DNA from: Lachnospiraceae bacterium
Lineage (GTDB): Bacteria > Bacillota > Clostridia > Lachnospirales > Lachnospiraceae
Reading direction: 5' to 3'
Assembly: GCA_021200475.1 (NCBI GenBank)
Contig: JAJQGP010000094.1
Location: 18,691 to 82,690 of the forward strand
Length of the DNA: 64,000 nt
Part shown: one piece after another, positions 1-64,000 of the stretch
Layout: each line of letters opens with the position of its first letter
How positions within the stretch are numbered: the stretch's first letter is position 1
Program-made: the position numbers and the translations under genes
Notes under the pieces: generated by a model
The model's database searches: none
What the model saw: only the letters and a program-made list of their open reading frames with translations
Told to the model about the DNA's origin: nothing

Positions 1-1
1 G

Positions 2-388
2 GAGTGTCAATACCTGATCCCCAATGAATTTCAGCTCCATCCTGATCTGACTCCCCTGGATTCCCATCCTGGCGTAGTGGCTATGGGAGGATACGGTGAG
101 CATGGAATTGCGGGCTGTGAGTTTTTCTTTCCTTTGCGGGTCTGCCCGGAGCATCGGGGAATCTATCCGGTCTTTGGCACTGTACTGGAAGGGATGGACG
201 AGATCCGACGACTGGAAACGGTCCGCACGGTTCCGATTGATTTTCCGATTCCGGGGGTAGAGGTAAATCGGCCGATAGAACCTGAAATCATTGAGCGGGT
301 AGAACTGGAATTGTATGGCGAACAGTATCCGGAACCGGTGCGTATGGCAGGAGACTGGAAACCCTCCTGTTGGCCGGCATGCCAGTAG
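2..388 (+). CDS. cyclophilin-type peptidyl-prolyl isomerase-like protein, 5' truncated by window edge
   Basis: Open frame from base 2; GVVAMGGYGEHGIAGCEFFFPL...VFGTVLEGMDEIRRLE resembles the C-terminal part of cyclophilin-like proteins. Confidence 0.65.
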   Translation, partial: ECQYLIPNEFQLHPDLTPLDSHPGVVAMGGYGEHGIAGCEFFFPLRVCPEHRGIYPVFGTVLEGMDEIRRLETVRTVPIDFPIPGVEVNRPIEPEIIERVELELYGEQYPEPVRMAGDWKPSCWPACQ

Positions 389-449
389 TCAGGTGTACGT
401 TTTTACAGGGGATGCCCATACAGTCTGCCGGACGGAGGACGAAGAGAAT

Positions 450-1331
450 ATGGATATGAAACTGGTATTATTGGGAACAGGGACTCCAAATGCCTGCCCG
501 GATGCAAGTGGCCCGGCCTGTGCAGTCATCGTGGAAGACCAGGCTTATCTGGTGGATTTCGGCCCTGGAGTCGTACGCCAGGCATCAAAGGCATACTTTA
601 AGGGGATAAACGCGCTGCGCCCAGACCGGCTGACGGTGGCGTTCTGTACGCATCTGCACACCGACCATACCGCCGGGTATGCGGATCTGATTTTTACCCC
701 ATGGGTATTGGAGCGCAGCAAACCATTAAAAGTCTTTGGTCCGAAGGGAATTGGACATATGACGAGGCATATTCTGTCCGCCTACCAGGATGATATCCAT
801 TTTCGTATTCACGGCTTCGAAAAAGCCAATGAGGTGGGATATCAGGTAGAATCGACTGAGATCTGTCCCGGTGTGGTATACCGGGATGAGAGGGTAACGG
901 TTGAAGCATTTCCTGTCAGTCATGGCACTCTGGAAAGTTATGGATATAAATTTACGTCAGGCAAAAAAACGATCGTGATCAGCGGAGATACTGCACCTTT
1001 GAATCTGGTGGCAGAACAGGCCGCGGATTGTGATATTCTTCTTCATGAAACAGAATACGCAGCCGGCATTGCGGCCCGGCTCCCGAAGTGGCAGCAATAT
1101 CACAGGGAGGTACATACCCTGAGCTGTGACCTTGCTGTAATTGCGCAAAAAGCCCGTCCCAGGCTTCTGGTAACGACGCATCGCATTTATCACATGGAGA
1201 TCCAGGATAATACACGCAACCTGGCAGCGGAAATCGAAAGACGGGATGAGGCAATTTTGCGGGAAATCCGGGAAGCTGGATATGACGGTGCTGTAGTAAA
1301 CGGAAAAGATCTGGATATCTTCCCTGTATAG
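450..1331 (+). CDS. MBL-fold metallo-hydrolase (RNase Z-like)
   Basis: LLGTGTPN, CTHLHTDHTAGY (HxHxDH), ISGDTAP, HETEY motifs. Confidence 0.85.
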   Translation: MDMKLVLLGTGTPNACPDASGPACAVIVEDQAYLVDFGPGVVRQASKAYFKGINALRPDRLTVAFCTHLHTDHTAGYADLIFTPWVLERSKPLKVFGPKGIGHMTRHILSAYQDDIHFRIHGFEKANEVGYQVESTEICPGVVYRDERVTVEAFPVSHGTLESYGYKFTSGKKTIVISGDTAPLNLVAEQAADCDILLHETEYAAGIAARLPKWQQYHREVHTLSCDLAVIAQKARPRLLVTTHRIYHMEIQDNTRNLAAEIERRDEAILREIREAGYDGAVVNGKDLDIFPV

Positions 1332-1418
1332 CGACCTGAATCCAGCCCTTCGCTCATTTATTTGCACCGTTTGGCTTTTTCTTTTGATGCTGTTCTCATT
1401 GTTTGCTTTTTTTAAGTT

Positions 1419-1470
1419 GTAACTATTCAGAACAGCAGGCCGCAGATCACCTGCTGTTTTGGACGGTTAC
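1419..1470. repeat. short copy of intergenic inverted-repeat element (GTAACTATTCAGAACAGCAGG...CCTGCTGTTTTGGACGGTTAC)
   Basis: Imperfect terminal inverted repeats shared with 7796-7970. Confidence 0.7.
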
Positions 1471-1895
1471 CTTAAATTATGAAAAAGATTCATAAAGTCT
1501 TAAAAGAATCTAAAAACTCTTGACGAAAAAAATTTATGTGGTAAGATTGTTAAGAATGAAACGAATCGGAAAAACCTGGGATTGAATGAAATATAGTCAG
1601 ACAAATCAGACACCGATCTTTCAGAATGCAGCTCATTTACAACACAGATACAGTACAGACAAATTCCGAATTGGATCATTGAACAGAAGAATCTGAAATA
1701 GAGCAAAGGATGAAACAGAATTGCCTTTGTTTCTGTTTCTGTATACAAAGATGTATGGTGACTGTGAAGATACGGAACAGTTACGGGTATGGAACAACAA
1801 ACGGAACAAATCCAAACACCTGGCGCGGAAGCTGCCTGATCGGGTCAACCCGGTTTTGGATTGCTGCCCAGACAGAAAACAAGGAGGAAATGCGC

Positions 1896-3221
1896 ATGAT
1901 TGATATGACGGAATATACCAGAAGAGGCTCACAGACATGCCGGAAGAATGACAGCATTCCGCGTGAGCTCTATAAGGAATATGGCGTAAACCTTGGATTA
2001 AGAGATCTCAACGGAAATGGGGTACTTACGGGACTTACCAATATTTCGCTGATTGTGTCCTCAAAAAAGATAGACGGCAAAAAGGTTCCCTGCGATGGTG
2101 AACTCTGGTATCGCGGCTATAATGTAAAGAACCTCATTATGAATCTTGGCAGTGAAGAATTTGGCTTTGAGAAAATCGCGTATCTGCTCCTGATGGGAGA
2201 GCTGCCAAATGAGAAGGAGCTCGCTGAATTCAAAGATATCATAGGCAATAGCCGGACGCTGCCGACCAATTTTACACGCGATGTCATCATGAAAGCACCC
2301 AGCTCCGATATTATGAATACAATGACGCGAAGCATTCTGACACTTGCTTCTTATGACAAAAACCCGAAGAGCACGAGTGTGCACAACAGTCTGCGCCAGT
2401 GCATCGAGCTGGTCGCGCTGTTTCCGGTGCTTGCCGTTTATGCATATCATGCGTACAACCATTATGAAAATGATGAGAGTATGTACATTCATCGTCCGGT
2501 TCCTGAGCTTTCAACCGCAGAAAATCTGCTGATGATGCTTCGCCCGGACAAGAAGTATACCGCTGTAGAGGCAAAGGTACTTGATACTGCACTGATTCTG
2601 CATATGGAGCACGGCGGTGGTAATAACTCGACGTTTACGACGCGTGTGGTTACCTCCTCCGGATCGGATACCTATTCCACGATTGCGGCTGCGATGTCCT
2701 CTTTGAAGGGACCAAAACACGGCGGCGCAAATATCAAAGTGATGGAGATGATGGACGATATCCGCGCGAACGTGAGAGACCTGCATGACGACGAGGAAAT
2801 AAAAGCATATCTCTCGAAGATTCTTGATGGTGACGCATTTGACCACAAGGGGCTGATTTACGGCATGGGGCACGCGATTTATTCCCTTTCTGATCCGAGA
2901 GAGCGAATCTTCAAGAAATATGTGGAAATGCTGGCACAGGAAAAACACTGCGACGAGGATATGCATCTGTACGCAACGGTGGAAGAGCTGGCTCCGAAGC
3001 TGATTGCAGAGAAACGTCATATCTATAAGGGCGTAAGTCCGAATGTCGATTTTTACAGCGGGTTTGTGTACAGTATGCTGAATATTCCCATGGAGCTTTA
3101 TACCGCGATCTTTGCGATTGCGAGAATTGTCGGCTGGAGCGCCCATCGCATTGAAGAGCTGATCTGCGCGGATAAGATCATTCGTCCTGCGTATTTGAGC
3201 GTAATGGAGAAAAAAGAGTAA
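1896..3221 (+). CDS. gltA: citrate/2-methylcitrate synthase
   Basis: LWYRGY, MEHGGGNNSTFTTRVVTSSGSDTYS, GPKHGGAN, GMGHAIY motifs; AGGAGG before ATG 1896. Confidence 0.9.
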   Translation: MIDMTEYTRRGSQTCRKNDSIPRELYKEYGVNLGLRDLNGNGVLTGLTNISLIVSSKKIDGKKVPCDGELWYRGYNVKNLIMNLGSEEFGFEKIAYLLLMGELPNEKELAEFKDIIGNSRTLPTNFTRDVIMKAPSSDIMNTMTRSILTLASYDKNPKSTSVHNSLRQCIELVALFPVLAVYAYHAYNHYENDESMYIHRPVPELSTAENLLMMLRPDKKYTAVEAKVLDTALILHMEHGGGNNSTFTTRVVTSSGSDTYSTIAAAMSSLKGPKHGGANIKVMEMMDDIRANVRDLHDDEEIKAYLSKILDGDAFDHKGLIYGMGHAIYSLSDPRERIFKKYVEMLAQEKHCDEDMHLYATVEELAPKLIAEKRHIYKGVSPNVDFYSGFVYSMLNIPMELYTAIFAIARIVGWSAHRIEELICADKIIRPAYLSVMEKKE

Positions 3222-3302
3222 AGAATAAGAATCGTAGCTATTCAGAACAGCAGGCCGCAGAGCTGTTGCTAAAAATCAAAAGAATAGAACAAGGCGGAAA
3301 AG

Positions 3303-3324
3303 GGGGACTGTAAAAACAGTCCCC
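3303..3324 (+). terminator. hairpin GGGGACTGT-AAAA-ACAGTCCCC downstream of gltA
   Basis: Perfect stem, no strong T tract. Confidence 0.5.
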
Positions 3325-3452
3325 TTCCCTATTGATGCACGGGGGCCGGGCAAGGAGTTTTGCGGCTTATGCCGCACCCGGCCCGAGCGGGCGAGCAGGG
3401 GGTAAACAAGGCGCCTCCTGCTCAATCAAAGATTTTACTTACAGATTTTGAT

Positions 3453-5144
3453 TTAAGCTGCCGGCTCCAGTGTTTCTTCTTCAACGGATTCCTCCGCGAT
3501 GATCGTGATATCACCTCTGGACTCGCCATAAGCGTCTGCCGTTACCACACCGCCGAGTTCTTCTTCGATATAAGCAATCACTGCCTCATCCATCGGTGTA
3601 CCAGTATCCATCACCTCAGATACAGAAAATGCGTAGTAGGTGTCGCCGCCTGCTGCCAGGAAGTCATTTGTGATAACTGCGTAGGTAGCTTCCGGATCAA
3701 ATTCCTGGCCATTGATGGAAGTGATGGTCACCCTCTGGATCGATGCCGGTCCGAAATAGGTAGATCCTTCGTACTGTTCGCCTTCGTCATAGGCTACCGT
3801 CGTGTCAACTGTAAATTCAATGCCGCAGGTCTGCGGGAACGCGCCGATCGCTTCCGGTGTGCTGTAGGTGGAAGCTTCCAGAGATTCAAGGAGTACTTCA
3901 CCGGTCACATATACAACGGCGACTGTGTTGCCGAATGGAAGGACGGTATTGATGTCATTCATCGTGATGTCGCCAGCCTCAATGGTCGCGCGGATTCCGC
4001 CGCCATTTGTGATCGCCACTACATTTTCCTCCGCAATGCCGAGGGATTCTACGCCGTCTTTCAGGACATACCAGCGCATCGCGTCCGTGATCAGGTCGCC
4101 CAGGTTGGTCTCTTCTGTACGTACGCCCGGCTCACGCTCGCCATTGAGCAGCACTTCCGTCGTAGCGAATACTTCGCCGTACACCGCTTCAATCTCGTCA
4201 ATAATTTCCTACGCCGCAGCTGCTACTGCATCGTCAGAGCCTGCGTAAGCAACCGTCTGTACCAGATAGTTGTCAACGATCTCACCCTCTGCGCTGATTT
4301 CGATCACACCGATGTTTTCAAACACAGTACCGGTGGACTGGATTGGCTGCCCATCCTCGCCTTCCGTCATCACCGTATGAGAATGGCCGTCGATCAGAAA
4401 ATCTACGCCTGTAATATTTGCCCACAGGTCTACCGAACGGTTCGGCTCACTCTCATCATCGACCCCCAGATGAACCAGGCCGATGATCAGATCACAGTCT
4501 GCTTCGGCCAGAGTGTCTGCCTCTGCCTGAGCCGCCGCATACATCTCATCCTCCGCCAGGAATGTAACGCCCTGGATCTTTGCCGGATGCGCCTTAGTCG
4601 CCGTCTCCGGAGTCTCTACACCGAAAAAGCCGATGGTCAGACCGCCCTCTGTAGTGATCACTGTGCTTCCATCGAAGGCTGCCTCATCATTATAAAGAAT
4701 GTTAGTATTGACAACAGCGAATTCTGCATCCTCCAGAATCGTGACCAGATTCTCATAGCCATAGTCAAACTCATGGTTGCCAAGTGTGACGACATCGTAA
4801 CCGGCGAGGTTCATCAGCTCGACGGCCGTTGCACCCTGAGAGGTGCTGACATAGGTCGTACCCTGAATAAAATCACCGGCGTCTACCATGATCACTTCTG
4901 CACCGGCAGCTTCGTAATCTGCCTTCAGTGCGCTCATTGCAGCATAACCGGTAATGCTGCCGTGTACGTCATTGCTGTGCAGAATGATGGTCTCACCAGA
5001 ATAATCTCCCTCTACCACATAGGGGATGATTTCCTCTGTCTCCGTCTCTTCTTCTGCCCATACGGCAGCGGACCCAGAGAAAACCATGCTCATCGAAAGT
5101 ACACTGGCGAGCAGTTTTTTTGCTTCCTTCTTTCCGAATATCAT
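3453..5144 (-). pseudogene. secreted 5'-nucleotidase/UshA-like metallophosphoesterase split by an in-frame amber codon
   Basis: ORFs 4209-5144 (signal peptide, HSNDVHG, GDFIQG, LGNHEFDYG, DGHSHT) and 3453-4184 (NLGDLITDAM, TNGGGIR, 5_nucleotid_C-like) share one frame; TAG at 4209-4211 (minus strand) separates them. Confidence 0.85.
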
Positions 5145-5374
5145 ATTCCTTTCCTCCTTTTTCTGACAAAGCTGGTTCTTTTCTCCTGACTCGATTCTTT
5201 ATAAATTTGAAACCAGAGCAGGGATAAAACCGCTTTTTCTGTCGATTTCAAACTAGCATAGAACAAATCTCTTGTCAACTGTGCTTTTTTATGTTTTTCC
5301 AGAAAATGGTGTAAAATTTGAGAAATAATTTACACACCTTTTTTTGCTCTCCGTTCCAAAGAATGAGAAAAGAT

Positions 5375-5423
5375 ATGCTGTCAAGAAAAAACACTTGACA
5401 GCATAAGATTTTTTGTGTATAGT
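5375..5423 (+). promoter_or_regulatory. sigma70-type promoter TTGACA-17-TATAGT overlapped by a perfect 11-bp inverted repeat
   Basis: -35 TTGACA 5395-5400, -10 TATAGT 5418-5423; ATGCTGTCAAG 5375-5385 / CTTGACAGCAT 5394-5404. Confidence 0.75.
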
Positions 5424-5431
5424 AATCGGCG

Positions 5432-5785
5432 GTGATGGACATGGAAGAAGTATTGCGACAGACGCTTCTGTATGACTTCTACGGGGAATTGCTTACAGAA
5501 CACCAGAGAGAAGTTTACGAAGCAGTTGTACAGAATGATCTTTCGTACTCAGAGGCGGCTGAGGAATTCGGTGTCAGCAGGCAGGGAGTGCATGATTTAG
5601 TTAAGCGTTCCGAAAAGATTCTGGAGGATTACGAATCAAAACTGCACCTGGTAGAACGTTTCCTGAAGATCCGGGCAAAGGCAGAGCAGATTCTGGAATT
5701 GTCCACCCATTATGAAGAAATTGACGCACAGTCATTTGCGGAACAGACGGCGAGCCTGTCGGCGCAGATCCTGGAGGAATTATAG
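5432..5785 (+). CDS. ylxM: YlxM/p13-like SRP-operon DNA-binding protein
   Basis: LLYDFYGELLTEHQREVYEAVVQNDLSYSEAAEEFGVSRQGVHDLVKR; immediately upstream of ffh. Confidence 0.9.
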   Translation: MMDMEEVLRQTLLYDFYGELLTEHQREVYEAVVQNDLSYSEAAEEFGVSRQGVHDLVKRSEKILEDYESKLHLVERFLKIRAKAEQILELSTHYEEIDAQSFAEQTASLSAQILEEL

Positions 5786-5786
5786 T

Positions 5787-7136
5787 ATGGCTTTTGAAAG
5801 CTTATCGGAGAAGCTGCAGAATGTATTCAAAAACCTGCGCAGCAAGGGAAGGCTGACGGAGGCGGATGTGAAGACCGCGCTTAAGGAAGTCAAGATGGCT
5901 CTTCTGGAGGCGGACGTCAGTTTTAAGGTAGTAAAGCAGTTTATTAAGTCTGTTGAGGCGAAGGCGATCGGGCAGGATGTCATGAATGGCCTGAACCCGG
6001 GGCAGATGGTGATTAAGATTGTCAATGACGAGCTGGTATCTCTGATGGGATCGGAGACGACAGAGCTTTCCCTCCGCCCTGCGAATGAGGTATCTGTCGT
6101 GATGATGGCCGGTCTGCAGGGTGCCGGTAAGACGACCACCGCCGCCAAGCTGGCGGGAAAATTTAAATCCAAAGGCCGCAGGCCGCTGCTGGTTGCATGT
6201 GACGTATATCGCCCGGCTGCGATCAAACAGCTTCAGATCAATGGTGAAAAGCAGGGAGTAGAGGTTTTTTCCCTGGGTGACAAGGAAAATCCTGTGCGCA
6301 TTGCACGGGAGGCAGTGAATTATGCAAGAGAGCATAACCTCAATCTGGTATTTCTGGACACGGCCGGCCGGCTGCATGTCGATGAAGACATGATGCACGA
6401 GCTGCAGCAGATAAAAGATGCCGTTTCCGTCGACCAGACCGTTCTGGTCGTAGATGCGATGACCGGACAGGACGCGGTGAACGTCGCCACGATGTTTGAA
6501 GAAAAGATCGGCATCGACGGTGTGATTCTCACGAAGCTGGATGGCGATACGAGAGGCGGCGCGGCACTTTCGATTAAGGCGACCTGCGGCAAGCCGATTC
6601 TCTATGCCGGCATGGGAGAGAAGCTCTCCGATCTGGAACAGTTTTATCCGGATCGTATGGCTTCCCGTATTCTCGGGATGGGAGATGTCCTTTCCCTGAT
6701 TGAGAAAGCACAGGAGAACATTGATGAGGAAAAAGCCAAAGATATGGAGCAGAAGCTCCGCAAGGCGCAGTTTGGCTTTGATGATTACCTCGAAAGTATG
6801 AATCAGATGAAGAATATGGGAGGTATTTCCAGCGTCCTAGGGATGCTGCCTGGCATGGGCGGCGCACAGATGAAGCAGCTGGAGGATGCTGTGGATGAGA
6901 AGAAGATGACGCAGATTGAAGCAATCATCCTCTCCATGACACCAAAAGAGCGCTCCAATCCCGATATTCTGAATCTTTCCAGAAAGCGCAGAATTGCGGC
7001 CGGTGCCGGTGTAGATATCAGTGAGGTAAACCGCCTGGTGAAACAGTTTGAGCAAAGCCGTAAAATGATGAAGCAGTACTCCGGAATGTTCGGAGGAAAA
7101 AGTGCGAAAAGAGGTAAGTTTAAACTTCCTTTTTGA
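5787..7136 (+). CDS. ffh: signal recognition particle GTPase Ffh
   Basis: MAGLQGAGKTTTAAKLA, DTAGRLHVDEDMM, Met-rich M domain. Confidence 0.97.
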   Translation: MAFESLSEKLQNVFKNLRSKGRLTEADVKTALKEVKMALLEADVSFKVVKQFIKSVEAKAIGQDVMNGLNPGQMVIKIVNDELVSLMGSETTELSLRPANEVSVVMMAGLQGAGKTTTAAKLAGKFKSKGRRPLLVACDVYRPAAIKQLQINGEKQGVEVFSLGDKENPVRIAREAVNYAREHNLNLVFLDTAGRLHVDEDMMHELQQIKDAVSVDQTVLVVDAMTGQDAVNVATMFEEKIGIDGVILTKLDGDTRGGAALSIKATCGKPILYAGMGEKLSDLEQFYPDRMASRILGMGDVLSLIEKAQENIDEEKAKDMEQKLRKAQFGFDDYLESMNQMKNMGGISSVLGMLPGMGGAQMKQLEDAVDEKKMTQIEAIILSMTPKERSNPDILNLSRKRRIAAGAGVDISEVNRLVKQFEQSRKMMKQYSGMFGGKSAKRGKFKLPF

Positions 7137-7199
7137 ATCGGGCAGGAAAAGAGTACTCCCTGCCTGATAAATACATTATTATAACAGGAGGTGAATGAA

Positions 7200-7445
7200 A
7201 TGGCAGTAAAGATTCGTTTAAGAAGGACTGGTAAGAAAAAGAATCCTTTCTATAGAATCGTTGTAGCAGACGCAAGATCTCCGCGAGACGGAAGATGTAT
7301 CGAAGAGATTGGCACCTACAATCCAAACGCAAATCCAAGTGAGTTCAAAATTAATGAAGAACTGGCTAAAAAGTGGCTTGCGAGCGGAGCTCAGCCGACT
7401 GAGACAGTTGGAAAGCTTTTCAAGCTGGCCGGTATTGAAAAATAA
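7200..7445 (+). CDS. rpsP: 30S ribosomal protein S16
   Basis: [32 protein letters not shown]. Confidence 0.98.
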
Positions 7446-7461
7446 TCGGAGGTGAGCAGGC

Positions 7462-7692
7462 ATGAAAGAGCTGTTAGAAGTAATTGCAAAATCTCTGGTT
7501 GAACATCCGGACGAAGTCGAAGTTACGGAAAAGGAAAGTGGAAATACACTTGTATTAGAACTGCGGGTTGCTTCCTCCGATATGGGGAAGGTAATCGGCA
7601 AGCAGGGGAGAATTGCGAAAGCGATTCGTTCAGTTGTAAAAGCTGCGGCGACAAAGGAAGACAAAAAAGTAGTCGTAGACATTTTACAGTAG
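7462..7692 (+). CDS. khpA: KH-domain RNA-binding protein KhpA
   Basis: VASSDMGKVIGKQGRIAKAIRSVVKA; between rpsP and rimM. Confidence 0.93.
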   Translation: MKELLEVIAKSLVEHPDEVEVTEKESGNTLVLELRVASSDMGKVIGKQGRIAKAIRSVVKAAATKEDKKVVVDILQ

Positions 7693-7795
7693 TATAACGG
7701 TATAAAGAGCTGTCAGAATTTGTTCGGATTGTAACTGTTACGGTCTGCAAACTGTGAGGACAGCTCTTTTCTATGCATAATAACGCTGAAAAATA

Positions 7796-7970
7796 GTAAC
7801 TATTCAGAACAGCAGGCCGCAGACCGCCTGCAATGCAGGCTATATGCCGCTAATGCGTCATATGTCTGTGGCTTGATGGGCGTTCCGCCCATCCCGAAAT
7901 GAAAACACAGCCTTTAGCAGGTAAACCTGCACAGCTGTCTTTTCATTTCGATGCTGTTCTGAACTGTTAC
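7796..7970. repeat. full-length intergenic inverted-repeat element (175 bp)
   Basis: GTAACTATTCAGAACAGCA...TGCTGTTCTGAACTGTTAC termini, internal hairpins; near-copy at 32340-32535. Confidence 0.8.
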
Positions 7971-8053
7971 GAAAAATATTTGTAACGAATACAGTTATCG
8001 CACTTATGCGTGTGCGCAGCTGCGATAACTGACAGTCATAATGAGGAAAAAAT

Positions 8054-8632
8054 ATGCAGGATATTTTACAGGTGGGAGCGGTTACTTCTACACATGGCCT
8101 TGCCGGTGAAGTTAAGGTTTACCCTACTACCGATGACCCGATGAGATTTAAAAAACTGAAATCCGTTTTACTGGGCACTCCGGACGAATTACGTGAGCTG
8201 GAGATTGAAAGGGTAAAATTTTTTAAAAACCTTGTGATTCTGAAGTTTCGTGGTCTTGATCGGATTGAGGATGTGGAAGCTTTTCGCGGCCGTCCGCTTT
8301 ACGTAACCCGGGAGAATGCGGTGGAGCTTGAGGAAGGCGAATATTTCATCGCAGACCTGATTGGATTGAAGGTTTATACAGATGAACCGCAGGACATTGG
8401 TCCATCCGTTGACGGAAGAAAAGACACGAATGCAGAGTTATCTGCGGGAGATTCCGCTTTTTCTTTTGGTGAGCTGACCGATGTGCTGCAAACGGGAGCA
8501 AATGATGTCTACGAGGTGACAATAACGGATGGGCGAAAGGTGCTGGTCCCCGCGATCCGGCAGTGTATCCTGAATGTTGACATTGAAAAAGGCAGTATGC
8601 TTGTCCATCTGCTGGAGGGACTTCTGGAATGA
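8054..8632 (+). CDS. rimM: ribosome maturation factor RimM
   Basis: GAVTSTHGLAGEVKVYPTTDDP; between khpA and trmD. Confidence 0.95.
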   Translation: MQDILQVGAVTSTHGLAGEVKVYPTTDDPMRFKKLKSVLLGTPDELRELEIERVKFFKNLVILKFRGLDRIEDVEAFRGRPLYVTRENAVELEEGEYFIADLIGLKVYTDEPQDIGPSVDGRKDTNAELSAGDSAFSFGELTDVLQTGANDVYEVTITDGRKVLVPAIRQCILNVDIEKGSMLVHLLEGLLE

Positions 8633-9492
8633 ATTTTTACGTAATGACCCTGTTTCCGGAAATGATTGAGCAGGGGATGCATACGAGCATTACCGGACGG
8701 GCAATCGAGAAAGGCCTGCTCTCACTGAAAACCGTCAATATCCGTGACTATTCTGTCACCGGAAACGGGCGAATCGATGATTATCCCTATGGGGGCGGTG
8801 CGGGCATGGTAATGCAGGCTGAGCCCGTCTGCCGCGCATACGAAGACCTCTTATACCAGATCACCGGTCCCGGCGAAAAGCCGGATGTGATTTTGGAAAC
8901 AGATCAGCAATGCTCCCCTGCTTCCGGAAACCAAAAGAGATTTCGCCTGGTCTATCTGACCCCGCAAGGGCGTGTGTTCGATCAGAACATGGCACAGGAA
9001 TTTGCCTGTGAGGAAAACCTTGCTTTCCTTTGCGGACACTATGAAGGAATCGATGAGCGTGTTCTGGAAACCATTGTCACGGATTATGTATCCATAGGAG
9101 ACTATGTGCTTACCGGCGGAGAACTTCCGGCGATGGTCATGATGGACGCAATCGCCCGCATGGTTCCGGGTGTGCTCAGCAATTCGGATTCCGGAGTCTC
9201 AGAAAGCTTTTCGGATGGTCTTCTGGAGTATCCGCAATACAGCCGGCCGGAAATCTGGCGGGGATGCCCGGTTCCTCCGGTGCTGCTGTCCGGTCATCAC
9301 GGAAATGTAGATCACTGGCGTCATGAACAATCTTTGCTGCGGACACTCCTGAACCGCCCGGATCTTCTGAAAAAAGCTGTGCTGGATCAGGAAGACCGGA
9401 AATTTTTACGTAAGGTTCTCGAAAAAGGAACCGATTACACATTAAAACAGGAAACAATTTCTGTCTTACAGAGCATTCTGGAGCAAAACTGA
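8629..9492 (+). CDS. trmD: tRNA (guanine-N1)-methyltransferase TrmD
   Basis: DYPYGGGAGMV, LTPQGRVFDQ, CGHYEGIDERV, SIGDYVLTGGELPA. Confidence 0.97.
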   Translation: MNFYVMTLFPEMIEQGMHTSITGRAIEKGLLSLKTVNIRDYSVTGNGRIDDYPYGGGAGMVMQAEPVCRAYEDLLYQITGPGEKPDVILETDQQCSPASGNQKRFRLVYLTPQGRVFDQNMAQEFACEENLAFLCGHYEGIDERVLETIVTDYVSIGDYVLTGGELPAMVMMDAIARMVPGVLSNSDSGVSESFSDGLLEYPQYSRPEIWRGCPVPPVLLSGHHGNVDHWRHEQSLLRTLLNRPDLLKKAVLDQEDRKFLRKVLEKGTDYTLKQETISVLQSILEQN

Positions 9493-9620
9493 CCTTTCTG
9501 TGTATCAATGAGCCTGGATGGATCGAAAGCAGCTATAAATCCATGGCAGAGCGTTGTCAGTGGGAACAGGTGTGAACAGAAACCACACGGAAAAAGTTTG
9601 TAAAATCAGTTAATATTTTC

Positions 9621-9649
9621 TTGCATTTTGTCAGGAATCATGCTACACT
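9621..9649 (+). promoter_or_regulatory. promoter TTGCAT-17-TACACT upstream of rplS
   Basis: Consensus-like hexamers with 17-bp spacing. Confidence 0.55.
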
Positions 9650-9816
9650 GTTTGGCGTTGTGAAATAGATGGTCCTCTGGTACAGTCTGTGCGGGCTTGC
9701 CGCATCTGTCTCCGGTAAGAAGGGCAGCTGCGGGATTTGTCCTGAAGAAAGTGTTTGGGCGAACAGAGTCAGAAGCACGCGTATTACGAACATCCAGTAT
9801 AGGAAGGAGATCCACA

Positions 9817-10164
9817 ATGAGCGATATTATTAAAAAGATTGAGGATGCTCAGCTGAAGGCTGAGGTTCCGCAGTTTTCTGTAGGCGATACCGTCAGAGTA
9901 TACGGTAAGATCAAAGAGGGAAACCGTGAGCGAATTCAGGTGTTTGAAGGAATCGTAATGAAAAAACAGGGCGGTGGTGTCCGCGCTACATTTACGGTTC
10001 GCAAGAATTCGAACGGCGTAGGCGTAGAGAAAACCTGGCCGCTGCATTCCCCGTCTGTTGAGAAGGTAGAAGTTGTGAGACGCGGTAAGGTAAGACGCGC
10101 GAAGCTGACATACCTGAGAGGACGTGTAGGAAAGAAAGCGAAAGTAAAAGAGCTTGTGAAATAA
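9817..10164 (+). CDS. rplS: 50S ribosomal protein L19
   Basis: [25 protein letters not shown]...[16 protein letters not shown]. Confidence 0.98.
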
Positions 10165-10174
10165 GGATCGGATC

Positions 10175-10207
10175 AGGGAGATTACATTTATGTATTCTCC
10201 CTTTTTT
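10175..10207 (+). terminator. rho-independent terminator of rplS
   Basis: AGGGAGATTACATTTATGTATTCTCCCTTTTTT. Confidence 0.75.
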
Positions 10208-10265
10208 GCTAAAACCAGCAGAACAGCCTGCTGTTCTGTCATGTAAGCGAACAACAGGAGGAGCC

Positions 10266-10811
10266 ATGAACACGAAAAAAAAATCCGTAATTCGATCTGT
10301 ATTTTTGTGGGCATTTGAAATTCTGGTCGTGCTTCTGTTCGCTTATGTCGTGGTTTACTTTTTCGGACAGACAAGGACAAATATCGGCCAGTCTATGAAT
10401 ACCACTCTTTCCGGCGGCGACACTGTGCTTTTAAATACATTTGCCTATCAATTCAGTACGCCTAAGCGAGGCGATGTCATCGCGTTTAAACCAAATGGAA
10501 GCAGTACCGCCTATACAAGTATTAAACGGGTAGTCGGTCTGCCTGGTGAAACGATCCAGATCAAAAATGGCATGATTTATATCGACGGAGAGGTTTATAT
10601 CGAAGAAAATAATTTTCCCTCGATTACAGACCCCGGGCTGGCTGAAGATGGCGTCACGCTTGGCGACAGAGAATATTTCGTGCTGGGAGATAACCGCAAC
10701 AACAGCGAAGATAGCCGTTACGCAGATATTGGCGTTGTCTCAGCCGATTATATTGAGGGTAAGGTGTGGTTTGTGATTTCCCCATCTGAACATTGGGGAT
10801 TTGTGAATTAA
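10266..10811 (+). CDS. lepB: type I signal peptidase (paralog 1)
   Basis: GQSMNTTL, SIKRVVGLPGE, YFVLGDNRNNSEDSR; GGAGGAG before ATG. Confidence 0.94.
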   Translation: MNTKKKSVIRSVFLWAFEILVVLLFAYVVVYFFGQTRTNIGQSMNTTLSGGDTVLLNTFAYQFSTPKRGDVIAFKPNGSSTAYTSIKRVVGLPGETIQIKNGMIYIDGEVYIEENNFPSITDPGLAEDGVTLGDREYFVLGDNRNNSEDSRYADIGVVSADYIEGKVWFVISPSEHWGFVN

Positions 10812-10822
10812 TGGAGGAGTGT

Positions 10823-11668
10823 ATGGCATACCAGTGGTATCCGGGGCACATGACGAAAGCAAAGCGGATGATGCAGGAAGATGTGAAGCTTGTCGATCTG
10901 GTCATTGAATTGACGGATGCACGGGCTCCGCAGTCCGGGCGGAATCCGGATATTGATGAGCTTGGAAAAAACAAATTCCGTGTAATTCTGCTGAACAAGG
11001 CGGATATGGCGGATGAACAGCAAAACGCCTGTTGGGAAGCGTATTTTCGGGCAAAAGGCCTGTTTGCCGCGGCAGTTAATTCCAGGACTGGGGCCGGAAT
11101 GAAGCGGATACAAAACGTTATTATGGAAGCTTGTCAGGAAAAGATAGAACGCGACCGGAAGCGCGGTATACTGAACCGGCCGGTACGGGCTATGGTAGCC
11201 GGTATCCCGAATGTCGGAAAGTCAACCTTTATTAATTCCTTTGCCGGAAAGGCCTGCGCAAAGACTGGGAATAAGCCGGGCGTGACAAGGGGAAAGCAGT
11301 GGATCCGCCTGAATAAAAGCGTAGAGCTTCTGGATACACCCGGGATTCTCTGGCCGAAGATTGATGATCCCAGGGTGGGACAGCGGCTGGCTGCGCTTGG
11401 CTCCATACGGGATGAAATTATCCAGACAGAAGAGCTCTCTCTGTGGGTACTTGGGTTTATAAAAAAGAATTATCCGGGGTTTTTGTCTGCCCGCTATTCC
11501 ATTGCAGAGGATGCGGACGAGACGTTTTTGCTTGGTGAGATTGCCAGAGTACGTGGATGCATCCGCACCGGAAACGAACCGGATTACGAAAAAGCAGCGG
11601 CTCTGCTTCTCGATGATTTCCGCAGTGGCCGAATCGGTCGGATCACCCTGGAGTCGGCACCCAGGTAA
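10823..11668 (+). CDS. rbgA: ribosome biogenesis GTPase RbgA/YlqF
   Basis: YQWYPGHMTKAKR, LNKADM, GIPNVGKSTFIN circularly permuted GTPase motifs. Confidence 0.95.
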   Translation: MAYQWYPGHMTKAKRMMQEDVKLVDLVIELTDARAPQSGRNPDIDELGKNKFRVILLNKADMADEQQNACWEAYFRAKGLFAAAVNSRTGAGMKRIQNVIMEACQEKIERDRKRGILNRPVRAMVAGIPNVGKSTFINSFAGKACAKTGNKPGVTRGKQWIRLNKSVELLDTPGILWPKIDDPRVGQRLAALGSIRDEIIQTEELSLWVLGFIKKNYPGFLSARYSIAEDADETFLLGEIARVRGCIRTGNEPDYEKAAALLLDDFRSGRIGRITLESAPR

Positions 11669-11692
11669 GAGCTGACGTGTTACCAAAATATC

Positions 11693-11749
11693 GTATCATT
11701 CAGAACAGACCGAAGCACAGTCCTGTATACTGCTGTTCTGAATCATTAC
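11693..11749. repeat. short copy of intergenic inverted-repeat element
   Basis: GTATCATTCAGAACAG ... CTGTTCTGAATCATTAC. Confidence 0.65.
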
Positions 11750-11771
11750 AAGATAACAAGAAAGAAGATGG

Positions 11772-12365
11772 ATGGGGACAATGAGCAGAAAAAAAGAACA
11801 GAACAATACTGCTGACGAGGTGAATCGAGTGGATCCGAAAAGAGAAATATTAAGCTGGATCTTATATATCGGCTTTGTAATTCTGGCAACCTGGCTGATT
11901 CTGCATTTCGTTGGTCAGAGAACGGTTGTAGACGGTCGTTCCATGAATGATACCCTTCAGGATGGGGATAATCTGATTGTGGAAAAGCTTTCCTACCGCT
12001 TTGGAGACCCGCAGCGCTTTGATATTATCGTATTTCAGCCTTATGAGGATTCCAGTGAGCTCTATATCAAGCGAATCATCGGCCTTCCCGGTGAAACCGT
12101 ACGCATTGATGCGGATGGCAGTATTTACATTGACGGCGAGCTGCTTGAGGAGGATTATGGCAGAGAAACGATTGAAAATCCCGGACGGGCAAGCGAAGAG
12201 ATCACCCTGGGGGAGGATGAATATTTTGTCCTGGGTGATAATCGCAACAACAGTACGGACAGCCGGACAGAACGCGTTGGAAATGTCAGCCGGGATTCGA
12301 TCGTCGGCAAGGCATGGCTGCGTATCTGGCCGCTTAGCAGCTTCGGTTTCCTGACACATCAGTAG
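11772..12365 (+). CDS. type I signal peptidase (paralog 2)
   Basis: GRSMNDTL, YIKRIIGLPGE, YFVLGDNRNNSTDSR. Confidence 0.94.
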   Translation: MGTMSRKKEQNNTADEVNRVDPKREILSWILYIGFVILATWLILHFVGQRTVVDGRSMNDTLQDGDNLIVEKLSYRFGDPQRFDIIVFQPYEDSSELYIKRIIGLPGETVRIDADGSIYIDGELLEEDYGRETIENPGRASEEITLGEDEYFVLGDNRNNSTDSRTERVGNVSRDSIVGKAWLRIWPLSSFGFLTHQ

Positions 12366-12372
12366 GGTTCCT

Positions 12373-13008
12373 GTGGTGTGGGCGTCCGATCTGCTTATGC
12401 CAGAGGCGATACAGGGAAGTTTGAGGGAGAAGCGCTTGAAGAAGGGTGAAGAAAAAGCGGAAAAAAAGAATAGAAAGAAGAAAAAAAGTATTGTCCGGGA
12501 GGCGCTGAGCTGGATTTTTTACTTTATTCTGATTTGCGGTGCGGCTTATCTGATTGTCAATTATGTCGCAGAACGCACCGAAGTACGGGGGGAATCCATG
12601 TATCCGGCACTCAGTGACGGAGATCAGCTGATCGTCGACATGATTTCCTACCACTTTACGGATCCAAAACGGTTCGATATCGTTGTCTTTCCATTTCAGT
12701 ATCAGGAAGACACTTATTACATCAAAAGAATTATCGGTCTTCCGGGAGAAACGGTTCAGATTGTGGACGGCGTCGTATATATCAACGGGGAGATTCTGGA
12801 AGATTCTTATGGAAATGAAATGATCCGGAATCCGGGACTGGCCTCGGTGGAGATTACGCTTGGTGACCAGGAATACTTTGTTCTTGGAGACAACCGCAAT
12901 AACAGTACGGACAGCCGGGAGCCGAGTGTCGGAAATATCACAAGAGACCAGATTATAGGGAAAGCGGTTTTGCGAATCTGGCCGTTTCCATCGTTTGGAC
13001 TGCTATAG
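12373..13008 (+). CDS. type I signal peptidase (paralog 3)
   Basis: GESMYPAL, YIKRIIGLPGE, YFVLGDNRNNSTDSR; start codon uncertain. Confidence 0.92.
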   Translation: MVWASDLLMPEAIQGSLREKRLKKGEEKAEKKNRKKKKSIVREALSWIFYFILICGAAYLIVNYVAERTEVRGESMYPALSDGDQLIVDMISYHFTDPKRFDIVVFPFQYQEDTYYIKRIIGLPGETVQIVDGVVYINGEILEDSYGNEMIRNPGLASVEITLGDQEYFVLGDNRNNSTDSREPSVGNITRDQIIGKAVLRIWPFPSFGLL

Positions 13009-13125
13009 TGAACGACAAAATTCTTTTGTCATTCACTATAAATGATGCACACAGACGCGCATGGAATGGCTGCTTTGCAGCCTCGCGTCTGGCACACAGT
13101 AAAACGACTTACGTCGTTTACTATA
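13004..13125. repeat. 122-bp MITE-like palindromic element with TATAGTRAACGAC termini
   Basis: TATAGTGAACGAC (13004) / GTCGTTTACTATA (13113-13125) ends, plus internal perfect or near-perfect hairpins. Confidence 0.55.
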
Positions 13126-13169
13126 AAATAAAAGGAACTGTTTTGAATCATTACAAATAAGGGGACTTC

Positions 13170-13928
13170 ATGAAGCAGATAAAAGAAATCAGAGAAGAAT
13201 TTGCGCAGGCCGGGGAATCTGAGCTTTCGCTGCTGTTTGAGAAATACGAAACTGACAGCCGGAGCGGAGTCCGCGGCCTGGTTGTGCAATACCGGAAAAA
13301 ACTGGAGCGGCTTGCTGCGGAACGGAAAAGACTCGAAACTATGCGTATTTATGAACATAAATATGAAGAACTGGGTCTGGTCTGCGGCATCGATGAAGCC
13401 GGCCGCGGCCCGCTGGCGGGTCCTGTTGTGGCCGGAGCAGTGATTCTGCCGGTGGATTGTGAAATCCTGTATCTGAATGATTCAAAGAAGCTCACGCCTG
13501 CACGGCGGGAGGAGCTGTTTGATGAAATACAGGAAAAAGCTGTCGCATATGGCATTGGTATGACATCTCCAGCCCGGATTGATGAAATTAATATTTTACA
13601 GGCCACTTATGAAGCCATGCGGGAGGCCATTTCCAAACTGAATCCGCAGCCAGAGATATTGCTGAATGATGCAGTGACGATTCCCCAGGTTTCCTGCAGG
13701 CAGGTACCGATCATCGGCGGGGATGGAAAAAGCCTGTCGATTGCGGCTGCCAGCGTACTGGCTAAGGTGACCAGAGACCGGCTCATGATGGAATACGACC
13801 GGATAATGCCGCAATACGGGTTTGCCGCACACAAAGGCTATGGCACCACAGCGCATATTGAGGCGCTGAAACAGTATGGACCATCTCCAATTCACAGAAA
13901 AACCTTTATCGGACACTTTCTGGAGTAG
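13170..13928 (+). CDS. rnhB: ribonuclease HII
   Basis: VCGIDEAGRGPLAGPVVAGAV, LNDSKKL, HKGYGT. Confidence 0.96.
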   Translation: MKQIKEIREEFAQAGESELSLLFEKYETDSRSGVRGLVVQYRKKLERLAAERKRLETMRIYEHKYEELGLVCGIDEAGRGPLAGPVVAGAVILPVDCEILYLNDSKKLTPARREELFDEIQEKAVAYGIGMTSPARIDEINILQATYEAMREAISKLNPQPEILLNDAVTIPQVSCRQVPIIGGDGKSLSIAAASVLAKVTRDRLMMEYDRIMPQYGFAAHKGYGTTAHIEALKQYGPSPIHRKTFIGHFLE

Positions 13929-13983
13929 TTACCCCATGGATGCAGACCAAAACAGGCATGGCAGAATTCACGGAGAAATTTTT

Positions 13984-14331
13984 ATGAACAAACGTATGGT
14001 CGGTTCTGCATATGAAGCACGTGCGGCAGCACATCTGGAATCGCTTGGATACCGCATCGTATGTCAGAATTATCGCTCCCGGGCCGGCGAGATCGACCTG
14101 GTTGCCCGTCATCAGGGATATCTTGTGTTTGTGGAAGTGAAATATCGTTCCGACAGGAGCAGTGGAAGCGCAGCAGAAGCCGTCGATTTCAAAAAGCAGC
14201 AGCGGATTATCCGCGTGGCACGGTGGTATCTGATGGAGCATCATCTGCCGGAAGAGACACCTGTGCGTTTTGATGTTGTTGCGTTTGATGAAAATCAGGT
14301 ATGTGTGATACCAGATGCATTTTGGGCATAA
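13984..14331 (+). CDS. yraN: YraN/UPF0102 endonuclease-like protein
   Basis: NYRSRAGEIDLVARHQGYLVFVEVKYR; follows rnhB. Confidence 0.93.
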   Translation: MNKRMVGSAYEARAAAHLESLGYRIVCQNYRSRAGEIDLVARHQGYLVFVEVKYRSDRSSGSAAEAVDFKKQQRIIRVARWYLMEHHLPEETPVRFDVVAFDENQVCVIPDAFWA

Positions 14332-14375
14332 AACTTTCGTAACAGTTCAGAGCAGCATCGAAAAAAACGGGTGCT

Positions 14376-15302
14376 GTGTGCAAATCTGAAAGAGACAGGA
14401 GTACAGGCATGATGCATTTGATCAGAAAGAAAGAGGGAAGTCATTTACGGGAAAACACGCAGGATGGAGTACTCTACTTTACGTTTCCGGCTTATGAAGA
14501 GCTTCCCTTCCTGACGCATGGCTTTAGCAGTCGAATTGGCGGAGTCAGTGAGCGGGAACTTGGAGAAATGAACCTGAGCTTTACCCGCGGAGATGACCCA
14601 CAGCGCGTAAGAGAAAATTTTCACAGAATTGCGGCCGCGGTCGGATTTCCTTACGATCGCATGGTTTTTTCCTGTCAGACACATACGACAAATGTTCGCG
14701 AAGTGACGGAGAAAGACTGTGGAAAAGGTTATCTGTGCGAGCGGGATTATCAGGATGTAGATGGCCTGGTGACGAATGTACCGGGTGTGGTTCTGACAAC
14801 CTTTTACGCGGACTGTGTGCCGCTTTTTTTCGTGGACCCGGTTCACAGGGCAATCGGACTGTCTCATTCCGGCTGGCGCGGCACAGTAAATGACATCGCC
14901 GGGGCAACCGTGAGAAAAATGAACGAATTATATAAAACCGATCCTTCTGACCTGCTTGCTGCCATTGGCCCATCTATCTGCAAAGACTGTTACGAGGTCG
15001 GCGAGGATGTGATTTTGGAAGTGCGAAATCATTTTCCTGAGAAGCTGTGGCCGATTTTATATTCCGGTAAAAGCAGCGAAAAAACAGACGAACCAAAAAG
15101 GGAATCTGCTGACAGTAACAACAAATATCAGCTGAATCTTTGGGAATGCTGCCGGCAAAACATGCTGCACGCCGGCCTGTGCACAGAAAATATTACCGTT
15201 ACAGACCTGTGCACCTGCTGCAATCCGGAAATCTTTTTCTCTCATCGCGCTTCACATGGGAAACGCGGAAATCTGGCGGCTTTTCTGGCTTTGAAAGAAT
15301 GA
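14376..15302 (+). CDS. pgeF: peptidoglycan editing factor PgeF (YfiH/LACC1 family)
   Basis: HGFSSRIGGVS, CQTHTTNV, DGLVTN, YADCVPLFF, HSGWRGT; start uncertain. Confidence 0.9.
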   Translation: MCKSERDRSTGMMHLIRKKEGSHLRENTQDGVLYFTFPAYEELPFLTHGFSSRIGGVSERELGEMNLSFTRGDDPQRVRENFHRIAAAVGFPYDRMVFSCQTHTTNVREVTEKDCGKGYLCERDYQDVDGLVTNVPGVVLTTFYADCVPLFFVDPVHRAIGLSHSGWRGTVNDIAGATVRKMNELYKTDPSDLLAAIGPSICKDCYEVGEDVILEVRNHFPEKLWPILYSGKSSEKTDEPKRESADSNNKYQLNLWECCRQNMLHAGLCTENITVTDLCTCCNPEIFFSHRASHGKRGNLAAFLALKE

Positions 15303-15319
15303 CTGTATGCACTTTTTTA

Positions 15320-15348
15320 TTGACGCACAGGACGCAAGATGCTATACT
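15320..15348 (+). promoter_or_regulatory. promoter TTGACG-17-TATACT upstream of prs
   Basis: Consensus-like hexamers at 15320-15325 and 15343-15348. Confidence 0.6.
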
Positions 15349-15410
15349 TTTTGCGTGTTTTTCAGATGAATTCATATAAAACGTACCTTGTACGAAAGAG
15401 AGGGAGACCT

Positions 15411-16592
15411 ATGTCCGAAATAGAATCGCTGGATCAGATCATGCCGGTCGGTCCGCTGAAAATAGCAGCTCTGGAGGGCTGCCGGGAATTTGGAGCAGCC
15501 GTTGACGCGTGCCTTGTAGAGTCCAGAAAGAACAGCCATCTGAAACCAGAGAACAGCAATGTCATCTCTCAGCCCGGATATATCGCAGATACCTATCTGC
15601 TGGACTGCAGCTGTCCCCGATTTGGCACTGGAGAAGGCAAAGGGCAGATCAACGATTCTGTCCGCGGCACGGATCTGTATATCCTGGTAGATGTTTGCAA
15701 CTACAGCCTTACCTACACGGTCTGTGGTCATGTAAACCATATGTCCCCGGATAACCATTTCCAGGATTTGAAGCGCATTATCGCCACGGCGAATGGGAAA
15801 GCGAAGCGAGTGAATGTTGTGATGCCTTTCCTGTATGAGGGCAGACAGCATAAACGTTCCAAAAGAGAATCCCTGGATTGCTCCCTGGCCCTGCAGGAGC
15901 TGGCGGATATGGGAGTCTCCAATATTATTACATTTGACGCGCACGACCCGCGGGTGCAGAATGCCATTCCGCTGAGCGGCTTTGATTCCTTTATGCCGAC
16001 TTACCAGTTTCTGAAGGCACTGGTAGACAATGTCGAGGATTTTCAGATCGATAATGATCATCTGATGATTATCAGCCCGGACGAAGGTGCCATGAGCCGA
16101 GCGGTATACTTTTCCGGCATCCTTGGCGTAGATATGGGTATGTTTTACAAGCGAAGGGATTATTCCGTTATTGTGGATGGGAAAAACCCGATCGTAGCAC
16201 ATGAGTTTCTGGGTGATTCAGTCGAAGGCAAAGACGTGATTGTTGTGGACGATATGATTTCTTCCGGAGAGAGTATGCTTGATGTTGCGAAACAGGTGAA
16301 AGAACGCGGTGCAAGGCGTGTATTTGTTTGTACGACCTTCGGTCTTTTTACAAATGGACTAGCAAAATTCGACAGCTATTACGAACAGGGATTTATTACG
16401 AAAGTGGTGACCACCAATCTCCATTACCGGAACCCGGAGCTGCTTTCGAAGCCATATTATGCGGAAGCAGATATGACAAAGTTCCTTGCTACGATTATTG
16501 AGACTCTGAACCATGATTCGACTCTGAGTAATATTGAGACACCGACCGCGAAAATTCATGAGTTGCTTTCAAAGATTCATAATAAGGACTAA
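15411..16592 (+). CDS. prs: ribose-phosphate pyrophosphokinase
   Basis: MPFLYEGRQHKR, ITFDAHDPR, VVDDMISSGESM PRPP-binding loop. Confidence 0.93.
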   Translation: MSEIESLDQIMPVGPLKIAALEGCREFGAAVDACLVESRKNSHLKPENSNVISQPGYIADTYLLDCSCPRFGTGEGKGQINDSVRGTDLYILVDVCNYSLTYTVCGHVNHMSPDNHFQDLKRIIATANGKAKRVNVVMPFLYEGRQHKRSKRESLDCSLALQELADMGVSNIITFDAHDPRVQNAIPLSGFDSFMPTYQFLKALVDNVEDFQIDNDHLMIISPDEGAMSRAVYFSGILGVDMGMFYKRRDYSVIVDGKNPIVAHEFLGDSVEGKDVIVVDDMISSGESMLDVAKQVKERGARRVFVCTTFGLFTNGLAKFDSYYEQGFITKVVTTNLHYRNPELLSKPYYAEADMTKFLATIIETLNHDSTLSNIETPTAKIHELLSKIHNKD

Positions 16593-16610
16593 ACAGAAAC
16601 TGGATGGAAT

Positions 16611-17936
16611 ATGAATAAAAAATGTTTGGAACATAAAATAACTGCTGTTGAGCCGGACAGTATTGCCGAGGAGCTTGAGCTTGCTCCCGGAGATATGGTT
16701 CTCTCTGTCAATGGACAAAAAATCGAGGATGTCTTTGATTACCATTATCTGATTAATGAGGAATATCTGACCGTACAGGTGCGCAAGGAAAACGGGGAAG
16801 AGTGGGAGCTGGAAATAGAAAAAGAGTACGAGGATGATCTTGGGATTACATTTGAGAGTTCTCTGATGGATGAGTACCGTTCCTGCCGGAACCATTGTAT
16901 TTTTTGCTTTATTGATCAGATGCCAAAAGGCATGCGGGATACCTTGTATTTTAAAGACGATGATTCCAGGCTTTCTTTTTTGCAGGGAAATTATGTTACG
17001 CTGACGAACATGAGCGATCATGACATTGACCGCATTATCCGTTATCATCTGGAACCGATCAATATTTCATTTCATACCATGAACCCGACTCTTCGCTGCG
17101 AGATGCTGCGGAATCGTTTCGCCGGAGATATTTTCCCGAAAGTGCGCCGGATGGCAGACGCCGGGATTGAACTGAATGGACAGATTGTACTCTGCCGCGG
17201 CATCAATGACGGAGAAGAACTAAACACTTCCATACAAAAGCTTATAGAATATCTTCCGCAGCTGCGCAGCGTGTCTGTTGTACCGGTTGGACTGACACGC
17301 TTCCGGGACGGTTTATATCCGCTGGAGGCTTTTACACCCGAAGATGCCGGAGAGGTCATTGACTGTATTGAAAGCTGGCAGAAAAAGATTTACGGAGAAT
17401 TCGGACTGCATTTTATCCATGCCTCAGATGAATGGTACGTACTCGCCGGCCGCGATTTTCCGGAAGCAGATCGCTATGACGGGTATCTGCAGCTGGAAAA
17501 TGGGGTTGGTATGATGCGGTTGCTGATGGAAGAGGTCCGGGAGGCTCTGGACGAAGAGAACGGCGCAGTGGGACTGCCGCCTCGCGAAATATCCATAGCA
17601 ACCGGTATGCTGGCAGGTCCTTACCTGAAAAACCTGTGTGATCGTATCTGTGAAAAGTATCCCCATGTTCTTTGCCATGTTTATGAGATTCGCAATGACT
17701 ACTTTGGGGAGTCCATCACGGTAGCCGGACTGATCACCGGTACGGATCTTCTGGCGCAGCTGAAAGACAAAAGGCTCGGCGGGGAGCTTCTGTTGCCATG
17801 CAGTATGCTTCGCAGCGGTGAGAGAGTGTTTTTAGACGATGCCAGTGTGGAAGACCTGGAGAAAAACCTGGCAGTTTCGATCCGTGTGGTAGAATCAGAC
17901 GGACGTGATTTTGTAAGTGCAATTGTCGGAGAATAA
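16611..17936 (+). CDS. DUF512 radical SAM protein with N-terminal PDZ-like domain (TIGR03279-like)
   Basis: [43 protein letters not shown]. Confidence 0.88.
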
Positions 17937-17955
17937 GGACACAGGAGGAATTTTT

Positions 17956-19281
17956 ATGAAACCGATTGTAGCGATTGTCGGGAGACCGAATGTGGGGAAA
18001 TCCACGCTGTTTAATGCGCTGGCCGGTTCCAATATTTCAATTGTAAAGGATACGCCTGGTGTGACCAGGGATCGCATCTATACCGATGTGGAATGGCTGA
18101 ACCTGAATTTCACGCTGATTGATACCGGCGGCATTGAACCGGAAAGCCGGGATATTATGCTCTCCCAGATGCGTGAGCAGGCACAGATCGCGATTGACAC
18201 CGCGGATGTGATTATTTTTCTTGTCGACTGTCAGCAGGGACTGACAGACTCGGACGCAAAGGTGGCGGATATGCTTCGCCGTTCAAAAAAACCAGTGGTG
18301 CTGGCTGTAAATAAGGTAGACAGTTTTAAAAAATTTCAGGCGGATGTGTACGAATTTTACAATCTGGGGATTGGTGATCCGGTGCCCATTTCTGCAGCGA
18401 ACCGACAGGGACTCGGTGATATGCTTGACGCGGTGACCTCTTATTTTGATCCGGAAAAGGTCTATATGGAAGAGGATGCGCGTCCGCGTATCGCAATTGT
18501 AGGCAAGCCAAATGTCGGCAAATCCTCTCTCATCAACAAGCTGCTGGGGGAGAACCGCCTGATCGTGACGGATATTGCGGGTACAACGCGTGACGCTGTC
18601 GACGCTGCGGTCAAATGGCAGGGGCAGGAGTATGTGTTTATTGATACCGCCGGACTGCGCCGGAAAAATAAAATCAAAGAAGACATCGAGCGCTACAGTA
18701 TTATCCGCACGGTTTCCGCGGTGGAACGCGCGGACGTAGTCGTTATGATGATCGATGCCACGGAAGGGGTGACCGAGCAGGACGCGCACATCGCCGGCAT
18801 CGCGCATGAACGCGGCAAGGGAATCGTGATCGCGGTAAATAAATGGGACGCCATTGAAAAGAATGACAAGACAATTTATGAATATACGGCCAGAATCCGT
18901 CAGGTTCTTTCTTATATGCCTTATGCGGAAATCATCTTTATTTCTGCGGAGACAGGGCAGAGGCTGCCGAAGCTTTTTGAAACGATTGACATGGTGATTC
19001 AGAATCAGTCCATGCGTGTAAAGACCGGTGTATTGAATGAAATCATGGCGGAAGCAGTGGCTCTGCAGCAGCCGCCGACTGATAAAGGGAAGCGTCTGAA
19101 GCTGTTCTATATCACACAGGCGAGGGTGAAGCCTCCTACTTTTGTGATCTTTGTCAATGACAGATCATTGATGCATTTTTCTTACTTAAGATACCTGGAG
19201 AATCGGATTCGGGATGCTTTTGGCTTCCGGGGTACTCCACTGAAATTTATCATCCGGGAACGAAAGGACAACGAGAAATAA
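17956..19281 (+). CDS. der: ribosome biogenesis GTPase Der/EngA
   Basis: Two GTPase domains: [12 protein letters not shown] and [12 protein letters not shown]. Confidence 0.97.
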
Positions 19282-19929
19282 ATGGAACGATTGGCATGTC
19301 TTGCGATAGGTTATGTATTTGGCCTCTTTGAGACCAGCTATATTATCGGACGGCTGCACGGGATTGACATCCGTGACTATGGCAGCGGAAACGCCGGTAC
19401 GACAAATATGTTCCGCACGATGGGAAAAGGATGGGGAGCAATTACATTTCTGGGAGATTCGTTTAAAGCTATTTTTGCCGCATTGGCCGCATGGCTGATT
19501 TTGGGAAAAACGTATGCCGATATCTGGCCGCTTCTGTGTCTGTATACTGGATTCGGTGCAATATTAGGGCACAATTTTCCCTTTTATTTAAAGTTTCATG
19601 GCGGTAAGGGGATTGCGACGACCGGAGGAACCATTTTTGCGATCAATCGCCCCTTATGCGGACTGGCGATCCTGGGATTCTGCGCCGGGTTATTTCTGAC
19701 CGGCTATGTATCTGTAGGCTCGCTTGTTGTGGCGGCTGGTTTTCTGATAGAGACCATTCTTTTCGGACAGCTTGGTATATTTGGTATGACACAACGGTAT
19801 CTGAATGAAATGTATGTAGTTACAGCAGTAGTTACCGCATTGGCTTTTTATATGCATCGCGGGAATCTTGACCGCCTGCGCAGGGGAGAAGAGCGGAAAG
19901 CCGGATTCCTGAATAAAACAAAACAATAA
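19282..19929 (+). CDS. plsY: glycerol-3-phosphate acyltransferase PlsY
   Basis: DYGSGNAGTTNMFR, GHNFPFYLKFHGGKGIATTGG. Confidence 0.93.
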   Translation: MERLACLAIGYVFGLFETSYIIGRLHGIDIRDYGSGNAGTTNMFRTMGKGWGAITFLGDSFKAIFAALAAWLILGKTYADIWPLLCLYTGFGAILGHNFPFYLKFHGGKGIATTGGTIFAINRPLCGLAILGFCAGLFLTGYVSVGSLVVAAGFLIETILFGQLGIFGMTQRYLNEMYVVTAVVTALAFYMHRGNLDRLRRGEERKAGFLNKTKQ

Positions 19930-20013
19930 GATATACAGGAGCGGAATGGATCCTGCTTCGCTGCAGGAGCATCATCCATGTCTCAGGTTTACAGGAAGAA
20001 TGGAGGATATGGT

Positions 20014-21021
20014 ATGGCAAAAATCGGTGTAATTGGTGCAGGCGGCTGGGGGCTTGCCCTGTCGAAACTATTATGCGAAAATGGAAATGATGTGACGCTC
20101 TGGTCCTTTCTGGAATCCGATGCGGAACAAATCCGCAAGGCCCATGAACTGCCGTCGAAGCTTCCGGGAGTCACGATTCCGGAACAGATTCAGGTGACTT
20201 CGGATCTGGCTGTCGCAGTGCGCGGGCAGGAGCTTCTTGTCATGGTCAGTCCTTCAGCAGTTGTGCGGGAGACTGCCAGAAAGATGAAACCTCTGGTGGC
20301 AGAAGGTACGGTGATAGTAAATGCAGCGAAGGGGATCGAAGAAGGAAGCCTCATGACGATGACAGATGTAATTGAGGATGAGATTCCACAGGCACAGACA
20401 GCTGTCATTTCCGGCCCCAGCCATGCAGAGGAAGTAGGGCGGGGGATGCCGACCGCAATTGTGATCGGGGCAAAGGATGAACAGACGGCGCGATCGCTTC
20501 AGAAGCTTTTCATGAGCCCGGTGTTTCGCGTCTATATCAGCTCCGATATGATTGGAATTGAACTCGGTGGTTCACTGAAAAATGTCATTGCCCTCGCTGC
20601 AGGTATCGCGGATGGCATGGGCTATGGCGACAATGCAAAGGCGGCTCTTATTACACGAGGGATTGTAGAGATCGCCCGGCTCGGTATAAAAATGGGCGGT
20701 CAGTTTGAAACATTCTGCGGACTCACCGGGATTGGAGACCTGATTGTCACCTGCGCGAGTATGCACAGCCGAAACCGCCGTGCCGGAATTCTTCTGGGGC
20801 AGGGATATTCGATGGAAGAGGCAATGAAGGAAGTCAACATGGTTGTGGAGGGCGTTTATTCGACAAAATCAGCTGTTGCGCTTGCAAAAAAATATGATGT
20901 GGAACTTCCGATTATAGAGCAGGTAAACAAGATTCTTTTTGAAGGAAAAAACCCGAAGGAGACTGTATCAGCTCTGATGCTCCGAGACATGGGGGTAGAG
21001 AATTCGCTGACGCCATGGTAA
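20014..21021 (+). CDS. gpsA: glycerol-3-phosphate dehydrogenase [NAD(P)+]
   Basis: IGVIGAGGWGLALS, SGPSHAEEV, GGSLKNVIALAAG. Confidence 0.96.
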   Translation: MAKIGVIGAGGWGLALSKLLCENGNDVTLWSFLESDAEQIRKAHELPSKLPGVTIPEQIQVTSDLAVAVRGQELLVMVSPSAVVRETARKMKPLVAEGTVIVNAAKGIEEGSLMTMTDVIEDEIPQAQTAVISGPSHAEEVGRGMPTAIVIGAKDEQTARSLQKLFMSPVFRVYISSDMIGIELGGSLKNVIALAAGIADGMGYGDNAKAALITRGIVEIARLGIKMGGQFETFCGLTGIGDLIVTCASMHSRNRRAGILLGQGYSMEEAMKEVNMVVEGVYSTKSAVALAKKYDVELPIIEQVNKILFEGKNPKETVSALMLRDMGVENSLTPW

Positions 21022-21050
21022 AAATTAATTGTATTTTTTTTAATACGTCT

Positions 21051-21078
21051 GCCCGGGAAATCGTTGTAATTTCCGGGC
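21051..21078 (+). terminator. hairpin downstream of gpsA
   Basis: GCCCGGGAAATCGTTGTAATTTCCGGGC. Confidence 0.5.
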
Positions 21079-21242
21079 ATTTGTGATAGGATAAGATATC
21101 CGTGGGAAGGGGATGCTTTTTTTGTGTATTTGTGCGTGAAAAAATTAACAATCATAGAAATTCATACCCTTATCACTATCGCTGCGGAAGAGAACAACCA
21201 GTGATAACAAAATTACAATTGCAAAGAGAAAGGGGAACGTCT

Positions 21243-21674
21243 ATGCATCTGGTTCAGGATGAAAATGGTAATGCGGTTCCACATTCACACGAAAACGGAG
21301 AGCATACCCATACACATACCCATACGTATGAGCACTCCCATCCACACACGCATGAACATGGTCATGAAGATGAACACAATCATTCTCATGATCACGGGGA
21401 AGAACATTGTCATGTCCATGAGGGCGAGCATGCACATTGCGGCGCATGTGAAGCACATGCGCAGGAAGCTCCGGAAGGAGATAAAATGGTTGCACTGCTT
21501 GACTATATGCTCAAACACAATGAGCATCATGCAGCAGAGCTTGATCAGGTAGCCGGAAAGTTCCGCGAAGAAGGAAAAGAAGCGGCAGCAGAGCAGATCA
21601 AAAAAGCAGTAGATGAATTTCAAAAAGGAAACCTGTATTTAAAGCTTGCGTTGTCAATGGTACAGGAAGGCTAA
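21243..21674 (+). CDS. His-rich protein, putative nickel chaperone/storage protein of the CODH/ACS locus
   Basis: 143 aa; 23 His in the first ~73 residues (HTHTHTHTYEHSHPHTHEHGHEDEHNHSHDHGEEHCHVHEGEHAHCGAC) then a helical-looking tail; AAAGGGGAACG upstream of ATG; directly upstream of the CooT-like and cooC genes. Confidence 0.7.
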   Translation: MHLVQDENGNAVPHSHENGEHTHTHTHTYEHSHPHTHEHGHEDEHNHSHDHGEEHCHVHEGEHAHCGACEAHAQEAPEGDKMVALLDYMLKHNEHHAAELDQVAGKFREEGKEAAAEQIKKAVDEFQKGNLYLKLALSMVQEG

Positions 21675-21731
21675 GCAGCTTCCGTCCGGAAACTGCGAAA
21701 CGTTGCGAAGGTTTAAAAGGAGGTGTGCGAA

Positions 21732-21926
21732 ATGTGTCTGGCGACTGTGTATGCGAAAAATGAACCCGACAGTATCATTCTGGAGTATGTCAGCAAGATT
21801 GAAGTGGACGGGAAGCAGATCACACTTACAGATGTAATGGGTGAGCGGAAGACGATTGAAGGCACGCTGGCTATGGCAGATCTGACCGGCGGCAAGGTGG
21901 AGATCAACTGTGAAGATGTCGCGTAA
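21732..21926 (+). CDS. cooT: CooT-like small nickel-binding protein
   Basis: 64 aa starting MCLATVY with Cys2 and small beta-rich sequence as in the CooT family; next to cooC. Confidence 0.75.
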   Translation: MCLATVYAKNEPDSIILEYVSKIEVDGKQITLTDVMGERKTIEGTLAMADLTGGKVEINCEDVA

Positions 21927-21993
21927 TGTCCGGGTTTCTGATCCGTACTATAAATTTTTATAAGCGATAGGGAAAAGGAGGCATGCAGTTTTC

Positions 21994-22767
21994 ATGGCTC
22001 ATGTGATTGCGATAGCAGGAAAAGGCGGCGTTGGCAAAACAACGCTCGGCGGTTTGCTGATACAGACGATGTGCATGGAAGGGAAACGCCCGATCCTTGC
22101 AGTGGACGCCGATGCGAACTCAAACCTGAACGAAGTCCTTGGCGTCGATGTAGAGATGACGCTCGGAGATGTGCGCGAGACCGTACTCCACGATGCAGAC
22201 AAGCTGGACCGGAACATTCCTTCCGGTATGACAAAAGCGGATTATACAGAGATGATGCTTCAGCGCTGTCTTGCAGAGGATGACGATTTTGATCTTCTGG
22301 TGATGGGAAGATCCCAGGGGCAGGGTTGCTATTGTTACGTAAACGGTCTGTTGCAGGCGCAGCTGGCAAAGCTGATTCCGAATTATAAGTATGTGGTGGT
22401 AGACAATGAAGCGGGGATGGAGCACATCAGCCGTGGTATTTTACCAAAGGTGGATACGATGCTGCTCATCAGCGACTGCTCCAGGAGAGGAGTTCAGGCA
22501 ACCGAGCGTATTGCTGAGCTGGTGGAAGAGTGCCATCTGAATCCGAAAACAATCGGTCTGATCGTGAATCGTGCGCCGAACGGACAGTTAAATGCCGGTA
22601 CAAAGGAAGAGATTGAAAAGAGTGGGCTCCGCCTGCTTGGCGTTGTACCGCAGGATGAGCAGGTTTACGAATATGACTGCGAAGGCAGACCTACCTCTTC
22701 GCTTCCGGAGGACTCACCGGTGCGCCTTGCGCTCAATGAGATCCTGAAAACAATCAATCTGAAGTAA
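21994..22767 (+). CDS. cooC: CooC/AcsF-type nickel-insertion ATPase (1)
   Basis: GKGGVGKTT deviant Walker A, DADANSNLNEVLG, GQGCYCYVN CxC, VVDNEAGMEH. Confidence 0.93.
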   Translation: MAHVIAIAGKGGVGKTTLGGLLIQTMCMEGKRPILAVDADANSNLNEVLGVDVEMTLGDVRETVLHDADKLDRNIPSGMTKADYTEMMLQRCLAEDDDFDLLVMGRSQGQGCYCYVNGLLQAQLAKLIPNYKYVVVDNEAGMEHISRGILPKVDTMLLISDCSRRGVQATERIAELVEECHLNPKTIGLIVNRAPNGQLNAGTKEEIEKSGLRLLGVVPQDEQVYEYDCEGRPTSSLPEDSPVRLALNEILKTINLK

Positions 22768-22768
22768 C

Positions 22769-22810
22769 TGTCTGCCATCGTTTTTGCGCGCCCGGCGCAG
22801 ATGGCAGACA
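22769..22810 (+). promoter_or_regulatory. perfect 11-bp stem hairpin between cooC and acsA
   Basis: TGTCTGCCATC / GATGGCAGACA. Confidence 0.6.
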
Positions 22811-22909
22811 ATTATGAACGGCGGCGGGCAGAAATTGCGGAATCCTTCTGGAGCATACTTTTTGCCGCAGCCGGATAAACACTTTACTAAATAAACTTGG
22901 AGGTTATTT

Positions 22910-24802
22910 ATGGGAGACTTTAAGCTGACAACAGTTGAGGAGTTTGAAGCGGCTACAAACCGGCTCCTCGAAACAGGAGCAAAGGTGGGCGCAGATGCCT
23001 ATCAGTACCGTGTAAAAAATCAGACGCCGCATTGTAAGTTTGGCGAGCAGGGTATCTGCTGCCGTATCTGTACCATGGGGCCATGCCGGATTACTCCGAA
23101 AGCGCCGCGTGGAATCTGCGGCTGCGACGCGCACGGAATTGTGGGTCGTAACTATCTGAGATTTACCGCCGGCGGAGCGGCGACACACTCAGATCATGGC
23201 CGTGAGATCTGCCATACCCTTTACTGCACCTCACCGGATGGCAACTATAAGGTAAAGGACCCGGAGAAGCTGATCCGTATCGCGAAGGAATGGGGCGTTG
23301 AGACAGAGGGCAAGGATATCTATGATCTGGCTCATGAGATGGCTGTTCTCGCTTTGGGTGAGTATGGAAAAGTATTTGGACACCAGAACTTCATTAAAAG
23401 AGCTCCGAAGCATACGCAGGAGATTTGGGCCAGAGAAGAGATTGAGCCGCGCGCGATTGACCGTGAGGTTTCCTGTTCCATGCATATGACCCATATGGGA
23501 TGCTCTTCCAAACCGGAGGCCCTGATTCGTCAGTCTCTGCGTGCCGGCCTGGCGGATGGCTGGGGCGGTTCTATGGCTGGTACAGAGTTCTCCGATGTCC
23601 TGTTTGGTACGCCGAAGCCGATCGACACCGAGGCGAACCTTGGTGTTATGGTGGAAGAAAATGTCAACATCGTGGTTCATGGACATGATCCGTCGCTTTC
23701 TGAGATGATCTGTGAATATGCGGATGACCCTGAGATGATCGCTTACGCGAAGGAGATGGGTGCGAAGGGCATCACGGTTTCCGGTGTCTGCTGTACATCC
23801 AATGAAGTAGCGATGCGCCGTGGTATCCCGATGGCTGGTAACTTCCTGCAGCAGGAAAATGTCATTCTGACCGGTGCCTGCGAGGCGATTGTTGTCGACG
23901 TACAGTGTATTTTCCCGGCAATCGGACCGCTGGCAAAGTGCTTTCATACCAAATTTGTGACGACATCTCCGATCGCACAGATGCCGGAGAGTGATTATAT
24001 CCGTTTCTCCCCGGAGAATGCCGGTGAGAATGCGAAAGCGATCGTAAAGATGGCGATTGAGAACTTTAAGAACCGGAAACCGGAGCTGGTACATATCCCG
24101 CAGCTGAAGCAAAAAGCGACCGTTGGTTATTCCGTTGAAGCCATTGTGAAAACACTGGATACCGTGACCAACTCTCAGGTAGACGAGACAGGCACGACAA
24201 AGCCGCTTGTTGACTGCATCAAATCCGGCGTAATCCGCGGTGCAGTAGCCATGGTAGGCTGCAACAACCCGAAGGTACGTCCGGATACCGCTCACATTGC
24301 GCTGATGAAGAAGCTGATTGAGAATGATATTATTATCGTAGCGTCAGGCTGCTCCGCACAGGCGGCTGCGAAGGCCGGTCTGATGGATAAGCGCGCGAAG
24401 GATCTCTGCGGCGCCGGTCTGAAGAGGGTCTGTGAGCTGGCTGACATTCCGCCGGTGCTTCACATGGGTTCCTGTGTAGATATCAGCCGTATGATGATTC
24501 TTGTTTCTGAGCTGGCAAAGGATTCCGGGTGGAACATTTCTCAGCTGCCGGTAGTCGGCTGCGCACCGGAGTGGATGTCTGAAAAGGCTGTTTCCATCGG
24601 CAACTATGTGGTAGCGACCGGTCTTGATACCTTCCTTGGCGTAGACCCGTATGCAAGCGGATCCTCAGAGGTAGAAGGTCTGCTGCAGGGCGGCATCCGT
24701 GACTGGGTAGAGGCTTGCTATACCGTCGAGACAGACATCGATAAGATGGTTGACAAGATGATCGAACGGATCGAAGAGAAGAGAACCGCATTGGGGATCT
24801 GA
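22910..24802 (+). CDS. acsA: anaerobic carbon monoxide dehydrogenase catalytic subunit
   Basis: CxxxxxGICCRICTMGPCR cluster B/D region, VHGHDP, SGVCCTSNE, DVQCIFP, VGCNNPK, SGCSAQA, MGSCVDISR, CAPEWMSEKA. Confidence 0.97.
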   Translation: MGDFKLTTVEEFEAATNRLLETGAKVGADAYQYRVKNQTPHCKFGEQGICCRICTMGPCRITPKAPRGICGCDAHGIVGRNYLRFTAGGAATHSDHGREICHTLYCTSPDGNYKVKDPEKLIRIAKEWGVETEGKDIYDLAHEMAVLALGEYGKVFGHQNFIKRAPKHTQEIWAREEIEPRAIDREVSCSMHMTHMGCSSKPEALIRQSLRAGLADGWGGSMAGTEFSDVLFGTPKPIDTEANLGVMVEENVNIVVHGHDPSLSEMICEYADDPEMIAYAKEMGAKGITVSGVCCTSNEVAMRRGIPMAGNFLQQENVILTGACEAIVVDVQCIFPAIGPLAKCFHTKFVTTSPIAQMPESDYIRFSPENAGENAKAIVKMAIENFKNRKPELVHIPQLKQKATVGYSVEAIVKTLDTVTNSQVDETGTTKPLVDCIKSGVIRGAVAMVGCNNPKVRPDTAHIALMKKLIENDIIIVASGCSAQAAAKAGLMDKRAKDLCGAGLKRVCELADIPPVLHMGSCVDISRMMILVSELAKDSGWNISQLPVVGCAPEWMSEKAVSIGNYVVATGLDTFLGVDPYASGSSEVEGLLQGGIRDWVEACYTVETDIDKMVDKMIERIEEKRTALGI

Positions 24803-24937
24803 TTTTCAAATTCAGAATGTTTCCATTTTTGCGCAGACCCTTCTGTAAAGCAGTATATCATTCGCGGAGCGGGCGGGTCTGCAGCAAAATGCTGTTGAAC
24901 TCATGATTTTATCGGTAGCAGGAAAGAGGCAGTATAT

Positions 24938-25696
24938 ATGAAGATTGCAATTACTGGAAAAGGTGGGGTTGGTAAGACAACTTTTGCTGCGACGCTGGCG
25001 CGGTTGTATGCGGATGAAGGGCGCTCTGTGCTGGCCGCGGACGCGGACCCGGATGCAAATCTCGGCTTGGCACTCGGATTTGATGAGGACGATCTGGCAG
25101 AAATCGTCCCCATCACAAAAATGCGAAAACTGGTTGAGGAACGCACCGGTGCCGATGAGTTCAATAAAATTTTTAAAATCAATCCAAAGGTAGACGATAT
25201 TCCGGACAAATACGCAAAAAAATGCAATGGTGTGAAGCTTCTGGTTCTGGGAACGGTAGAGACTGGCGGCAGTGGCTGTGTCTGTCCGGAGCATGTAATA
25301 CTCAAAAGAATTATCAATCATCTCATGCTTCGCTCAAACGATGTGGTGATTCTGGACATGGAAGCTGGACTGGAGCACCTGGGCCGCGGTACCACAAGCG
25401 GTATGGACGCATTTATTGTTGTGATCGAACCCGGCGCGAGAAGTGTACAGACTTATCGCAATGTAAAACGTCTTGCGGATGACCTCGGTGTAAAACAGGT
25501 TTATGTGGTCGCGAATAAGGTCCGCGATGAGAAGGATGAGGAATTTGTCCGCTCGAAGATACCGGCTGAGGATCTTCTTGGCGTGATTCATTACAATACG
25601 GAAATCATTGACGCAGACCGCAATGGTTCCTCCCCTTATGATTACAGCCAAAGTGCTGTCCAGGAAATTCGCTCTATTAAGGAAAAGCTGGAATAA
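24938..25696 (+). CDS. cooC: CooC-type nickel-insertion ATPase (2)
   Basis: ITGKGGVGKTTFAATLARL, DADPDANLG, GSGCVCPEH CxC, LDMEAGLEHLGRGT. Confidence 0.94.
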   Translation: MKIAITGKGGVGKTTFAATLARLYADEGRSVLAADADPDANLGLALGFDEDDLAEIVPITKMRKLVEERTGADEFNKIFKINPKVDDIPDKYAKKCNGVKLLVLGTVETGGSGCVCPEHVILKRIINHLMLRSNDVVILDMEAGLEHLGRGTTSGMDAFIVVIEPGARSVQTYRNVKRLADDLGVKQVYVVANKVRDEKDEEFVRSKIPAEDLLGVIHYNTEIIDADRNGSSPYDYSQSAVQEIRSIKEKLE

Positions 25697-25734
25697 AAAC
25701 AGGATAAAATATCATCGCTAAAACAGTTTTTCTG

Positions 25735-25763
25735 TTGCAAAATCGAGAAGTTCTTGGTATAAC
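25735..25763 (+). promoter_or_regulatory. promoter TTGCAA-17-TATAAC (extended -10 TGG)
   Basis: Consensus-like hexamers with exact 17-bp spacing, 36 bp upstream of ATG 25800. Confidence 0.6.
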
Positions 25764-25799
25764 AATAGTATACAAAAAACTGGAAAAGAGGCGAATGAA

Positions 25800-26492
25800 A
25801 TGAGTGAATCTGCATTACCGAAACTGGAAGTGGCGGACATCATTCAGGCATTGGATGGGGTCTGCAATTCAAAGGTCGATACGACCGGTACGACGAAGCC
25901 ATTGTTAGAATGTGTGACTTCCGGCGTACTGCGCGGCGCTGCCGTGCTTCTTGGAACGGATGGGTCTGAAGTCCGTGATACGGGCGAGTATGTAGCTCTT
26001 TTCAAAAAGCTGATTGCCAATGATATCGTAATACTGGCGATCGGTTATCCGGTACAGGTGGCGGCGGACGCCGGACTTCTGAACCCGGATGCGAAGGAAC
26101 TGTGTGGCGCAGGCCTGAAGCGTGTCTGTGAACTGGCGGAGATTCCTCCGGTACTGCCGCTTGGCGGTCTGGAGAATGTGGGCAATGTCGTGACGATCGC
26201 GACTGCACTTTGCAATGATTCCGGCCTGACAGTACCGCAATTGCCGGTAGTTGGCTGTGATCCTGCCGGTGTAACAGCTCAGGCCGTGGAGCTTGGCAAT
26301 ACATTTGCAGGCTTGGGTGTTGATACCTTTATCGGCATCCTGCCATATGAGGGTTCCCTGGAAGATGTTATTGCTGCAAGCGGATTGAAAAACGGCGCGG
26401 ATGCAACACAGACGGTTTCTGCAGATCTGGATGAGCTCGCAGATGCTCTGATTGCGGATATCGAGAAAAAACGCGCCGCGATTGAAATCTGA
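25800..26492 (+). CDS. stand-alone CODH C-terminal-domain paralog lacking C-cluster ligands
   Basis: Aligns with the last ~226 residues of AcsA in this window (VDxTGTTKPL, KKLIxNDI, LCGAGLKRVCELAxIPPVL, QLPVVGCxP, DTFxG); about half identical by eye over ~165 positions; AAAAGAGGCG RBS. Confidence 0.92.
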   Translation: MSESALPKLEVADIIQALDGVCNSKVDTTGTTKPLLECVTSGVLRGAAVLLGTDGSEVRDTGEYVALFKKLIANDIVILAIGYPVQVAADAGLLNPDAKELCGAGLKRVCELAEIPPVLPLGGLENVGNVVTIATALCNDSGLTVPQLPVVGCDPAGVTAQAVELGNTFAGLGVDTFIGILPYEGSLEDVIAASGLKNGADATQTVSADLDELADALIADIEKKRAAIEI

Positions 26493-26568
26493 TCCACCGC
26501 ACGTTGAAACAAAAGTAATTACGCAGACAGCATTTCGCTTTCTGCTGTATAATTCAGGAGGTAGTAAA

Positions 26569-28695
26569 GTGACATTATTTGATGTTATTTTTAAAGGAAA
26601 TGACGCAGTATATGGTCTTACAGAGCAGGCGATTGATAATGCAATCGCACAGTACGGCGAAGATAAGCCGGTAGCTTTCCCGGACACCGCATACAGCCTT
26701 CCGTGCTATTATGCTGTGACTGGCACAAAGGTCGGTAATCTCGGAGATCTGAAAACAGCGCTCGGCGTCGTAAAAACTCTGATGACCAGAAATCCGAGAA
26801 TGAACGATGCGTTCATGTCCGGTGTTGCGACAGCACTCTGCGCAGAGTTTATTGAAGTACTGAAGTATATTGACGGTGCAGCTCCGTACTCCGAGCCTTG
26901 CTATGGTCATCTTGCAGATGCAGTGATCCGTGAGCTGGGTGTTCCGCTTGTTACGGGCGATATCCCGGGCGTTGCTGTTATTCTTGGCGCAGCTCCGACT
27001 GCAGAGGAAGGCGTTGCTCTGGTTAAGAGCTATCAGGCACAGGGCATCCTGGTTACACTGGTTGGCGGTATCATTGATCAGTGTGAAGAGCTCGGCTACA
27101 AGACCGGTGCAAATGTACGTGTAATTCCGCTTGGCAAAGACGTCACCGCAGTCATTCATGTAGTTTCTGTTGCTATCCGTGCGGCGCTCATTTTTGGTAA
27201 TATCACCCCGGGCGATGCAGCAGGCCTGATGAAATACACGATGGAGCGTGTACCGGCATTCGTAAACGCATTCGCTCCGCTGGATGAAGTGATTGTTGCA
27301 GCCGGCGCAGGGGCGATTGCCCTCGGTTTCCCGGTTATTACAAACGAAGAGACCTTCCGTGTACCGAAGAGCCTGATTGTACAGAAGGATGTGTCCAAGT
27401 TCAACGCGACCTCTCTGGAAGCGCGTGACATTAAGCTTAAGATTACAGATATCGATATCCCGGTTGCATTTGCGTCCGCATTCGAGGGCGAGATCATCCG
27501 CCGCGGCGATATGCAGGTAGAATTCGACGGCTCCAGAGTCGACTGCTTTGAGCTGGTTCACAACAAAGAGCTCTCCGAAGTGGAAGACCACAAGATCGAA
27601 GTCATCGGACCGGATCTCGATGAGTTCGAGGTGGGCAGCAAGCACTCCATCGGTTACATAGTAGAAGTTGCCGGCAAGAGCATGCAGGCAGACTTTGAGC
27701 CGGTATTCGAGCGTAAGTTCCACTCTTATCTGAACTGCATCGAAGGTCTGATGCACACCGGTCAGCGTGACATGATCCGTATCCGTGTCAGCAAAGATAC
27801 GTTTAATGCGGGCTTCCGTTTGAAACACATCGGCGAAGTTCTTTACGCGAAAGTAAAGAGCGAGTTCGCAGCTGTTGTAGACAAATGCCAGGTGAAGGTC
27901 ATCACCGATCCGGAGATGTGTACAAAGCTTCGTCATGAGCTGGCGATCCCGATGTTTGACAAACGTGATGAACGTCTGACGACCCTGACAGATGAGGGCG
28001 TTGACGTTTACTATAGCTGCATTATGTGCCAGGCATTCTCTCCGAGCCACGTCTGTGTGGTTACCCCGGAGCGTCTTGGACTGTGCGGCGCTGTTTCATG
28101 GCTGGACGCGAAAGCGACCAACGAGCTGGATCCGCAGGGTCCCTGCCAGGTCATCACCAAAGAGAAAGTCATCGACGAGCGCATCGGTGAGTATGAGGAC
28201 GTCAATGAGGCAGTCCGCAAGTTCTCACAGGGTGCACTGGAAGACGTATCTCTGTATTCCATCATCGAAAAGCCGATGACAAGCTGCGGCTGCTTTGAGT
28301 GTATTTGCGGTATTGAGCCGCTCTCCAACGGAGTCTGCATCGCGAACCGTGAGTACGCAGGTATGACCCCGATCGGCATGACCTTCTCCGAGCTGGCTTC
28401 CATGACCGGCGGCGGTGTGCAGACCCCGGGCTTCATGGGACATGGCAAGCACTTCATCTCTTCTAAAAAGTTTATGAAGGCAGAAGGCGGCATCGCCCGT
28501 ATCGTGTGGATGCCGAAAGACCTCAAAGACCAGGTAGCAGACCGCCTGAACGAGTCAGCGAAAGAGCTGTACGGAATCGATAACTTCGTCGATATGATTG
28601 CGGATGAGACCGTCGTTACCGAAGATCCGGAAGCACTGCTTGCGTTCCTGACCGAAAAAGGCCACCCGGCACTTGAGATGGAACCAATGATGTAA
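26569..28695 (+). CDS. acsB: CO-methylating acetyl-CoA synthase
   Basis: GTG start after AGGAGG; SCIMCQAFSPSHVCVVTPERLGLCGAVSWLDAKA and CGCFECICG cluster A ligands. Confidence 0.96.
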   Translation: MTLFDVIFKGNDAVYGLTEQAIDNAIAQYGEDKPVAFPDTAYSLPCYYAVTGTKVGNLGDLKTALGVVKTLMTRNPRMNDAFMSGVATALCAEFIEVLKYIDGAAPYSEPCYGHLADAVIRELGVPLVTGDIPGVAVILGAAPTAEEGVALVKSYQAQGILVTLVGGIIDQCEELGYKTGANVRVIPLGKDVTAVIHVVSVAIRAALIFGNITPGDAAGLMKYTMERVPAFVNAFAPLDEVIVAAGAGAIALGFPVITNEETFRVPKSLIVQKDVSKFNATSLEARDIKLKITDIDIPVAFASAFEGEIIRRGDMQVEFDGSRVDCFELVHNKELSEVEDHKIEVIGPDLDEFEVGSKHSIGYIVEVAGKSMQADFEPVFERKFHSYLNCIEGLMHTGQRDMIRIRVSKDTFNAGFRLKHIGEVLYAKVKSEFAAVVDKCQVKVITDPEMCTKLRHELAIPMFDKRDERLTTLTDEGVDVYYSCIMCQAFSPSHVCVVTPERLGLCGAVSWLDAKATNELDPQGPCQVITKEKVIDERIGEYEDVNEAVRKFSQGALEDVSLYSIIEKPMTSCGCFECICGIEPLSNGVCIANREYAGMTPIGMTFSELASMTGGGVQTPGFMGHGKHFISSKKFMKAEGGIARIVWMPKDLKDQVADRLNESAKELYGIDNFVDMIADETVVTEDPEALLAFLTEKGHPALEMEPMM

Positions 28696-28847
28696 AAAAG
28701 CCGGAATGCGGCAAAGCCGCATTCCCGGGAGATTCGCATAACGAATCTCCCGAAAATCAATTCGCGGGAAAATTTCGCTCGCGAAAATTTTCTCCGAATT
28801 GATTTTGGCTTTTTTAACTCAGAAAAATGCAAAGCATTTTTCTGAGT
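28693..28847 (+). promoter_or_regulatory. multi-branched (cloverleaf) inverted-repeat array plus 14-bp hairpin between acsB and acsD
   Basis: Outer stem 28693-28702/28807-28816; arms 28703-28725, 28726-28752, 28753-28806; hairpin 28817-28830/28834-28847. Confidence 0.8.
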
Positions 28848-28987
28848 CTACAATGTAGGCCAAGTAGTGAGACAGCCTGAGCTTACTAATCTTTTTTAAT
28901 TCAGTAGGCCAAAAAAATTAACGATCTCTCTACCCTGCAGACCCCTTTTTCACATTTAAGTAACACCCACAAGGAGGATAAAAAGAA

Positions 28988-29929
28988 ATGCCGTTTACTG
29001 CAAAATCAGGAAAATTCAATGCGAAAATTAATACCGTTGAAGTCGGCACCGGCGATAAGGCAATCAAGCTTGGCGGCGAGAACGTTTTCCCATTCTATAC
29101 CTTTGATGATGCGATTGAGAATGCACCGAAGGTTGGTATTGAGATTACGGACGGCGGCATGGAAGCTGAGCCTGACTGTGTACAGAAGCTCTATGAAGGC
29201 TGCACGACGGTCGTTGACATGGCAAAAAAAGCTGTGACATTTGACGGAGTTGATTTTCTCAGCATTCGTTTGGAAGGCGGAGATCCGAACGGAAAGAACA
29301 AATCTACGGAGGAACTGATTCAGATTGTCAGGGATGTCGCTGACGCTGTCAATGTTCCGCTTGTTGTTTGCGGCTGCAAGAACGTAGAAAAAGACGCTGA
29401 GCTTCTGGATAAGGCTGCAGCTGCGCTGGAAGGAAAGAATGCTGTAATTCTGGCAGCAAAGGAAGAAAACTACAAGACCATCGGTGCTTCTGCCGGCCTT
29501 GCTTACAAGCAGGTTGTGGGCGCTGAATCCGCTGTAGATATCAACCTTGCAAAACAGCTGAACGTACTGCTCACACAGCTTGGCGTTGACAGTAAGACCA
29601 TTGTAATGAACGCTGGTACCGCTGCAGTCGGATATGGTTTCGACTACGTGATATCTACACTGGACCGTGTAAAAGCGGCTGCACTGTCACAGGGTGACAC
29701 AACGCTGCAGATGCCTATCATTACTCCTGTTGCTTCTGAAACATGGACGGTAAAAGAGTCCACTGCTACGGAAGAAGATATGCCTGCATGGGGCAATCTG
29801 GAAGAGCGCGGGATTGACATGGAAGTAGAGACTGCCGCAGCAGTTCTCGCTGCCGGCTCAGACGCTGTGATTCTGAAACATCCGGAATCTGTCAGAGCAA
29901 TCAAGACCATGATTTCAGAGTTGATTTAA
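28988..29929 (+). CDS. acsD: corrinoid iron-sulfur protein small subunit
   Basis: GGENVFPFYTFDDAIENAPKVGIEITD; GGDPNGKNKS; between acsB and acsC. Confidence 0.93.
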   Translation: MPFTAKSGKFNAKINTVEVGTGDKAIKLGGENVFPFYTFDDAIENAPKVGIEITDGGMEAEPDCVQKLYEGCTTVVDMAKKAVTFDGVDFLSIRLEGGDPNGKNKSTEELIQIVRDVADAVNVPLVVCGCKNVEKDAELLDKAAAALEGKNAVILAAKEENYKTIGASAGLAYKQVVGAESAVDINLAKQLNVLLTQLGVDSKTIVMNAGTAAVGYGFDYVISTLDRVKAAALSQGDTTLQMPIITPVASETWTVKESTATEEDMPAWGNLEERGIDMEVETAAAVLAAGSDAVILKHPESVRAIKTMISELI

Positions 29930-29959
29930 TCGTCAGAAGAGCGTAAGGAGGAAAATAAA

Positions 29960-31303
29960 ATGGCATTGAAAGGCTTGGATATTTTTAAATTATCACCGAA
30001 GAAAAACTGTAAAGAGTGCGGCAGCCCGACCTGTATGGCTTTCTCAATGAAAGTGGCACAGGGTGCGGTTTCCATTGATAAATGTCCCTATTTTTCTGAG
30101 GACGCAAAAGCTTCTCTGAATGAGGCGACTGCTCCGCCAATGAAGACCATCAAGGTCGGAACCGGTGACAATGAGTATTCTCTCGGCGGAGAGACTGTTC
30201 TGTTCCGCCATGAGAAAACTTTCGTAAGCAGAACACGTTACGCAGTCACTGTATGCAGCTGCATGGATGACGCGGCGATTGATGCGAAGCTGGCTGAAAT
30301 TCAGTCCGTAGACTATGAGCGTATCGGTGAGCGTATGTTTACAGAAATGATTTATGTAAACTATGCGGAAGCGGCTGGCAAAGACAAGTATCTGGATCTG
30401 GTTAAGAAAGCAGCGGCTGTTGACCGTGTGCTCATTCTTGGCTGTGAAGATCCGGACGTTGCGGCTGAGGCCCTTGCCCTGGTAAAGGATAAAAAGCCGG
30501 TTCTGAACGGTGCAAATGCATCCAACTATGAAGCAATGAATAAAGTCGCGACCGAAGCTGGTGTCACTCTTGGTGTTCAGGGCGCGGATATTGACGAGCT
30601 TTATGATACGCTGGCAGCTCTTGAGAAGCTTGGAAATAAGAATCTGATCTTTGACTGCGGCGTCAATTCCGTTAAAGAAGCATACAAGATTGCGGTTGAA
30701 TTCCGTAAGGCGGCAATCAAAGACAGCAACCGTACCTGCGGTTATCCGTCGATTGTGCGGCTCGATCGCTTGAGCCAGGGAGATAAGCATCTGCAGGCTG
30801 CTCTCTTATCTCTGTTCACGATGAAGTATGGTTCGATTATCGTTCTTGACCAGATGACCTATGCAGAAGCAAACCCGGTATATGGTCTCAGACAGAACCT
30901 CTTCACCGATCCGCAGAAGCCAATGAAGGTTGAGCCGGGCATCTATCCGCTTAACGGCGCAGATGAGAATTCGGTATGTCTGACTACGGTAGACTTTGCG
31001 CTGACCTACTTCCTGGTATCCGGTGAGCTGGAGCGTTCCGGCGTACCATGCAACCTCATCATCAACGATGCAGGCGGACTTTCCGTACTGACTTCCTGGG
31101 CGGCAGGAAAGTTCTCAGCGGGAACGATCGCAAAGTTCTTTGCAGAGCAGGATATTGAAGGAAAAGTGAAGTCCAGAAAGCTGGTTATTCCGGGCAAGGT
31201 TGCTGTATTAAAGGGCGAGCTTGAGGCGAAGCTTCCGGGATGGGAGATCATCATTGCTCCGAGAGAGGCTGTTCAGCTTGTGAAGTTTATGAAAGAACTG
31301 TAA
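29960..31303 (+). CDS. acsC: corrinoid iron-sulfur protein large subunit
   Basis: CKECGSPTCMAFSMKVAQGAVSIDKCPYFS 4Fe-4S motif; C-terminal cobalamin-binding region. Confidence 0.94.
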   Translation: MALKGLDIFKLSPKKNCKECGSPTCMAFSMKVAQGAVSIDKCPYFSEDAKASLNEATAPPMKTIKVGTGDNEYSLGGETVLFRHEKTFVSRTRYAVTVCSCMDDAAIDAKLAEIQSVDYERIGERMFTEMIYVNYAEAAGKDKYLDLVKKAAAVDRVLILGCEDPDVAAEALALVKDKKPVLNGANASNYEAMNKVATEAGVTLGVQGADIDELYDTLAALEKLGNKNLIFDCGVNSVKEAYKIAVEFRKAAIKDSNRTCGYPSIVRLDRLSQGDKHLQAALLSLFTMKYGSIIVLDQMTYAEANPVYGLRQNLFTDPQKPMKVEPGIYPLNGADENSVCLTTVDFALTYFLVSGELERSGVPCNLIINDAGGLSVLTSWAAGKFSAGTIAKFFAEQDIEGKVKSRKLVIPGKVAVLKGELEAKLPGWEIIIAPREAVQLVKFMKEL

Positions 31304-31348
31304 GAGTAACTGAACTGTTAACCAAAATTAAGATAAAGGAGAACCATC

Positions 31349-32134
31349 ATGGCAAAATTTGTAACGATTGGTGAGAGACTTTCCACCACTGCTCCTGCAG
31401 TCAACAAAGCGTTTACTGAGAGAGACCCGGAGCCGATTCTGAAAAGAGCAAAGCAGCAGCTCGATGCCGGCGCTGTTTATCTTGATGTAAACATCGGACC
31501 TGCTGAGGCAGATGGTGAGGATCTGATGAAATGGGCGGTACAGCTCCTTCAGAGCAACTTTGACAATGTTCCGCTGGCGCTGGATACCTCCAACAAGAAG
31601 GCAATTGAGGCAGGTATCTCTGTTTACAACCGTTCTAAGGGAAAACCGATTGTAAACTCTGCGGATGCTTCCGGAAGAATCGAAAATATCGATCTTGCAG
31701 CAGCAAACGACGCGATCGTGATTGCTCTTTGCAACGGCGAAGGCATTGCAAAAGACAATGATGAGCGTATGGGTTATTGCCAGATGCTTCTTGAGAGAGG
31801 CATGGAACTGGGTATGGAGCCGACCAATATGTGGTTTGATCCGCTCTTCCTGGTCGTAAAGGGGATGCAGGACAAGCAGATGGAGATCCTTGAGTTTATC
31901 AAGATGCTCTCTGATATGGGTCTGAATTCTACCGGTGGCCTTTCCAATAACTCTAACGGTATGCCGAAGCACATTCGTCCGATCATGGATTCCGCACTCG
32001 TAGCAATGGCTATGATGCAGGGCCTTACCTCCGCGATCGTGAACCCGAATGACCTTCGTCTGATGGAAACGATTAAATCCTGTGATGTATTTAAGAGCAA
32101 TACTCTGTATGCGGATTCCTATCTGGAGATCTGA
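31349..32134 (+). CDS. acsE: methyltetrahydrofolate:corrinoid/iron-sulfur protein methyltransferase
   Basis: GAVYLDVNIGPAEADGEDLMKW, LDTSN, NSADASG, GGLSNNSNG pterin-binding motifs. Confidence 0.94.
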   Translation: MAKFVTIGERLSTTAPAVNKAFTERDPEPILKRAKQQLDAGAVYLDVNIGPAEADGEDLMKWAVQLLQSNFDNVPLALDTSNKKAIEAGISVYNRSKGKPIVNSADASGRIENIDLAAANDAIVIALCNGEGIAKDNDERMGYCQMLLERGMELGMEPTNMWFDPLFLVVKGMQDKQMEILEFIKMLSDMGLNSTGGLSNNSNGMPKHIRPIMDSALVAMAMMQGLTSAIVNPNDLRLMETIKSCDVFKSNTLYADSYLEI

Positions 32135-32287
32135 TTCTGAACAGTCGTTTAGAACAGCATCGAAATGGGCTGCACGCACACAGCTTTCCTCCGCAAATGC
32201 AGTACAGGGATTTTGTGGTGGATAAAACACTGCAGGATCAATGCCGCCTGTCGCTGCATGCGGATGGAATCATAATGAAACGGAATC

Positions 32288-32327
32288 ATACCCAGGAAGT
32301 ATTTGTACCCCCTGGGTATATTTTTTC
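32288..32327 (+). terminator. rho-independent terminator after acsE
   Basis: ATACCCAGG...CCTGGGTAT followed by TTTTTT. Confidence 0.75.
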
Positions 32328-32339
32328 AAGGCAGTTTTT

Positions 32340-32535
32340 GTTCAGATTCAGATCAGCAAGCCGCAGACCGCCTGCTACGCAGGCTATATGCTGCTAATGC
32401 GTCGTATGTCTGTGGCTGATGGGCGTCTCCGTTCCACTTCGCTTAGCGCCCGCCCATCCCAAAATGAAAAGACAGCCTTTAGCAGATAAATCTGCACAGT
32501 CTGTCTTTTCATTTTGATGCTGCTCTGAAGTGTAA
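32340..32535. repeat. second long copy of intergenic inverted-repeat element, with enlarged internal hairpin
   Basis: AGCCGCAGACCGCCTGCTACGCAGGCTATATGCTGCTAATGCGTCGTATGTCTGTGGC... and AAATGAAAAGACAGCCTTTAGCAGATAAATCTGCACAG shared with 7796-7970. Confidence 0.75.
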
Positions 32536-32557
32536 ACACATAATGGGAGAAACGATT

Positions 32558-34489
32558 ATGTTTAAAGTGACTTTTAAGTTTGAACATGGGCAGGATGTCG
32601 AAGGCTTTGCTTTAGCGGGAGAAAGCCTTCTGGATGTGGCAAAGAAGATGAATGTTGCCATTGATGCGCCATGCAATGGAAATGCAGCTTGCGGAAAATG
32701 CAGAGTAAAATTGATCGGAGGAGAACTGGATACCAAGAAGACCATGCATATCTCCGATGAGGAATTTGCGCAGGGATGGAGGTTAGCCTGCGTGAGCAAA
32801 ATCAGTGCGGACGTAGAGGTACTTGTGCCAGACATTGCGTCAGCGTACCGCAGTCGGATGAAAGTTGCGGATCTGAGTTCGGCGGAAGAATTACAGATAT
32901 TTGAAAAGACGAAAGCGGATATTTCGAATGCCGGAATCAAATTTGAAAATGACTTTAAAGTGATAAATCTGACAATGGAGGAGCCTTCGCTGGATGATAC
33001 CATGCCAGACAATGAACGGCTGGTGTGGGCTGTTGAGACAGCCTGTGGAGTGCCGAAGGCGAAGCTTTCTTTTGCTGTATTGCAGAAGTTGGCAGAAACC
33101 CTGCGAAAATCAGCGTTTAATGTGAAGTGTATCGTAACAGATGGAGCGGAGGATGAAGTATACGTACTTGATTTGCTTCCGGAAAATGAAGACGCAAAGG
33201 TCTGTGGGATAGCCATTGATATTGGTACGACAACCGTTTCTTCAGTGCTGATCAACATGCTTTCCGGTGAAATTCTCGCAAAGGGTTCTGCCGGGAATGG
33301 TCAGATCCGCTATGGGGCGGACGTGATTAACCGTATTATCGAACAGCAGAAGGAAGGCGGGCGCAAAAAGCTTCAGAATGCGATTGTCAAAGAAACTCTG
33401 AATCCAATGATAAAAGAAATGTGCGCTTCCATTGGAATTCCGCCGCAGCAGATTTATCGTGCCTGCATCGCCGGAAATACGACCATGAATCATCTGCTCC
33501 TTGGTGTAGATGCGGATCCGGTTCGTATGGAACCGTTTATCCCAACCTTCTTTGAGACAGATTCGGTTCAGGCGTGTGATCTGGGATTGAATCTGTATCC
33601 GCATGCATCTGTTTTGATTTCCCCAAACATAGGAAGCTATGTCGGTGGGGATATCACAGCCGGTACACTTGCAAGCACGATCTGGAATAAAGAAGAAATG
33701 TCCCTGTTTATTGACCTTGGTACGAATGGCGAGCTTGTCTTTGGGAATTCGGACTTCATGATGAGCTGCGCCTGCTCTGCAGGCCCCGCGTTTGAGGGCG
33801 GCGATATCAGCTGCGGAATGCGAGCGACTGACGGTGCAATCGAGGCCTGTGTGATAGATAAGGATACCATGGAACCCACGTTTACGATTGTCGGAGATGA
33901 GGGACAAAAGCCGGTGGGACTTTGCGGCTCCGGCATCATTGATGTCATCAGTGAGCTGTACCGCTGCGGGATCATCAGTCCGAAAGGGAAATTCATCCGC
34001 GAAGGCGACCGCGTTCGTCATGATCAGTATGGGATGGGCAGCTTTGTGCTGGCCTATAAAGAGGACGCTGCATCTGTGAAAGATATTGAGATCACAGAAG
34101 TCGATATCGACAGTTTTATCCGTGCAAAAGGCGCGATTTTTTCCGCTATTCGCGTGATGCTGCAGTCACTGGACTTTGATGTGTCCATGATTGACCATGT
34201 TTATGTGGCCGGAGGCATCGGCAGCGGCATTAATATGCGCAACGCTGTGTCCATTGGTATGTTTCCGGATATTGAGATGGACAAATTTACCTATATTGGC
34301 AACTCCTCTCTTTCCGGAGCGTATGCGATCCTGCTTTCAAAAGAAGCTGAAGCAAAGGTATCAGAGGTAGCTCATAACATGACTTATCTGGAACTCAGCA
34401 ACGAACCAACCTACATGGATGAGTTTGTGGCAAGCTGCTTCCTTCCGCATACAGACGCAGGATTGTTTCCGTCTGTGATATTAAAATAA
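32558..34489 (+). CDS. acsV: RACo-type ATP-dependent corrinoid protein reductive activator (AcsV-like, 2Fe-2S + DUF4445)
   Basis: CNGNAACGKCRVKL ferredoxin motif; IAIDIGTTTVSSVL, DLGTNGELVFGN, CSAGPAFEGGDISCGMRA. Confidence 0.9.
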   Translation: MFKVTFKFEHGQDVEGFALAGESLLDVAKKMNVAIDAPCNGNAACGKCRVKLIGGELDTKKTMHISDEEFAQGWRLACVSKISADVEVLVPDIASAYRSRMKVADLSSAEELQIFEKTKADISNAGIKFENDFKVINLTMEEPSLDDTMPDNERLVWAVETACGVPKAKLSFAVLQKLAETLRKSAFNVKCIVTDGAEDEVYVLDLLPENEDAKVCGIAIDIGTTTVSSVLINMLSGEILAKGSAGNGQIRYGADVINRIIEQQKEGGRKKLQNAIVKETLNPMIKEMCASIGIPPQQIYRACIAGNTTMNHLLLGVDADPVRMEPFIPTFFETDSVQACDLGLNLYPHASVLISPNIGSYVGGDITAGTLASTIWNKEEMSLFIDLGTNGELVFGNSDFMMSCACSAGPAFEGGDISCGMRATDGAIEACVIDKDTMEPTFTIVGDEGQKPVGLCGSGIIDVISELYRCGIISPKGKFIREGDRVRHDQYGMGSFVLAYKEDAASVKDIEITEVDIDSFIRAKGAIFSAIRVMLQSLDFDVSMIDHVYVAGGIGSGINMRNAVSIGMFPDIEMDKFTYIGNSSLSGAYAILLSKEAEAKVSEVAHNMTYLELSNEPTYMDEFVASCFLPHTDAGLFPSVILK

Positions 34490-34647
34490 CCTGAAACATG
34501 GGCAATGGGCAGAAGAAACACCATACCTCTTCTGCCCATTTTTGCCTACTCTTCCTCTTTATCCGCTGCTCCCTGTCTGATCATTCGAACCATTTCCATA
34601 ATCGTTTTAAACTCGTCTCTTGTCATACAAAAATTTTTTGAACAGAA

Positions 34648-35469
34648 TCACAATCCTCTGCTTTTCAGAACCCGATGCTCTAGTACAGAGAATACGCATC
34701 GATCAATGAGAATTCCAATTACGATAATGACCAGCATCACGGCAGTTACCTGGTTGATATCCGCCATATCGCGTCCGGTCATCAGGGAATAGCCCAGGCC
34801 GACGTAAGAGGACATCACCTCACCGGACATCAGTGCTCTCCATGCAAAGGACCAGGATTGGCGCAATCCCGCCAGAAAGCCGGGCAGAGCTGCCGGGAAA
34901 ATGACATCCTTATACATCTGGAGCGGACTCGCGCCCATGGTTGCCGCCGCCCGCTTGTAGATGGGAGGAATGGAGGCAATCGCGTTTTCGATTGCCAGCG
35001 CCACACTGAAGGTAGAACCGATCACAACTACAAAGAGAACAGCGGATTCCTTCAGGCCGAACCACAGAATTGCAAACGGCACCCAGCAGACGCTTGGCAG
35101 CGACTGAAATCCATTCAGCAAAGGCTTCATACAGCGGTTTAAAAATGCTGACGCAGAGATCAGCAATCCAAGCACGGTACCGATCAGGAGAGAAATCAAA
35201 AAACCGATCAGGACTCTCCTCAGGCTATAGATCACGGCCTGAGAGAGCGTCCCTTTCGCAATCAGTTTTTCAAGGCTCTGAAGGACTCCAAGAGGGGAGG
35301 GCATCGCGTAGGATTTCCACCACCCAAGCGTACCCGTGCCAACAAAATAGATTACCTGCCACAGGAGGATGAGCAGAAGATAAAAGCAAAGGCAGGAAAG
35401 AATTTTTCCCGGCTTATTCTTACTGGTCATATTCTTCTTTTGCAAGCTTTTCCACCTCCTTCTCAACAC
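34648..35469 (-). CDS. ABC transporter permease, NitT/TauT/SsuC type
   Basis: Membrane protein; MGASPLQMYKDVIFPAALPGFLAGLRQSWSFAWRALMSGE EAA-loop. Confidence 0.9.
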   Translation of the reverse strand: MLRRRWKSLQKKNMTSKNKPGKILSCLCFYLLLILLWQVIYFVGTGTLGWWKSYAMPSPLGVLQSLEKLIAKGTLSQAVIYSLRRVLIGFLISLLIGTVLGLLISASAFLNRCMKPLLNGFQSLPSVCWVPFAILWFGLKESAVLFVVVIGSTFSVALAIENAIASIPPIYKRAAATMGASPLQMYKDVIFPAALPGFLAGLRQSWSFAWRALMSGEVMSSYVGLGYSLMTGRDMADINQVTAVMLVIIVIGILIDRCVFSVLEHRVLKSRGL

Positions 35470-36190
35470 TGCTTAAAATCTTATGGCGGGCATTTAAAAA
35501 TTCCTGGGAGTCGATCTGGCGCGGACGCGGAAGGTCGACGGTATAGATATCCTTGATGCATCCCGGATTATCCGAAAGAATGACAATTCGATCCGCGAGA
35601 AACACTGCTTCCTCCACACTGTGCGTGACAAAAAGAATCGTTTTTTTTGTCTCCTCCCAGATCTGTTCCAGATCCGCACGCAGTTTATTTGTCGTCTGCT
35701 TGTCCAGTGCGGAAAAAGGCTCGTCCATTAAAAGAATCGGACTGTTCAGGCACAGAGCCCTGGCCAGTGCGGTCCTCTGTTTCATTCCACCGGAAATCTC
35801 ATGAATCCGATAATTGCGAAATTCCCAGAGACGCACCATTTTCAGATAATGCTCTGCGCGGCGGTTCTGTTCCTCCTTTGCCACGCCGGCGAGCTTCATC
35901 CCGAATTTTACATTATCCATCACATTCAGCCATGGATAGAGCGCGTGTTCCTGAAACATCATAACCCGGTCTGCGCCAGCTCCGGTAATTGCTTTTCCAT
36001 TGATAAACAGATCACCGGAAGAGGGCGTATCAAGTCCGGCGACAATATTCAGCAGGGTCGACTTTCCGCAGCCGGACGGCCCCACAATACATACAAATTC
36101 CCCGTCTTCGACCGTCAGAGAGATATCCTTCAGTGTTTCCCTTACGGAATTATCAAAAGAGCGGGAGATATGTTTTAATTCTAATGACAT
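35420..36190 (-). CDS. ABC transporter ATP-binding protein, NitT/TauT/SsuB type
   Basis: GPSGCGKSTLLNIVAGLD, ISGGMKQRTALARAL, LLMDEPFSALD. Confidence 0.93.
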   Translation of the reverse strand: MSLELKHISRSFDNSVRETLKDISLTVEDGEFVCIVGPSGCGKSTLLNIVAGLDTPSSGDLFINGKAITGAGADRVMMFQEHALYPWLNVMDNVKFGMKLAGVAKEEQNRRAEHYLKMVRLWEFRNYRIHEISGGMKQRTALARALCLNSPILLMDEPFSALDKQTTNKLRADLEQIWEETKKTILFVTHSVEEAVFLADRIVILSDNPGCIKDIYTVDLPRPRQIDSQEFLNARHKILSSVEKEVEKLAKEEYDQ

Positions 36191-36236
36191 TTTGGGTTCC
36201 TCTTCTTCCTGTTTTCTGTGTACAGCCAATCATGGA

Positions 36237-37331
36237 CTATTCTTCACTCAGTAGGCTCTCCAGTATGGACAGATCGACGAGCGAATCGCCTGGCATTTCG
36301 TCGATGAATTCCTGCTCAAGAGAAATTGCCGCAAAATCCATGAGCGCATCTTCATTTAATTCTACCGTGAGCGTCGTGCGGGAGAATGCGCCCAGAATCA
36401 CGTCCTTTTCATAGGAAGTTCCGGTGACCTCGTTAATTTCCTCAATCATTGCGTCAACGGAACTGTTCAGGTCTGCATTGATCGCCTCTGTCGTATCGAT
36501 ATGTACCTGTAAAAAGGTTTCCACTACTTCCGGATATTCCTCCAGAAAATCCTTTCGCACAACAATGACAGCCACCGGATAATTACCGGAATAATAAATC
36601 TCCTCGTAGTCCAGCAAGAGATCGATATTATCCGATGAGGTCAGGATCGTTCCCCACGGCTCCGGTACAAGAGCGGCATCAATACTTCCCTGATCAAACA
36701 TATTCTGCAGGTTTGAATTATCTACGGCTACCACTTCCACTGTACCGCCATCGGAAACAGGGGAGAGATCATTCTGGGAAAGCAGATTCAGAAGGCACAG
36801 ATGCTGCGTATTCCCTGTCTGAGGAATGGCGACCGTCTTTCCATCCAGGTCTGCCACAGAGCTGATTCCGGAATCTGCACTCACCACAAGCACTGCGCCC
36901 GCGTCTGCTGCGTTTGCAATCACAACGACATCCCCATCTGACTTGACATTGCCATTGATCGCCGGCACCGGTCCGATATAGCCAATATCAATTTCCTGCG
37001 CAAACAGTGCTTCTACTTCAGAGGAACCGGCTGTAAAAGACGTCCATGATACGTCATATCCATCTCCGAGCGCTTCTTCCAGCGTTCCTTCATTTTTCAT
37101 CACAAGCGCCTGCGCGTGGGTAATATTGGGAAAATACGCCATCCGTACCTCGACTGCTTTGGAATTTGCGCCTGAAGTATCAGAAGAAGAATCAGAACTA
37201 TGAGACGAGCAGCCAGTGAGGCCAAGAAGCATCAGCATAAGGAACGCAATCCACCAAATTCGAAGTGTTTTTCGAGTTGGCGGCTGCTCTGCCCCAGTCT
37301 TATTGCAAACGTTTGCAGCAAAATTTTTCAT
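36237..37331 (-). CDS. ABC transporter substrate-binding lipoprotein, SsuA/TauA-like
   Basis: Lipobox LGLTGCSS; VRMAYFPNITHAQALV...IGYIGPVPAING. Confidence 0.88.
   Translation of the reverse strand: MKNFAANVCNKTGAEQPPTRKTLRIWWIAFLMLMLLGLTGCSSHSSDSSSDTSGANSKAVEVRMAYFPNITHAQALVMKNEGTLEEALGDGYDVSWTSFTAGSSEVEALFAQEIDIGYIGPVPAINGNVKSDGDVVVIANAADAGAVLVVSADSGISSVADLDGKTVAIPQTGNTQHLCLLNLLSQNDLSPVSDGGTVEVVAVDNSNLQNMFDQGSIDAALVPEPWGTILTSSDNIDLLLDYEEIYYSGNYPVAVIVVRKDFLEEYPEVVETFLQVHIDTTEAINADLNSSVDAMIEEINEVTGTSYEKDVILGAFSRTTLTVELNEDALMDFAAISLEQEFIDEMPGDSLVDLSILESLLSEE
37304..37317. promoter_or_regulatory. perfect 14-bp palindrome TGCAAACGTTTGCA, LacI-family operator-like
   Basis: Perfect palindrome with AACGTT core; second AAACGTTT site at 37428-37435. 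Confidence 0.6.
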
Positions 37332-37457
37332 GCGAATATCACCTTTCTGCTTGTTATTTTTGGGTTTGTTTTTTATAATAGCTGTATCATACACGGTTTG
37401 TCCGGATTTTTAAAGCTATAATTACACAAACGTTTTCACACAGCGGGAGGGGACAGA

Positions 37458-38477
37458 ATGTCATTAAAAAAAATCTCTGAAATGACCGGGGTGTCAATTT
37501 CTACCGTATCAAGAGTGTTAAATAATCGGGATTATAACTGTGCCTCAGAAGAAATTAAGAATAAGATCTGGGCAGCGGCCGAAGAAATCAGCTATGTGCC
37601 AAACGAAAGTGCGCGTAATCTGAAGCTCGGCCAGACAAGGCAGACTTCGACTCCGGCCAGAAAACTGGCAGTTATTCTGGAGCGCTTTCATTCACTGGAT
37701 GACGATCCTTTTTTTCGCGAATTATTTCGCAGTGTAGAACAGGAAGCATTTGCCAACGGCTGTACGATCCGTGCAGCCTGCTTTTCTGAAGCAAATAAGG
37801 AGGCGCTTTTTAAGGAAAAAGCAGACGGCTACATTATCCTGGGACGCGCTTCCTCACAAACGCTCGCTCTTATGAAAAAACACAGTAAAAATCTTGTCTC
37901 TGTCAGCCGGAATCCGACGAACTTTGAACTGGACGAGATCATCTGTGACGGACGCTCTGCCGCGGTGTGCGCAATGGAGCATCTGATCAGCAAAGGATAT
38001 TGGCGTATCGCCTACATCGGCGACTGCTCTTATGAAGATCGCTATGTGGGGTATTGCGATACGATGATCCGGCATGGTCTTCCAATGGACTATTCCCGTA
38101 TTATTCCGACGGATCAGACTGCAAAAAGCGGATGCGCTGCAATGAAAAAGCTGTTAGAGAACAATCGGGAACTACATGCTGTGGATGCTGTTTTCTGCGC
38201 CAACGATGCAACCGCCATTGGCGCACTTAAGGGGTGGAACGAATGGCAGGTTTCTGATCCGTCACAGAATAAAGCTGCAAAAATGCCGGCGATTATTTCC
38301 ATTGATGATATCAAAGCCGCTTCCGAAGTCACTCCCTCTCTGACAACGGTCCACATTCCTCATGAGGATATGGGAAAAACGGCTGTGAAAGTGCTGCTTG
38401 ACCGAATAAAAAAGGGGCACGCAGAAAAAGTGCGTGTGGAATTCTCAAGCCGTCTGGTCATACGTGAGAGCTGCTGA
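37458..38477 (+). CDS. LacI-family transcriptional regulator
   Basis: SLKKISEMTGVSISTVSRVLNNRDYNCASEEIKNKIWAAAEEISYVPNESARNLK HTH and periplasmic-binding-like domain. Confidence 0.95.
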   Translation: MSLKKISEMTGVSISTVSRVLNNRDYNCASEEIKNKIWAAAEEISYVPNESARNLKLGQTRQTSTPARKLAVILERFHSLDDDPFFRELFRSVEQEAFANGCTIRAACFSEANKEALFKEKADGYIILGRASSQTLALMKKHSKNLVSVSRNPTNFELDEIICDGRSAAVCAMEHLISKGYWRIAYIGDCSYEDRYVGYCDTMIRHGLPMDYSRIIPTDQTAKSGCAAMKKLLENNRELHAVDAVFCANDATAIGALKGWNEWQVSDPSQNKAAKMPAIISIDDIKAASEVTPSLTTVHIPHEDMGKTAVKVLLDRIKKGHAEKVRVEFSSRLVIRESC

Positions 38478-38584
38478 GAAAAAGAATCTCTTGATACAGA
38501 CTTGAAATTGTGATATCTTTCTGTCAGATTCATTCTCCACAGCTGTCCCGTATGCTCACAGCTCCGGGAATAAGCTCATTTAAA

Positions 38585-38848
38585 TCGCAGAACAGGAAGT
38601 CTGCGAAAGGAGATAAGGAGTATGAAGGCTTGGTCAGTATTCCGGAGTGGCGTGCTCTCGCTCTGAAACATTATTTTACAAAGAAAACCATCCGCATCGG
38701 GGAAGGGAAACTGATCGCCGCGCAGCAGAACCCGGAGGAGTACAAAGGCCCGATTGTGCGTGTGGCCGGATACAGCGATCATTTCCGCAATTTCAGCAAG
38801 GCGCTGCAGGACGAGATCATCGAGCGTACGGAGCAGAGCTTTGCGTAG
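38585..38848 (+). pseudogene. glycyl radical enzyme remnant: N-terminal segment fused to C-terminal glycyl radical domain
   Basis: IPEWRALALKHYFTKKTIRIGEGKLI resembles a GRE N-terminal region, followed directly by AAQQNPEEYKGPIVRVAGYSDHFRNFSKALQDEIIERTEQSF (RVAGYS radical loop). Confidence 0.75.
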
Positions 38849-38994
38849 TAAGCTTGTCGATGTGGAAAGAGTATGCTATAATTTCAGACGGTTCACAGGG
38901 AAAGAAATTCAGGAAACCTTCAGCAGAAGCGAAGCATAGATTTGCGGATTCTGTTCGAAATAGTGAAATCTAAAAAAATACTCGGAGCGTAACG

Positions 38995-40566
38995 ATGGAT
39001 AATCATACAATCATTCAGCCAGAAACCAGATACTGTGGTATTTTGGATGCGATAGACACAACAATGGAAGCACCGGCGGAAGAACCGCAGCGCCAGTATT
39101 ATTATATGGCGAAATCCAGAGAAATCATAAAAGAGAAAGAACTGGAATACGGGCGGCATCTGCGCGCGAATGTCACTACCTTCGGTTGCCAGATGAATGC
39201 CAAAGATTCCGAAAAACTGCGCGGTATCCTCGAGGCAATCGGTTATCGGCAGACGGAGAGCGAGGAAGCCGACCTGGTTCTCTATAATACCTGCACGGTT
39301 CGCGAAAATGCAAACCTGAAGGTGTACGGACATTTAGGGTTGCTCTCCAATCTGAAAAAGAAAAACCCGCATATGATCATTGGCCTTTGCGGCTGCATGA
39401 TGCAGGAGCCGGAGGTGGTAGAGAAGCTGCGTAAGAGCTACCGCTTTGTCAATCTGGTCTTCGGCACACACAATATCTATAAATTCGCGGAGCTGCTATA
39501 TGAAGTTCTGGAACGGCAGCTTCACGCGGAGCAGATGCAGCAGTCGCCCGGGAAAACAGACATGGTGATCGACATCTGGAAGGATACAGCTCAGATTGTC
39601 GAAGCGCTTCCCGCGGATCGCACCTATTCGTTCAAATGCGGCGTAAATATTATGTACGGCTGTAATAATTTCTGTACCTATTGTATTGTGCCCTATGTGC
39701 GCGGACGGGAACGCAGCCGCAGGCCGGAGGATATTCTCTGTGAAGTGGAACAGCTGGCAAAGGATGGCGTAAAAGAGGTCATGCTGCTCGGGCAGAATGT
39801 CAATTCCTACGGAAAGAATCTGACGAAAGGATTCTCTATGGATAACCACACCCGAAATAGTGCTATGACTGGCCTCGGTGAGCCGGTTTCCTTTGCGGAG
39901 CTTCTGCGGATGGTGGAGCAGGTGCCGGGGATTGAGCGCATCCGCTTCATGACCTCCCATCCAAAGGATTTATCGGATGAACTGATTGCGGTAATGAAGC
40001 ACTCGGAGAAGATCTGCAACCATCTTCATCTGCCGCTGCAGTCCGGCAGCAGCCGGATTCTGAAAAAAATGAACCGCCGTTATACGAAGGAACAGTACCT
40101 TGAGCTGGCCGCGAAGCTGCGACGGGAGATTCCGGATCTCTCCATTACAACGGATATCATTGTCGGATTTCCGGGAGAGACGGAGGAGGATTTTCAGGAA
40201 ACCCTTGATGTCGTGCGCCAGGTGCGTTTCGACAGCGCGTTTACCTTTATTTACTCCAAACGAACCGGTACTCCCGCCGCTGTGATGGAAGACCAGGTGC
40301 CAGAGGATGTGGTGAAAGATCGCTTTAACCGTCTCCTGGCTCTTGTTCAGAGCATCTCACAGGAAATGGCCATGCGGGTAGAGGGACAGACCCTTCCGGT
40401 ATTGGTGGAGTCCGTGAATGACCATGACGACACACTGGTTACCGGTCGTCTCTCGAACAATCTGCTTGTACATTTTCCGGGAACAGAGGAGCTGATCGGC
40501 AGGATTGTAAACGTACATCTGACCGAATGCAAGGGATTTTATTATATGGGGGAGATCACTTCATGA
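38995..40566 (+). CDS. miaB: tRNA-2-methylthio-N6-dimethylallyladenosine synthase
   Basis: TFGCQMNAKDSE, GCNNFCTYCIVPYVRGRERSR radical SAM/MTTase motifs. Confidence 0.95.
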   Translation: MDNHTIIQPETRYCGILDAIDTTMEAPAEEPQRQYYYMAKSREIIKEKELEYGRHLRANVTTFGCQMNAKDSEKLRGILEAIGYRQTESEEADLVLYNTCTVRENANLKVYGHLGLLSNLKKKNPHMIIGLCGCMMQEPEVVEKLRKSYRFVNLVFGTHNIYKFAELLYEVLERQLHAEQMQQSPGKTDMVIDIWKDTAQIVEALPADRTYSFKCGVNIMYGCNNFCTYCIVPYVRGRERSRRPEDILCEVEQLAKDGVKEVMLLGQNVNSYGKNLTKGFSMDNHTRNSAMTGLGEPVSFAELLRMVEQVPGIERIRFMTSHPKDLSDELIAVMKHSEKICNHLHLPLQSGSSRILKKMNRRYTKEQYLELAAKLRREIPDLSITTDIIVGFPGETEEDFQETLDVVRQVRFDSAFTFIYSKRTGTPAAVMEDQVPEDVVKDRFNRLLALVQSISQEMAMRVEGQTLPVLVESVNDHDDTLVTGRLSNNLLVHFPGTEELIGRIVNVHLTECKGFYYMGEITS

Positions 40567-43247
40567 CAGAAGAGAAAATCCGGGAACTTTTGCCGCAGCT
40601 GACACCGATGATGCAGCAGTATTTGCAGACGAAATTGCAGTATCTGGACTGCATCCTTTTTTATCGGCTCGGTGATTTTTATGAAATGTTCTTTGACGAC
40701 GCTCAGATTGCGTCAAAGGAACTGGAGCTGACGCTGACCGGGAAGGATTGCGGGATGAAAGAACGCGCGCCCATGTGCGGAGTGCCCTATCATGCGGTGG
40801 ACGGCTACCTGAATAAGCTGGTCTCCAGAGGATACAAGGTGGCAATCGGAGAGCAGATGGAGGACCCGAAGCTGGCAAAGGGACTGGTAAAGCGGGAAGT
40901 CATCCGTATTGTCACACCTGGTACAAACTTGGATTCGCAGGCACTGGATGAAACGCGGAACAACTACCTGATGTGTGTCTTTTATATGGCGGATCGCTAC
41001 GGCGTCTCGATCGCCGACATTACCACCGGAGAATATCTGATGACAGAGCTGGACAGTGAGCGGAAGCTGTTCGATGAGATTATCAAATTCTCTCCCAAAG
41101 AGCTCATCTGCAACCAGGCCTTTTATGTCAGCGGCATTGACCTGGAGGATATGCGGGAGCGGCTTGGCATCACGATTTTTTCCCTGGATGCCTGGTATTT
41201 TGACGATGAACTCTGCAGCAGGATACTGAAGGAGCATTTTCATGTCTCCGCACTGGAGGGACTGGGTATTGCGGACTACAGCTGCGGCGTAATCGCGGCC
41301 GGTTCTCTTTTGAAATATCTGATGGAGACGCAGAAGACATCGATCGCGAACCTGACACGTCTGGTGCCGTATTCGATCGGAAAATATATGGTACTTGACA
41401 GCTCGACCCGGCGGAATCTGGAGCTGTGCGAGACACTGTGGGAGAAGAAAAAGCGCGGTTCGCTCTTGTGGGTGCTCGACAAAACACGGACAGCAATGGG
41501 CGCGCGTCTGTTGCGCAAATATGTGGAGCAGTCACTGATTGAAAAAGAGGAAATCACAGCCAGACTGGACGCGGTAGAAGAGCTGAAGAACAATGCGATT
41601 ACCAGAGAGGAATTGCGCGAATATCTGAACCCGATTTATGACCTGGAGCGTCTGATCAGCCGCATCAGCTACCAGACGGCCAACCCGCGGGATATGATTG
41701 CTTTTAAGACCTCTCTCGCAATGCTGCCGCATATCAAATATATCATGAAGAGCCTGGAAGCCCCCCTTCTTCATGAGCTGGAAGAACAGATCGATGAGCT
41801 GAATGACGTTCATGACCTGATTGAGCGGGCCATTCTTGACGAACCGCCGATCATCATCCGCGAGGGCGGAATCATCAAGGACGGCTACAATGAAGAGATA
41901 GACCGACTGCGCAGTGCCAAGAATGACGGGAAAAGCTGGCTGGCAAAGCTGGAGGCCGAAGAGAGGGAAAAGACCGGAATCAAAAACCTCAAGGTAAAAT
42001 ACAACAAGGTATTTGGTTATTATCTGGAAGTGACCAATTCTTACAAGAATATGGTGCCGGATTATTTTATGCGCAAACAGACACTGACGAATGCAGAGCG
42101 TTACATAACGCCGGAGCTGAAGGAGCTGGAGGATACGATCCTCGGCGCGGAAGACCGGCTGGTTTCCCTGGAATATGCGCTCTATGTTGAGGTGCGCAGC
42201 CAGGTGGCAGATCAGATTGTGCGCATTCAGGAGACCGCAAAGGCCATTGCCGGGCTGGATGTGTTCGCTTCTCTTGCTCTGGTTGCGGAGCGCAACAATT
42301 ATGTAAAGCCGCAGATCAATGAGCGCGGTACGATTGAGATCAAAAACGGCCGCCATCCGGTCGTGGAAAAGATGATTCCCAACGATATGTTTATCGCCAA
42401 TGACACCCATCTGGACAATGGGAAAAATCTGGTTTCCATCATTACCGGTCCCAATATGGCTGGAAAGTCAACCTATATGCGGCAGAGCGCACTGATTGTC
42501 CTTCTTGCGCAGATTGGCAGCTTTGTGCCGGCGGACAGTGCCAAAATCGGACTGGTCGACCGCATCTTTACCCGCGTCGGAGCCTCCGACGATCTGGCGA
42601 GCGGACAGAGTACCTTTATGGTCGAAATGACCGAGGTGGCGAATATCCTGCGCAACGCGACAAAGAACAGTCTGCTGATCCTGGATGAGATCGGGCGCGG
42701 CACCAGCACCTTTGACGGCTTAAGCATTGCCTGGGCGGTAATCGAACACATCAGCAATCCAAAGCTGCTTGGCGCTAAGACGCTGTTTGTAACACACTAC
42801 CACGAGCTGACGGAGCTGGAAGGAAAGCTTCCGGGTGTGAACAATTACTGCATCGCAGTGAAAGAACAGGGCGACGATATTGTCTTTCTTCGAAAAATCA
42901 TCCCCGGCGGCGCGGACAAAAGCTACGGCATCCAGGTTGCGCGCCTGGCCGGAGTGCCGGCCAGTGTCACAGACCGCGCAAAGGAGCTCGCGGAAGAGCT
43001 TTCGAACGCGGACATCACTGTTCATGTGCAGGAGGGCGCAAGTCAGACGCCTAAAAGCAAAAAAACGCGCACAAAAAAGCCGGATCCGGTCGAGCTCAAC
43101 CAGATGACCATCTTCGACACCGTCAGCGATGCAGATGTGCTCAAAGAACTGCAGGAGCTCGACGTACCAAATATGACACCGATGGACGCGATGAATACGC
43201 TGTATCGACTGCAGAGTAAGCTGAAAAACCGGTGGAGCAATCAATAG
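40563..43247 (+). CDS. mutS: DNA mismatch repair protein MutS
   Basis: FYRLGDFYEMFFDDA, GPNMAGKSTYMRQ, LDEIGRGTSTFDG. Confidence 0.98.
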   Translation: MTEEKIRELLPQLTPMMQQYLQTKLQYLDCILFYRLGDFYEMFFDDAQIASKELELTLTGKDCGMKERAPMCGVPYHAVDGYLNKLVSRGYKVAIGEQMEDPKLAKGLVKREVIRIVTPGTNLDSQALDETRNNYLMCVFYMADRYGVSIADITTGEYLMTELDSERKLFDEIIKFSPKELICNQAFYVSGIDLEDMRERLGITIFSLDAWYFDDELCSRILKEHFHVSALEGLGIADYSCGVIAAGSLLKYLMETQKTSIANLTRLVPYSIGKYMVLDSSTRRNLELCETLWEKKKRGSLLWVLDKTRTAMGARLLRKYVEQSLIEKEEITARLDAVEELKNNAITREELREYLNPIYDLERLISRISYQTANPRDMIAFKTSLAMLPHIKYIMKSLEAPLLHELEEQIDELNDVHDLIERAILDEPPIIIREGGIIKDGYNEEIDRLRSAKNDGKSWLAKLEAEEREKTGIKNLKVKYNKVFGYYLEVTNSYKNMVPDYFMRKQTLTNAERYITPELKELEDTILGAEDRLVSLEYALYVEVRSQVADQIVRIQETAKAIAGLDVFASLALVAERNNYVKPQINERGTIEIKNGRHPVVEKMIPNDMFIANDTHLDNGKNLVSIITGPNMAGKSTYMRQSALIVLLAQIGSFVPADSAKIGLVDRIFTRVGASDDLASGQSTFMVEMTEVANILRNATKNSLLILDEIGRGTSTFDGLSIAWAVIEHISNPKLLGAKTLFVTHYHELTELEGKLPGVNNYCIAVKEQGDDIVFLRKIIPGGADKSYGIQVARLAGVPASVTDRAKELAEELSNADITVHVQEGASQTPKSKKTRTKKPDPVELNQMTIFDTVSDADVLKELQELDVPNMTPMDAMNTLYRLQSKLKNRWSNQ

Positions 43248-43264
43248 ACAGAAAGGCTGCAAAT

Positions 43265-45331
43265 ATGAATACAATTTCTTTGCTCAGCCAGGACACCATA
43301 GATAAAATTGCTGCTGGTGAAGTAGTGGAGCGTCCGGCTTCGGTTGTAAAGGAGCTCGTTGAAAATGCGGTAGATGCCGGTGCAAATGCTGTCACGGTCG
43401 AGATCAGGGACGGCGGTATCTCCCTGATCCGCATTACAGACAACGGCTGCGGTATCCCGAAGGATCAGGTGCAGGCCGCATTTCTTCGTCACGCGACCAG
43501 TAAAATACGCACGGTGGAGGATCTTCTCACGTCTGGAACACTGGGGTTCCGGGGAGAAGCTCTCTCCAGTATCGCGGCCGTCTGCCAGGTAGAGATGATC
43601 ACCAAAACGCCCGGCAGCCTGCTCGGTGTGCGGTATGTGATTGAAGGCGGAATGGAGAAATCTCTGGAGGAGATCGGTGCTCCCGAAGGGACGACGTTTC
43701 TGGTACGGAACCTGTTTTATCACACACCCGCGCGGCGTAAGTTTTTAAAGAGCGCGACAACCGAAGCCGGCTATGTCAGCGACCTGATGGAACGGCTGGC
43801 GCTTTCGCATCCGAATATTGCCTTCAAATTTATCAACAATCAGGATACGAAGCTGCACACCTCCGGAAACGGCAAGATAAAGGATATCATTTATGGAGTA
43901 TACGGCCGGGAGATCACTTCGAATGTTGTAACAATTGAGGAGGAAAACGGTCCTGTCCGCATCAGCGGCTATATTGGCAAGCCAGTGATTTCGCGGGGAA
44001 ACCGGAACTATGAAAACTACTTTGTCAATGGCAGATATGTCCGCAGCTCGATCATTGCCCGCGCGATCGAGGATGCCTATAAGCCATTTATGATGAACCA
44101 TCGCTACCCGCTCACGGTATTGATGCTGGGGATTGACACAGATCAGGTAGATGTCAACGTCCACCCCACCAAAATGGAGGTACGCTTTGCGGACCAGAGC
44201 TTCGTCTACGAGCAGGTATACAACGCGGTCAAAGAAGGGCTGATTCACCGGGAGCTGATTCCGGAATTTACGATTGAAAATAAAACAAAGCCAGTGAATC
44301 GGATGGGTGCTGACATTCCAGCAGCAAATTCCGGAAAAGATACAAAAGAGACGGTCGATTCTTTCAATCAGACCGTGGCCGCCGGTAGCGAACCGCCGCA
44401 GGAACAGATCTCTGAAAAAGCAAACGAGAATGACACAGCCACCGTAGATGGGGTTGCAGAAAAGCAGAATAGCAGAGCAGAAAAAGTGCAGCCAGGTACA
44501 AAGCATTTCCGCTACCCGGAACCATTTGAAAAAGTGCGCAGCCAGCTGCTGGCGGAATCCACAAGTCCTTATGAACCGAAGTATCCGGGGCATTCTGCGG
44601 CCACCACTGATTTTCGTATACCTGAAAAAAAGCCAGGCGTTCTAAAACCGGTCACAGGAACCATTCGAAACGGCACAGAGGAAGTGAGCGCCCCTGCGGC
44701 AAAGCCCGTACAGATGGAGCTCTTTGATGATAAGCTTTTAAGTGAGCAGAATATCAAACGCCACAGGCTGGTTGGCCAGGTGTTCGATACCTACTGGATT
44801 GTGGAGTTTCAGGATAACATGTATATCATTGACCAGCATGCGGCGCATGAAAAGGTGCTCTATGAGCGCTTTATGAAGAATCTTGCCGAGAAAAAACAGA
44901 CCTCGCAGATGATTACGCCGCCCATCATTGTCTCTCTTTCCATGCAGGAGGAGGAAATGCTGAAAAAGCACATGGATCGTTTTACCGAGGTTGGCTTTGA
45001 GGTGGAACCCTTTGGCGGAAGAGAATACTCGATCTGCGCAGTTCCAGGCAATCTCTATGGCATCGCGGAGGGATCACTGTTTCTGGAAATGCTGGACGGG
45101 CTGACGGACGTCTCAGAGCGGGCTTCGGATCAGTCGATCCGGGAAAAAATTGCCTCTATGTCCTGCAAGGCGGCGGTAAAAGGAAATCATCGCCTATCCA
45201 CGGCAGAGGTCGATGCGCTGATCAGTGAACTGCTTTCTCTGGAAAATCCATATAACTGCCCGCACGGGCGGCCGACGATTATCATGATGTCCCGATATGA
45301 GCTGGAAAAGAAATTTAAGAGGATTGTGTAA
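43265..45331 (+). CDS. mutL: DNA mismatch repair protein MutL
   Basis: IAAGEVVERPASVVKELVENAVDAGA, GFRGEALSSI, C-terminal QHAAHEKVLYER. Confidence 0.97.
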   Translation: MNTISLLSQDTIDKIAAGEVVERPASVVKELVENAVDAGANAVTVEIRDGGISLIRITDNGCGIPKDQVQAAFLRHATSKIRTVEDLLTSGTLGFRGEALSSIAAVCQVEMITKTPGSLLGVRYVIEGGMEKSLEEIGAPEGTTFLVRNLFYHTPARRKFLKSATTEAGYVSDLMERLALSHPNIAFKFINNQDTKLHTSGNGKIKDIIYGVYGREITSNVVTIEEENGPVRISGYIGKPVISRGNRNYENYFVNGRYVRSSIIARAIEDAYKPFMMNHRYPLTVLMLGIDTDQVDVNVHPTKMEVRFADQSFVYEQVYNAVKEGLIHRELIPEFTIENKTKPVNRMGADIPAANSGKDTKETVDSFNQTVAAGSEPPQEQISEKANENDTATVDGVAEKQNSRAEKVQPGTKHFRYPEPFEKVRSQLLAESTSPYEPKYPGHSAATTDFRIPEKKPGVLKPVTGTIRNGTEEVSAPAAKPVQMELFDDKLLSEQNIKRHRLVGQVFDTYWIVEFQDNMYIIDQHAAHEKVLYERFMKNLAEKKQTSQMITPPIIVSLSMQEEEMLKKHMDRFTEVGFEVEPFGGREYSICAVPGNLYGIAEGSLFLEMLDGLTDVSERASDQSIREKIASMSCKAAVKGNHRLSTAEVDALISELLSLENPYNCPHGRPTIIMMSRYELEKKFKRIV

Positions 45332-45334
45332 AAA

Positions 45335-46297
45335 GTGGAAACCAGGAAACAGAAAAAACAGCCCCTGATTGTTCTTACCGGCCCGACGGCAGTGGGCAAG
45401 ACACATTTGTCCGTGGAGCTGGCGAAGCGTGTGAATGGAGAAATCGTCTCTGCTGATTCCATGCAGGTTTATCGGGGCATGGATATCGGTTCTGCCAAAG
45501 TCACCCCGGAAGAAATGCAGGGCGTTCCGCACCATCTGATTGATGAGCTGGAGCCCTGGGAAGAGTTTCATGTAGTGAAATTTCAGGAGCTAGCGCGAAA
45601 ATACATTCATGAGATTCTGGAGCGCGGACGAATTCCCATTCTGACGGGCGGCACCGGTTTTTATATTCAGGCGGTCTTGTATGGCATTGATTTTACGGAG
45701 CATGGCTCGGATCTGGCATACCGGGAAAAGCTGGAGGCGCTCGCGTCGGAGCGGGAGCCTCAGGTGCTTCATGATATGCTGCGCTCGGTCGACCCGGAAT
45801 CCGCGGATGCGATTCATGCGAATAATGTAAAACGCGTCATCCGCGCATTGGAATTCTATCACGCAACGGGCGAAAAAATCTCAGAACACAATGCGGAAGA
45901 GAGGCAGAAAGAATCGCCTTACAATTTTGCCTATTTCGTATTGAATGATGACCGCGCCCGTCTCTATGAACGGATTGACCGCCGTGTTGATCAGATGATG
46001 GAAGACGGACTGTTAGAAGAAGTGAAGAGGCTGCAGGACGCTGGCTGCACGCGTGAGATGGTCTCCATGCAGGGACTGGGGTATAAGGAGCTGCTCGATT
46101 ATCTGACGGGGATATACCCGCTTGAAGAAGCGGTGCGCGTCCTCAAACGGGACACACGCCATTTTGCGAAACGCCAGCTTACCTGGTTCCGCCGGGAACG
46201 GGATGTCATATGGGTGAATAAAAATGAGTTCGCCTATGAGGAAGAGCGGATGCTGAAATATATGATTGCTCATTTGAGACAGAAGGAGATTATTTAA
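45335..46297 (+). CDS. miaA: tRNA dimethylallyltransferase
   Basis: LTGPTAVGKTHLSVELAKRVNGEIVSADSMQVYRGMDIGSAK. Confidence 0.97.
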   Translation: METRKQKKQPLIVLTGPTAVGKTHLSVELAKRVNGEIVSADSMQVYRGMDIGSAKVTPEEMQGVPHHLIDELEPWEEFHVVKFQELARKYIHEILERGRIPILTGGTGFYIQAVLYGIDFTEHGSDLAYREKLEALASEREPQVLHDMLRSVDPESADAIHANNVKRVIRALEFYHATGEKISEHNAEERQKESPYNFAYFVLNDDRARLYERIDRRVDQMMEDGLLEEVKRLQDAGCTREMVSMQGLGYKELLDYLTGIYPLEEAVRVLKRDTRHFAKRQLTWFRRERDVIWVNKNEFAYEEERMLKYMIAHLRQKEII

Positions 46298-46303
46298 CAA
46301 ATT

Positions 46304-47581
46304 ATGAATACGATGTATGAATCCCTTGGTATCAGCCGGGAAGTTTCTGATTTTGCAGAGACAATTTTAGCAGGACTGGAAGAGCGCTTCCATGAAATCG
46401 ATGAGACTGCGGAGTATAATCAGCTGAAGGTCATCAAAGCGATGCAGGACGCCCGCGTGAGCGCGGAATGCTTTGAAGCCTCCAGCGGATATGGCTATAA
46501 TGACCGGGGACGCGATACCCTGGAGGAGGTTTATGCGAATGTGTTTCAGACAGAGGCGGCTCTGGTGCGCCCGCAGATCACCTGCGGCACGCATGCGCTT
46601 GCCGTCGCACTGTCCGCAAATCTGCGGCCCGGGGATGAGATGCTCTCCATTTCCGGCAAGCCTTACGATACCCTGGAGGAAGTGATCGGCATCCGTCCTT
46701 CAAGAGGCTCTCTCGCGGAATATGGCGTGACCTATGCGCAGGTTGATCTGCTGCCGGACGGAAGCTTTGACTATGAAGGAATCCGTCACGCGCTCCGCCC
46801 GCAGACGAAGCTGGTGGAGATTCAGCGCTCGAAAGGCTATCAGACCCGTCCGACGCTTTCGGTCTCTCAGATCGGAGAGGCGATCGCGTTTATCAAACAG
46901 CTCCGTCCGGATATCATCTGTATGGTGGATAACTGCTATGGCGAATTTGTGGAACGCATCGAACCGGGAGAACTGGGGGCGGATATGGTAGTCGGTTCGC
47001 TGATTAAAAATCCCGGCGGCGGACTTGCCCCGGCCGGAGGCTACATTGCGGGTACGCTTGCCTGCGTGGAACAATGCGCATTCCGCCTGACTTCACCGGG
47101 ACTTGGCCGGGAGGTCGGCGCCAATTTTGGCGTGATGCAGTCCTTCTACCAGGGACTATTCCTTGCCCCGACTGTGACAGCGGCAGCCTTAAAGGGCGCG
47201 ATCTTTGCCGCAAATGTCTACGAAAAGCTGGGCTTTGCTGTCGTTCCGAACGGAACGGAGGCGCGCCATGACATCATTCAGGCTGTGGAATTCGGTTTCC
47301 CGGAAGGCGTGATTGCATTCTGTGAGGGGATTCAGTCAGCGGCTCCCGTCGACAGCTATGTAACGCCGGAGCCATGGGCGATGCCCGGCTACGACAGCGA
47401 CGTGATCATGGCGGCCGGAGCATTCGTACAGGGTTCCTCGATCGAGCTGAGTGCAGACGGACCGATTAAACCGCCCTACGCGGTTTATTTTCAGGGAGGA
47501 CTGACCTGGCCGCATGCGAAGCTGGGAATCCTGAAATCCCTGCAGAGATTAGTGGAAAAGAAACTGGTGCGCCTGCCATAG
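46304..47581 (+). CDS. YnbB-type PLP-dependent protein (methionine gamma-lyase family/aluminium resistance-like)
   Basis: GYGYNDRGRDTLEEVYANVFQTEAALVRPQITCGTHAL; MVDNCYGEF; SLIKNPGGGLAP. Confidence 0.88.
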   Translation: MNTMYESLGISREVSDFAETILAGLEERFHEIDETAEYNQLKVIKAMQDARVSAECFEASSGYGYNDRGRDTLEEVYANVFQTEAALVRPQITCGTHALAVALSANLRPGDEMLSISGKPYDTLEEVIGIRPSRGSLAEYGVTYAQVDLLPDGSFDYEGIRHALRPQTKLVEIQRSKGYQTRPTLSVSQIGEAIAFIKQLRPDIICMVDNCYGEFVERIEPGELGADMVVGSLIKNPGGGLAPAGGYIAGTLACVEQCAFRLTSPGLGREVGANFGVMQSFYQGLFLAPTVTAAALKGAIFAANVYEKLGFAVVPNGTEARHDIIQAVEFGFPEGVIAFCEGIQSAAPVDSYVTPEPWAMPGYDSDVIMAAGAFVQGSSIELSADGPIKPPYAVYFQGGLTWPHAKLGILKSLQRLVEKKLVRLP

Positions 47582-47669
47582 TTTTTGTAACTGTTCGGAT
47601 CGAGGCGAAGCGTAGACCTGTGGCCTGCGTTCTGGACACTTACAATTCTTTTTTAATAGCGGAGAGGAA

Positions 47670-49079
47670 ATGCAGATGAAAAAAACAGTAATTGTGATCG
47701 GTGCCGGTGCGGCTGGCCTTATGGCGGGTATCTCTGCCGCCCGCTGCGGCGCAAAGGTCACCATACTGGAGGCACAGGAGCTTCCGGGCCGCAAGCTTCT
47801 TGTCACAGGCAACGGCCGCTGCAATCTGACCAATACAGCGAAAACGCTTCCTGAAAAATATCATGGAACCGGAGCGGCACTTGCCCGAAAGCTGACGGGA
47901 GAATTTGGTTCCGATGAGACGCTTCGCTTTTTTGGAGAGCTGGGGCTGCTCACGCAAAGCAAAGACGGACTGATCTATCCGTATTCGTCGCAGGCCTCCT
48001 CGGTTCTGGATGTCCTGCTCGCAGAATTCCGCCGCTGGAACGGAAAGCTGAAGTTTTCTCAAAAGATCGAGCGGATCATAGATCATCAATCGGAAAAAAA
48101 CGATGCAAATCATGCCGCCGCCGCAAATAGCACCCGTTTTTCTGTCATTACGCCGACCTGGACCTATACTGCAGATGCAGTGATTCTTGCCTGTGGTTCA
48201 AAAGCTTCACCCCAGGCAGGAGCAAATGACAGCGGATATTCTCTCGCAAAAAGTCTTGGGCATACCATTATTCCCCTGCGGCCGGCTCTGGTGCCATTTG
48301 TCTGCTCCGGATATTTTACGGAACAGGAGTTTGCGGGGGTACGCTGTCACGCTAAAGTTACTCTGCTGCACAGCGAGAGCGGATTATGGACGGATACGAC
48401 TACAAAAGTCCTCGCCTCTGATACCGGGGAATTGCAGTGGACGCAATACGGAGTCTCCGGAATTGTGATCTTCCAGCTTTCCCGTTATTTCATGGATGTG
48501 TCCGACCCGAAGCCGGAAAAAACATCCAGACATTCGAAACTGGCAGAGACCCGACGCATTCCTGCAGACCCGGTTTATTACGTCCTGCGCATTGATTTTC
48601 TACCGGATTATACCAGAAAAAAATTAAAGGAACTCCTTCTCCGAAGGGCCGCAGAGCTCTCAAAGGAAGCGCCTTCCGTCCTTCTGCGAGGGGTTTTAAA
48701 TGGAAAGATGATTCCGCGCATGCTCTCCCGTGCCGGGCAGGGAAAGGTTCCCAAAACCTGCGGGGAATTAGGGGAAGCATTTATCGATGAGCTTATTCAG
48801 ACAATGAAAGTGTATAAGCTGCCTGTCACAGGTACAAAATCCTTTGACCAGGCTCAGATCTGCGCGGGCGGAGTGGACTGCCGGGAGCTTACCGGCCGGC
48901 TGGAATCGAAGCTTCATGAAGGACTTTATTTTGCCGGAGAGATGCTGGATGTGGACGGTCCGTGCGGTGGATACAATCTGCAGTGGGCTTGGACAAGCGG
49001 ATACCTGGCGGGTAAATATGCAGCAGAAAGAACGTCGATGGAAAACGAAGCAGATTGGCGGGATTCTAATCGGTATTGA
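47670..49079 (+). CDS. HI0933/BaiN-like NAD(P)/FAD-dependent oxidoreductase
   Basis: VIGAGAAGLMAGISAARCGAKVTILEAQELPGRKLLVTGNGRCNLTN. Confidence 0.92.
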   Translation: MQMKKTVIVIGAGAAGLMAGISAARCGAKVTILEAQELPGRKLLVTGNGRCNLTNTAKTLPEKYHGTGAALARKLTGEFGSDETLRFFGELGLLTQSKDGLIYPYSSQASSVLDVLLAEFRRWNGKLKFSQKIERIIDHQSEKNDANHAAAANSTRFSVITPTWTYTADAVILACGSKASPQAGANDSGYSLAKSLGHTIIPLRPALVPFVCSGYFTEQEFAGVRCHAKVTLLHSESGLWTDTTTKVLASDTGELQWTQYGVSGIVIFQLSRYFMDVSDPKPEKTSRHSKLAETRRIPADPVYYVLRIDFLPDYTRKKLKELLLRRAAELSKEAPSVLLRGVLNGKMIPRMLSRAGQGKVPKTCGELGEAFIDELIQTMKVYKLPVTGTKSFDQAQICAGGVDCRELTGRLESKLHEGLYFAGEMLDVDGPCGGYNLQWAWTSGYLAGKYAAERTSMENEADWRDSNRY

Positions 49080-49162
49080 AAAATAGTGGCTGCTGATTTG
49101 AAGCGAAACGAAATGATCTGGAACATCTGTGGTGCACCGGCCTATTTGCAGCGCGAAAGATA

Positions 49163-49737
49163 GTGAGGATAATCGGCATGACAAGAAAAGAATTGATCGA
49201 AACTATTCTCCTTGAGCATCCCATCTGTGAATATTACTTTGGGACAAAAGAGGAGATGATATTTTCAGACAAGGCCTGGGCGATCTGTGAGCGGGACTGT
49301 GAGCGGTATGGTCATTGCTGGACCTGCCCGCCCTACTGCGGAACGATAGAAGAAAAAATCGCCAAATGCCGGCAATATGATTCCTTCTGCCTTTACTCGA
49401 CCGTCACAGAGACCCCGAATGCCTGGGAAAAGGCAGCGAATCTGCGCGTGAAACGACAGCATGACGACCTGACTCTGGCGATTCGGGATGAGCTCGTGAA
49501 AGAGTTTTCGGATTTCTATATTCTCTCAACCGGCTGTACGGAGTGTCAGGTTTGCACCTGTCCGGACGCGCCCTGCCGTTTTCCGGAGAAACGTTTTTTT
49601 CCATGGAAAGCCATGGCGTCATCGTCATAGAGATGCTGGATCAGATCGGAATGTGTTCCAATTACGGCCAGGATACCGTCGTCTATTTTACTATGATTTT
49701 ATTTAATGAGGTTCAGGATGACAGTCAGAATCAATGA
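49163..49737 (+). pseudogene. DUF2284 metal-binding protein with frameshift at a T7 run
   Basis: CERYGHCWTCPPYCG, STGCTECQVCTCPDAPCRFPEKR then frame change at GTTTTTTTCC to FFSMESHGVIVIEMLDQIGMCSNYGQDTVVYFTMILFN. Confidence 0.8.
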
Positions 49738-51610
49738 GCTAAAACTTCACATCGGTCACAGCCGCACAGAACTGGAACAGGAAATATGCAGAATACTGCA
49801 CATCCGGCAAGCCGTGCCGAAAGAATCTTCTCCGTGGATTCCTGCTATACAGGAAAAAAATGGCGAACAGGAGAATCGCACGCAAACGAATGAATTCAGA
49901 GCACGTGAAAAAAACAAAAAAACAGATTTCACTCCGAAATACGAAATCATCCGTCGCTCTCTGGATGCGCGAAAAAAGCCGGATTTATTTTATGTCTACA
50001 CCATTGATGTAGATCTGCCCCATGCGCAGGCGGTTGTGAAAAAGCTGCGAAACCGCCATGTAACAGCTGTTGAGCCAAAGACCTATATTTTTCCTTACAC
50101 ACTTCGAGCAAAAAGCGGCCATGTTCAGACTGCCGACCGGCCAGTCATTGTCGGCAGCGGTCCGGCAGGACTTTTCTGCGCGCTGATGCTTGCCCGAGCC
50201 GGGCTGCAGCCAATCCTCCTGGAGCGGGGCGAGGCGGTTGAAAAAAGAACCAGAAGCGTACAGCATTTCTGGGAGACAGGGGAGCTGAACCCATCTTCCA
50301 ACGTGCAGTTCGGGGAGGGCGGCGCCGGCACCTTTTCGGACGGAAAGCTCAATACATTAATCAAAGATCCGGATGGCCGGATTCGTTTCGTCCTCCGGGA
50401 ATTTGTAAAGGCAGGCGCGGCTCCTTCGATTCTCTGGGAACAGAAGCCGCATATCGGCACAGATGTCCTCGCAAAAGTTGTCAGAGAAATGCGGGAGGAG
50501 ATTACCCGACTGGGCGGAGAGGTACGGTTTGAAACGCAGCTGACCGATATTTGCAGTGAAACGCAGAATATTGCGTATAATTCTGTGCTGCACCCGGATT
50601 CTCCTGACAGGGAGTCCATAGGAGGTTTTTCAGAGGACCTGAAACAAAAATCGATACAAAAACCGTACTGGCAAAATCCAGTATCCGGCAAATATCTTCT
50701 TGAATTGAATCATGGAGAATCATACCTCACAGCCAGTCAGATAATTCTTGCGATCGGGCACAGTGCACGCGACACCTTCCGGATGTTGCAGACCAAGGGG
50801 ATTACTATGGAAGCAAAGGCATTTGCAGTGGGACTGCGCGTGGAACACAGCCAGAGTCAGATCAATCGCACAATGTACGGCACAGAAAACGAAAACAGTC
50901 TGGGCGCCGCACCCTATAAGCTGACGCACAAATGTGAAAATGGGCGGGGTGTCTATTCTTTCTGTATGTGTCCGGGCGGTTATGTTGTAAACGCATCCTC
51001 CGTTCCCGGCATGACAGCGGTCAACGGTATGAGCTACAGCGGACGGGATGGAAAAAATGCCAACAGCGCCATTGTCGTGACCGTCACACCGGAAGATTAT
51101 CGGGCCTATGCGAATATGGCCCCCGAAAACGGATCTGCGGGCGAAAACGGTACGAATCCCCTTGCCGGCATTCGGTTTCAGGAAAATCTGGAAAGAACAG
51201 CATGGAATTGTGCGGACGGCCGGATTCCCGTCCAGCGCTTTGAGGACTTCTGTAACAGACAGCCATCAACCGCACCAGGGAAGCTACTCCCTGAAAATAA
51301 GGGGCTGTGGAAGATGACGGATATCAGCTCCATTTTTCCGGAAGAGATAAATACTTCCTTTATCGAAGGGATGCATGCGTTCGGGCGCACAATTCCGGGA
51401 TTTGACGACCCCGATGTCCTGCTCTCCGGCGTGGAAAGCCGCACGTCCTCGCCCGTGCGTATTTTAAGGGGAGACGGCTGCCAGAGCATTTCTCATCCAG
51501 GTATTTACCCCTGTGGGGAAGGCGCCGGATACGCGGGTGGAATTACATCCGCAGCGATTGACGGCATCCGTGTCGCAGAGGCGGTTTGCCGGGTTAAAAT
51601 ATGTACGTAA
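49718..51610 (+). CDS. FAD-dependent dehydrogenase (COG2509-like)
   Basis: PVIVGSGPAGLFCALMLARAGLQPILLERGEAVEKRT; NVQFGEGGAGTFSDGKLNTLIKD; CGEGAGYAGGITSAAIDGI. Confidence 0.9.
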   Translation: MTVRINELKLHIGHSRTELEQEICRILHIRQAVPKESSPWIPAIQEKNGEQENRTQTNEFRAREKNKKTDFTPKYEIIRRSLDARKKPDLFYVYTIDVDLPHAQAVVKKLRNRHVTAVEPKTYIFPYTLRAKSGHVQTADRPVIVGSGPAGLFCALMLARAGLQPILLERGEAVEKRTRSVQHFWETGELNPSSNVQFGEGGAGTFSDGKLNTLIKDPDGRIRFVLREFVKAGAAPSILWEQKPHIGTDVLAKVVREMREEITRLGGEVRFETQLTDICSETQNIAYNSVLHPDSPDRESIGGFSEDLKQKSIQKPYWQNPVSGKYLLELNHGESYLTASQIILAIGHSARDTFRMLQTKGITMEAKAFAVGLRVEHSQSQINRTMYGTENENSLGAAPYKLTHKCENGRGVYSFCMCPGGYVVNASSVPGMTAVNGMSYSGRDGKNANSAIVVTVTPEDYRAYANMAPENGSAGENGTNPLAGIRFQENLERTAWNCADGRIPVQRFEDFCNRQPSTAPGKLLPENKGLWKMTDISSIFPEEINTSFIEGMHAFGRTIPGFDDPDVLLSGVESRTSSPVRILRGDGCQSISHPGIYPCGEGAGYAGGITSAAIDGIRVAEAVCRVKICT

Positions 51611-51653
51611 CTGAGTGGCTTTATTATGAAAAAGTAGGAAGAAGGAGCATATC

Positions 51654-52658
51654 ATGCAGACAATCACTGTTTCAAAAACCTCCCCGGCAAGCTTCCGGAC
51701 ATTACAGGAGGCAGTTCTTTCCATTGACGACGGGCATAAAGAAAGAATCCGCATCCACGTAGAACCGGGCATTTATGAAGAAAAAGTGTTTATCCGCAAG
51801 GAAAATATCGAAATCATTGGCGACGACCCGGAAACGACAGAAATCTGCTACGGGGACGGCGCGTATCGTCTCCGTCCGGACGGATCGATGACCTATGGCA
51901 CGTTTAATACGGCCGTGATTCTGTTTGCCGGAAGAGATATCACAATGGAAAACATCACCGTAAGGAATACGGCAGGACCTGGGGAAACTGCCGGACAGGC
52001 GCTGGCTATTTATGCGGGCGCAGACCGTTCCGTTTTTCGCAACTGCCGTTTTCTCGGGTACCAGGATACCATTTTCGCCGGATACGTGGAGGATTTCCCT
52101 CTGAACCATCCGGCCATGCACCCGGATTTCTTTGTGAATTCCGAGGTGCCGATCGGATATACCCCCATCCGTAATTATTTTAAGGATTGTTATATCTGCG
52201 GGGACGTTGATTTTATTTTCGGTCCGAACGCTGCCTTTTTTGAAGACTGCGAGATCCATACAGAGCGGCACTCCTTCATCACGGCTGCCAGTACACCCAT
52301 CGGACAGGAATACGGACTGGTATTTTACCACTGCAATCTGACCGGGCGGGAAGACGCAGAGGAATGCTATACGTATCTGGGACGTCCGTGGAGGGATTTT
52401 GCGAAAACAGCATTTATATGCTGTACCATGGGAAAACAAATTTACCCGGAAGGCTGGAACAACTGGGATAAGCCAAAGGCGGAGGCCGTCTGCAGCTATG
52501 TGGAATATGGAAATGAGGGTCCTGGCGCCAGCGCTCAGAATTCGGGTGCCCGGGCGGCTTTTTCCAAACAGTTGGATAACCCTGGGATACCGGATTATTT
52601 TTCCAAAAAGAACGTGCTGGGCGGCGATGACGGCTGGAACCCGCAAGGAGAGATATGA
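51654..52658 (+). CDS. pectinesterase (pectin methylesterase)
   Basis: FRTLQEAVLSI, ENITVRNTAG, GQALAIYAGADRSVFRNCRFLGYQDTIF, GDVDFIFGPNAAFFEDCEI, YLGRPWRDFAKTAF. Confidence 0.93.
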   Translation: MQTITVSKTSPASFRTLQEAVLSIDDGHKERIRIHVEPGIYEEKVFIRKENIEIIGDDPETTEICYGDGAYRLRPDGSMTYGTFNTAVILFAGRDITMENITVRNTAGPGETAGQALAIYAGADRSVFRNCRFLGYQDTIFAGYVEDFPLNHPAMHPDFFVNSEVPIGYTPIRNYFKDCYICGDVDFIFGPNAAFFEDCEIHTERHSFITAASTPIGQEYGLVFYHCNLTGREDAEECYTYLGRPWRDFAKTAFICCTMGKQIYPEGWNNWDKPKAEAVCSYVEYGNEGPGASAQNSGARAAFSKQLDNPGIPDYFSKKNVLGGDDGWNPQGEI

Positions 52659-52887
52659 GATAACAAATCTGGGTCTGGGACACCGCCCGCAAAATGGCGG
52701 ATACGATTATGAACACACATCCTGTGGTCCCTTCGGAAAGCAGGATACCAGGCGAAATGGAACACTGGATTATTATTTTCATGAAAAAATACGAAAGAAT
52801 GATTACAAAGGAGTCGGGCCGCTGCTTTTGCTTGAGACCTGCCATTTAGAAGAGTAAAAAAAGCAAAATGACTGCATTTCTGTTTGA

Positions 52888-52920
52888 GAGGGTTGCCTGG
52901 TGGCTGGCAATCCTCTTTTT
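52888..52920 (+). terminator. rho-independent terminator candidate
   Basis: GAGGGTTGCCTGGTGGCTGGCAATCCTCTTTTT. Confidence 0.65.
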
Positions 52921-53102
52921 GATGCATACGCCGCACATGGAATCTGGCAGCTTTGCTGCCCGCAGCTGGCGCAGGCGAGTAGCAGGCAAAAAGGTCGCCT
53001 CCTACTCGATCACACGAAAAAATAGCAATTGACAGCGGCCAGAAATACAGGTATCTTAAAAGAAATATTTTTATGACGGAGTGGAGAGAGGAGAGTTTAC
53101 CG

Positions 53103-54032
53103 ATGGAATTTATTAAGGGAATTACTTTTGCTGCGTTTTCCCCGAAAGGCAGCCTGGAAACGCCGGAAGCGCAACAAAGTCTTCGGAATCTTGCAGAACG
53201 GACAAAAGCAAACTTTATCATCCTTGTTCCGGTGGGACTGCAGGATACGCCCCAGTCAGAAACGATCGACTACCACTCAGATGCAACCGTAAGTGATAAA
53301 GAACTGGCAATAACCATTCAAACGGCCAAAGCGCTTGGGCTGCGGGTCGCATTAAAGCCAACTGTAAACTGCCGCAATGGTGTCTGGCGGGCACACATTA
53401 ATTTTTTTGATGAAGATGTGCCCTGTGAGCCGAAGTGGAGCAACTGGTTCCCGGCTTACACGGATTTTCAGCTGCATTATGCGGAAATTGCGCAGCGCGA
53501 GGGCTGTGAGATGTTTCTTCCGGGCTGCGAAATGGTACAGAGTGAGCACCGGGAGCAGGAATGGAGGCAGCTGATTGAGAAGATTCGCGGAGAATTTGGT
53601 GGCCTGGTTTCCTATAATACAGATAAGTATCAGGAGCATAATGTAAAATGGTGGGATGCGGTGGACGTGATTTCCTCGAGCGGCTATTACCCGATCAACG
53701 ACTGGGAACGCCAGCTGGATCGGATTGAGGCAGTCGTCCGGAAATTCAACAAGCCTTTTTTCTTTGCGGAGTGCGGATGCATGTCTTCAGAAGGCTCCAA
53801 AATGGTGCCGAACGACTGGAATATGAAAGGAACTGTAGACCTGGAAGGTCAGGCCGACTGGTACCGTATGATGTTTACAGCCGGCAGTAATCGTGAGTGG
53901 GTCGGCGGTTACGCACTCTGGGACTGGAGCTGGAGGCAGTATCCCCTTACCGAGGCGGCAATGGATAAAAAATATGATATCTATGGAAAACCGGCAGAGC
54001 AGGTCGTAGCGGAATTTTACGACCAAAAATAG
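53103..54032 (+). CDS. glycoside hydrolase family 113-like protein
   Basis: GITFAAFSPKGSLETPEAQQSLRNLAERTKANFIILVPVGLQ; FLPGCEMV; FFFAECGCMS; GYALWDWSW. Confidence 0.75.
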   Translation: MEFIKGITFAAFSPKGSLETPEAQQSLRNLAERTKANFIILVPVGLQDTPQSETIDYHSDATVSDKELAITIQTAKALGLRVALKPTVNCRNGVWRAHINFFDEDVPCEPKWSNWFPAYTDFQLHYAEIAQREGCEMFLPGCEMVQSEHREQEWRQLIEKIRGEFGGLVSYNTDKYQEHNVKWWDAVDVISSSGYYPINDWERQLDRIEAVVRKFNKPFFFAECGCMSSEGSKMVPNDWNMKGTVDLEGQADWYRMMFTAGSNREWVGGYALWDWSWRQYPLTEAAMDKKYDIYGKPAEQVVAEFYDQK

Positions 54033-54139
54033 GAGAAAAAGCGGATTGCCTGGTTTGAGCATAGACTTTCATCCAAATATGTGAAAAAACATATGTACAA
54101 CAGGGAAGCACGGTTTGGAACAGGGAAAAGGAGGGGACT

Positions 54140-55337
54140 ATGAGAAACAGAATGAGTTATCAAAATTTTAACGTTGCGGTGTACTGCCCGGTAGGGGATG
54201 TCAATCGGATTACAGATTTTAGGGCATTCGAAGAAAAATTCCGTCTGCTTTCAGATCATGTGAAGGTCGGACGGGTCTATCTGGAATGCTATCGGAGCGA
54301 AGAATGGTGTACAAAAGATCATCTGCTGGAAGTGAAAGACTTTTTTGAAAGCAGAGGAATCGCTACATCCGGCGGGATTACGACCTGTGCCGACAGCAGC
54401 AAGGAAGGCTTTGCCTCTTTGTGTTATTCTACTCCCAAAGACGAGGAAACCCTGCGGAAAGCTGTCGCTCTCAATTCAAACCTTTTGCGCCGCTCTGGAG
54501 CAGATGTTTGCGGACGCGGATGTGTTTTTAGGCAAGCTTGGGAATCCGGTCGGCGTAGCTGCCTACCGTCCGGCAAACGCGCGCGGTGAGAACAACATCC
54601 ACAATTACCTCGGTATGTGCGGTATCCCATTTGAACCTTGTCTCCGATATCCCAAACAGGCAGGGGTGATTTTCTTAAGTGAGGGTGCCGCCGATGACAA
54701 AGATATCGTGATAAAGATGCAAAAAAGCCTTCTTGACGGTGCACAGGTAATTGTAACCAGCGGCTTTGTCCGCAAGCTTGGCTCTGCGTTTGAAGAATTC
54801 GTAAACGTAGCTTACAGCGCAAGGAAAGCGCTTGTGACCAGATATGCGGACAGCAAAGATAATGGCATCAACATTTGCGGCTGTTACAGCGGTGACGCGC
54901 CGGTACTGATTCCGCAGATGGAATACTGCACGAACGATGTCTGGGAGCTGGCGGCAGGATACGGCACAGAGAGCGCTTTTCCGATTGTACTTCAGTGCAG
55001 CTATGGGAATGGAAAGGTCAGCATTGTCACCATCCCGGATGATATGGGGGATCTGTATCACTATCCGGCGGAAGTGTTGAATGTAATCCGACGGACGTTA
55101 TGCTCCAAAATGCCGGTAGTGCTGGAAGGACCTGCGGGAATCCAGATGTTTGTTTACGACAACAACCGTATCATCCTCCGCTCTGATCTGGACTATACCT
55201 GTGTAGTAACGCTTCGGCTGGCGGAAAATATTCGAACTGTGCGGGAGCTTAGAAGCGGCCGGGAATTTCCTGCTACAGATCATGCAATAACCCTGCCTCT
55301 GAGATCAGCTGTGAATGTAATTCTGGAACTGGCTTAG
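54140..55337 (+). pseudogene. glycosidase-like gene with probable internal deletion and frameshift (N-terminal fragment joined to C-terminal fragment)
   Basis: Frame 1 (54140-~54480): YQNFNVAVYCPVGDVNRI...GRVYLECYRSEEWCTKD; different frame (~54480-55337): LEQMFADADVFLGKLGNPVGVAAYRP...; overlapping ORFs with one composition-sensible segment each. Confidence 0.65.
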
Positions 55338-55457
55338 CTCTTTCGGATGGTAAATCTATAAAAACAGAAATTTTCCCCGGCGCTAAATGCTGCTATGATC
55401 AGGGGGCTTACTTCATTATAGGAAATTTCAGATTCTGCAGAGGGAAGGACTGACTAT

Positions 55458-57129
55458 ATGGGAATATATTTAAATGGGACAAGTGCGTATGGTTTATTCA
55501 AAGATGATTTTTCACTCACCTACTATATTGATAAGTCAGATATAATTAAGGAACTTGTTCCCCTTATAGAAACAGAACGAGAGATATCGGCAGACTTTGC
55601 TACACGGAAGGGAAAAGATCCCAGATATGTTTGTATTACCAGACCAAGACGTTTTGGCAAGACAGTTATCGCTAATCTGATTTCTTCTTATTTTGGAAAA
55701 GGAGTAAACAGTAAAGCTGAGTTTGATACCTTAAAAGTGTCTTCTTATGACTGGTATGAAAAACATCTGAATCAGCATAATGTTATCCATATTGCATTTA
55801 ATAAACTGCCTAAAAATTGTGTTTCCTATGAACAGTATATAACGAGAATTGAGAAGAGACTTATCATGGATTTGATCAGAACTTATCCGGAAGCAGAAAT
55901 TGAAAAAGATGATGCGCTTTGGGATGCTCTGACGAATATTTACGAATACTGTAATGGAGTTAAGTTCATTTTTATATTGGATGAATGGGATTATATTTTT
56001 CATAGAAAATTTATGACTGATGCGGATAAAGTCAGGTATATTGACTTCCTGAGTAATTTTCTGAAAGATAATGCATATGTGGAAATGGCTTATATGACCG
56101 GAATTCTGCCCATTACGAAATACTCGAGCGGCTCGGAGCTGAATATGTTTTGTGAGTATACAATGGTTACAGAAGAAAAATATTCTGAGTACTTTGGCTT
56201 CACAGATCAGGAAGTGGATGATCTTTTTGCAAGATATCTTATGCAGGATATTCCAGATAAGCATGTGAGCAGAGAAGGTTTGCGTCTCTGGTATGATGGC
56301 TATCATACAAAAGGCGGAGAATGTGTGTATAACCCACGTTCCGTTGTATATGCACTGACCAATAATAACCTGGGGAATTATTGGACAAGCTCTGGACCGT
56401 ATGATGAGTTGTTTTACTATATAGGTGCAAATGTAGATCAGGTAAAGGATGATGTTGGACTGATGATTGCGGGTATTCCGGTTCCGGCGAAGGTGTGCGA
56501 ATATGCAGCAACTTCGATGGAATTAAAAACGCACGACGAGATTTTTTCTGCAATGGTTGTGTATGGCTTCCTGAATCATGAGAATGGCTGTGTATCAATT
56601 CCAAATAAGGAGTTGATGGATAAGTTTTCGGATATGGTTCGGAAGGAAGAATCATTAGGGAATGTTTATCGATTTGCAAAGGAATCGGGGCGAATGCTTC
56701 GGGCAACAAAGGCCGGCGACACGAAGACGATGACAGAAATTCTGGAATTTGTACACAACACGGAAAACCAACTGGTGGTTTACAGTGATGAGGCAGAATT
56801 GGCTTCTATTATCCGATGGGTCTATCTGGAAGCAATTGATTATTATAGAATAGAGAGAGAATAAAGCCGGTATTGGATATGTGGATTATATTTTTTATCC
56901 TTTCAGGAAAGATGATGACGCGATTATCATTGAACTAAAAGTGAATCATACTGTGGAAGAGGCGATTGAACAGATCAAGGATCGCCAGTATGCGCTTCGC
57001 TTTATGGGAAAGATCGGTCAAAAACCGGAATATACAGGCCGTATTCTTGCAGTGGGGATTGCTTATAATAAAGAAGACAAAAATAAGCGGCATGCGTGTA
57101 AGGTGGAAGTGTTAAGGGAACGCTTATGA
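55458..57129 (+). pseudogene. AAA-ATPase-like/PD-(D/E)XK nuclease family protein split at an AG dinucleotide run
   Basis: ITRPRRFGKTVIANLI...FILDEWDYIF...LWYDGYHTKGGECVYNPRSVVYAL then stop at 56862-56864; downstream frame DYIFYPFRKDDDAIIIELKVNHTVEEAIEQIKDRQY (nuclease core). Confidence 0.85.
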
Positions 57130-57535
57130 TTGAGACGATGCTAACCCACTCGATCACAGAATCGGCAGGAGAAGACAGAGGCTCCGGAAAATTCAGAATC
57201 AGCTGCACTGCCACAGAAATGGGAAAGCTTCAGCAAAGCTGGCAGGATTCGGATATGAGCCTTATATTCTGAAAACCGGTTCTTCTGAAAACGTGCAGAA
57301 TCCTTCAAAAGTGTTCGTGCACCAGGGAAAAACGCTTCTGGCTGCACTGCCTCCGGATGGAACGATTGGATGCGGACTGGGGGCAATTACCCGCCTGGAT
57401 GGGATGGCCTGCCAGAACACCGTAGAATTTCCACATTATCTGGAAGCCTCTGATCAGATTGCACGGATTGCGCACAGCATTTGAGCAGAGAGACCATAAA
57501 ATTACTGCCAAAACCCAATAAAATCATTTAAAGCA

Positions 57536-57580
57536 AGAAAACGGAACTGTTCTGACCTGTCAGATGGTTCCGTTTTCTTT
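57536..57580. terminator. rho-independent terminator (bidirectional-looking)
   Basis: AGAAAACGGAAC...GTTCCGTTTTCTTT. Confidence 0.7.
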
Positions 57581-57780
57581 ACTACAATTTGTAGGAAAAG
57601 AACTCAGATTTTCCTCAGAATTAACACTGTTGAAAAAACTGTGCAAATGATACAATAGTCTCATCAAATTCGACAGTGCGGACGTCGTTTTGACTATAGC
57701 AAATCGAGTGCCAGCCTTTTTGAAGAAAGCAATTTCGCTATACCTTCGAATGGTTTGTGGTGCGCGAAAAAAGGAGGTAT

Positions 57781-58821
57781 ATGAATATGTTGACACCAAA
57801 ACAAAATATGCTCGAGGTGATTCGCGGAGGGAACCCGGATCGCATTGTGAATCAGTATGAAGCTGTACAGCTTCTGATGCATCCCTTTATGTTTTCCAGT
57901 CCGCTGCTTCAGCCTGGACAGGAAAATGTGGTGAATGCCTGGGGCGTCACAAATACGTTCCCGGAGGGCGTACCGGGCGCGTTTCCGGTACATACGCCCG
58001 ATAAAATCGTGGTAAAGGATATCGAGGACTGGAAAGAGTACGTCCATGCGCCGTCACTGAAATTTACACAGGATCAGTGGGATATGGTGAAGGCGACCTA
58101 TGACGCAGTGGATGGCGAGCAGTCCTTTAAGGCCGCGTTTGTCGCACCGGGACTTTTTGAGCAGACGCATCACCTCTGCGAGATTTCGAACGCGCTGATG
58201 TATTATATTACCAATGAGGACGAGATGCACGACCTGATCAAATATCTGACCGAATGGGAGCTGGAGCTGGCGGAAGGCATCTGCTCGAACCTGCATCCGG
58301 ACGCGCTTTTCCATCATGACGACTGGGGCGGCCTGGACAGTACCTTTATGAGCCCGGCTATGTTTGAGGACTTCTTCGTAGAGCCGTACAAGCAGATTTA
58401 TGGATATTACCACAGCCATGGGGTAGAGCTGGTGATTCATCACTCCGACTCCTATGCGGCAACGCTGGTTCCGGACATGATCGAGATGGGCATTGATGTA
58501 TGGCAGGGCTGCATGGAGACAAATAACATCCCGGAACTGATCAAAAAGTACGGTGGAAAGATCAGCTTTATGGGCGGCATCGAGAACCGTGCGGTAGATT
58601 TTGAAGACTGGACCGACGAAAACTGTGAAGCCGTCGTGAGACGTGTTTGCGAAGAGTGCGGCAACAAATACTTTATCCCCTGTATCGCGCAGGGTGGTCC
58701 GGGATCGGTATATCCGGGCGTGTATATGTCTCTTTGCAACGCCATTGATAAGCTGAATGTGGAAAAATATGGCATTGACGCTTCAAAATCCACAAGACTT
58801 CCGTGGCAGATTATGTTTTAA
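57781..58821 (+). CDS. uroporphyrinogen decarboxylase-family corrinoid methyltransferase (MT-I/MtvB-like)
   Basis: UroD-like: LFHHDDWGGLDSTFMSP, GVELVIHHSDSYAATLVPDMIEMGIDVWQG, GGKISFMGGIE; AGGAGG; followed by MeTr and corrinoid genes. Confidence 0.82.
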   Translation: MNMLTPKQNMLEVIRGGNPDRIVNQYEAVQLLMHPFMFSSPLLQPGQENVVNAWGVTNTFPEGVPGAFPVHTPDKIVVKDIEDWKEYVHAPSLKFTQDQWDMVKATYDAVDGEQSFKAAFVAPGLFEQTHHLCEISNALMYYITNEDEMHDLIKYLTEWELELAEGICSNLHPDALFHHDDWGGLDSTFMSPAMFEDFFVEPYKQIYGYYHSHGVELVIHHSDSYAATLVPDMIEMGIDVWQGCMETNNIPELIKKYGGKISFMGGIENRAVDFEDWTDENCEAVVRRVCEECGNKYFIPCIAQGGPGSVYPGVYMSLCNAIDKLNVEKYGIDASKSTRLPWQIMF

Positions 58822-58836
58822 GGAGGGACAGAACAA

Positions 58837-59652
58837 GTGATCATTATTGGTGAAAAAATAAATGGTTCGATCCCCTCCGTTGCGGAGGCAATTGCGAATC
58901 GCGATGCAGAATTTATTAAGGCACGGGCAATCGCACAGACGGAAGCAGGGGCAACCTATATTGACTGCTGCGCGTCTGTTCCGGAGGCGCAGGAGGTTGA
59001 AACCCTGCACTGGATGATTGACTGTATTCAGGAAGTAACAGATCTCCCGATTTCGGTAGACAGCCCAAGCCCGGCTGTACTGGCGGAGGCATACAAGTTC
59101 TGCAAGCGTCCCGGTATTTTTAACTCCGTATCCGGTGAAGGGAGCAAGATTGATACGATTTTCCCAATCATGGCGCAGCCGGAGAACAAAGGCTGGGAAG
59201 TGATCGCGCTGCTTAGTGATGATACCGGTATTCCGAAAAATGCGGCAGATCGTCTGAAGGTCTTTGATAAGATTATGGCGAAGGCAAAGGAATATGGAAT
59301 TTCTCCGAGCCGGCTCCACATTGATCCGCTGGTAGAGATGCTCTGCACCTCTGAGAACGGAATTGAAACCAATACCGAGGTCATCCACTCAGTGAGAGAG
59401 CAGTATCCTTCCATACATATTACGGCGGCCATCAGCAATATTTCCTTTAACCTTCCGGTGCGGAAGCTGATCAATTACGGATTCCTGGTGCTGGCAATGA
59501 ATGCGGGACTTGACAGCGCGATCATGGATCCGACTAACCGGGATATGCTGGGACTGGTGTACTCGACTGAAGCGCTTCTCGGACTGGATGATTACTGTAT
59601 GGAATACATCGGCGCTTACCGGGAAGGACTGATCGGACCGGTGAAAAAATAA
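58837..59652 (+). CDS. methyltetrahydrofolate:corrinoid methyltransferase (MtvA/AcsE-like)
   Basis: IIIGEKINGSIPSVAEAI, GATYIDCCAS, ISVDSPSP, FNSVSGEGSK, AAISNISFNLPVR pterin-binding family. Confidence 0.88.
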   Translation: MIIIGEKINGSIPSVAEAIANRDAEFIKARAIAQTEAGATYIDCCASVPEAQEVETLHWMIDCIQEVTDLPISVDSPSPAVLAEAYKFCKRPGIFNSVSGEGSKIDTIFPIMAQPENKGWEVIALLSDDTGIPKNAADRLKVFDKIMAKAKEYGISPSRLHIDPLVEMLCTSENGIETNTEVIHSVREQYPSIHITAAISNISFNLPVRKLINYGFLVLAMNAGLDSAIMDPTNRDMLGLVYSTEALLGLDDYCMEYIGAYREGLIGPVKK

Positions 59653-59728
59653 ACTGTCGTATTTTTTAGAGAGAGTTTACAGAGAACTGTTATAAAAAAT
59701 AAGTAATATAGGCAAGGAGGTATATATT

Positions 59729-60367
59729 ATGTCAAAGATTACAGAAGTTGCGGAACTGGTAGAAAAAGGCAAGGCAAAGCTGGTGGGGCCGGCTGTTCAG
59801 GCGGCTCTTGATGAGGGCTGCGATCCGATGGATATCCTGAACCACGGAATGATCGACACCATGACCATCGTAGGCGACAAATTTAAAAATGGCGAGATCT
59901 TTGTACCGGAGATGCTTGTGGCAGCGCGCGCGATGAAAAAAGGAGTGGAGGTACTCAAACCACATCTCGCAAGCGGTTCCACCGGTGCAAATGGAAAAGT
60001 GATTATCGCTACTGTTTCCGGGGATTTACATGACATCGGCAAGAACCTGGTAGCCATGATGATTGAAAGCGCTGGCTTTGAAGTGGTTGACCTTGGCGTA
60101 GATGTTTCAACGGACAAGGTAATCGAAGCTTACAGGGAGAACCCTGATACAAAGATCATCTGCCTGTCTGCTCTGCTGACAACAACAATGCCGGCGATGA
60201 AAGCTACAGTGGCGGCGCTCAATGAATCAGATTTCAGAAGCAATATTAAAGTAATGGTAGGCGGTGCGCCGATTACGCAGGAATTTGCGGACGAAATCGA
60301 GGCGGACGGATACTCAGAAGATGCAGCAAGCGCGGCATCCCTTGCGAAGAGACTTGTAGCGGCATAA
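59729..60367 (+). CDS. corrinoid protein (MtvC/MtaC-like B12-binding)
   Basis: GDLHDIGKNLVAMMIESAGFEVVDLGVDV (DxHxxG), LSALLTTTMPAM, VGGAPIT. Confidence 0.95.
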   Translation: MSKITEVAELVEKGKAKLVGPAVQAALDEGCDPMDILNHGMIDTMTIVGDKFKNGEIFVPEMLVAARAMKKGVEVLKPHLASGSTGANGKVIIATVSGDLHDIGKNLVAMMIESAGFEVVDLGVDVSTDKVIEAYRENPDTKIICLSALLTTTMPAMKATVAALNESDFRSNIKVMVGGAPITQEFADEIEADGYSEDAASAASLAKRLVAA

Positions 60368-60444
60368 TTATATGATTTCCGCGAAGCTGTCATGATGATG
60401 CATATACCGTTGTATATGCCGTCGATGTTCTATAAGAATTCGAT

Positions 60445-60495
60445 AAGCACCGTCCTGCTTTGTAAAAAGTACATTGTAGGGCGGCGCTTTTTGTG
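60445..60495 (+). terminator. rho-independent terminator after corrinoid protein gene
   Basis: AAGCACCGTCCT...AGGGCGGCGCTTTTT. Confidence 0.65.
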
Positions 60496-60608
60496 TTACA
60501 CTAAAAAATAGTAAAAATTCGTGCAGTGATTATAGAAAACGATGAATGACTCTTGTCGTTTTCTGCAAAATACGTGGCAGTCAAGATTCGTGAAAGAAGA
60601 GGGGTTTC

Positions 60609-62459
60609 ATGTATAAGGTTTCTTTTATCAGGGAGGGAATGAGCATCCGCGTTCCGGAAGGCATGACGGTGCTGGAGGCGGAGATCCAGGCGGGATTGAA
60701 GCCGGACGCGCCCTGCGGCGGTGCAGGAAAGTGTGGTAAATGTCTGGTGCGGATCGCGGATATGCTATCTCACGGAAATACGGCTTTACCATGCGAGGAT
60801 ATTGATACAAAAATATCTTCTCATGACAACATAGCATTGTCGTATGAAATTCGTAATTCGGAAAAGACAATTGCAGCCAAAGCGTTCAGCAAGCCTGTGC
60901 GTGCCTGCCAGACAAAGGTGATGGCGGATATCCTTGTCGATACGCTCTCTTCGCAAACGAAGGAATATGCAATACTGACGGAGGGTTATCTGCGCCCGGT
61001 GACTTATCATCCGGAACTTTCAGTACATAAAATACAGCTTGAAAAGCCGGAAACCGGAGATAAGCGCTCCGATTGGAATCGAATGACAGAACAGCTTACA
61101 CAGGACGAACCGTTCGAACAGATATGCCCTGATCCCGCGCTGGCTTCTTCCCTGTATGACAAGCGCACGAAATCCGCAGAGTGGTATGCCATTCATACAG
61201 ATGAAAAGATTCTTGATCTGCGCCGAGAGCCGGGCCGGATTTGTTTTGCAGCCTTTGATATTGGAACGACCACCGTGGCGGGGTATCTTCTGGACGCGAA
61301 GGACGGCCGTACCCTGGCAGTCGAAAGCCGCCTGAATCCGCAAGTGCAGTATGGGGCGGACGTGATCATGCGGGCAAATTACGCATTGGAACACGGAACA
61401 GAAATAGTAAGCACATGCATTCGTGAAGCGGTAAACGAGATGCTTTCGATTCTTGCGAAAAAAGCGTCAATACGTACAGAGGACATTTTTCAAATCAGTG
61501 TGGTTGGAAATACCTGTATGCACCACCTGTTTCTCGGCATTTCACCGGCGAGTCTGGTTCATGCGCCATACACGCCCGCAATCAGCACCCGGCTGGCGCT
61601 GCGCGCCGCGGATTACGGGCTGCACGTTCATCCGAACGCACAGCTGCTGATGCTGCCGGTGATTGCGGGGTATGTAGGTGCGGATACCTGCGCCTGCCTG
61701 ATGGCGACGCGCCCAGATCAGGAGGATAACATTACGCTCATGCTGGACATTGGCACGAATGGCGAAATGGTGCTTGGAAACCGCAAAAGGCTGGTTGCCT
61801 GTTCGACGGCCGCGGGGCCAGCGTTTGAAGGAGCGAAAATCACCTGTGGAATGCGCGGGGCAGCAGGGGCAGTGGATCATGTTTTTTATGAGAATGGAAA
61901 CTGGAGGTATACAACGATCGGCGGTGAACCGGCTGTGGGACTGTGCGGCTCCGGCCTGATTGACCTGGTCGCCTGTCTGCTTCGCGCAGGTCTGATTGAT
62001 GAGAACGGCAGACTGGAGAGCGGACAGGCGGATCCCCAGACGTTTGTGCTTGTCCCTCCAAAGGACTCCGGAAACAGCCAGGGTGTTTATCTGACCCGGA
62101 AGGATGTGGGAGAGGTACAGCTGGCGAAAGCCGCGATTGCCGCCGGAATCCAGCTTCTGATGGAAGAGTTTCAGATAACAGAGGACGATATCACAGAAGT
62201 GCGCGTTGCCGGTGCATTTGGCAATTATATGAATCCAACGAGCGCCGGGGAGATTGGGATGTTTCCGCGTTCTCTGGTCGGACGGGTGCGGTCGATTGGG
62301 AATGCGGCCGGAGAAGGAGCGAAGCTGGCGCTTCTTAGCTGGGAGGAACTGAAAATATCTGAAGAGCTGGCGCACAGGACAGACTTTATTGAATTGGCGG
62401 CGCTTCCGGAATTTCAGGATTGCTTTGTGGAGCAGCTGGGATTTGAAGAAGCGTTATGA
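60609..62459 (+). CDS. RACo-type corrinoid activation protein (second paralog)
   Basis: CGGAGKCGKCLVRI; AAFDIGTTTVAGYLLD; DIGTNGEMVLGN; CSTAAGPAFEGAKITCGMRG. Confidence 0.92.
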   Translation: MYKVSFIREGMSIRVPEGMTVLEAEIQAGLKPDAPCGGAGKCGKCLVRIADMLSHGNTALPCEDIDTKISSHDNIALSYEIRNSEKTIAAKAFSKPVRACQTKVMADILVDTLSSQTKEYAILTEGYLRPVTYHPELSVHKIQLEKPETGDKRSDWNRMTEQLTQDEPFEQICPDPALASSLYDKRTKSAEWYAIHTDEKILDLRREPGRICFAAFDIGTTTVAGYLLDAKDGRTLAVESRLNPQVQYGADVIMRANYALEHGTEIVSTCIREAVNEMLSILAKKASIRTEDIFQISVVGNTCMHHLFLGISPASLVHAPYTPAISTRLALRAADYGLHVHPNAQLLMLPVIAGYVGADTCACLMATRPDQEDNITLMLDIGTNGEMVLGNRKRLVACSTAAGPAFEGAKITCGMRGAAGAVDHVFYENGNWRYTTIGGEPAVGLCGSGLIDLVACLLRAGLIDENGRLESGQADPQTFVLVPPKDSGNSQGVYLTRKDVGEVQLAKAAIAAGIQLLMEEFQITEDDITEVRVAGAFGNYMNPTSAGEIGMFPRSLVGRVRSIGNAAGEGAKLALLSWEELKISEELAHRTDFIELAALPEFQDCFVEQLGFEEAL

Positions 62460-62512
62460 CTTAAGAGTTCAGAAACAAGACTGAAAACTCAAATAAGCAG
62501 GAGTGATTTGAA

Positions 62513-63052
62513 TTGATTGATATGGATAAGTTAAAGAAACAGGGAGAAACGCTGGGCTTCACCCACGTTGCGTTTCTGGACTGCAGCACATTAGAGCTGC
62601 GCGAGGAAGTACGTCAGATGTGTGAGGCAAATACCTGTCATATGTATGGAAAATGCTGGAGCTGTCCGCCGGGATGCGGTTCTCTGGAACAATGCCGGGA
62701 AAAGATCGGACAGTACCAGGAAGGAATCATCGTACAGACTGTCGGGGAACTGGAGGACGAGCTGGACGGGGAAACTATGATGGAGACAGAACAGCGCCAC
62801 AAGGAGACTTTTTACGCATTTGAGAAAACACTGCGGAAACAGTATCCGGGAATGCTTGCGATTGGCGCGGGCTGCTGCACGAAATGTAAAACATGCACTT
62901 ATCCAGATCAGCCCTGTCGTTTTCCGAATGAAGCCTTCTCTTCGATGGAAGCGTATGGTATGCTGGTCACACAGGTCTGTCAGGCCAATCATCTGGACTA
63001 TTATTATGGCCCCTGTACGATTGCCTATACAAGCTGTTATTTATTAACATAA
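62513..63052 (+). CDS. DUF2284 cysteine-rich metal-binding protein
   Basis: MYGKCWSCPPGCGSLEQC, GAGCCTKCKTCTYPDQPCRFPNEAFSSMEAYG. Confidence 0.88.
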   Translation: MIDMDKLKKQGETLGFTHVAFLDCSTLELREEVRQMCEANTCHMYGKCWSCPPGCGSLEQCREKIGQYQEGIIVQTVGELEDELDGETMMETEQRHKETFYAFEKTLRKQYPGMLAIGAGCCTKCKTCTYPDQPCRFPNEAFSSMEAYGMLVTQVCQANHLDYYYGPCTIAYTSCYLLT

Positions 63053-63135
63053 GAATATTATGTTAATCTGAGAAATGGTGATGACGGAACAATCAGAAGC
63101 GAAGGATTCTGTTTCTGACATATTGGGGGATATTT

Positions 63136-63771
63136 ATGACGGTATTAGAAGAATTGCGGCACTCCATAGAAGCCGGACATCCAAAAGAGACGGAAAAGCT
63201 GGTAGCGGAAGCCCTGGAACAAAGGGTAGACTCCATGCGCATTGTGGAAGAGGCCATGATGCCGGCGATGCGCACAATGGGGGAGCGCTATAAGGAGCAG
63301 GAGGCAGATATTCCTTCCATCCTCGCGGCAGCCCGCTGCGTCCGTTCCGGTTTCGCATTGATTGAAAAAAAAGACGCTTCCTTTGAGGAGCAAAACATCG
63401 GCACTGTGATTGTTGGCACTGTCGAAGGCGACCTCCATGACATCGGGAAAAACCTGGTTGCGCTGATGTTCCGCAGCGCGGGGTTCAAAGTCATTGACCT
63501 TGGCGTGGATATTTCAGAAAAACAGTTTCTGAAAGCAGTCCGTGAGAATCCGGATGTGCAAATCGTGTGCATCTCCTCTCTGCTAAGCACCTCTTTGCCT
63601 GAAATGGAACAGGTGGTAAAGGTTCTGCGGCGCAACGATCCGGAGAAAAAATACAAAATCATGGTAGGCGGCGGCGCGGTGACCAAGCAGCTTGCCGAGG
63701 ATATGGGTGCGGATGCCTACACGGAAAACTGTGTAGAGGCGGCGGAAGTTGCGAAGACATTTATTGTCTAA
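63136..63771 (+). CDS. corrinoid protein (second paralog)
   Basis: VEGDLHDIGKNLVALMFRSAGFKVIDLGVDI, SSLLSTSLPEM, VGGGAVT. Confidence 0.94.
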   Translation: MTVLEELRHSIEAGHPKETEKLVAEALEQRVDSMRIVEEAMMPAMRTMGERYKEQEADIPSILAAARCVRSGFALIEKKDASFEEQNIGTVIVGTVEGDLHDIGKNLVALMFRSAGFKVIDLGVDISEKQFLKAVRENPDVQIVCISSLLSTSLPEMEQVVKVLRRNDPEKKYKIMVGGGAVTKQLAEDMGADAYTENCVEAAEVAKTFIV

Positions 63772-63775
63772 GAGG

Positions 63776-64000
63776 ATGGCAAAGCCGAAGATAGCAGTTG
63801 TTCCCTTGTGGGACGACGAAAAAGAAAGTATCTGGATGCTTCCCGGATACATGGATGGAATCAGGGATGCCGGTACTTGGTATCTGCCGCGGCATTCAGC
63901 TGATCAATGTCCTGCAGGGTGGAACACTTTATTCAGGATCTGCCGACGGAATATAAAAGTACGGTTGAGCATCATATGAAGCCGCCCTACACCAATATTG
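63776..64000 (+). pseudogene. gamma-glutamyl-gamma-aminobutyrate hydrolase/PuuD-like class I GATase remnant, cut by window end
   Basis: MAKPKIAVVPLWDDEKESIWMLPGYMDGIRDAG, then in another frame GICRGIQLINVLQGGTLY, then a further frame QDLPTEYKSTVEHHMKPPYTNI. Confidence 0.72.

Follow-up and report, generated by a model that had tools for sequence, protein, structure and literature searches.

A conserved stand-alone Rossmann-fold-2 domain of Ni-CODH, without catalytic residues, in Lachnospiraceae

The CODH/ACS locus of a Lachnospiraceae bacterium encodes, one gene before acsB, a protein whose extent is exactly Rossmann fold 2 of CODH. We found it in a stretch of 64,000 nucleotides of contig JAJQGP010000094.1 (hereafter the window) and call it the pseudo-domain. 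A first-pass annotation of the sequence had proposed an intact, non-catalytic pseudoenzyme. Our analysis supports an intact, selected, non-catalytic protein derived from CODH: it is under selection, forms a single clade on a long stem, and new residues have become fixed in the loops that once held the cluster. As to function, we tentatively favor a neofunctionalized accessory protein of CODH/ACS, most likely one that docks on AcsB through a loop and helix (alphaA) and holds or shields ACS.

The pseudo-domain ORF starts with ATG and encodes 230 aa without an internal stop. The end-to-end alignment with the C-terminal part of AcsA seen in the first pass was reproduced by BLASTP: residues 1-230 match residues 399-630 of the window's AcsA with 104/232 identities (45%, E 9e-68). 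The corresponding Rossmann fold 2 of acsA lies at about 24104-24799. Prismane is the sole family in a Pfam search, matching residues 27-186 to profile positions 345-486 of 513 (82.6 bits, cut-off 27). The NCBIfam Ni-CODH model TIGR01702 aligns over its last third only (positions 417-618) with 91.1 bits against an equivalog cut-off of 478, and the pseudo-domain falls outside that family both on score and on length (full length is about 620 aa). Relative to Ni-CODH AcsA/CooS (TIGR01702, Prismane), homology spans the whole of Rossmann fold 2. Missing are Rossmann fold 1, the N-terminal domain with the B- and D-clusters (the ORF begins at the equivalent of AcsA residue 399), the catalytic Lys and the C-cluster Cys, of which most orthologues lack all three; the cluster-side loops are rebuilt.

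An AlphaFold model from a 42-row alignment (pLDDT 82, pTM 0.83) has alternating helices and strands. Its best Foldseek match is C. autoethanogenum CODH (6ytt_B, TMq 0.81, E 2e-14), whose class is the closest solved CODH by PDB sequence and by fold. Segments of at least 3 residues with pLDDT <50 occur only at 1-4, 24-26 and 28-33, the latter two in the loop before alphaA.

The ribosome binding site called in the first pass is conserved: GAGGCG stands just 5' of the ATG in 28/28 orthologues, while the remaining spacer sequence diverges. The promoter called with it was not recovered, since a sigma-70 scan found no site on the + strand between cooC2 and the ORF, which makes co-transcription with the acs genes likelier. 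Codon adaptation of the pseudo-domain gene (0.59) is near that of the CooC genes (0.57) and below that of acsE (0.73), which weakly favors an accessory role; the signal is weak because acsD has a similar value.

Table 1. Features of the acs cluster and of the pseudo-domain gene (positions in the window unless another locus is named)
Feature	Position	Strand	Basis or remark
cooC1-type maturation ATPase	21994..22767	+	CbiA/MinD-type P-loop matches, synteny
acsA, intact CODH catalytic subunit	22910..24802	+	TIGR01702 614 bits
cooC2/AcsF-type maturation ATPase, directly upstream of the pseudo-domain gene	24938..25696	+	Profile matches, synteny
Shine-Dalgarno-like GAGGCGA	25788..25794	+	6-12 nt before the ATG of the pseudo-domain gene
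Stand-alone CODH Rossmann-fold-2 pseudo-domain gene	25800..26492	+	ORF, AcsA identity, orthologues, fold match
Loop plus helix alphaA, residues 23-42 (helix 35-40 in model)	25866..25925	+	Probable equivalent of the class-2 CODH ACS-docking element
Former Cys446 loop, G52-T53-D54-G55-S56	25953..25967	+	Sequence and alignment
Former Cys476 loop, G82-Y83-P84	26043..26051	+	Tyr83 invariant, 30/30
Former Cys526 loop, PLGGLEN, residues 120-126	26157..26177	+	Sequence comparison
Former Lys563 loop, DPAGVTAQ, residues 154-161	26259..26282	+	Catalytic Lys replaced by invariant Gln161
acsB (ACS), GTG start	26569..28695	+	PF18537/PF03598/PF19436
AcsB A1 domain	26569-27483	+	End-to-end match to C. autoethanogenum ACS A1-sized chain 6yua_A
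acsD, corrinoid protein small subunit	28988..29929	+	PF03599
acsC, corrinoid protein large subunit	29960..31303	+	PF03599 + PF04060
acsE, methyltransferase	31349..32134	+	PF00809
RACo-type corrinoid activator (acsV)	32543..34489	+	PF14574/PF17651
Pseudo-domain relic, decayed fragment	L136 about 1848-2018 (G551:C57)		After murI

The maturation roles of the two CooC proteins are assumed from the family. Just 5' of cooC1 lies a gene for a small His-rich protein (21240-21674) that matches no Pfam family and may bind nickel as a chaperone or a store. An ABC transporter permease and ATPase (34648-36229, - strand) are convergent with the acs cluster.

Read directly from the alignment, AcsA VGC(451)NN becomes LGT(53)DG in the pseudo-domain, SGC(481)SA becomes IGY(83)PV, MGSC(522)VD becomes LGGL(124)EN and K559 becomes Q161. 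We take these sites to be the equivalents of Cys446, Cys476, Cys526 and Lys563 of Ch CODH-II. The window's AcsA itself retains the C-cluster ligands. Replacement of the ligands and of the Lys, claimed in the first pass, stands for the window, but loss of Cys446 is not universal. Residue 53 is Thr in the window and Gly or Cys in some orthologues, the Cys occurring in two early-branching sequences (L055, L057), possibly an intermediate state of ligand loss.

Identity to the AcsA family is uneven along the protein. It reaches 70% in the loop and alphaA (23-42), 90% in the helix plus strand at 101-119 and 98% in the strand at 148-153, against 24% in the Cys446 loop, 20% in the Cys476 loop, 26% in the Lys563 loop and 13% in the Cys526 loop and helix start (120-131). 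Among positions conserved in both the pseudo-domain and AcsA families, differently fixed ones are concentrated no more than 4 residues from a lost ligand (19/24 versus 21/87 elsewhere, Fisher p 1.4e-6). The rebuilt loops are 82-95% conserved among the first set of orthologues, and residues 118-127 are 100% identical between the window and an orthologue from a second genus. Between genera, the rebuilt side (104-175) keeps 80-100% identity and the loop plus alphaA 70%. PPVLPLGGLE, GY83, GC153D and Q161 are invariant in 30 sequences; 106 residues are invariant across two genera, and Y83, G123, L124, E125, D154 and Q161 are new invariant residues of the pseudo-domain. The rebuilt loops are thus conserved and not free to vary, and what was the active-site side now forms a new surface under constraint.

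Gene conversion from acsA was considered for the kept segments and rejected: third-base identity over 101-119 is 0.50 to the genome's own acsA and 0.51 to acsA of other genomes. A metal cluster of the pseudo-domain's own was likewise rejected, since the only invariant Cys are Cys38, 110 and 153, all common to AcsA. Segment 101-119 is not the gas-gate helix alphaB. By its position, alphaB follows the Cys526 loop; its equivalent is residues 128-141 in the model, within the rebuilt side.

We collected 30 full-length open orthologues from at least two Lachnospiraceae genera. The dN/dS comparison across related genomes proposed in the first pass gave pairwise NG86 values of 0.022-0.070, indicating strong purifying selection, with cooC2 and acsD in a like range. 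The view that the gene is not simply decaying is upheld by these values and by the open orthologues. All orthologues form one clade on a long stem (1.35 changes per site; median end branch 0.05). In a tree rooted on other CODHs, the clade falls within Lachnospiraceae AcsA, with L118 as sister (support 88/63), and only 2% of bootstrap trees make AcsA one clade that excludes the pseudo-domain. The tree shows a single origin within Lachnospiraceae. Its shape points to duplication of the 3' end of a Lachnospiraceae acsA, then a burst of change, then constraint.

Within the genus, the pseudo-domain is present in 24/47 genomes (one partial), and 39 genomes have a CODH match of any kind. The GTDB contig collection yielded 27 pseudo-domain loci, all in MAGs of Lachnospiraceae or Clostridiales/Eubacteriales; several of these bear the label uncultured Marvinbryantia. 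Of the genus members with CODH but no pseudo-domain, 13 have cooC2 and acsB as neighbors 26-69 bp apart; the absence there is clean and not the product of decay. Absence from close relatives, named in the first pass as a possible refutation, is therefore half true. Wider searches covered 392 genomes of the order, 397 of the family and 392 of the class. Outside the carriers they gave full-length CODHs only, apart from contig-end pieces, a few weak partial matches and a relic in a second genus (g288). No pseudo-domain was found in IMG/VR.

The order cooC2-pseudo-domain-acsB holds in 27 loci, the window included; in locus L045 and the partial locus of G021 the contig ends after cooC2 and the pseudo-domain. 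The question raised in the first pass, whether such proteins always sit next to acsB, is answered yes for these 27 loci and no for g288, where two intact orthologues (71% identity) are unlinked to acs genes and adjoin genes identified by eye as MATE and TraX-like. Of the two genomes, G768 carries acsA-cooC2-acsB on a contig other than that of the pseudo-domain, and G771 has acsC-E-V where a contig ends. G551 (94% complete), a further genome of g288, keeps acsD-C-E-V, has no detectable acsA or acsB and retains the pseudo-domain only as a decayed remnant in which SGLTVPQFPVVGCDAAGVSAQAVELG is fused to a fragment of the C terminus. In this single case decay goes along with the loss of acsA and acsB, provided that the assembly is complete in this respect. 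The position between cooC2 and acsB, together with the relic in G551, supports a link of the pseudo-domain to CODH/ACS.

Two further arrangements of acs genes were seen. Loci L156 and L158 (G551 and G767, 94-95% complete) hold acsD-acsC-acsE-acsV with a metF-like gene upstream, and acsA, cooC and acsB were not found in these genomes, leaving a corrinoid branch without CODH/ACS. In another Lachnospiraceae genus, L122 (G318) is a second acsA locus with no acsB or cooC relatives detected nearby.

In C. autoethanogenum CODH, a loop plus helix is the docking site of class-2 ACS (PMC11474084). Judged from sequence order and the predicted helix at 35-40, residues 23-42 of the pseudo-domain are probably the equivalent element. 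The docking reading is favored because this element has stayed 70% AcsA-like, against 13-26% in the four cluster loops. The duplicated 3' end of acsA would have become a free-standing Rossmann fold 2 with no capacity for a C-cluster. The kept loop and alphaA, used by AcsA to hold ACS A1, would dock the pseudo-domain on AcsB, and the docked protein would present its new, strongly conserved surface at the former cluster site. Made near CooC2 and AcsB, it may hold or shield ACS when ACS is off AcsA, for example during nickel loading of the A-cluster or during release and re-docking of CODH and ACS. We infer that it is expressed, binds AcsB A1 and has a role in maturation or docking control. Among the roles floated in the first pass (scaffold or gas-channel partner, maturation platform, CO/redox regulation), the evidence is more in favor of a protein that would dock on ACS or modulate it. 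The unlinked g288 copies, the common-type A1 of the window and the nearly unchanged pseudo-domain across A1 allotypes speak against docking. The main function could instead sit on the rebuilt side, since 104-175 is better conserved between genera than the loop and alphaA.

The A1 domain of AcsB varies among carriers. AcsB was split at residue 305 for separate A1 and A2-A3 trees. A1 is a highly diverged allotype in 15/26 carriers. All fixed AcsB differences between two carrier groups are in A1 (51/51), whereas A2-A3 trees mix these two groups; of the differences between rabbit-gut carriers and non-carriers, 32/35 are in A1. The diverged A1 stems measure 0.33 and 0.35; in A2-A3 the stem is 0.04 for one group, and the other is not a separate clade. 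The rabbit-gut carriers have a second diverged A1 (stem 0.35 versus 0.04). Neither allotype was seen in non-carriers of the genus or in close genera with one acsB, and A1 is not diverged in the window, L055, L057 or G768 (first 88 aa). The diverged A1 (L034, L036-L039, L053, L046-L052, L054, L056) moves independently of A2-A3, as a swapped cassette would. A second acsB copy in carriers was considered as its source; none was found in the genus. Tandem duplicated acsB occurs in two other Lachnospiraceae genera (L120 5495-10006; L123 5601-10113), with strongly diverged copies, in L123 most of all in A1.

Between the two A1 allotype groups the pseudo-domain has one fixed difference, so tight interface co-evolution is not seen, and strict co-evolution with A1 is not supported. 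The association of carriage with A1 divergence stems from two A1 shifts and is no more than suggestive; the divergence may reflect recombination unrelated to the pseudo-domain. A bolder version of the docking reading, which we consider unlikely, is a replay of the proposed origin of A1: a cluster-stripped Rossmann fold 2 beside acsB would act in trans as a separable docking or gas-gate module replacing AcsA on ACS, with A1 diverging in two carrier lineages.

The strongest rival, in our judgment somewhat unlikely, is a regulator that binds a small molecule in the emptied C-cluster crevice and acts on CODH/ACS by signaling or modulation. This crevice lies at the C-terminal ends of the strands, the usual ligand site of Rossmann folds; candidates include CoA, acetyl-CoA, a corrinoid or a nucleotide. 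Such a sensor would suit the rebuilt side, which is best conserved across genera and carries the new invariant residues, and the unlinked g288 copies fit a soluble regulator. However, no nucleotide-binding family was recognized by Pfam (Prismane only), and retention of the docking element is left unexplained. A structural subunit of the CODH core, bound to AcsA as the unrelated methanogen epsilon subunit is bound to CODH alpha, has a precedent in that single-Rossmann-fold partner (PMC11474084) and in the pseudo-domain's own descent from AcsA. We regard it as improbable: Pfam and NCBIfam report no epsilon-subunit homology, the rebuilt side is the one that once faced the rest of AcsA, carrier AcsA has only 8 near-fixed changes relative to non-carriers, and codon adaptation is below that of acsE. 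We give as little credence to a maturation platform, a mimic of CooC clients that recruits CooC2 to AcsA or AcsB. The gene is directly 3' of cooC2 whenever linked and has CooC-like codon adaptation, but the g288 copies are not linked to cooC2, and most non-carriers hold the same two CooC genes without a pseudo-domain. An unselected duplicate heading to decay would suit the patchy presence (24/47) and the one relic, but can hardly be credited against dN/dS of 0.02-0.07, 30 intact full-length orthologues, the conserved RBS and 106 invariant residues in two genera.

ACS A1 is likewise a Rossmann-type module, and the authors of PMC11474084 suggest that it could stem from duplication of CODH Rossmann fold 2; A1 of the window's AcsB matches Rossmann fold 2 of a methanogen CODH by sequence (9c0q, E 1e-6). 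The pseudo-domain is such a Rossmann fold 2 duplicate, one gene before acsB. It differs from A1, a helical bundle plus Rossmann fold fused to A2-A3, in being a separate gene of recent origin for a stand-alone 230-aa protein, and it has no helical bundle and no Pfam CODH_A_N; a profile-profile comparison with A1 was not significant (hhalign probability 1.6%). The methanogen epsilon subunit, a single Rossmann fold on CODH alpha that buries the D-cluster (PMC11474084), is similarly a small single-Rossmann-fold protein of the CODH/ACS system, of different origin; no such family match was found in Pfam or NCBIfam. Nor does NCBIfam give a hydroxylamine reductase profile match, as a hybrid cluster protein would. 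Short or ligand-depleted CODH relatives are known, namely mini-CooS and Ni-CODH groups with incomplete C-clusters (PMC8776680, PMC6344411). Unlike the pseudo-domain, mini-CooS of Thermosinus carboxydivorans keeps a complete metal-cluster motif, and the incomplete-ligand groups were defined on proteins of >=550 aa.

The first-pass annotation knew of no described function for such a protein. In the openly readable literature on mini-CooS, on the genomic neighborhoods of CODH and on CODHs that are truncated or reduced to the C terminus, we found no published family covering it. Large CODH surveys dropped matches <550 aa (PMC6344411) or <400 aa (PMC8776680), or those whose ligands are substituted; such filters would account for its absence from the literature. 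Surveys that discard short or ligand-less CODH sequences cannot see the pseudo-domain, and the finding exposes this blind spot.

CODH/ACS is considered to be among the oldest enzymes of carbon fixation. The pseudo-domain bears on open questions about how this complex retains CO, how ACS detaches from CODH and rejoins it, and how A1 came about. In the gut acetogenic Lachnospiraceae that carry it, it looks like a new accessory protein of CODH/ACS and not a broken gene. A conserved dead CODH domain that some acetogens have added and close relatives dispense with is a natural entry point for studying docking or maturation; it may also show how a CODH domain becomes an ACS partner.
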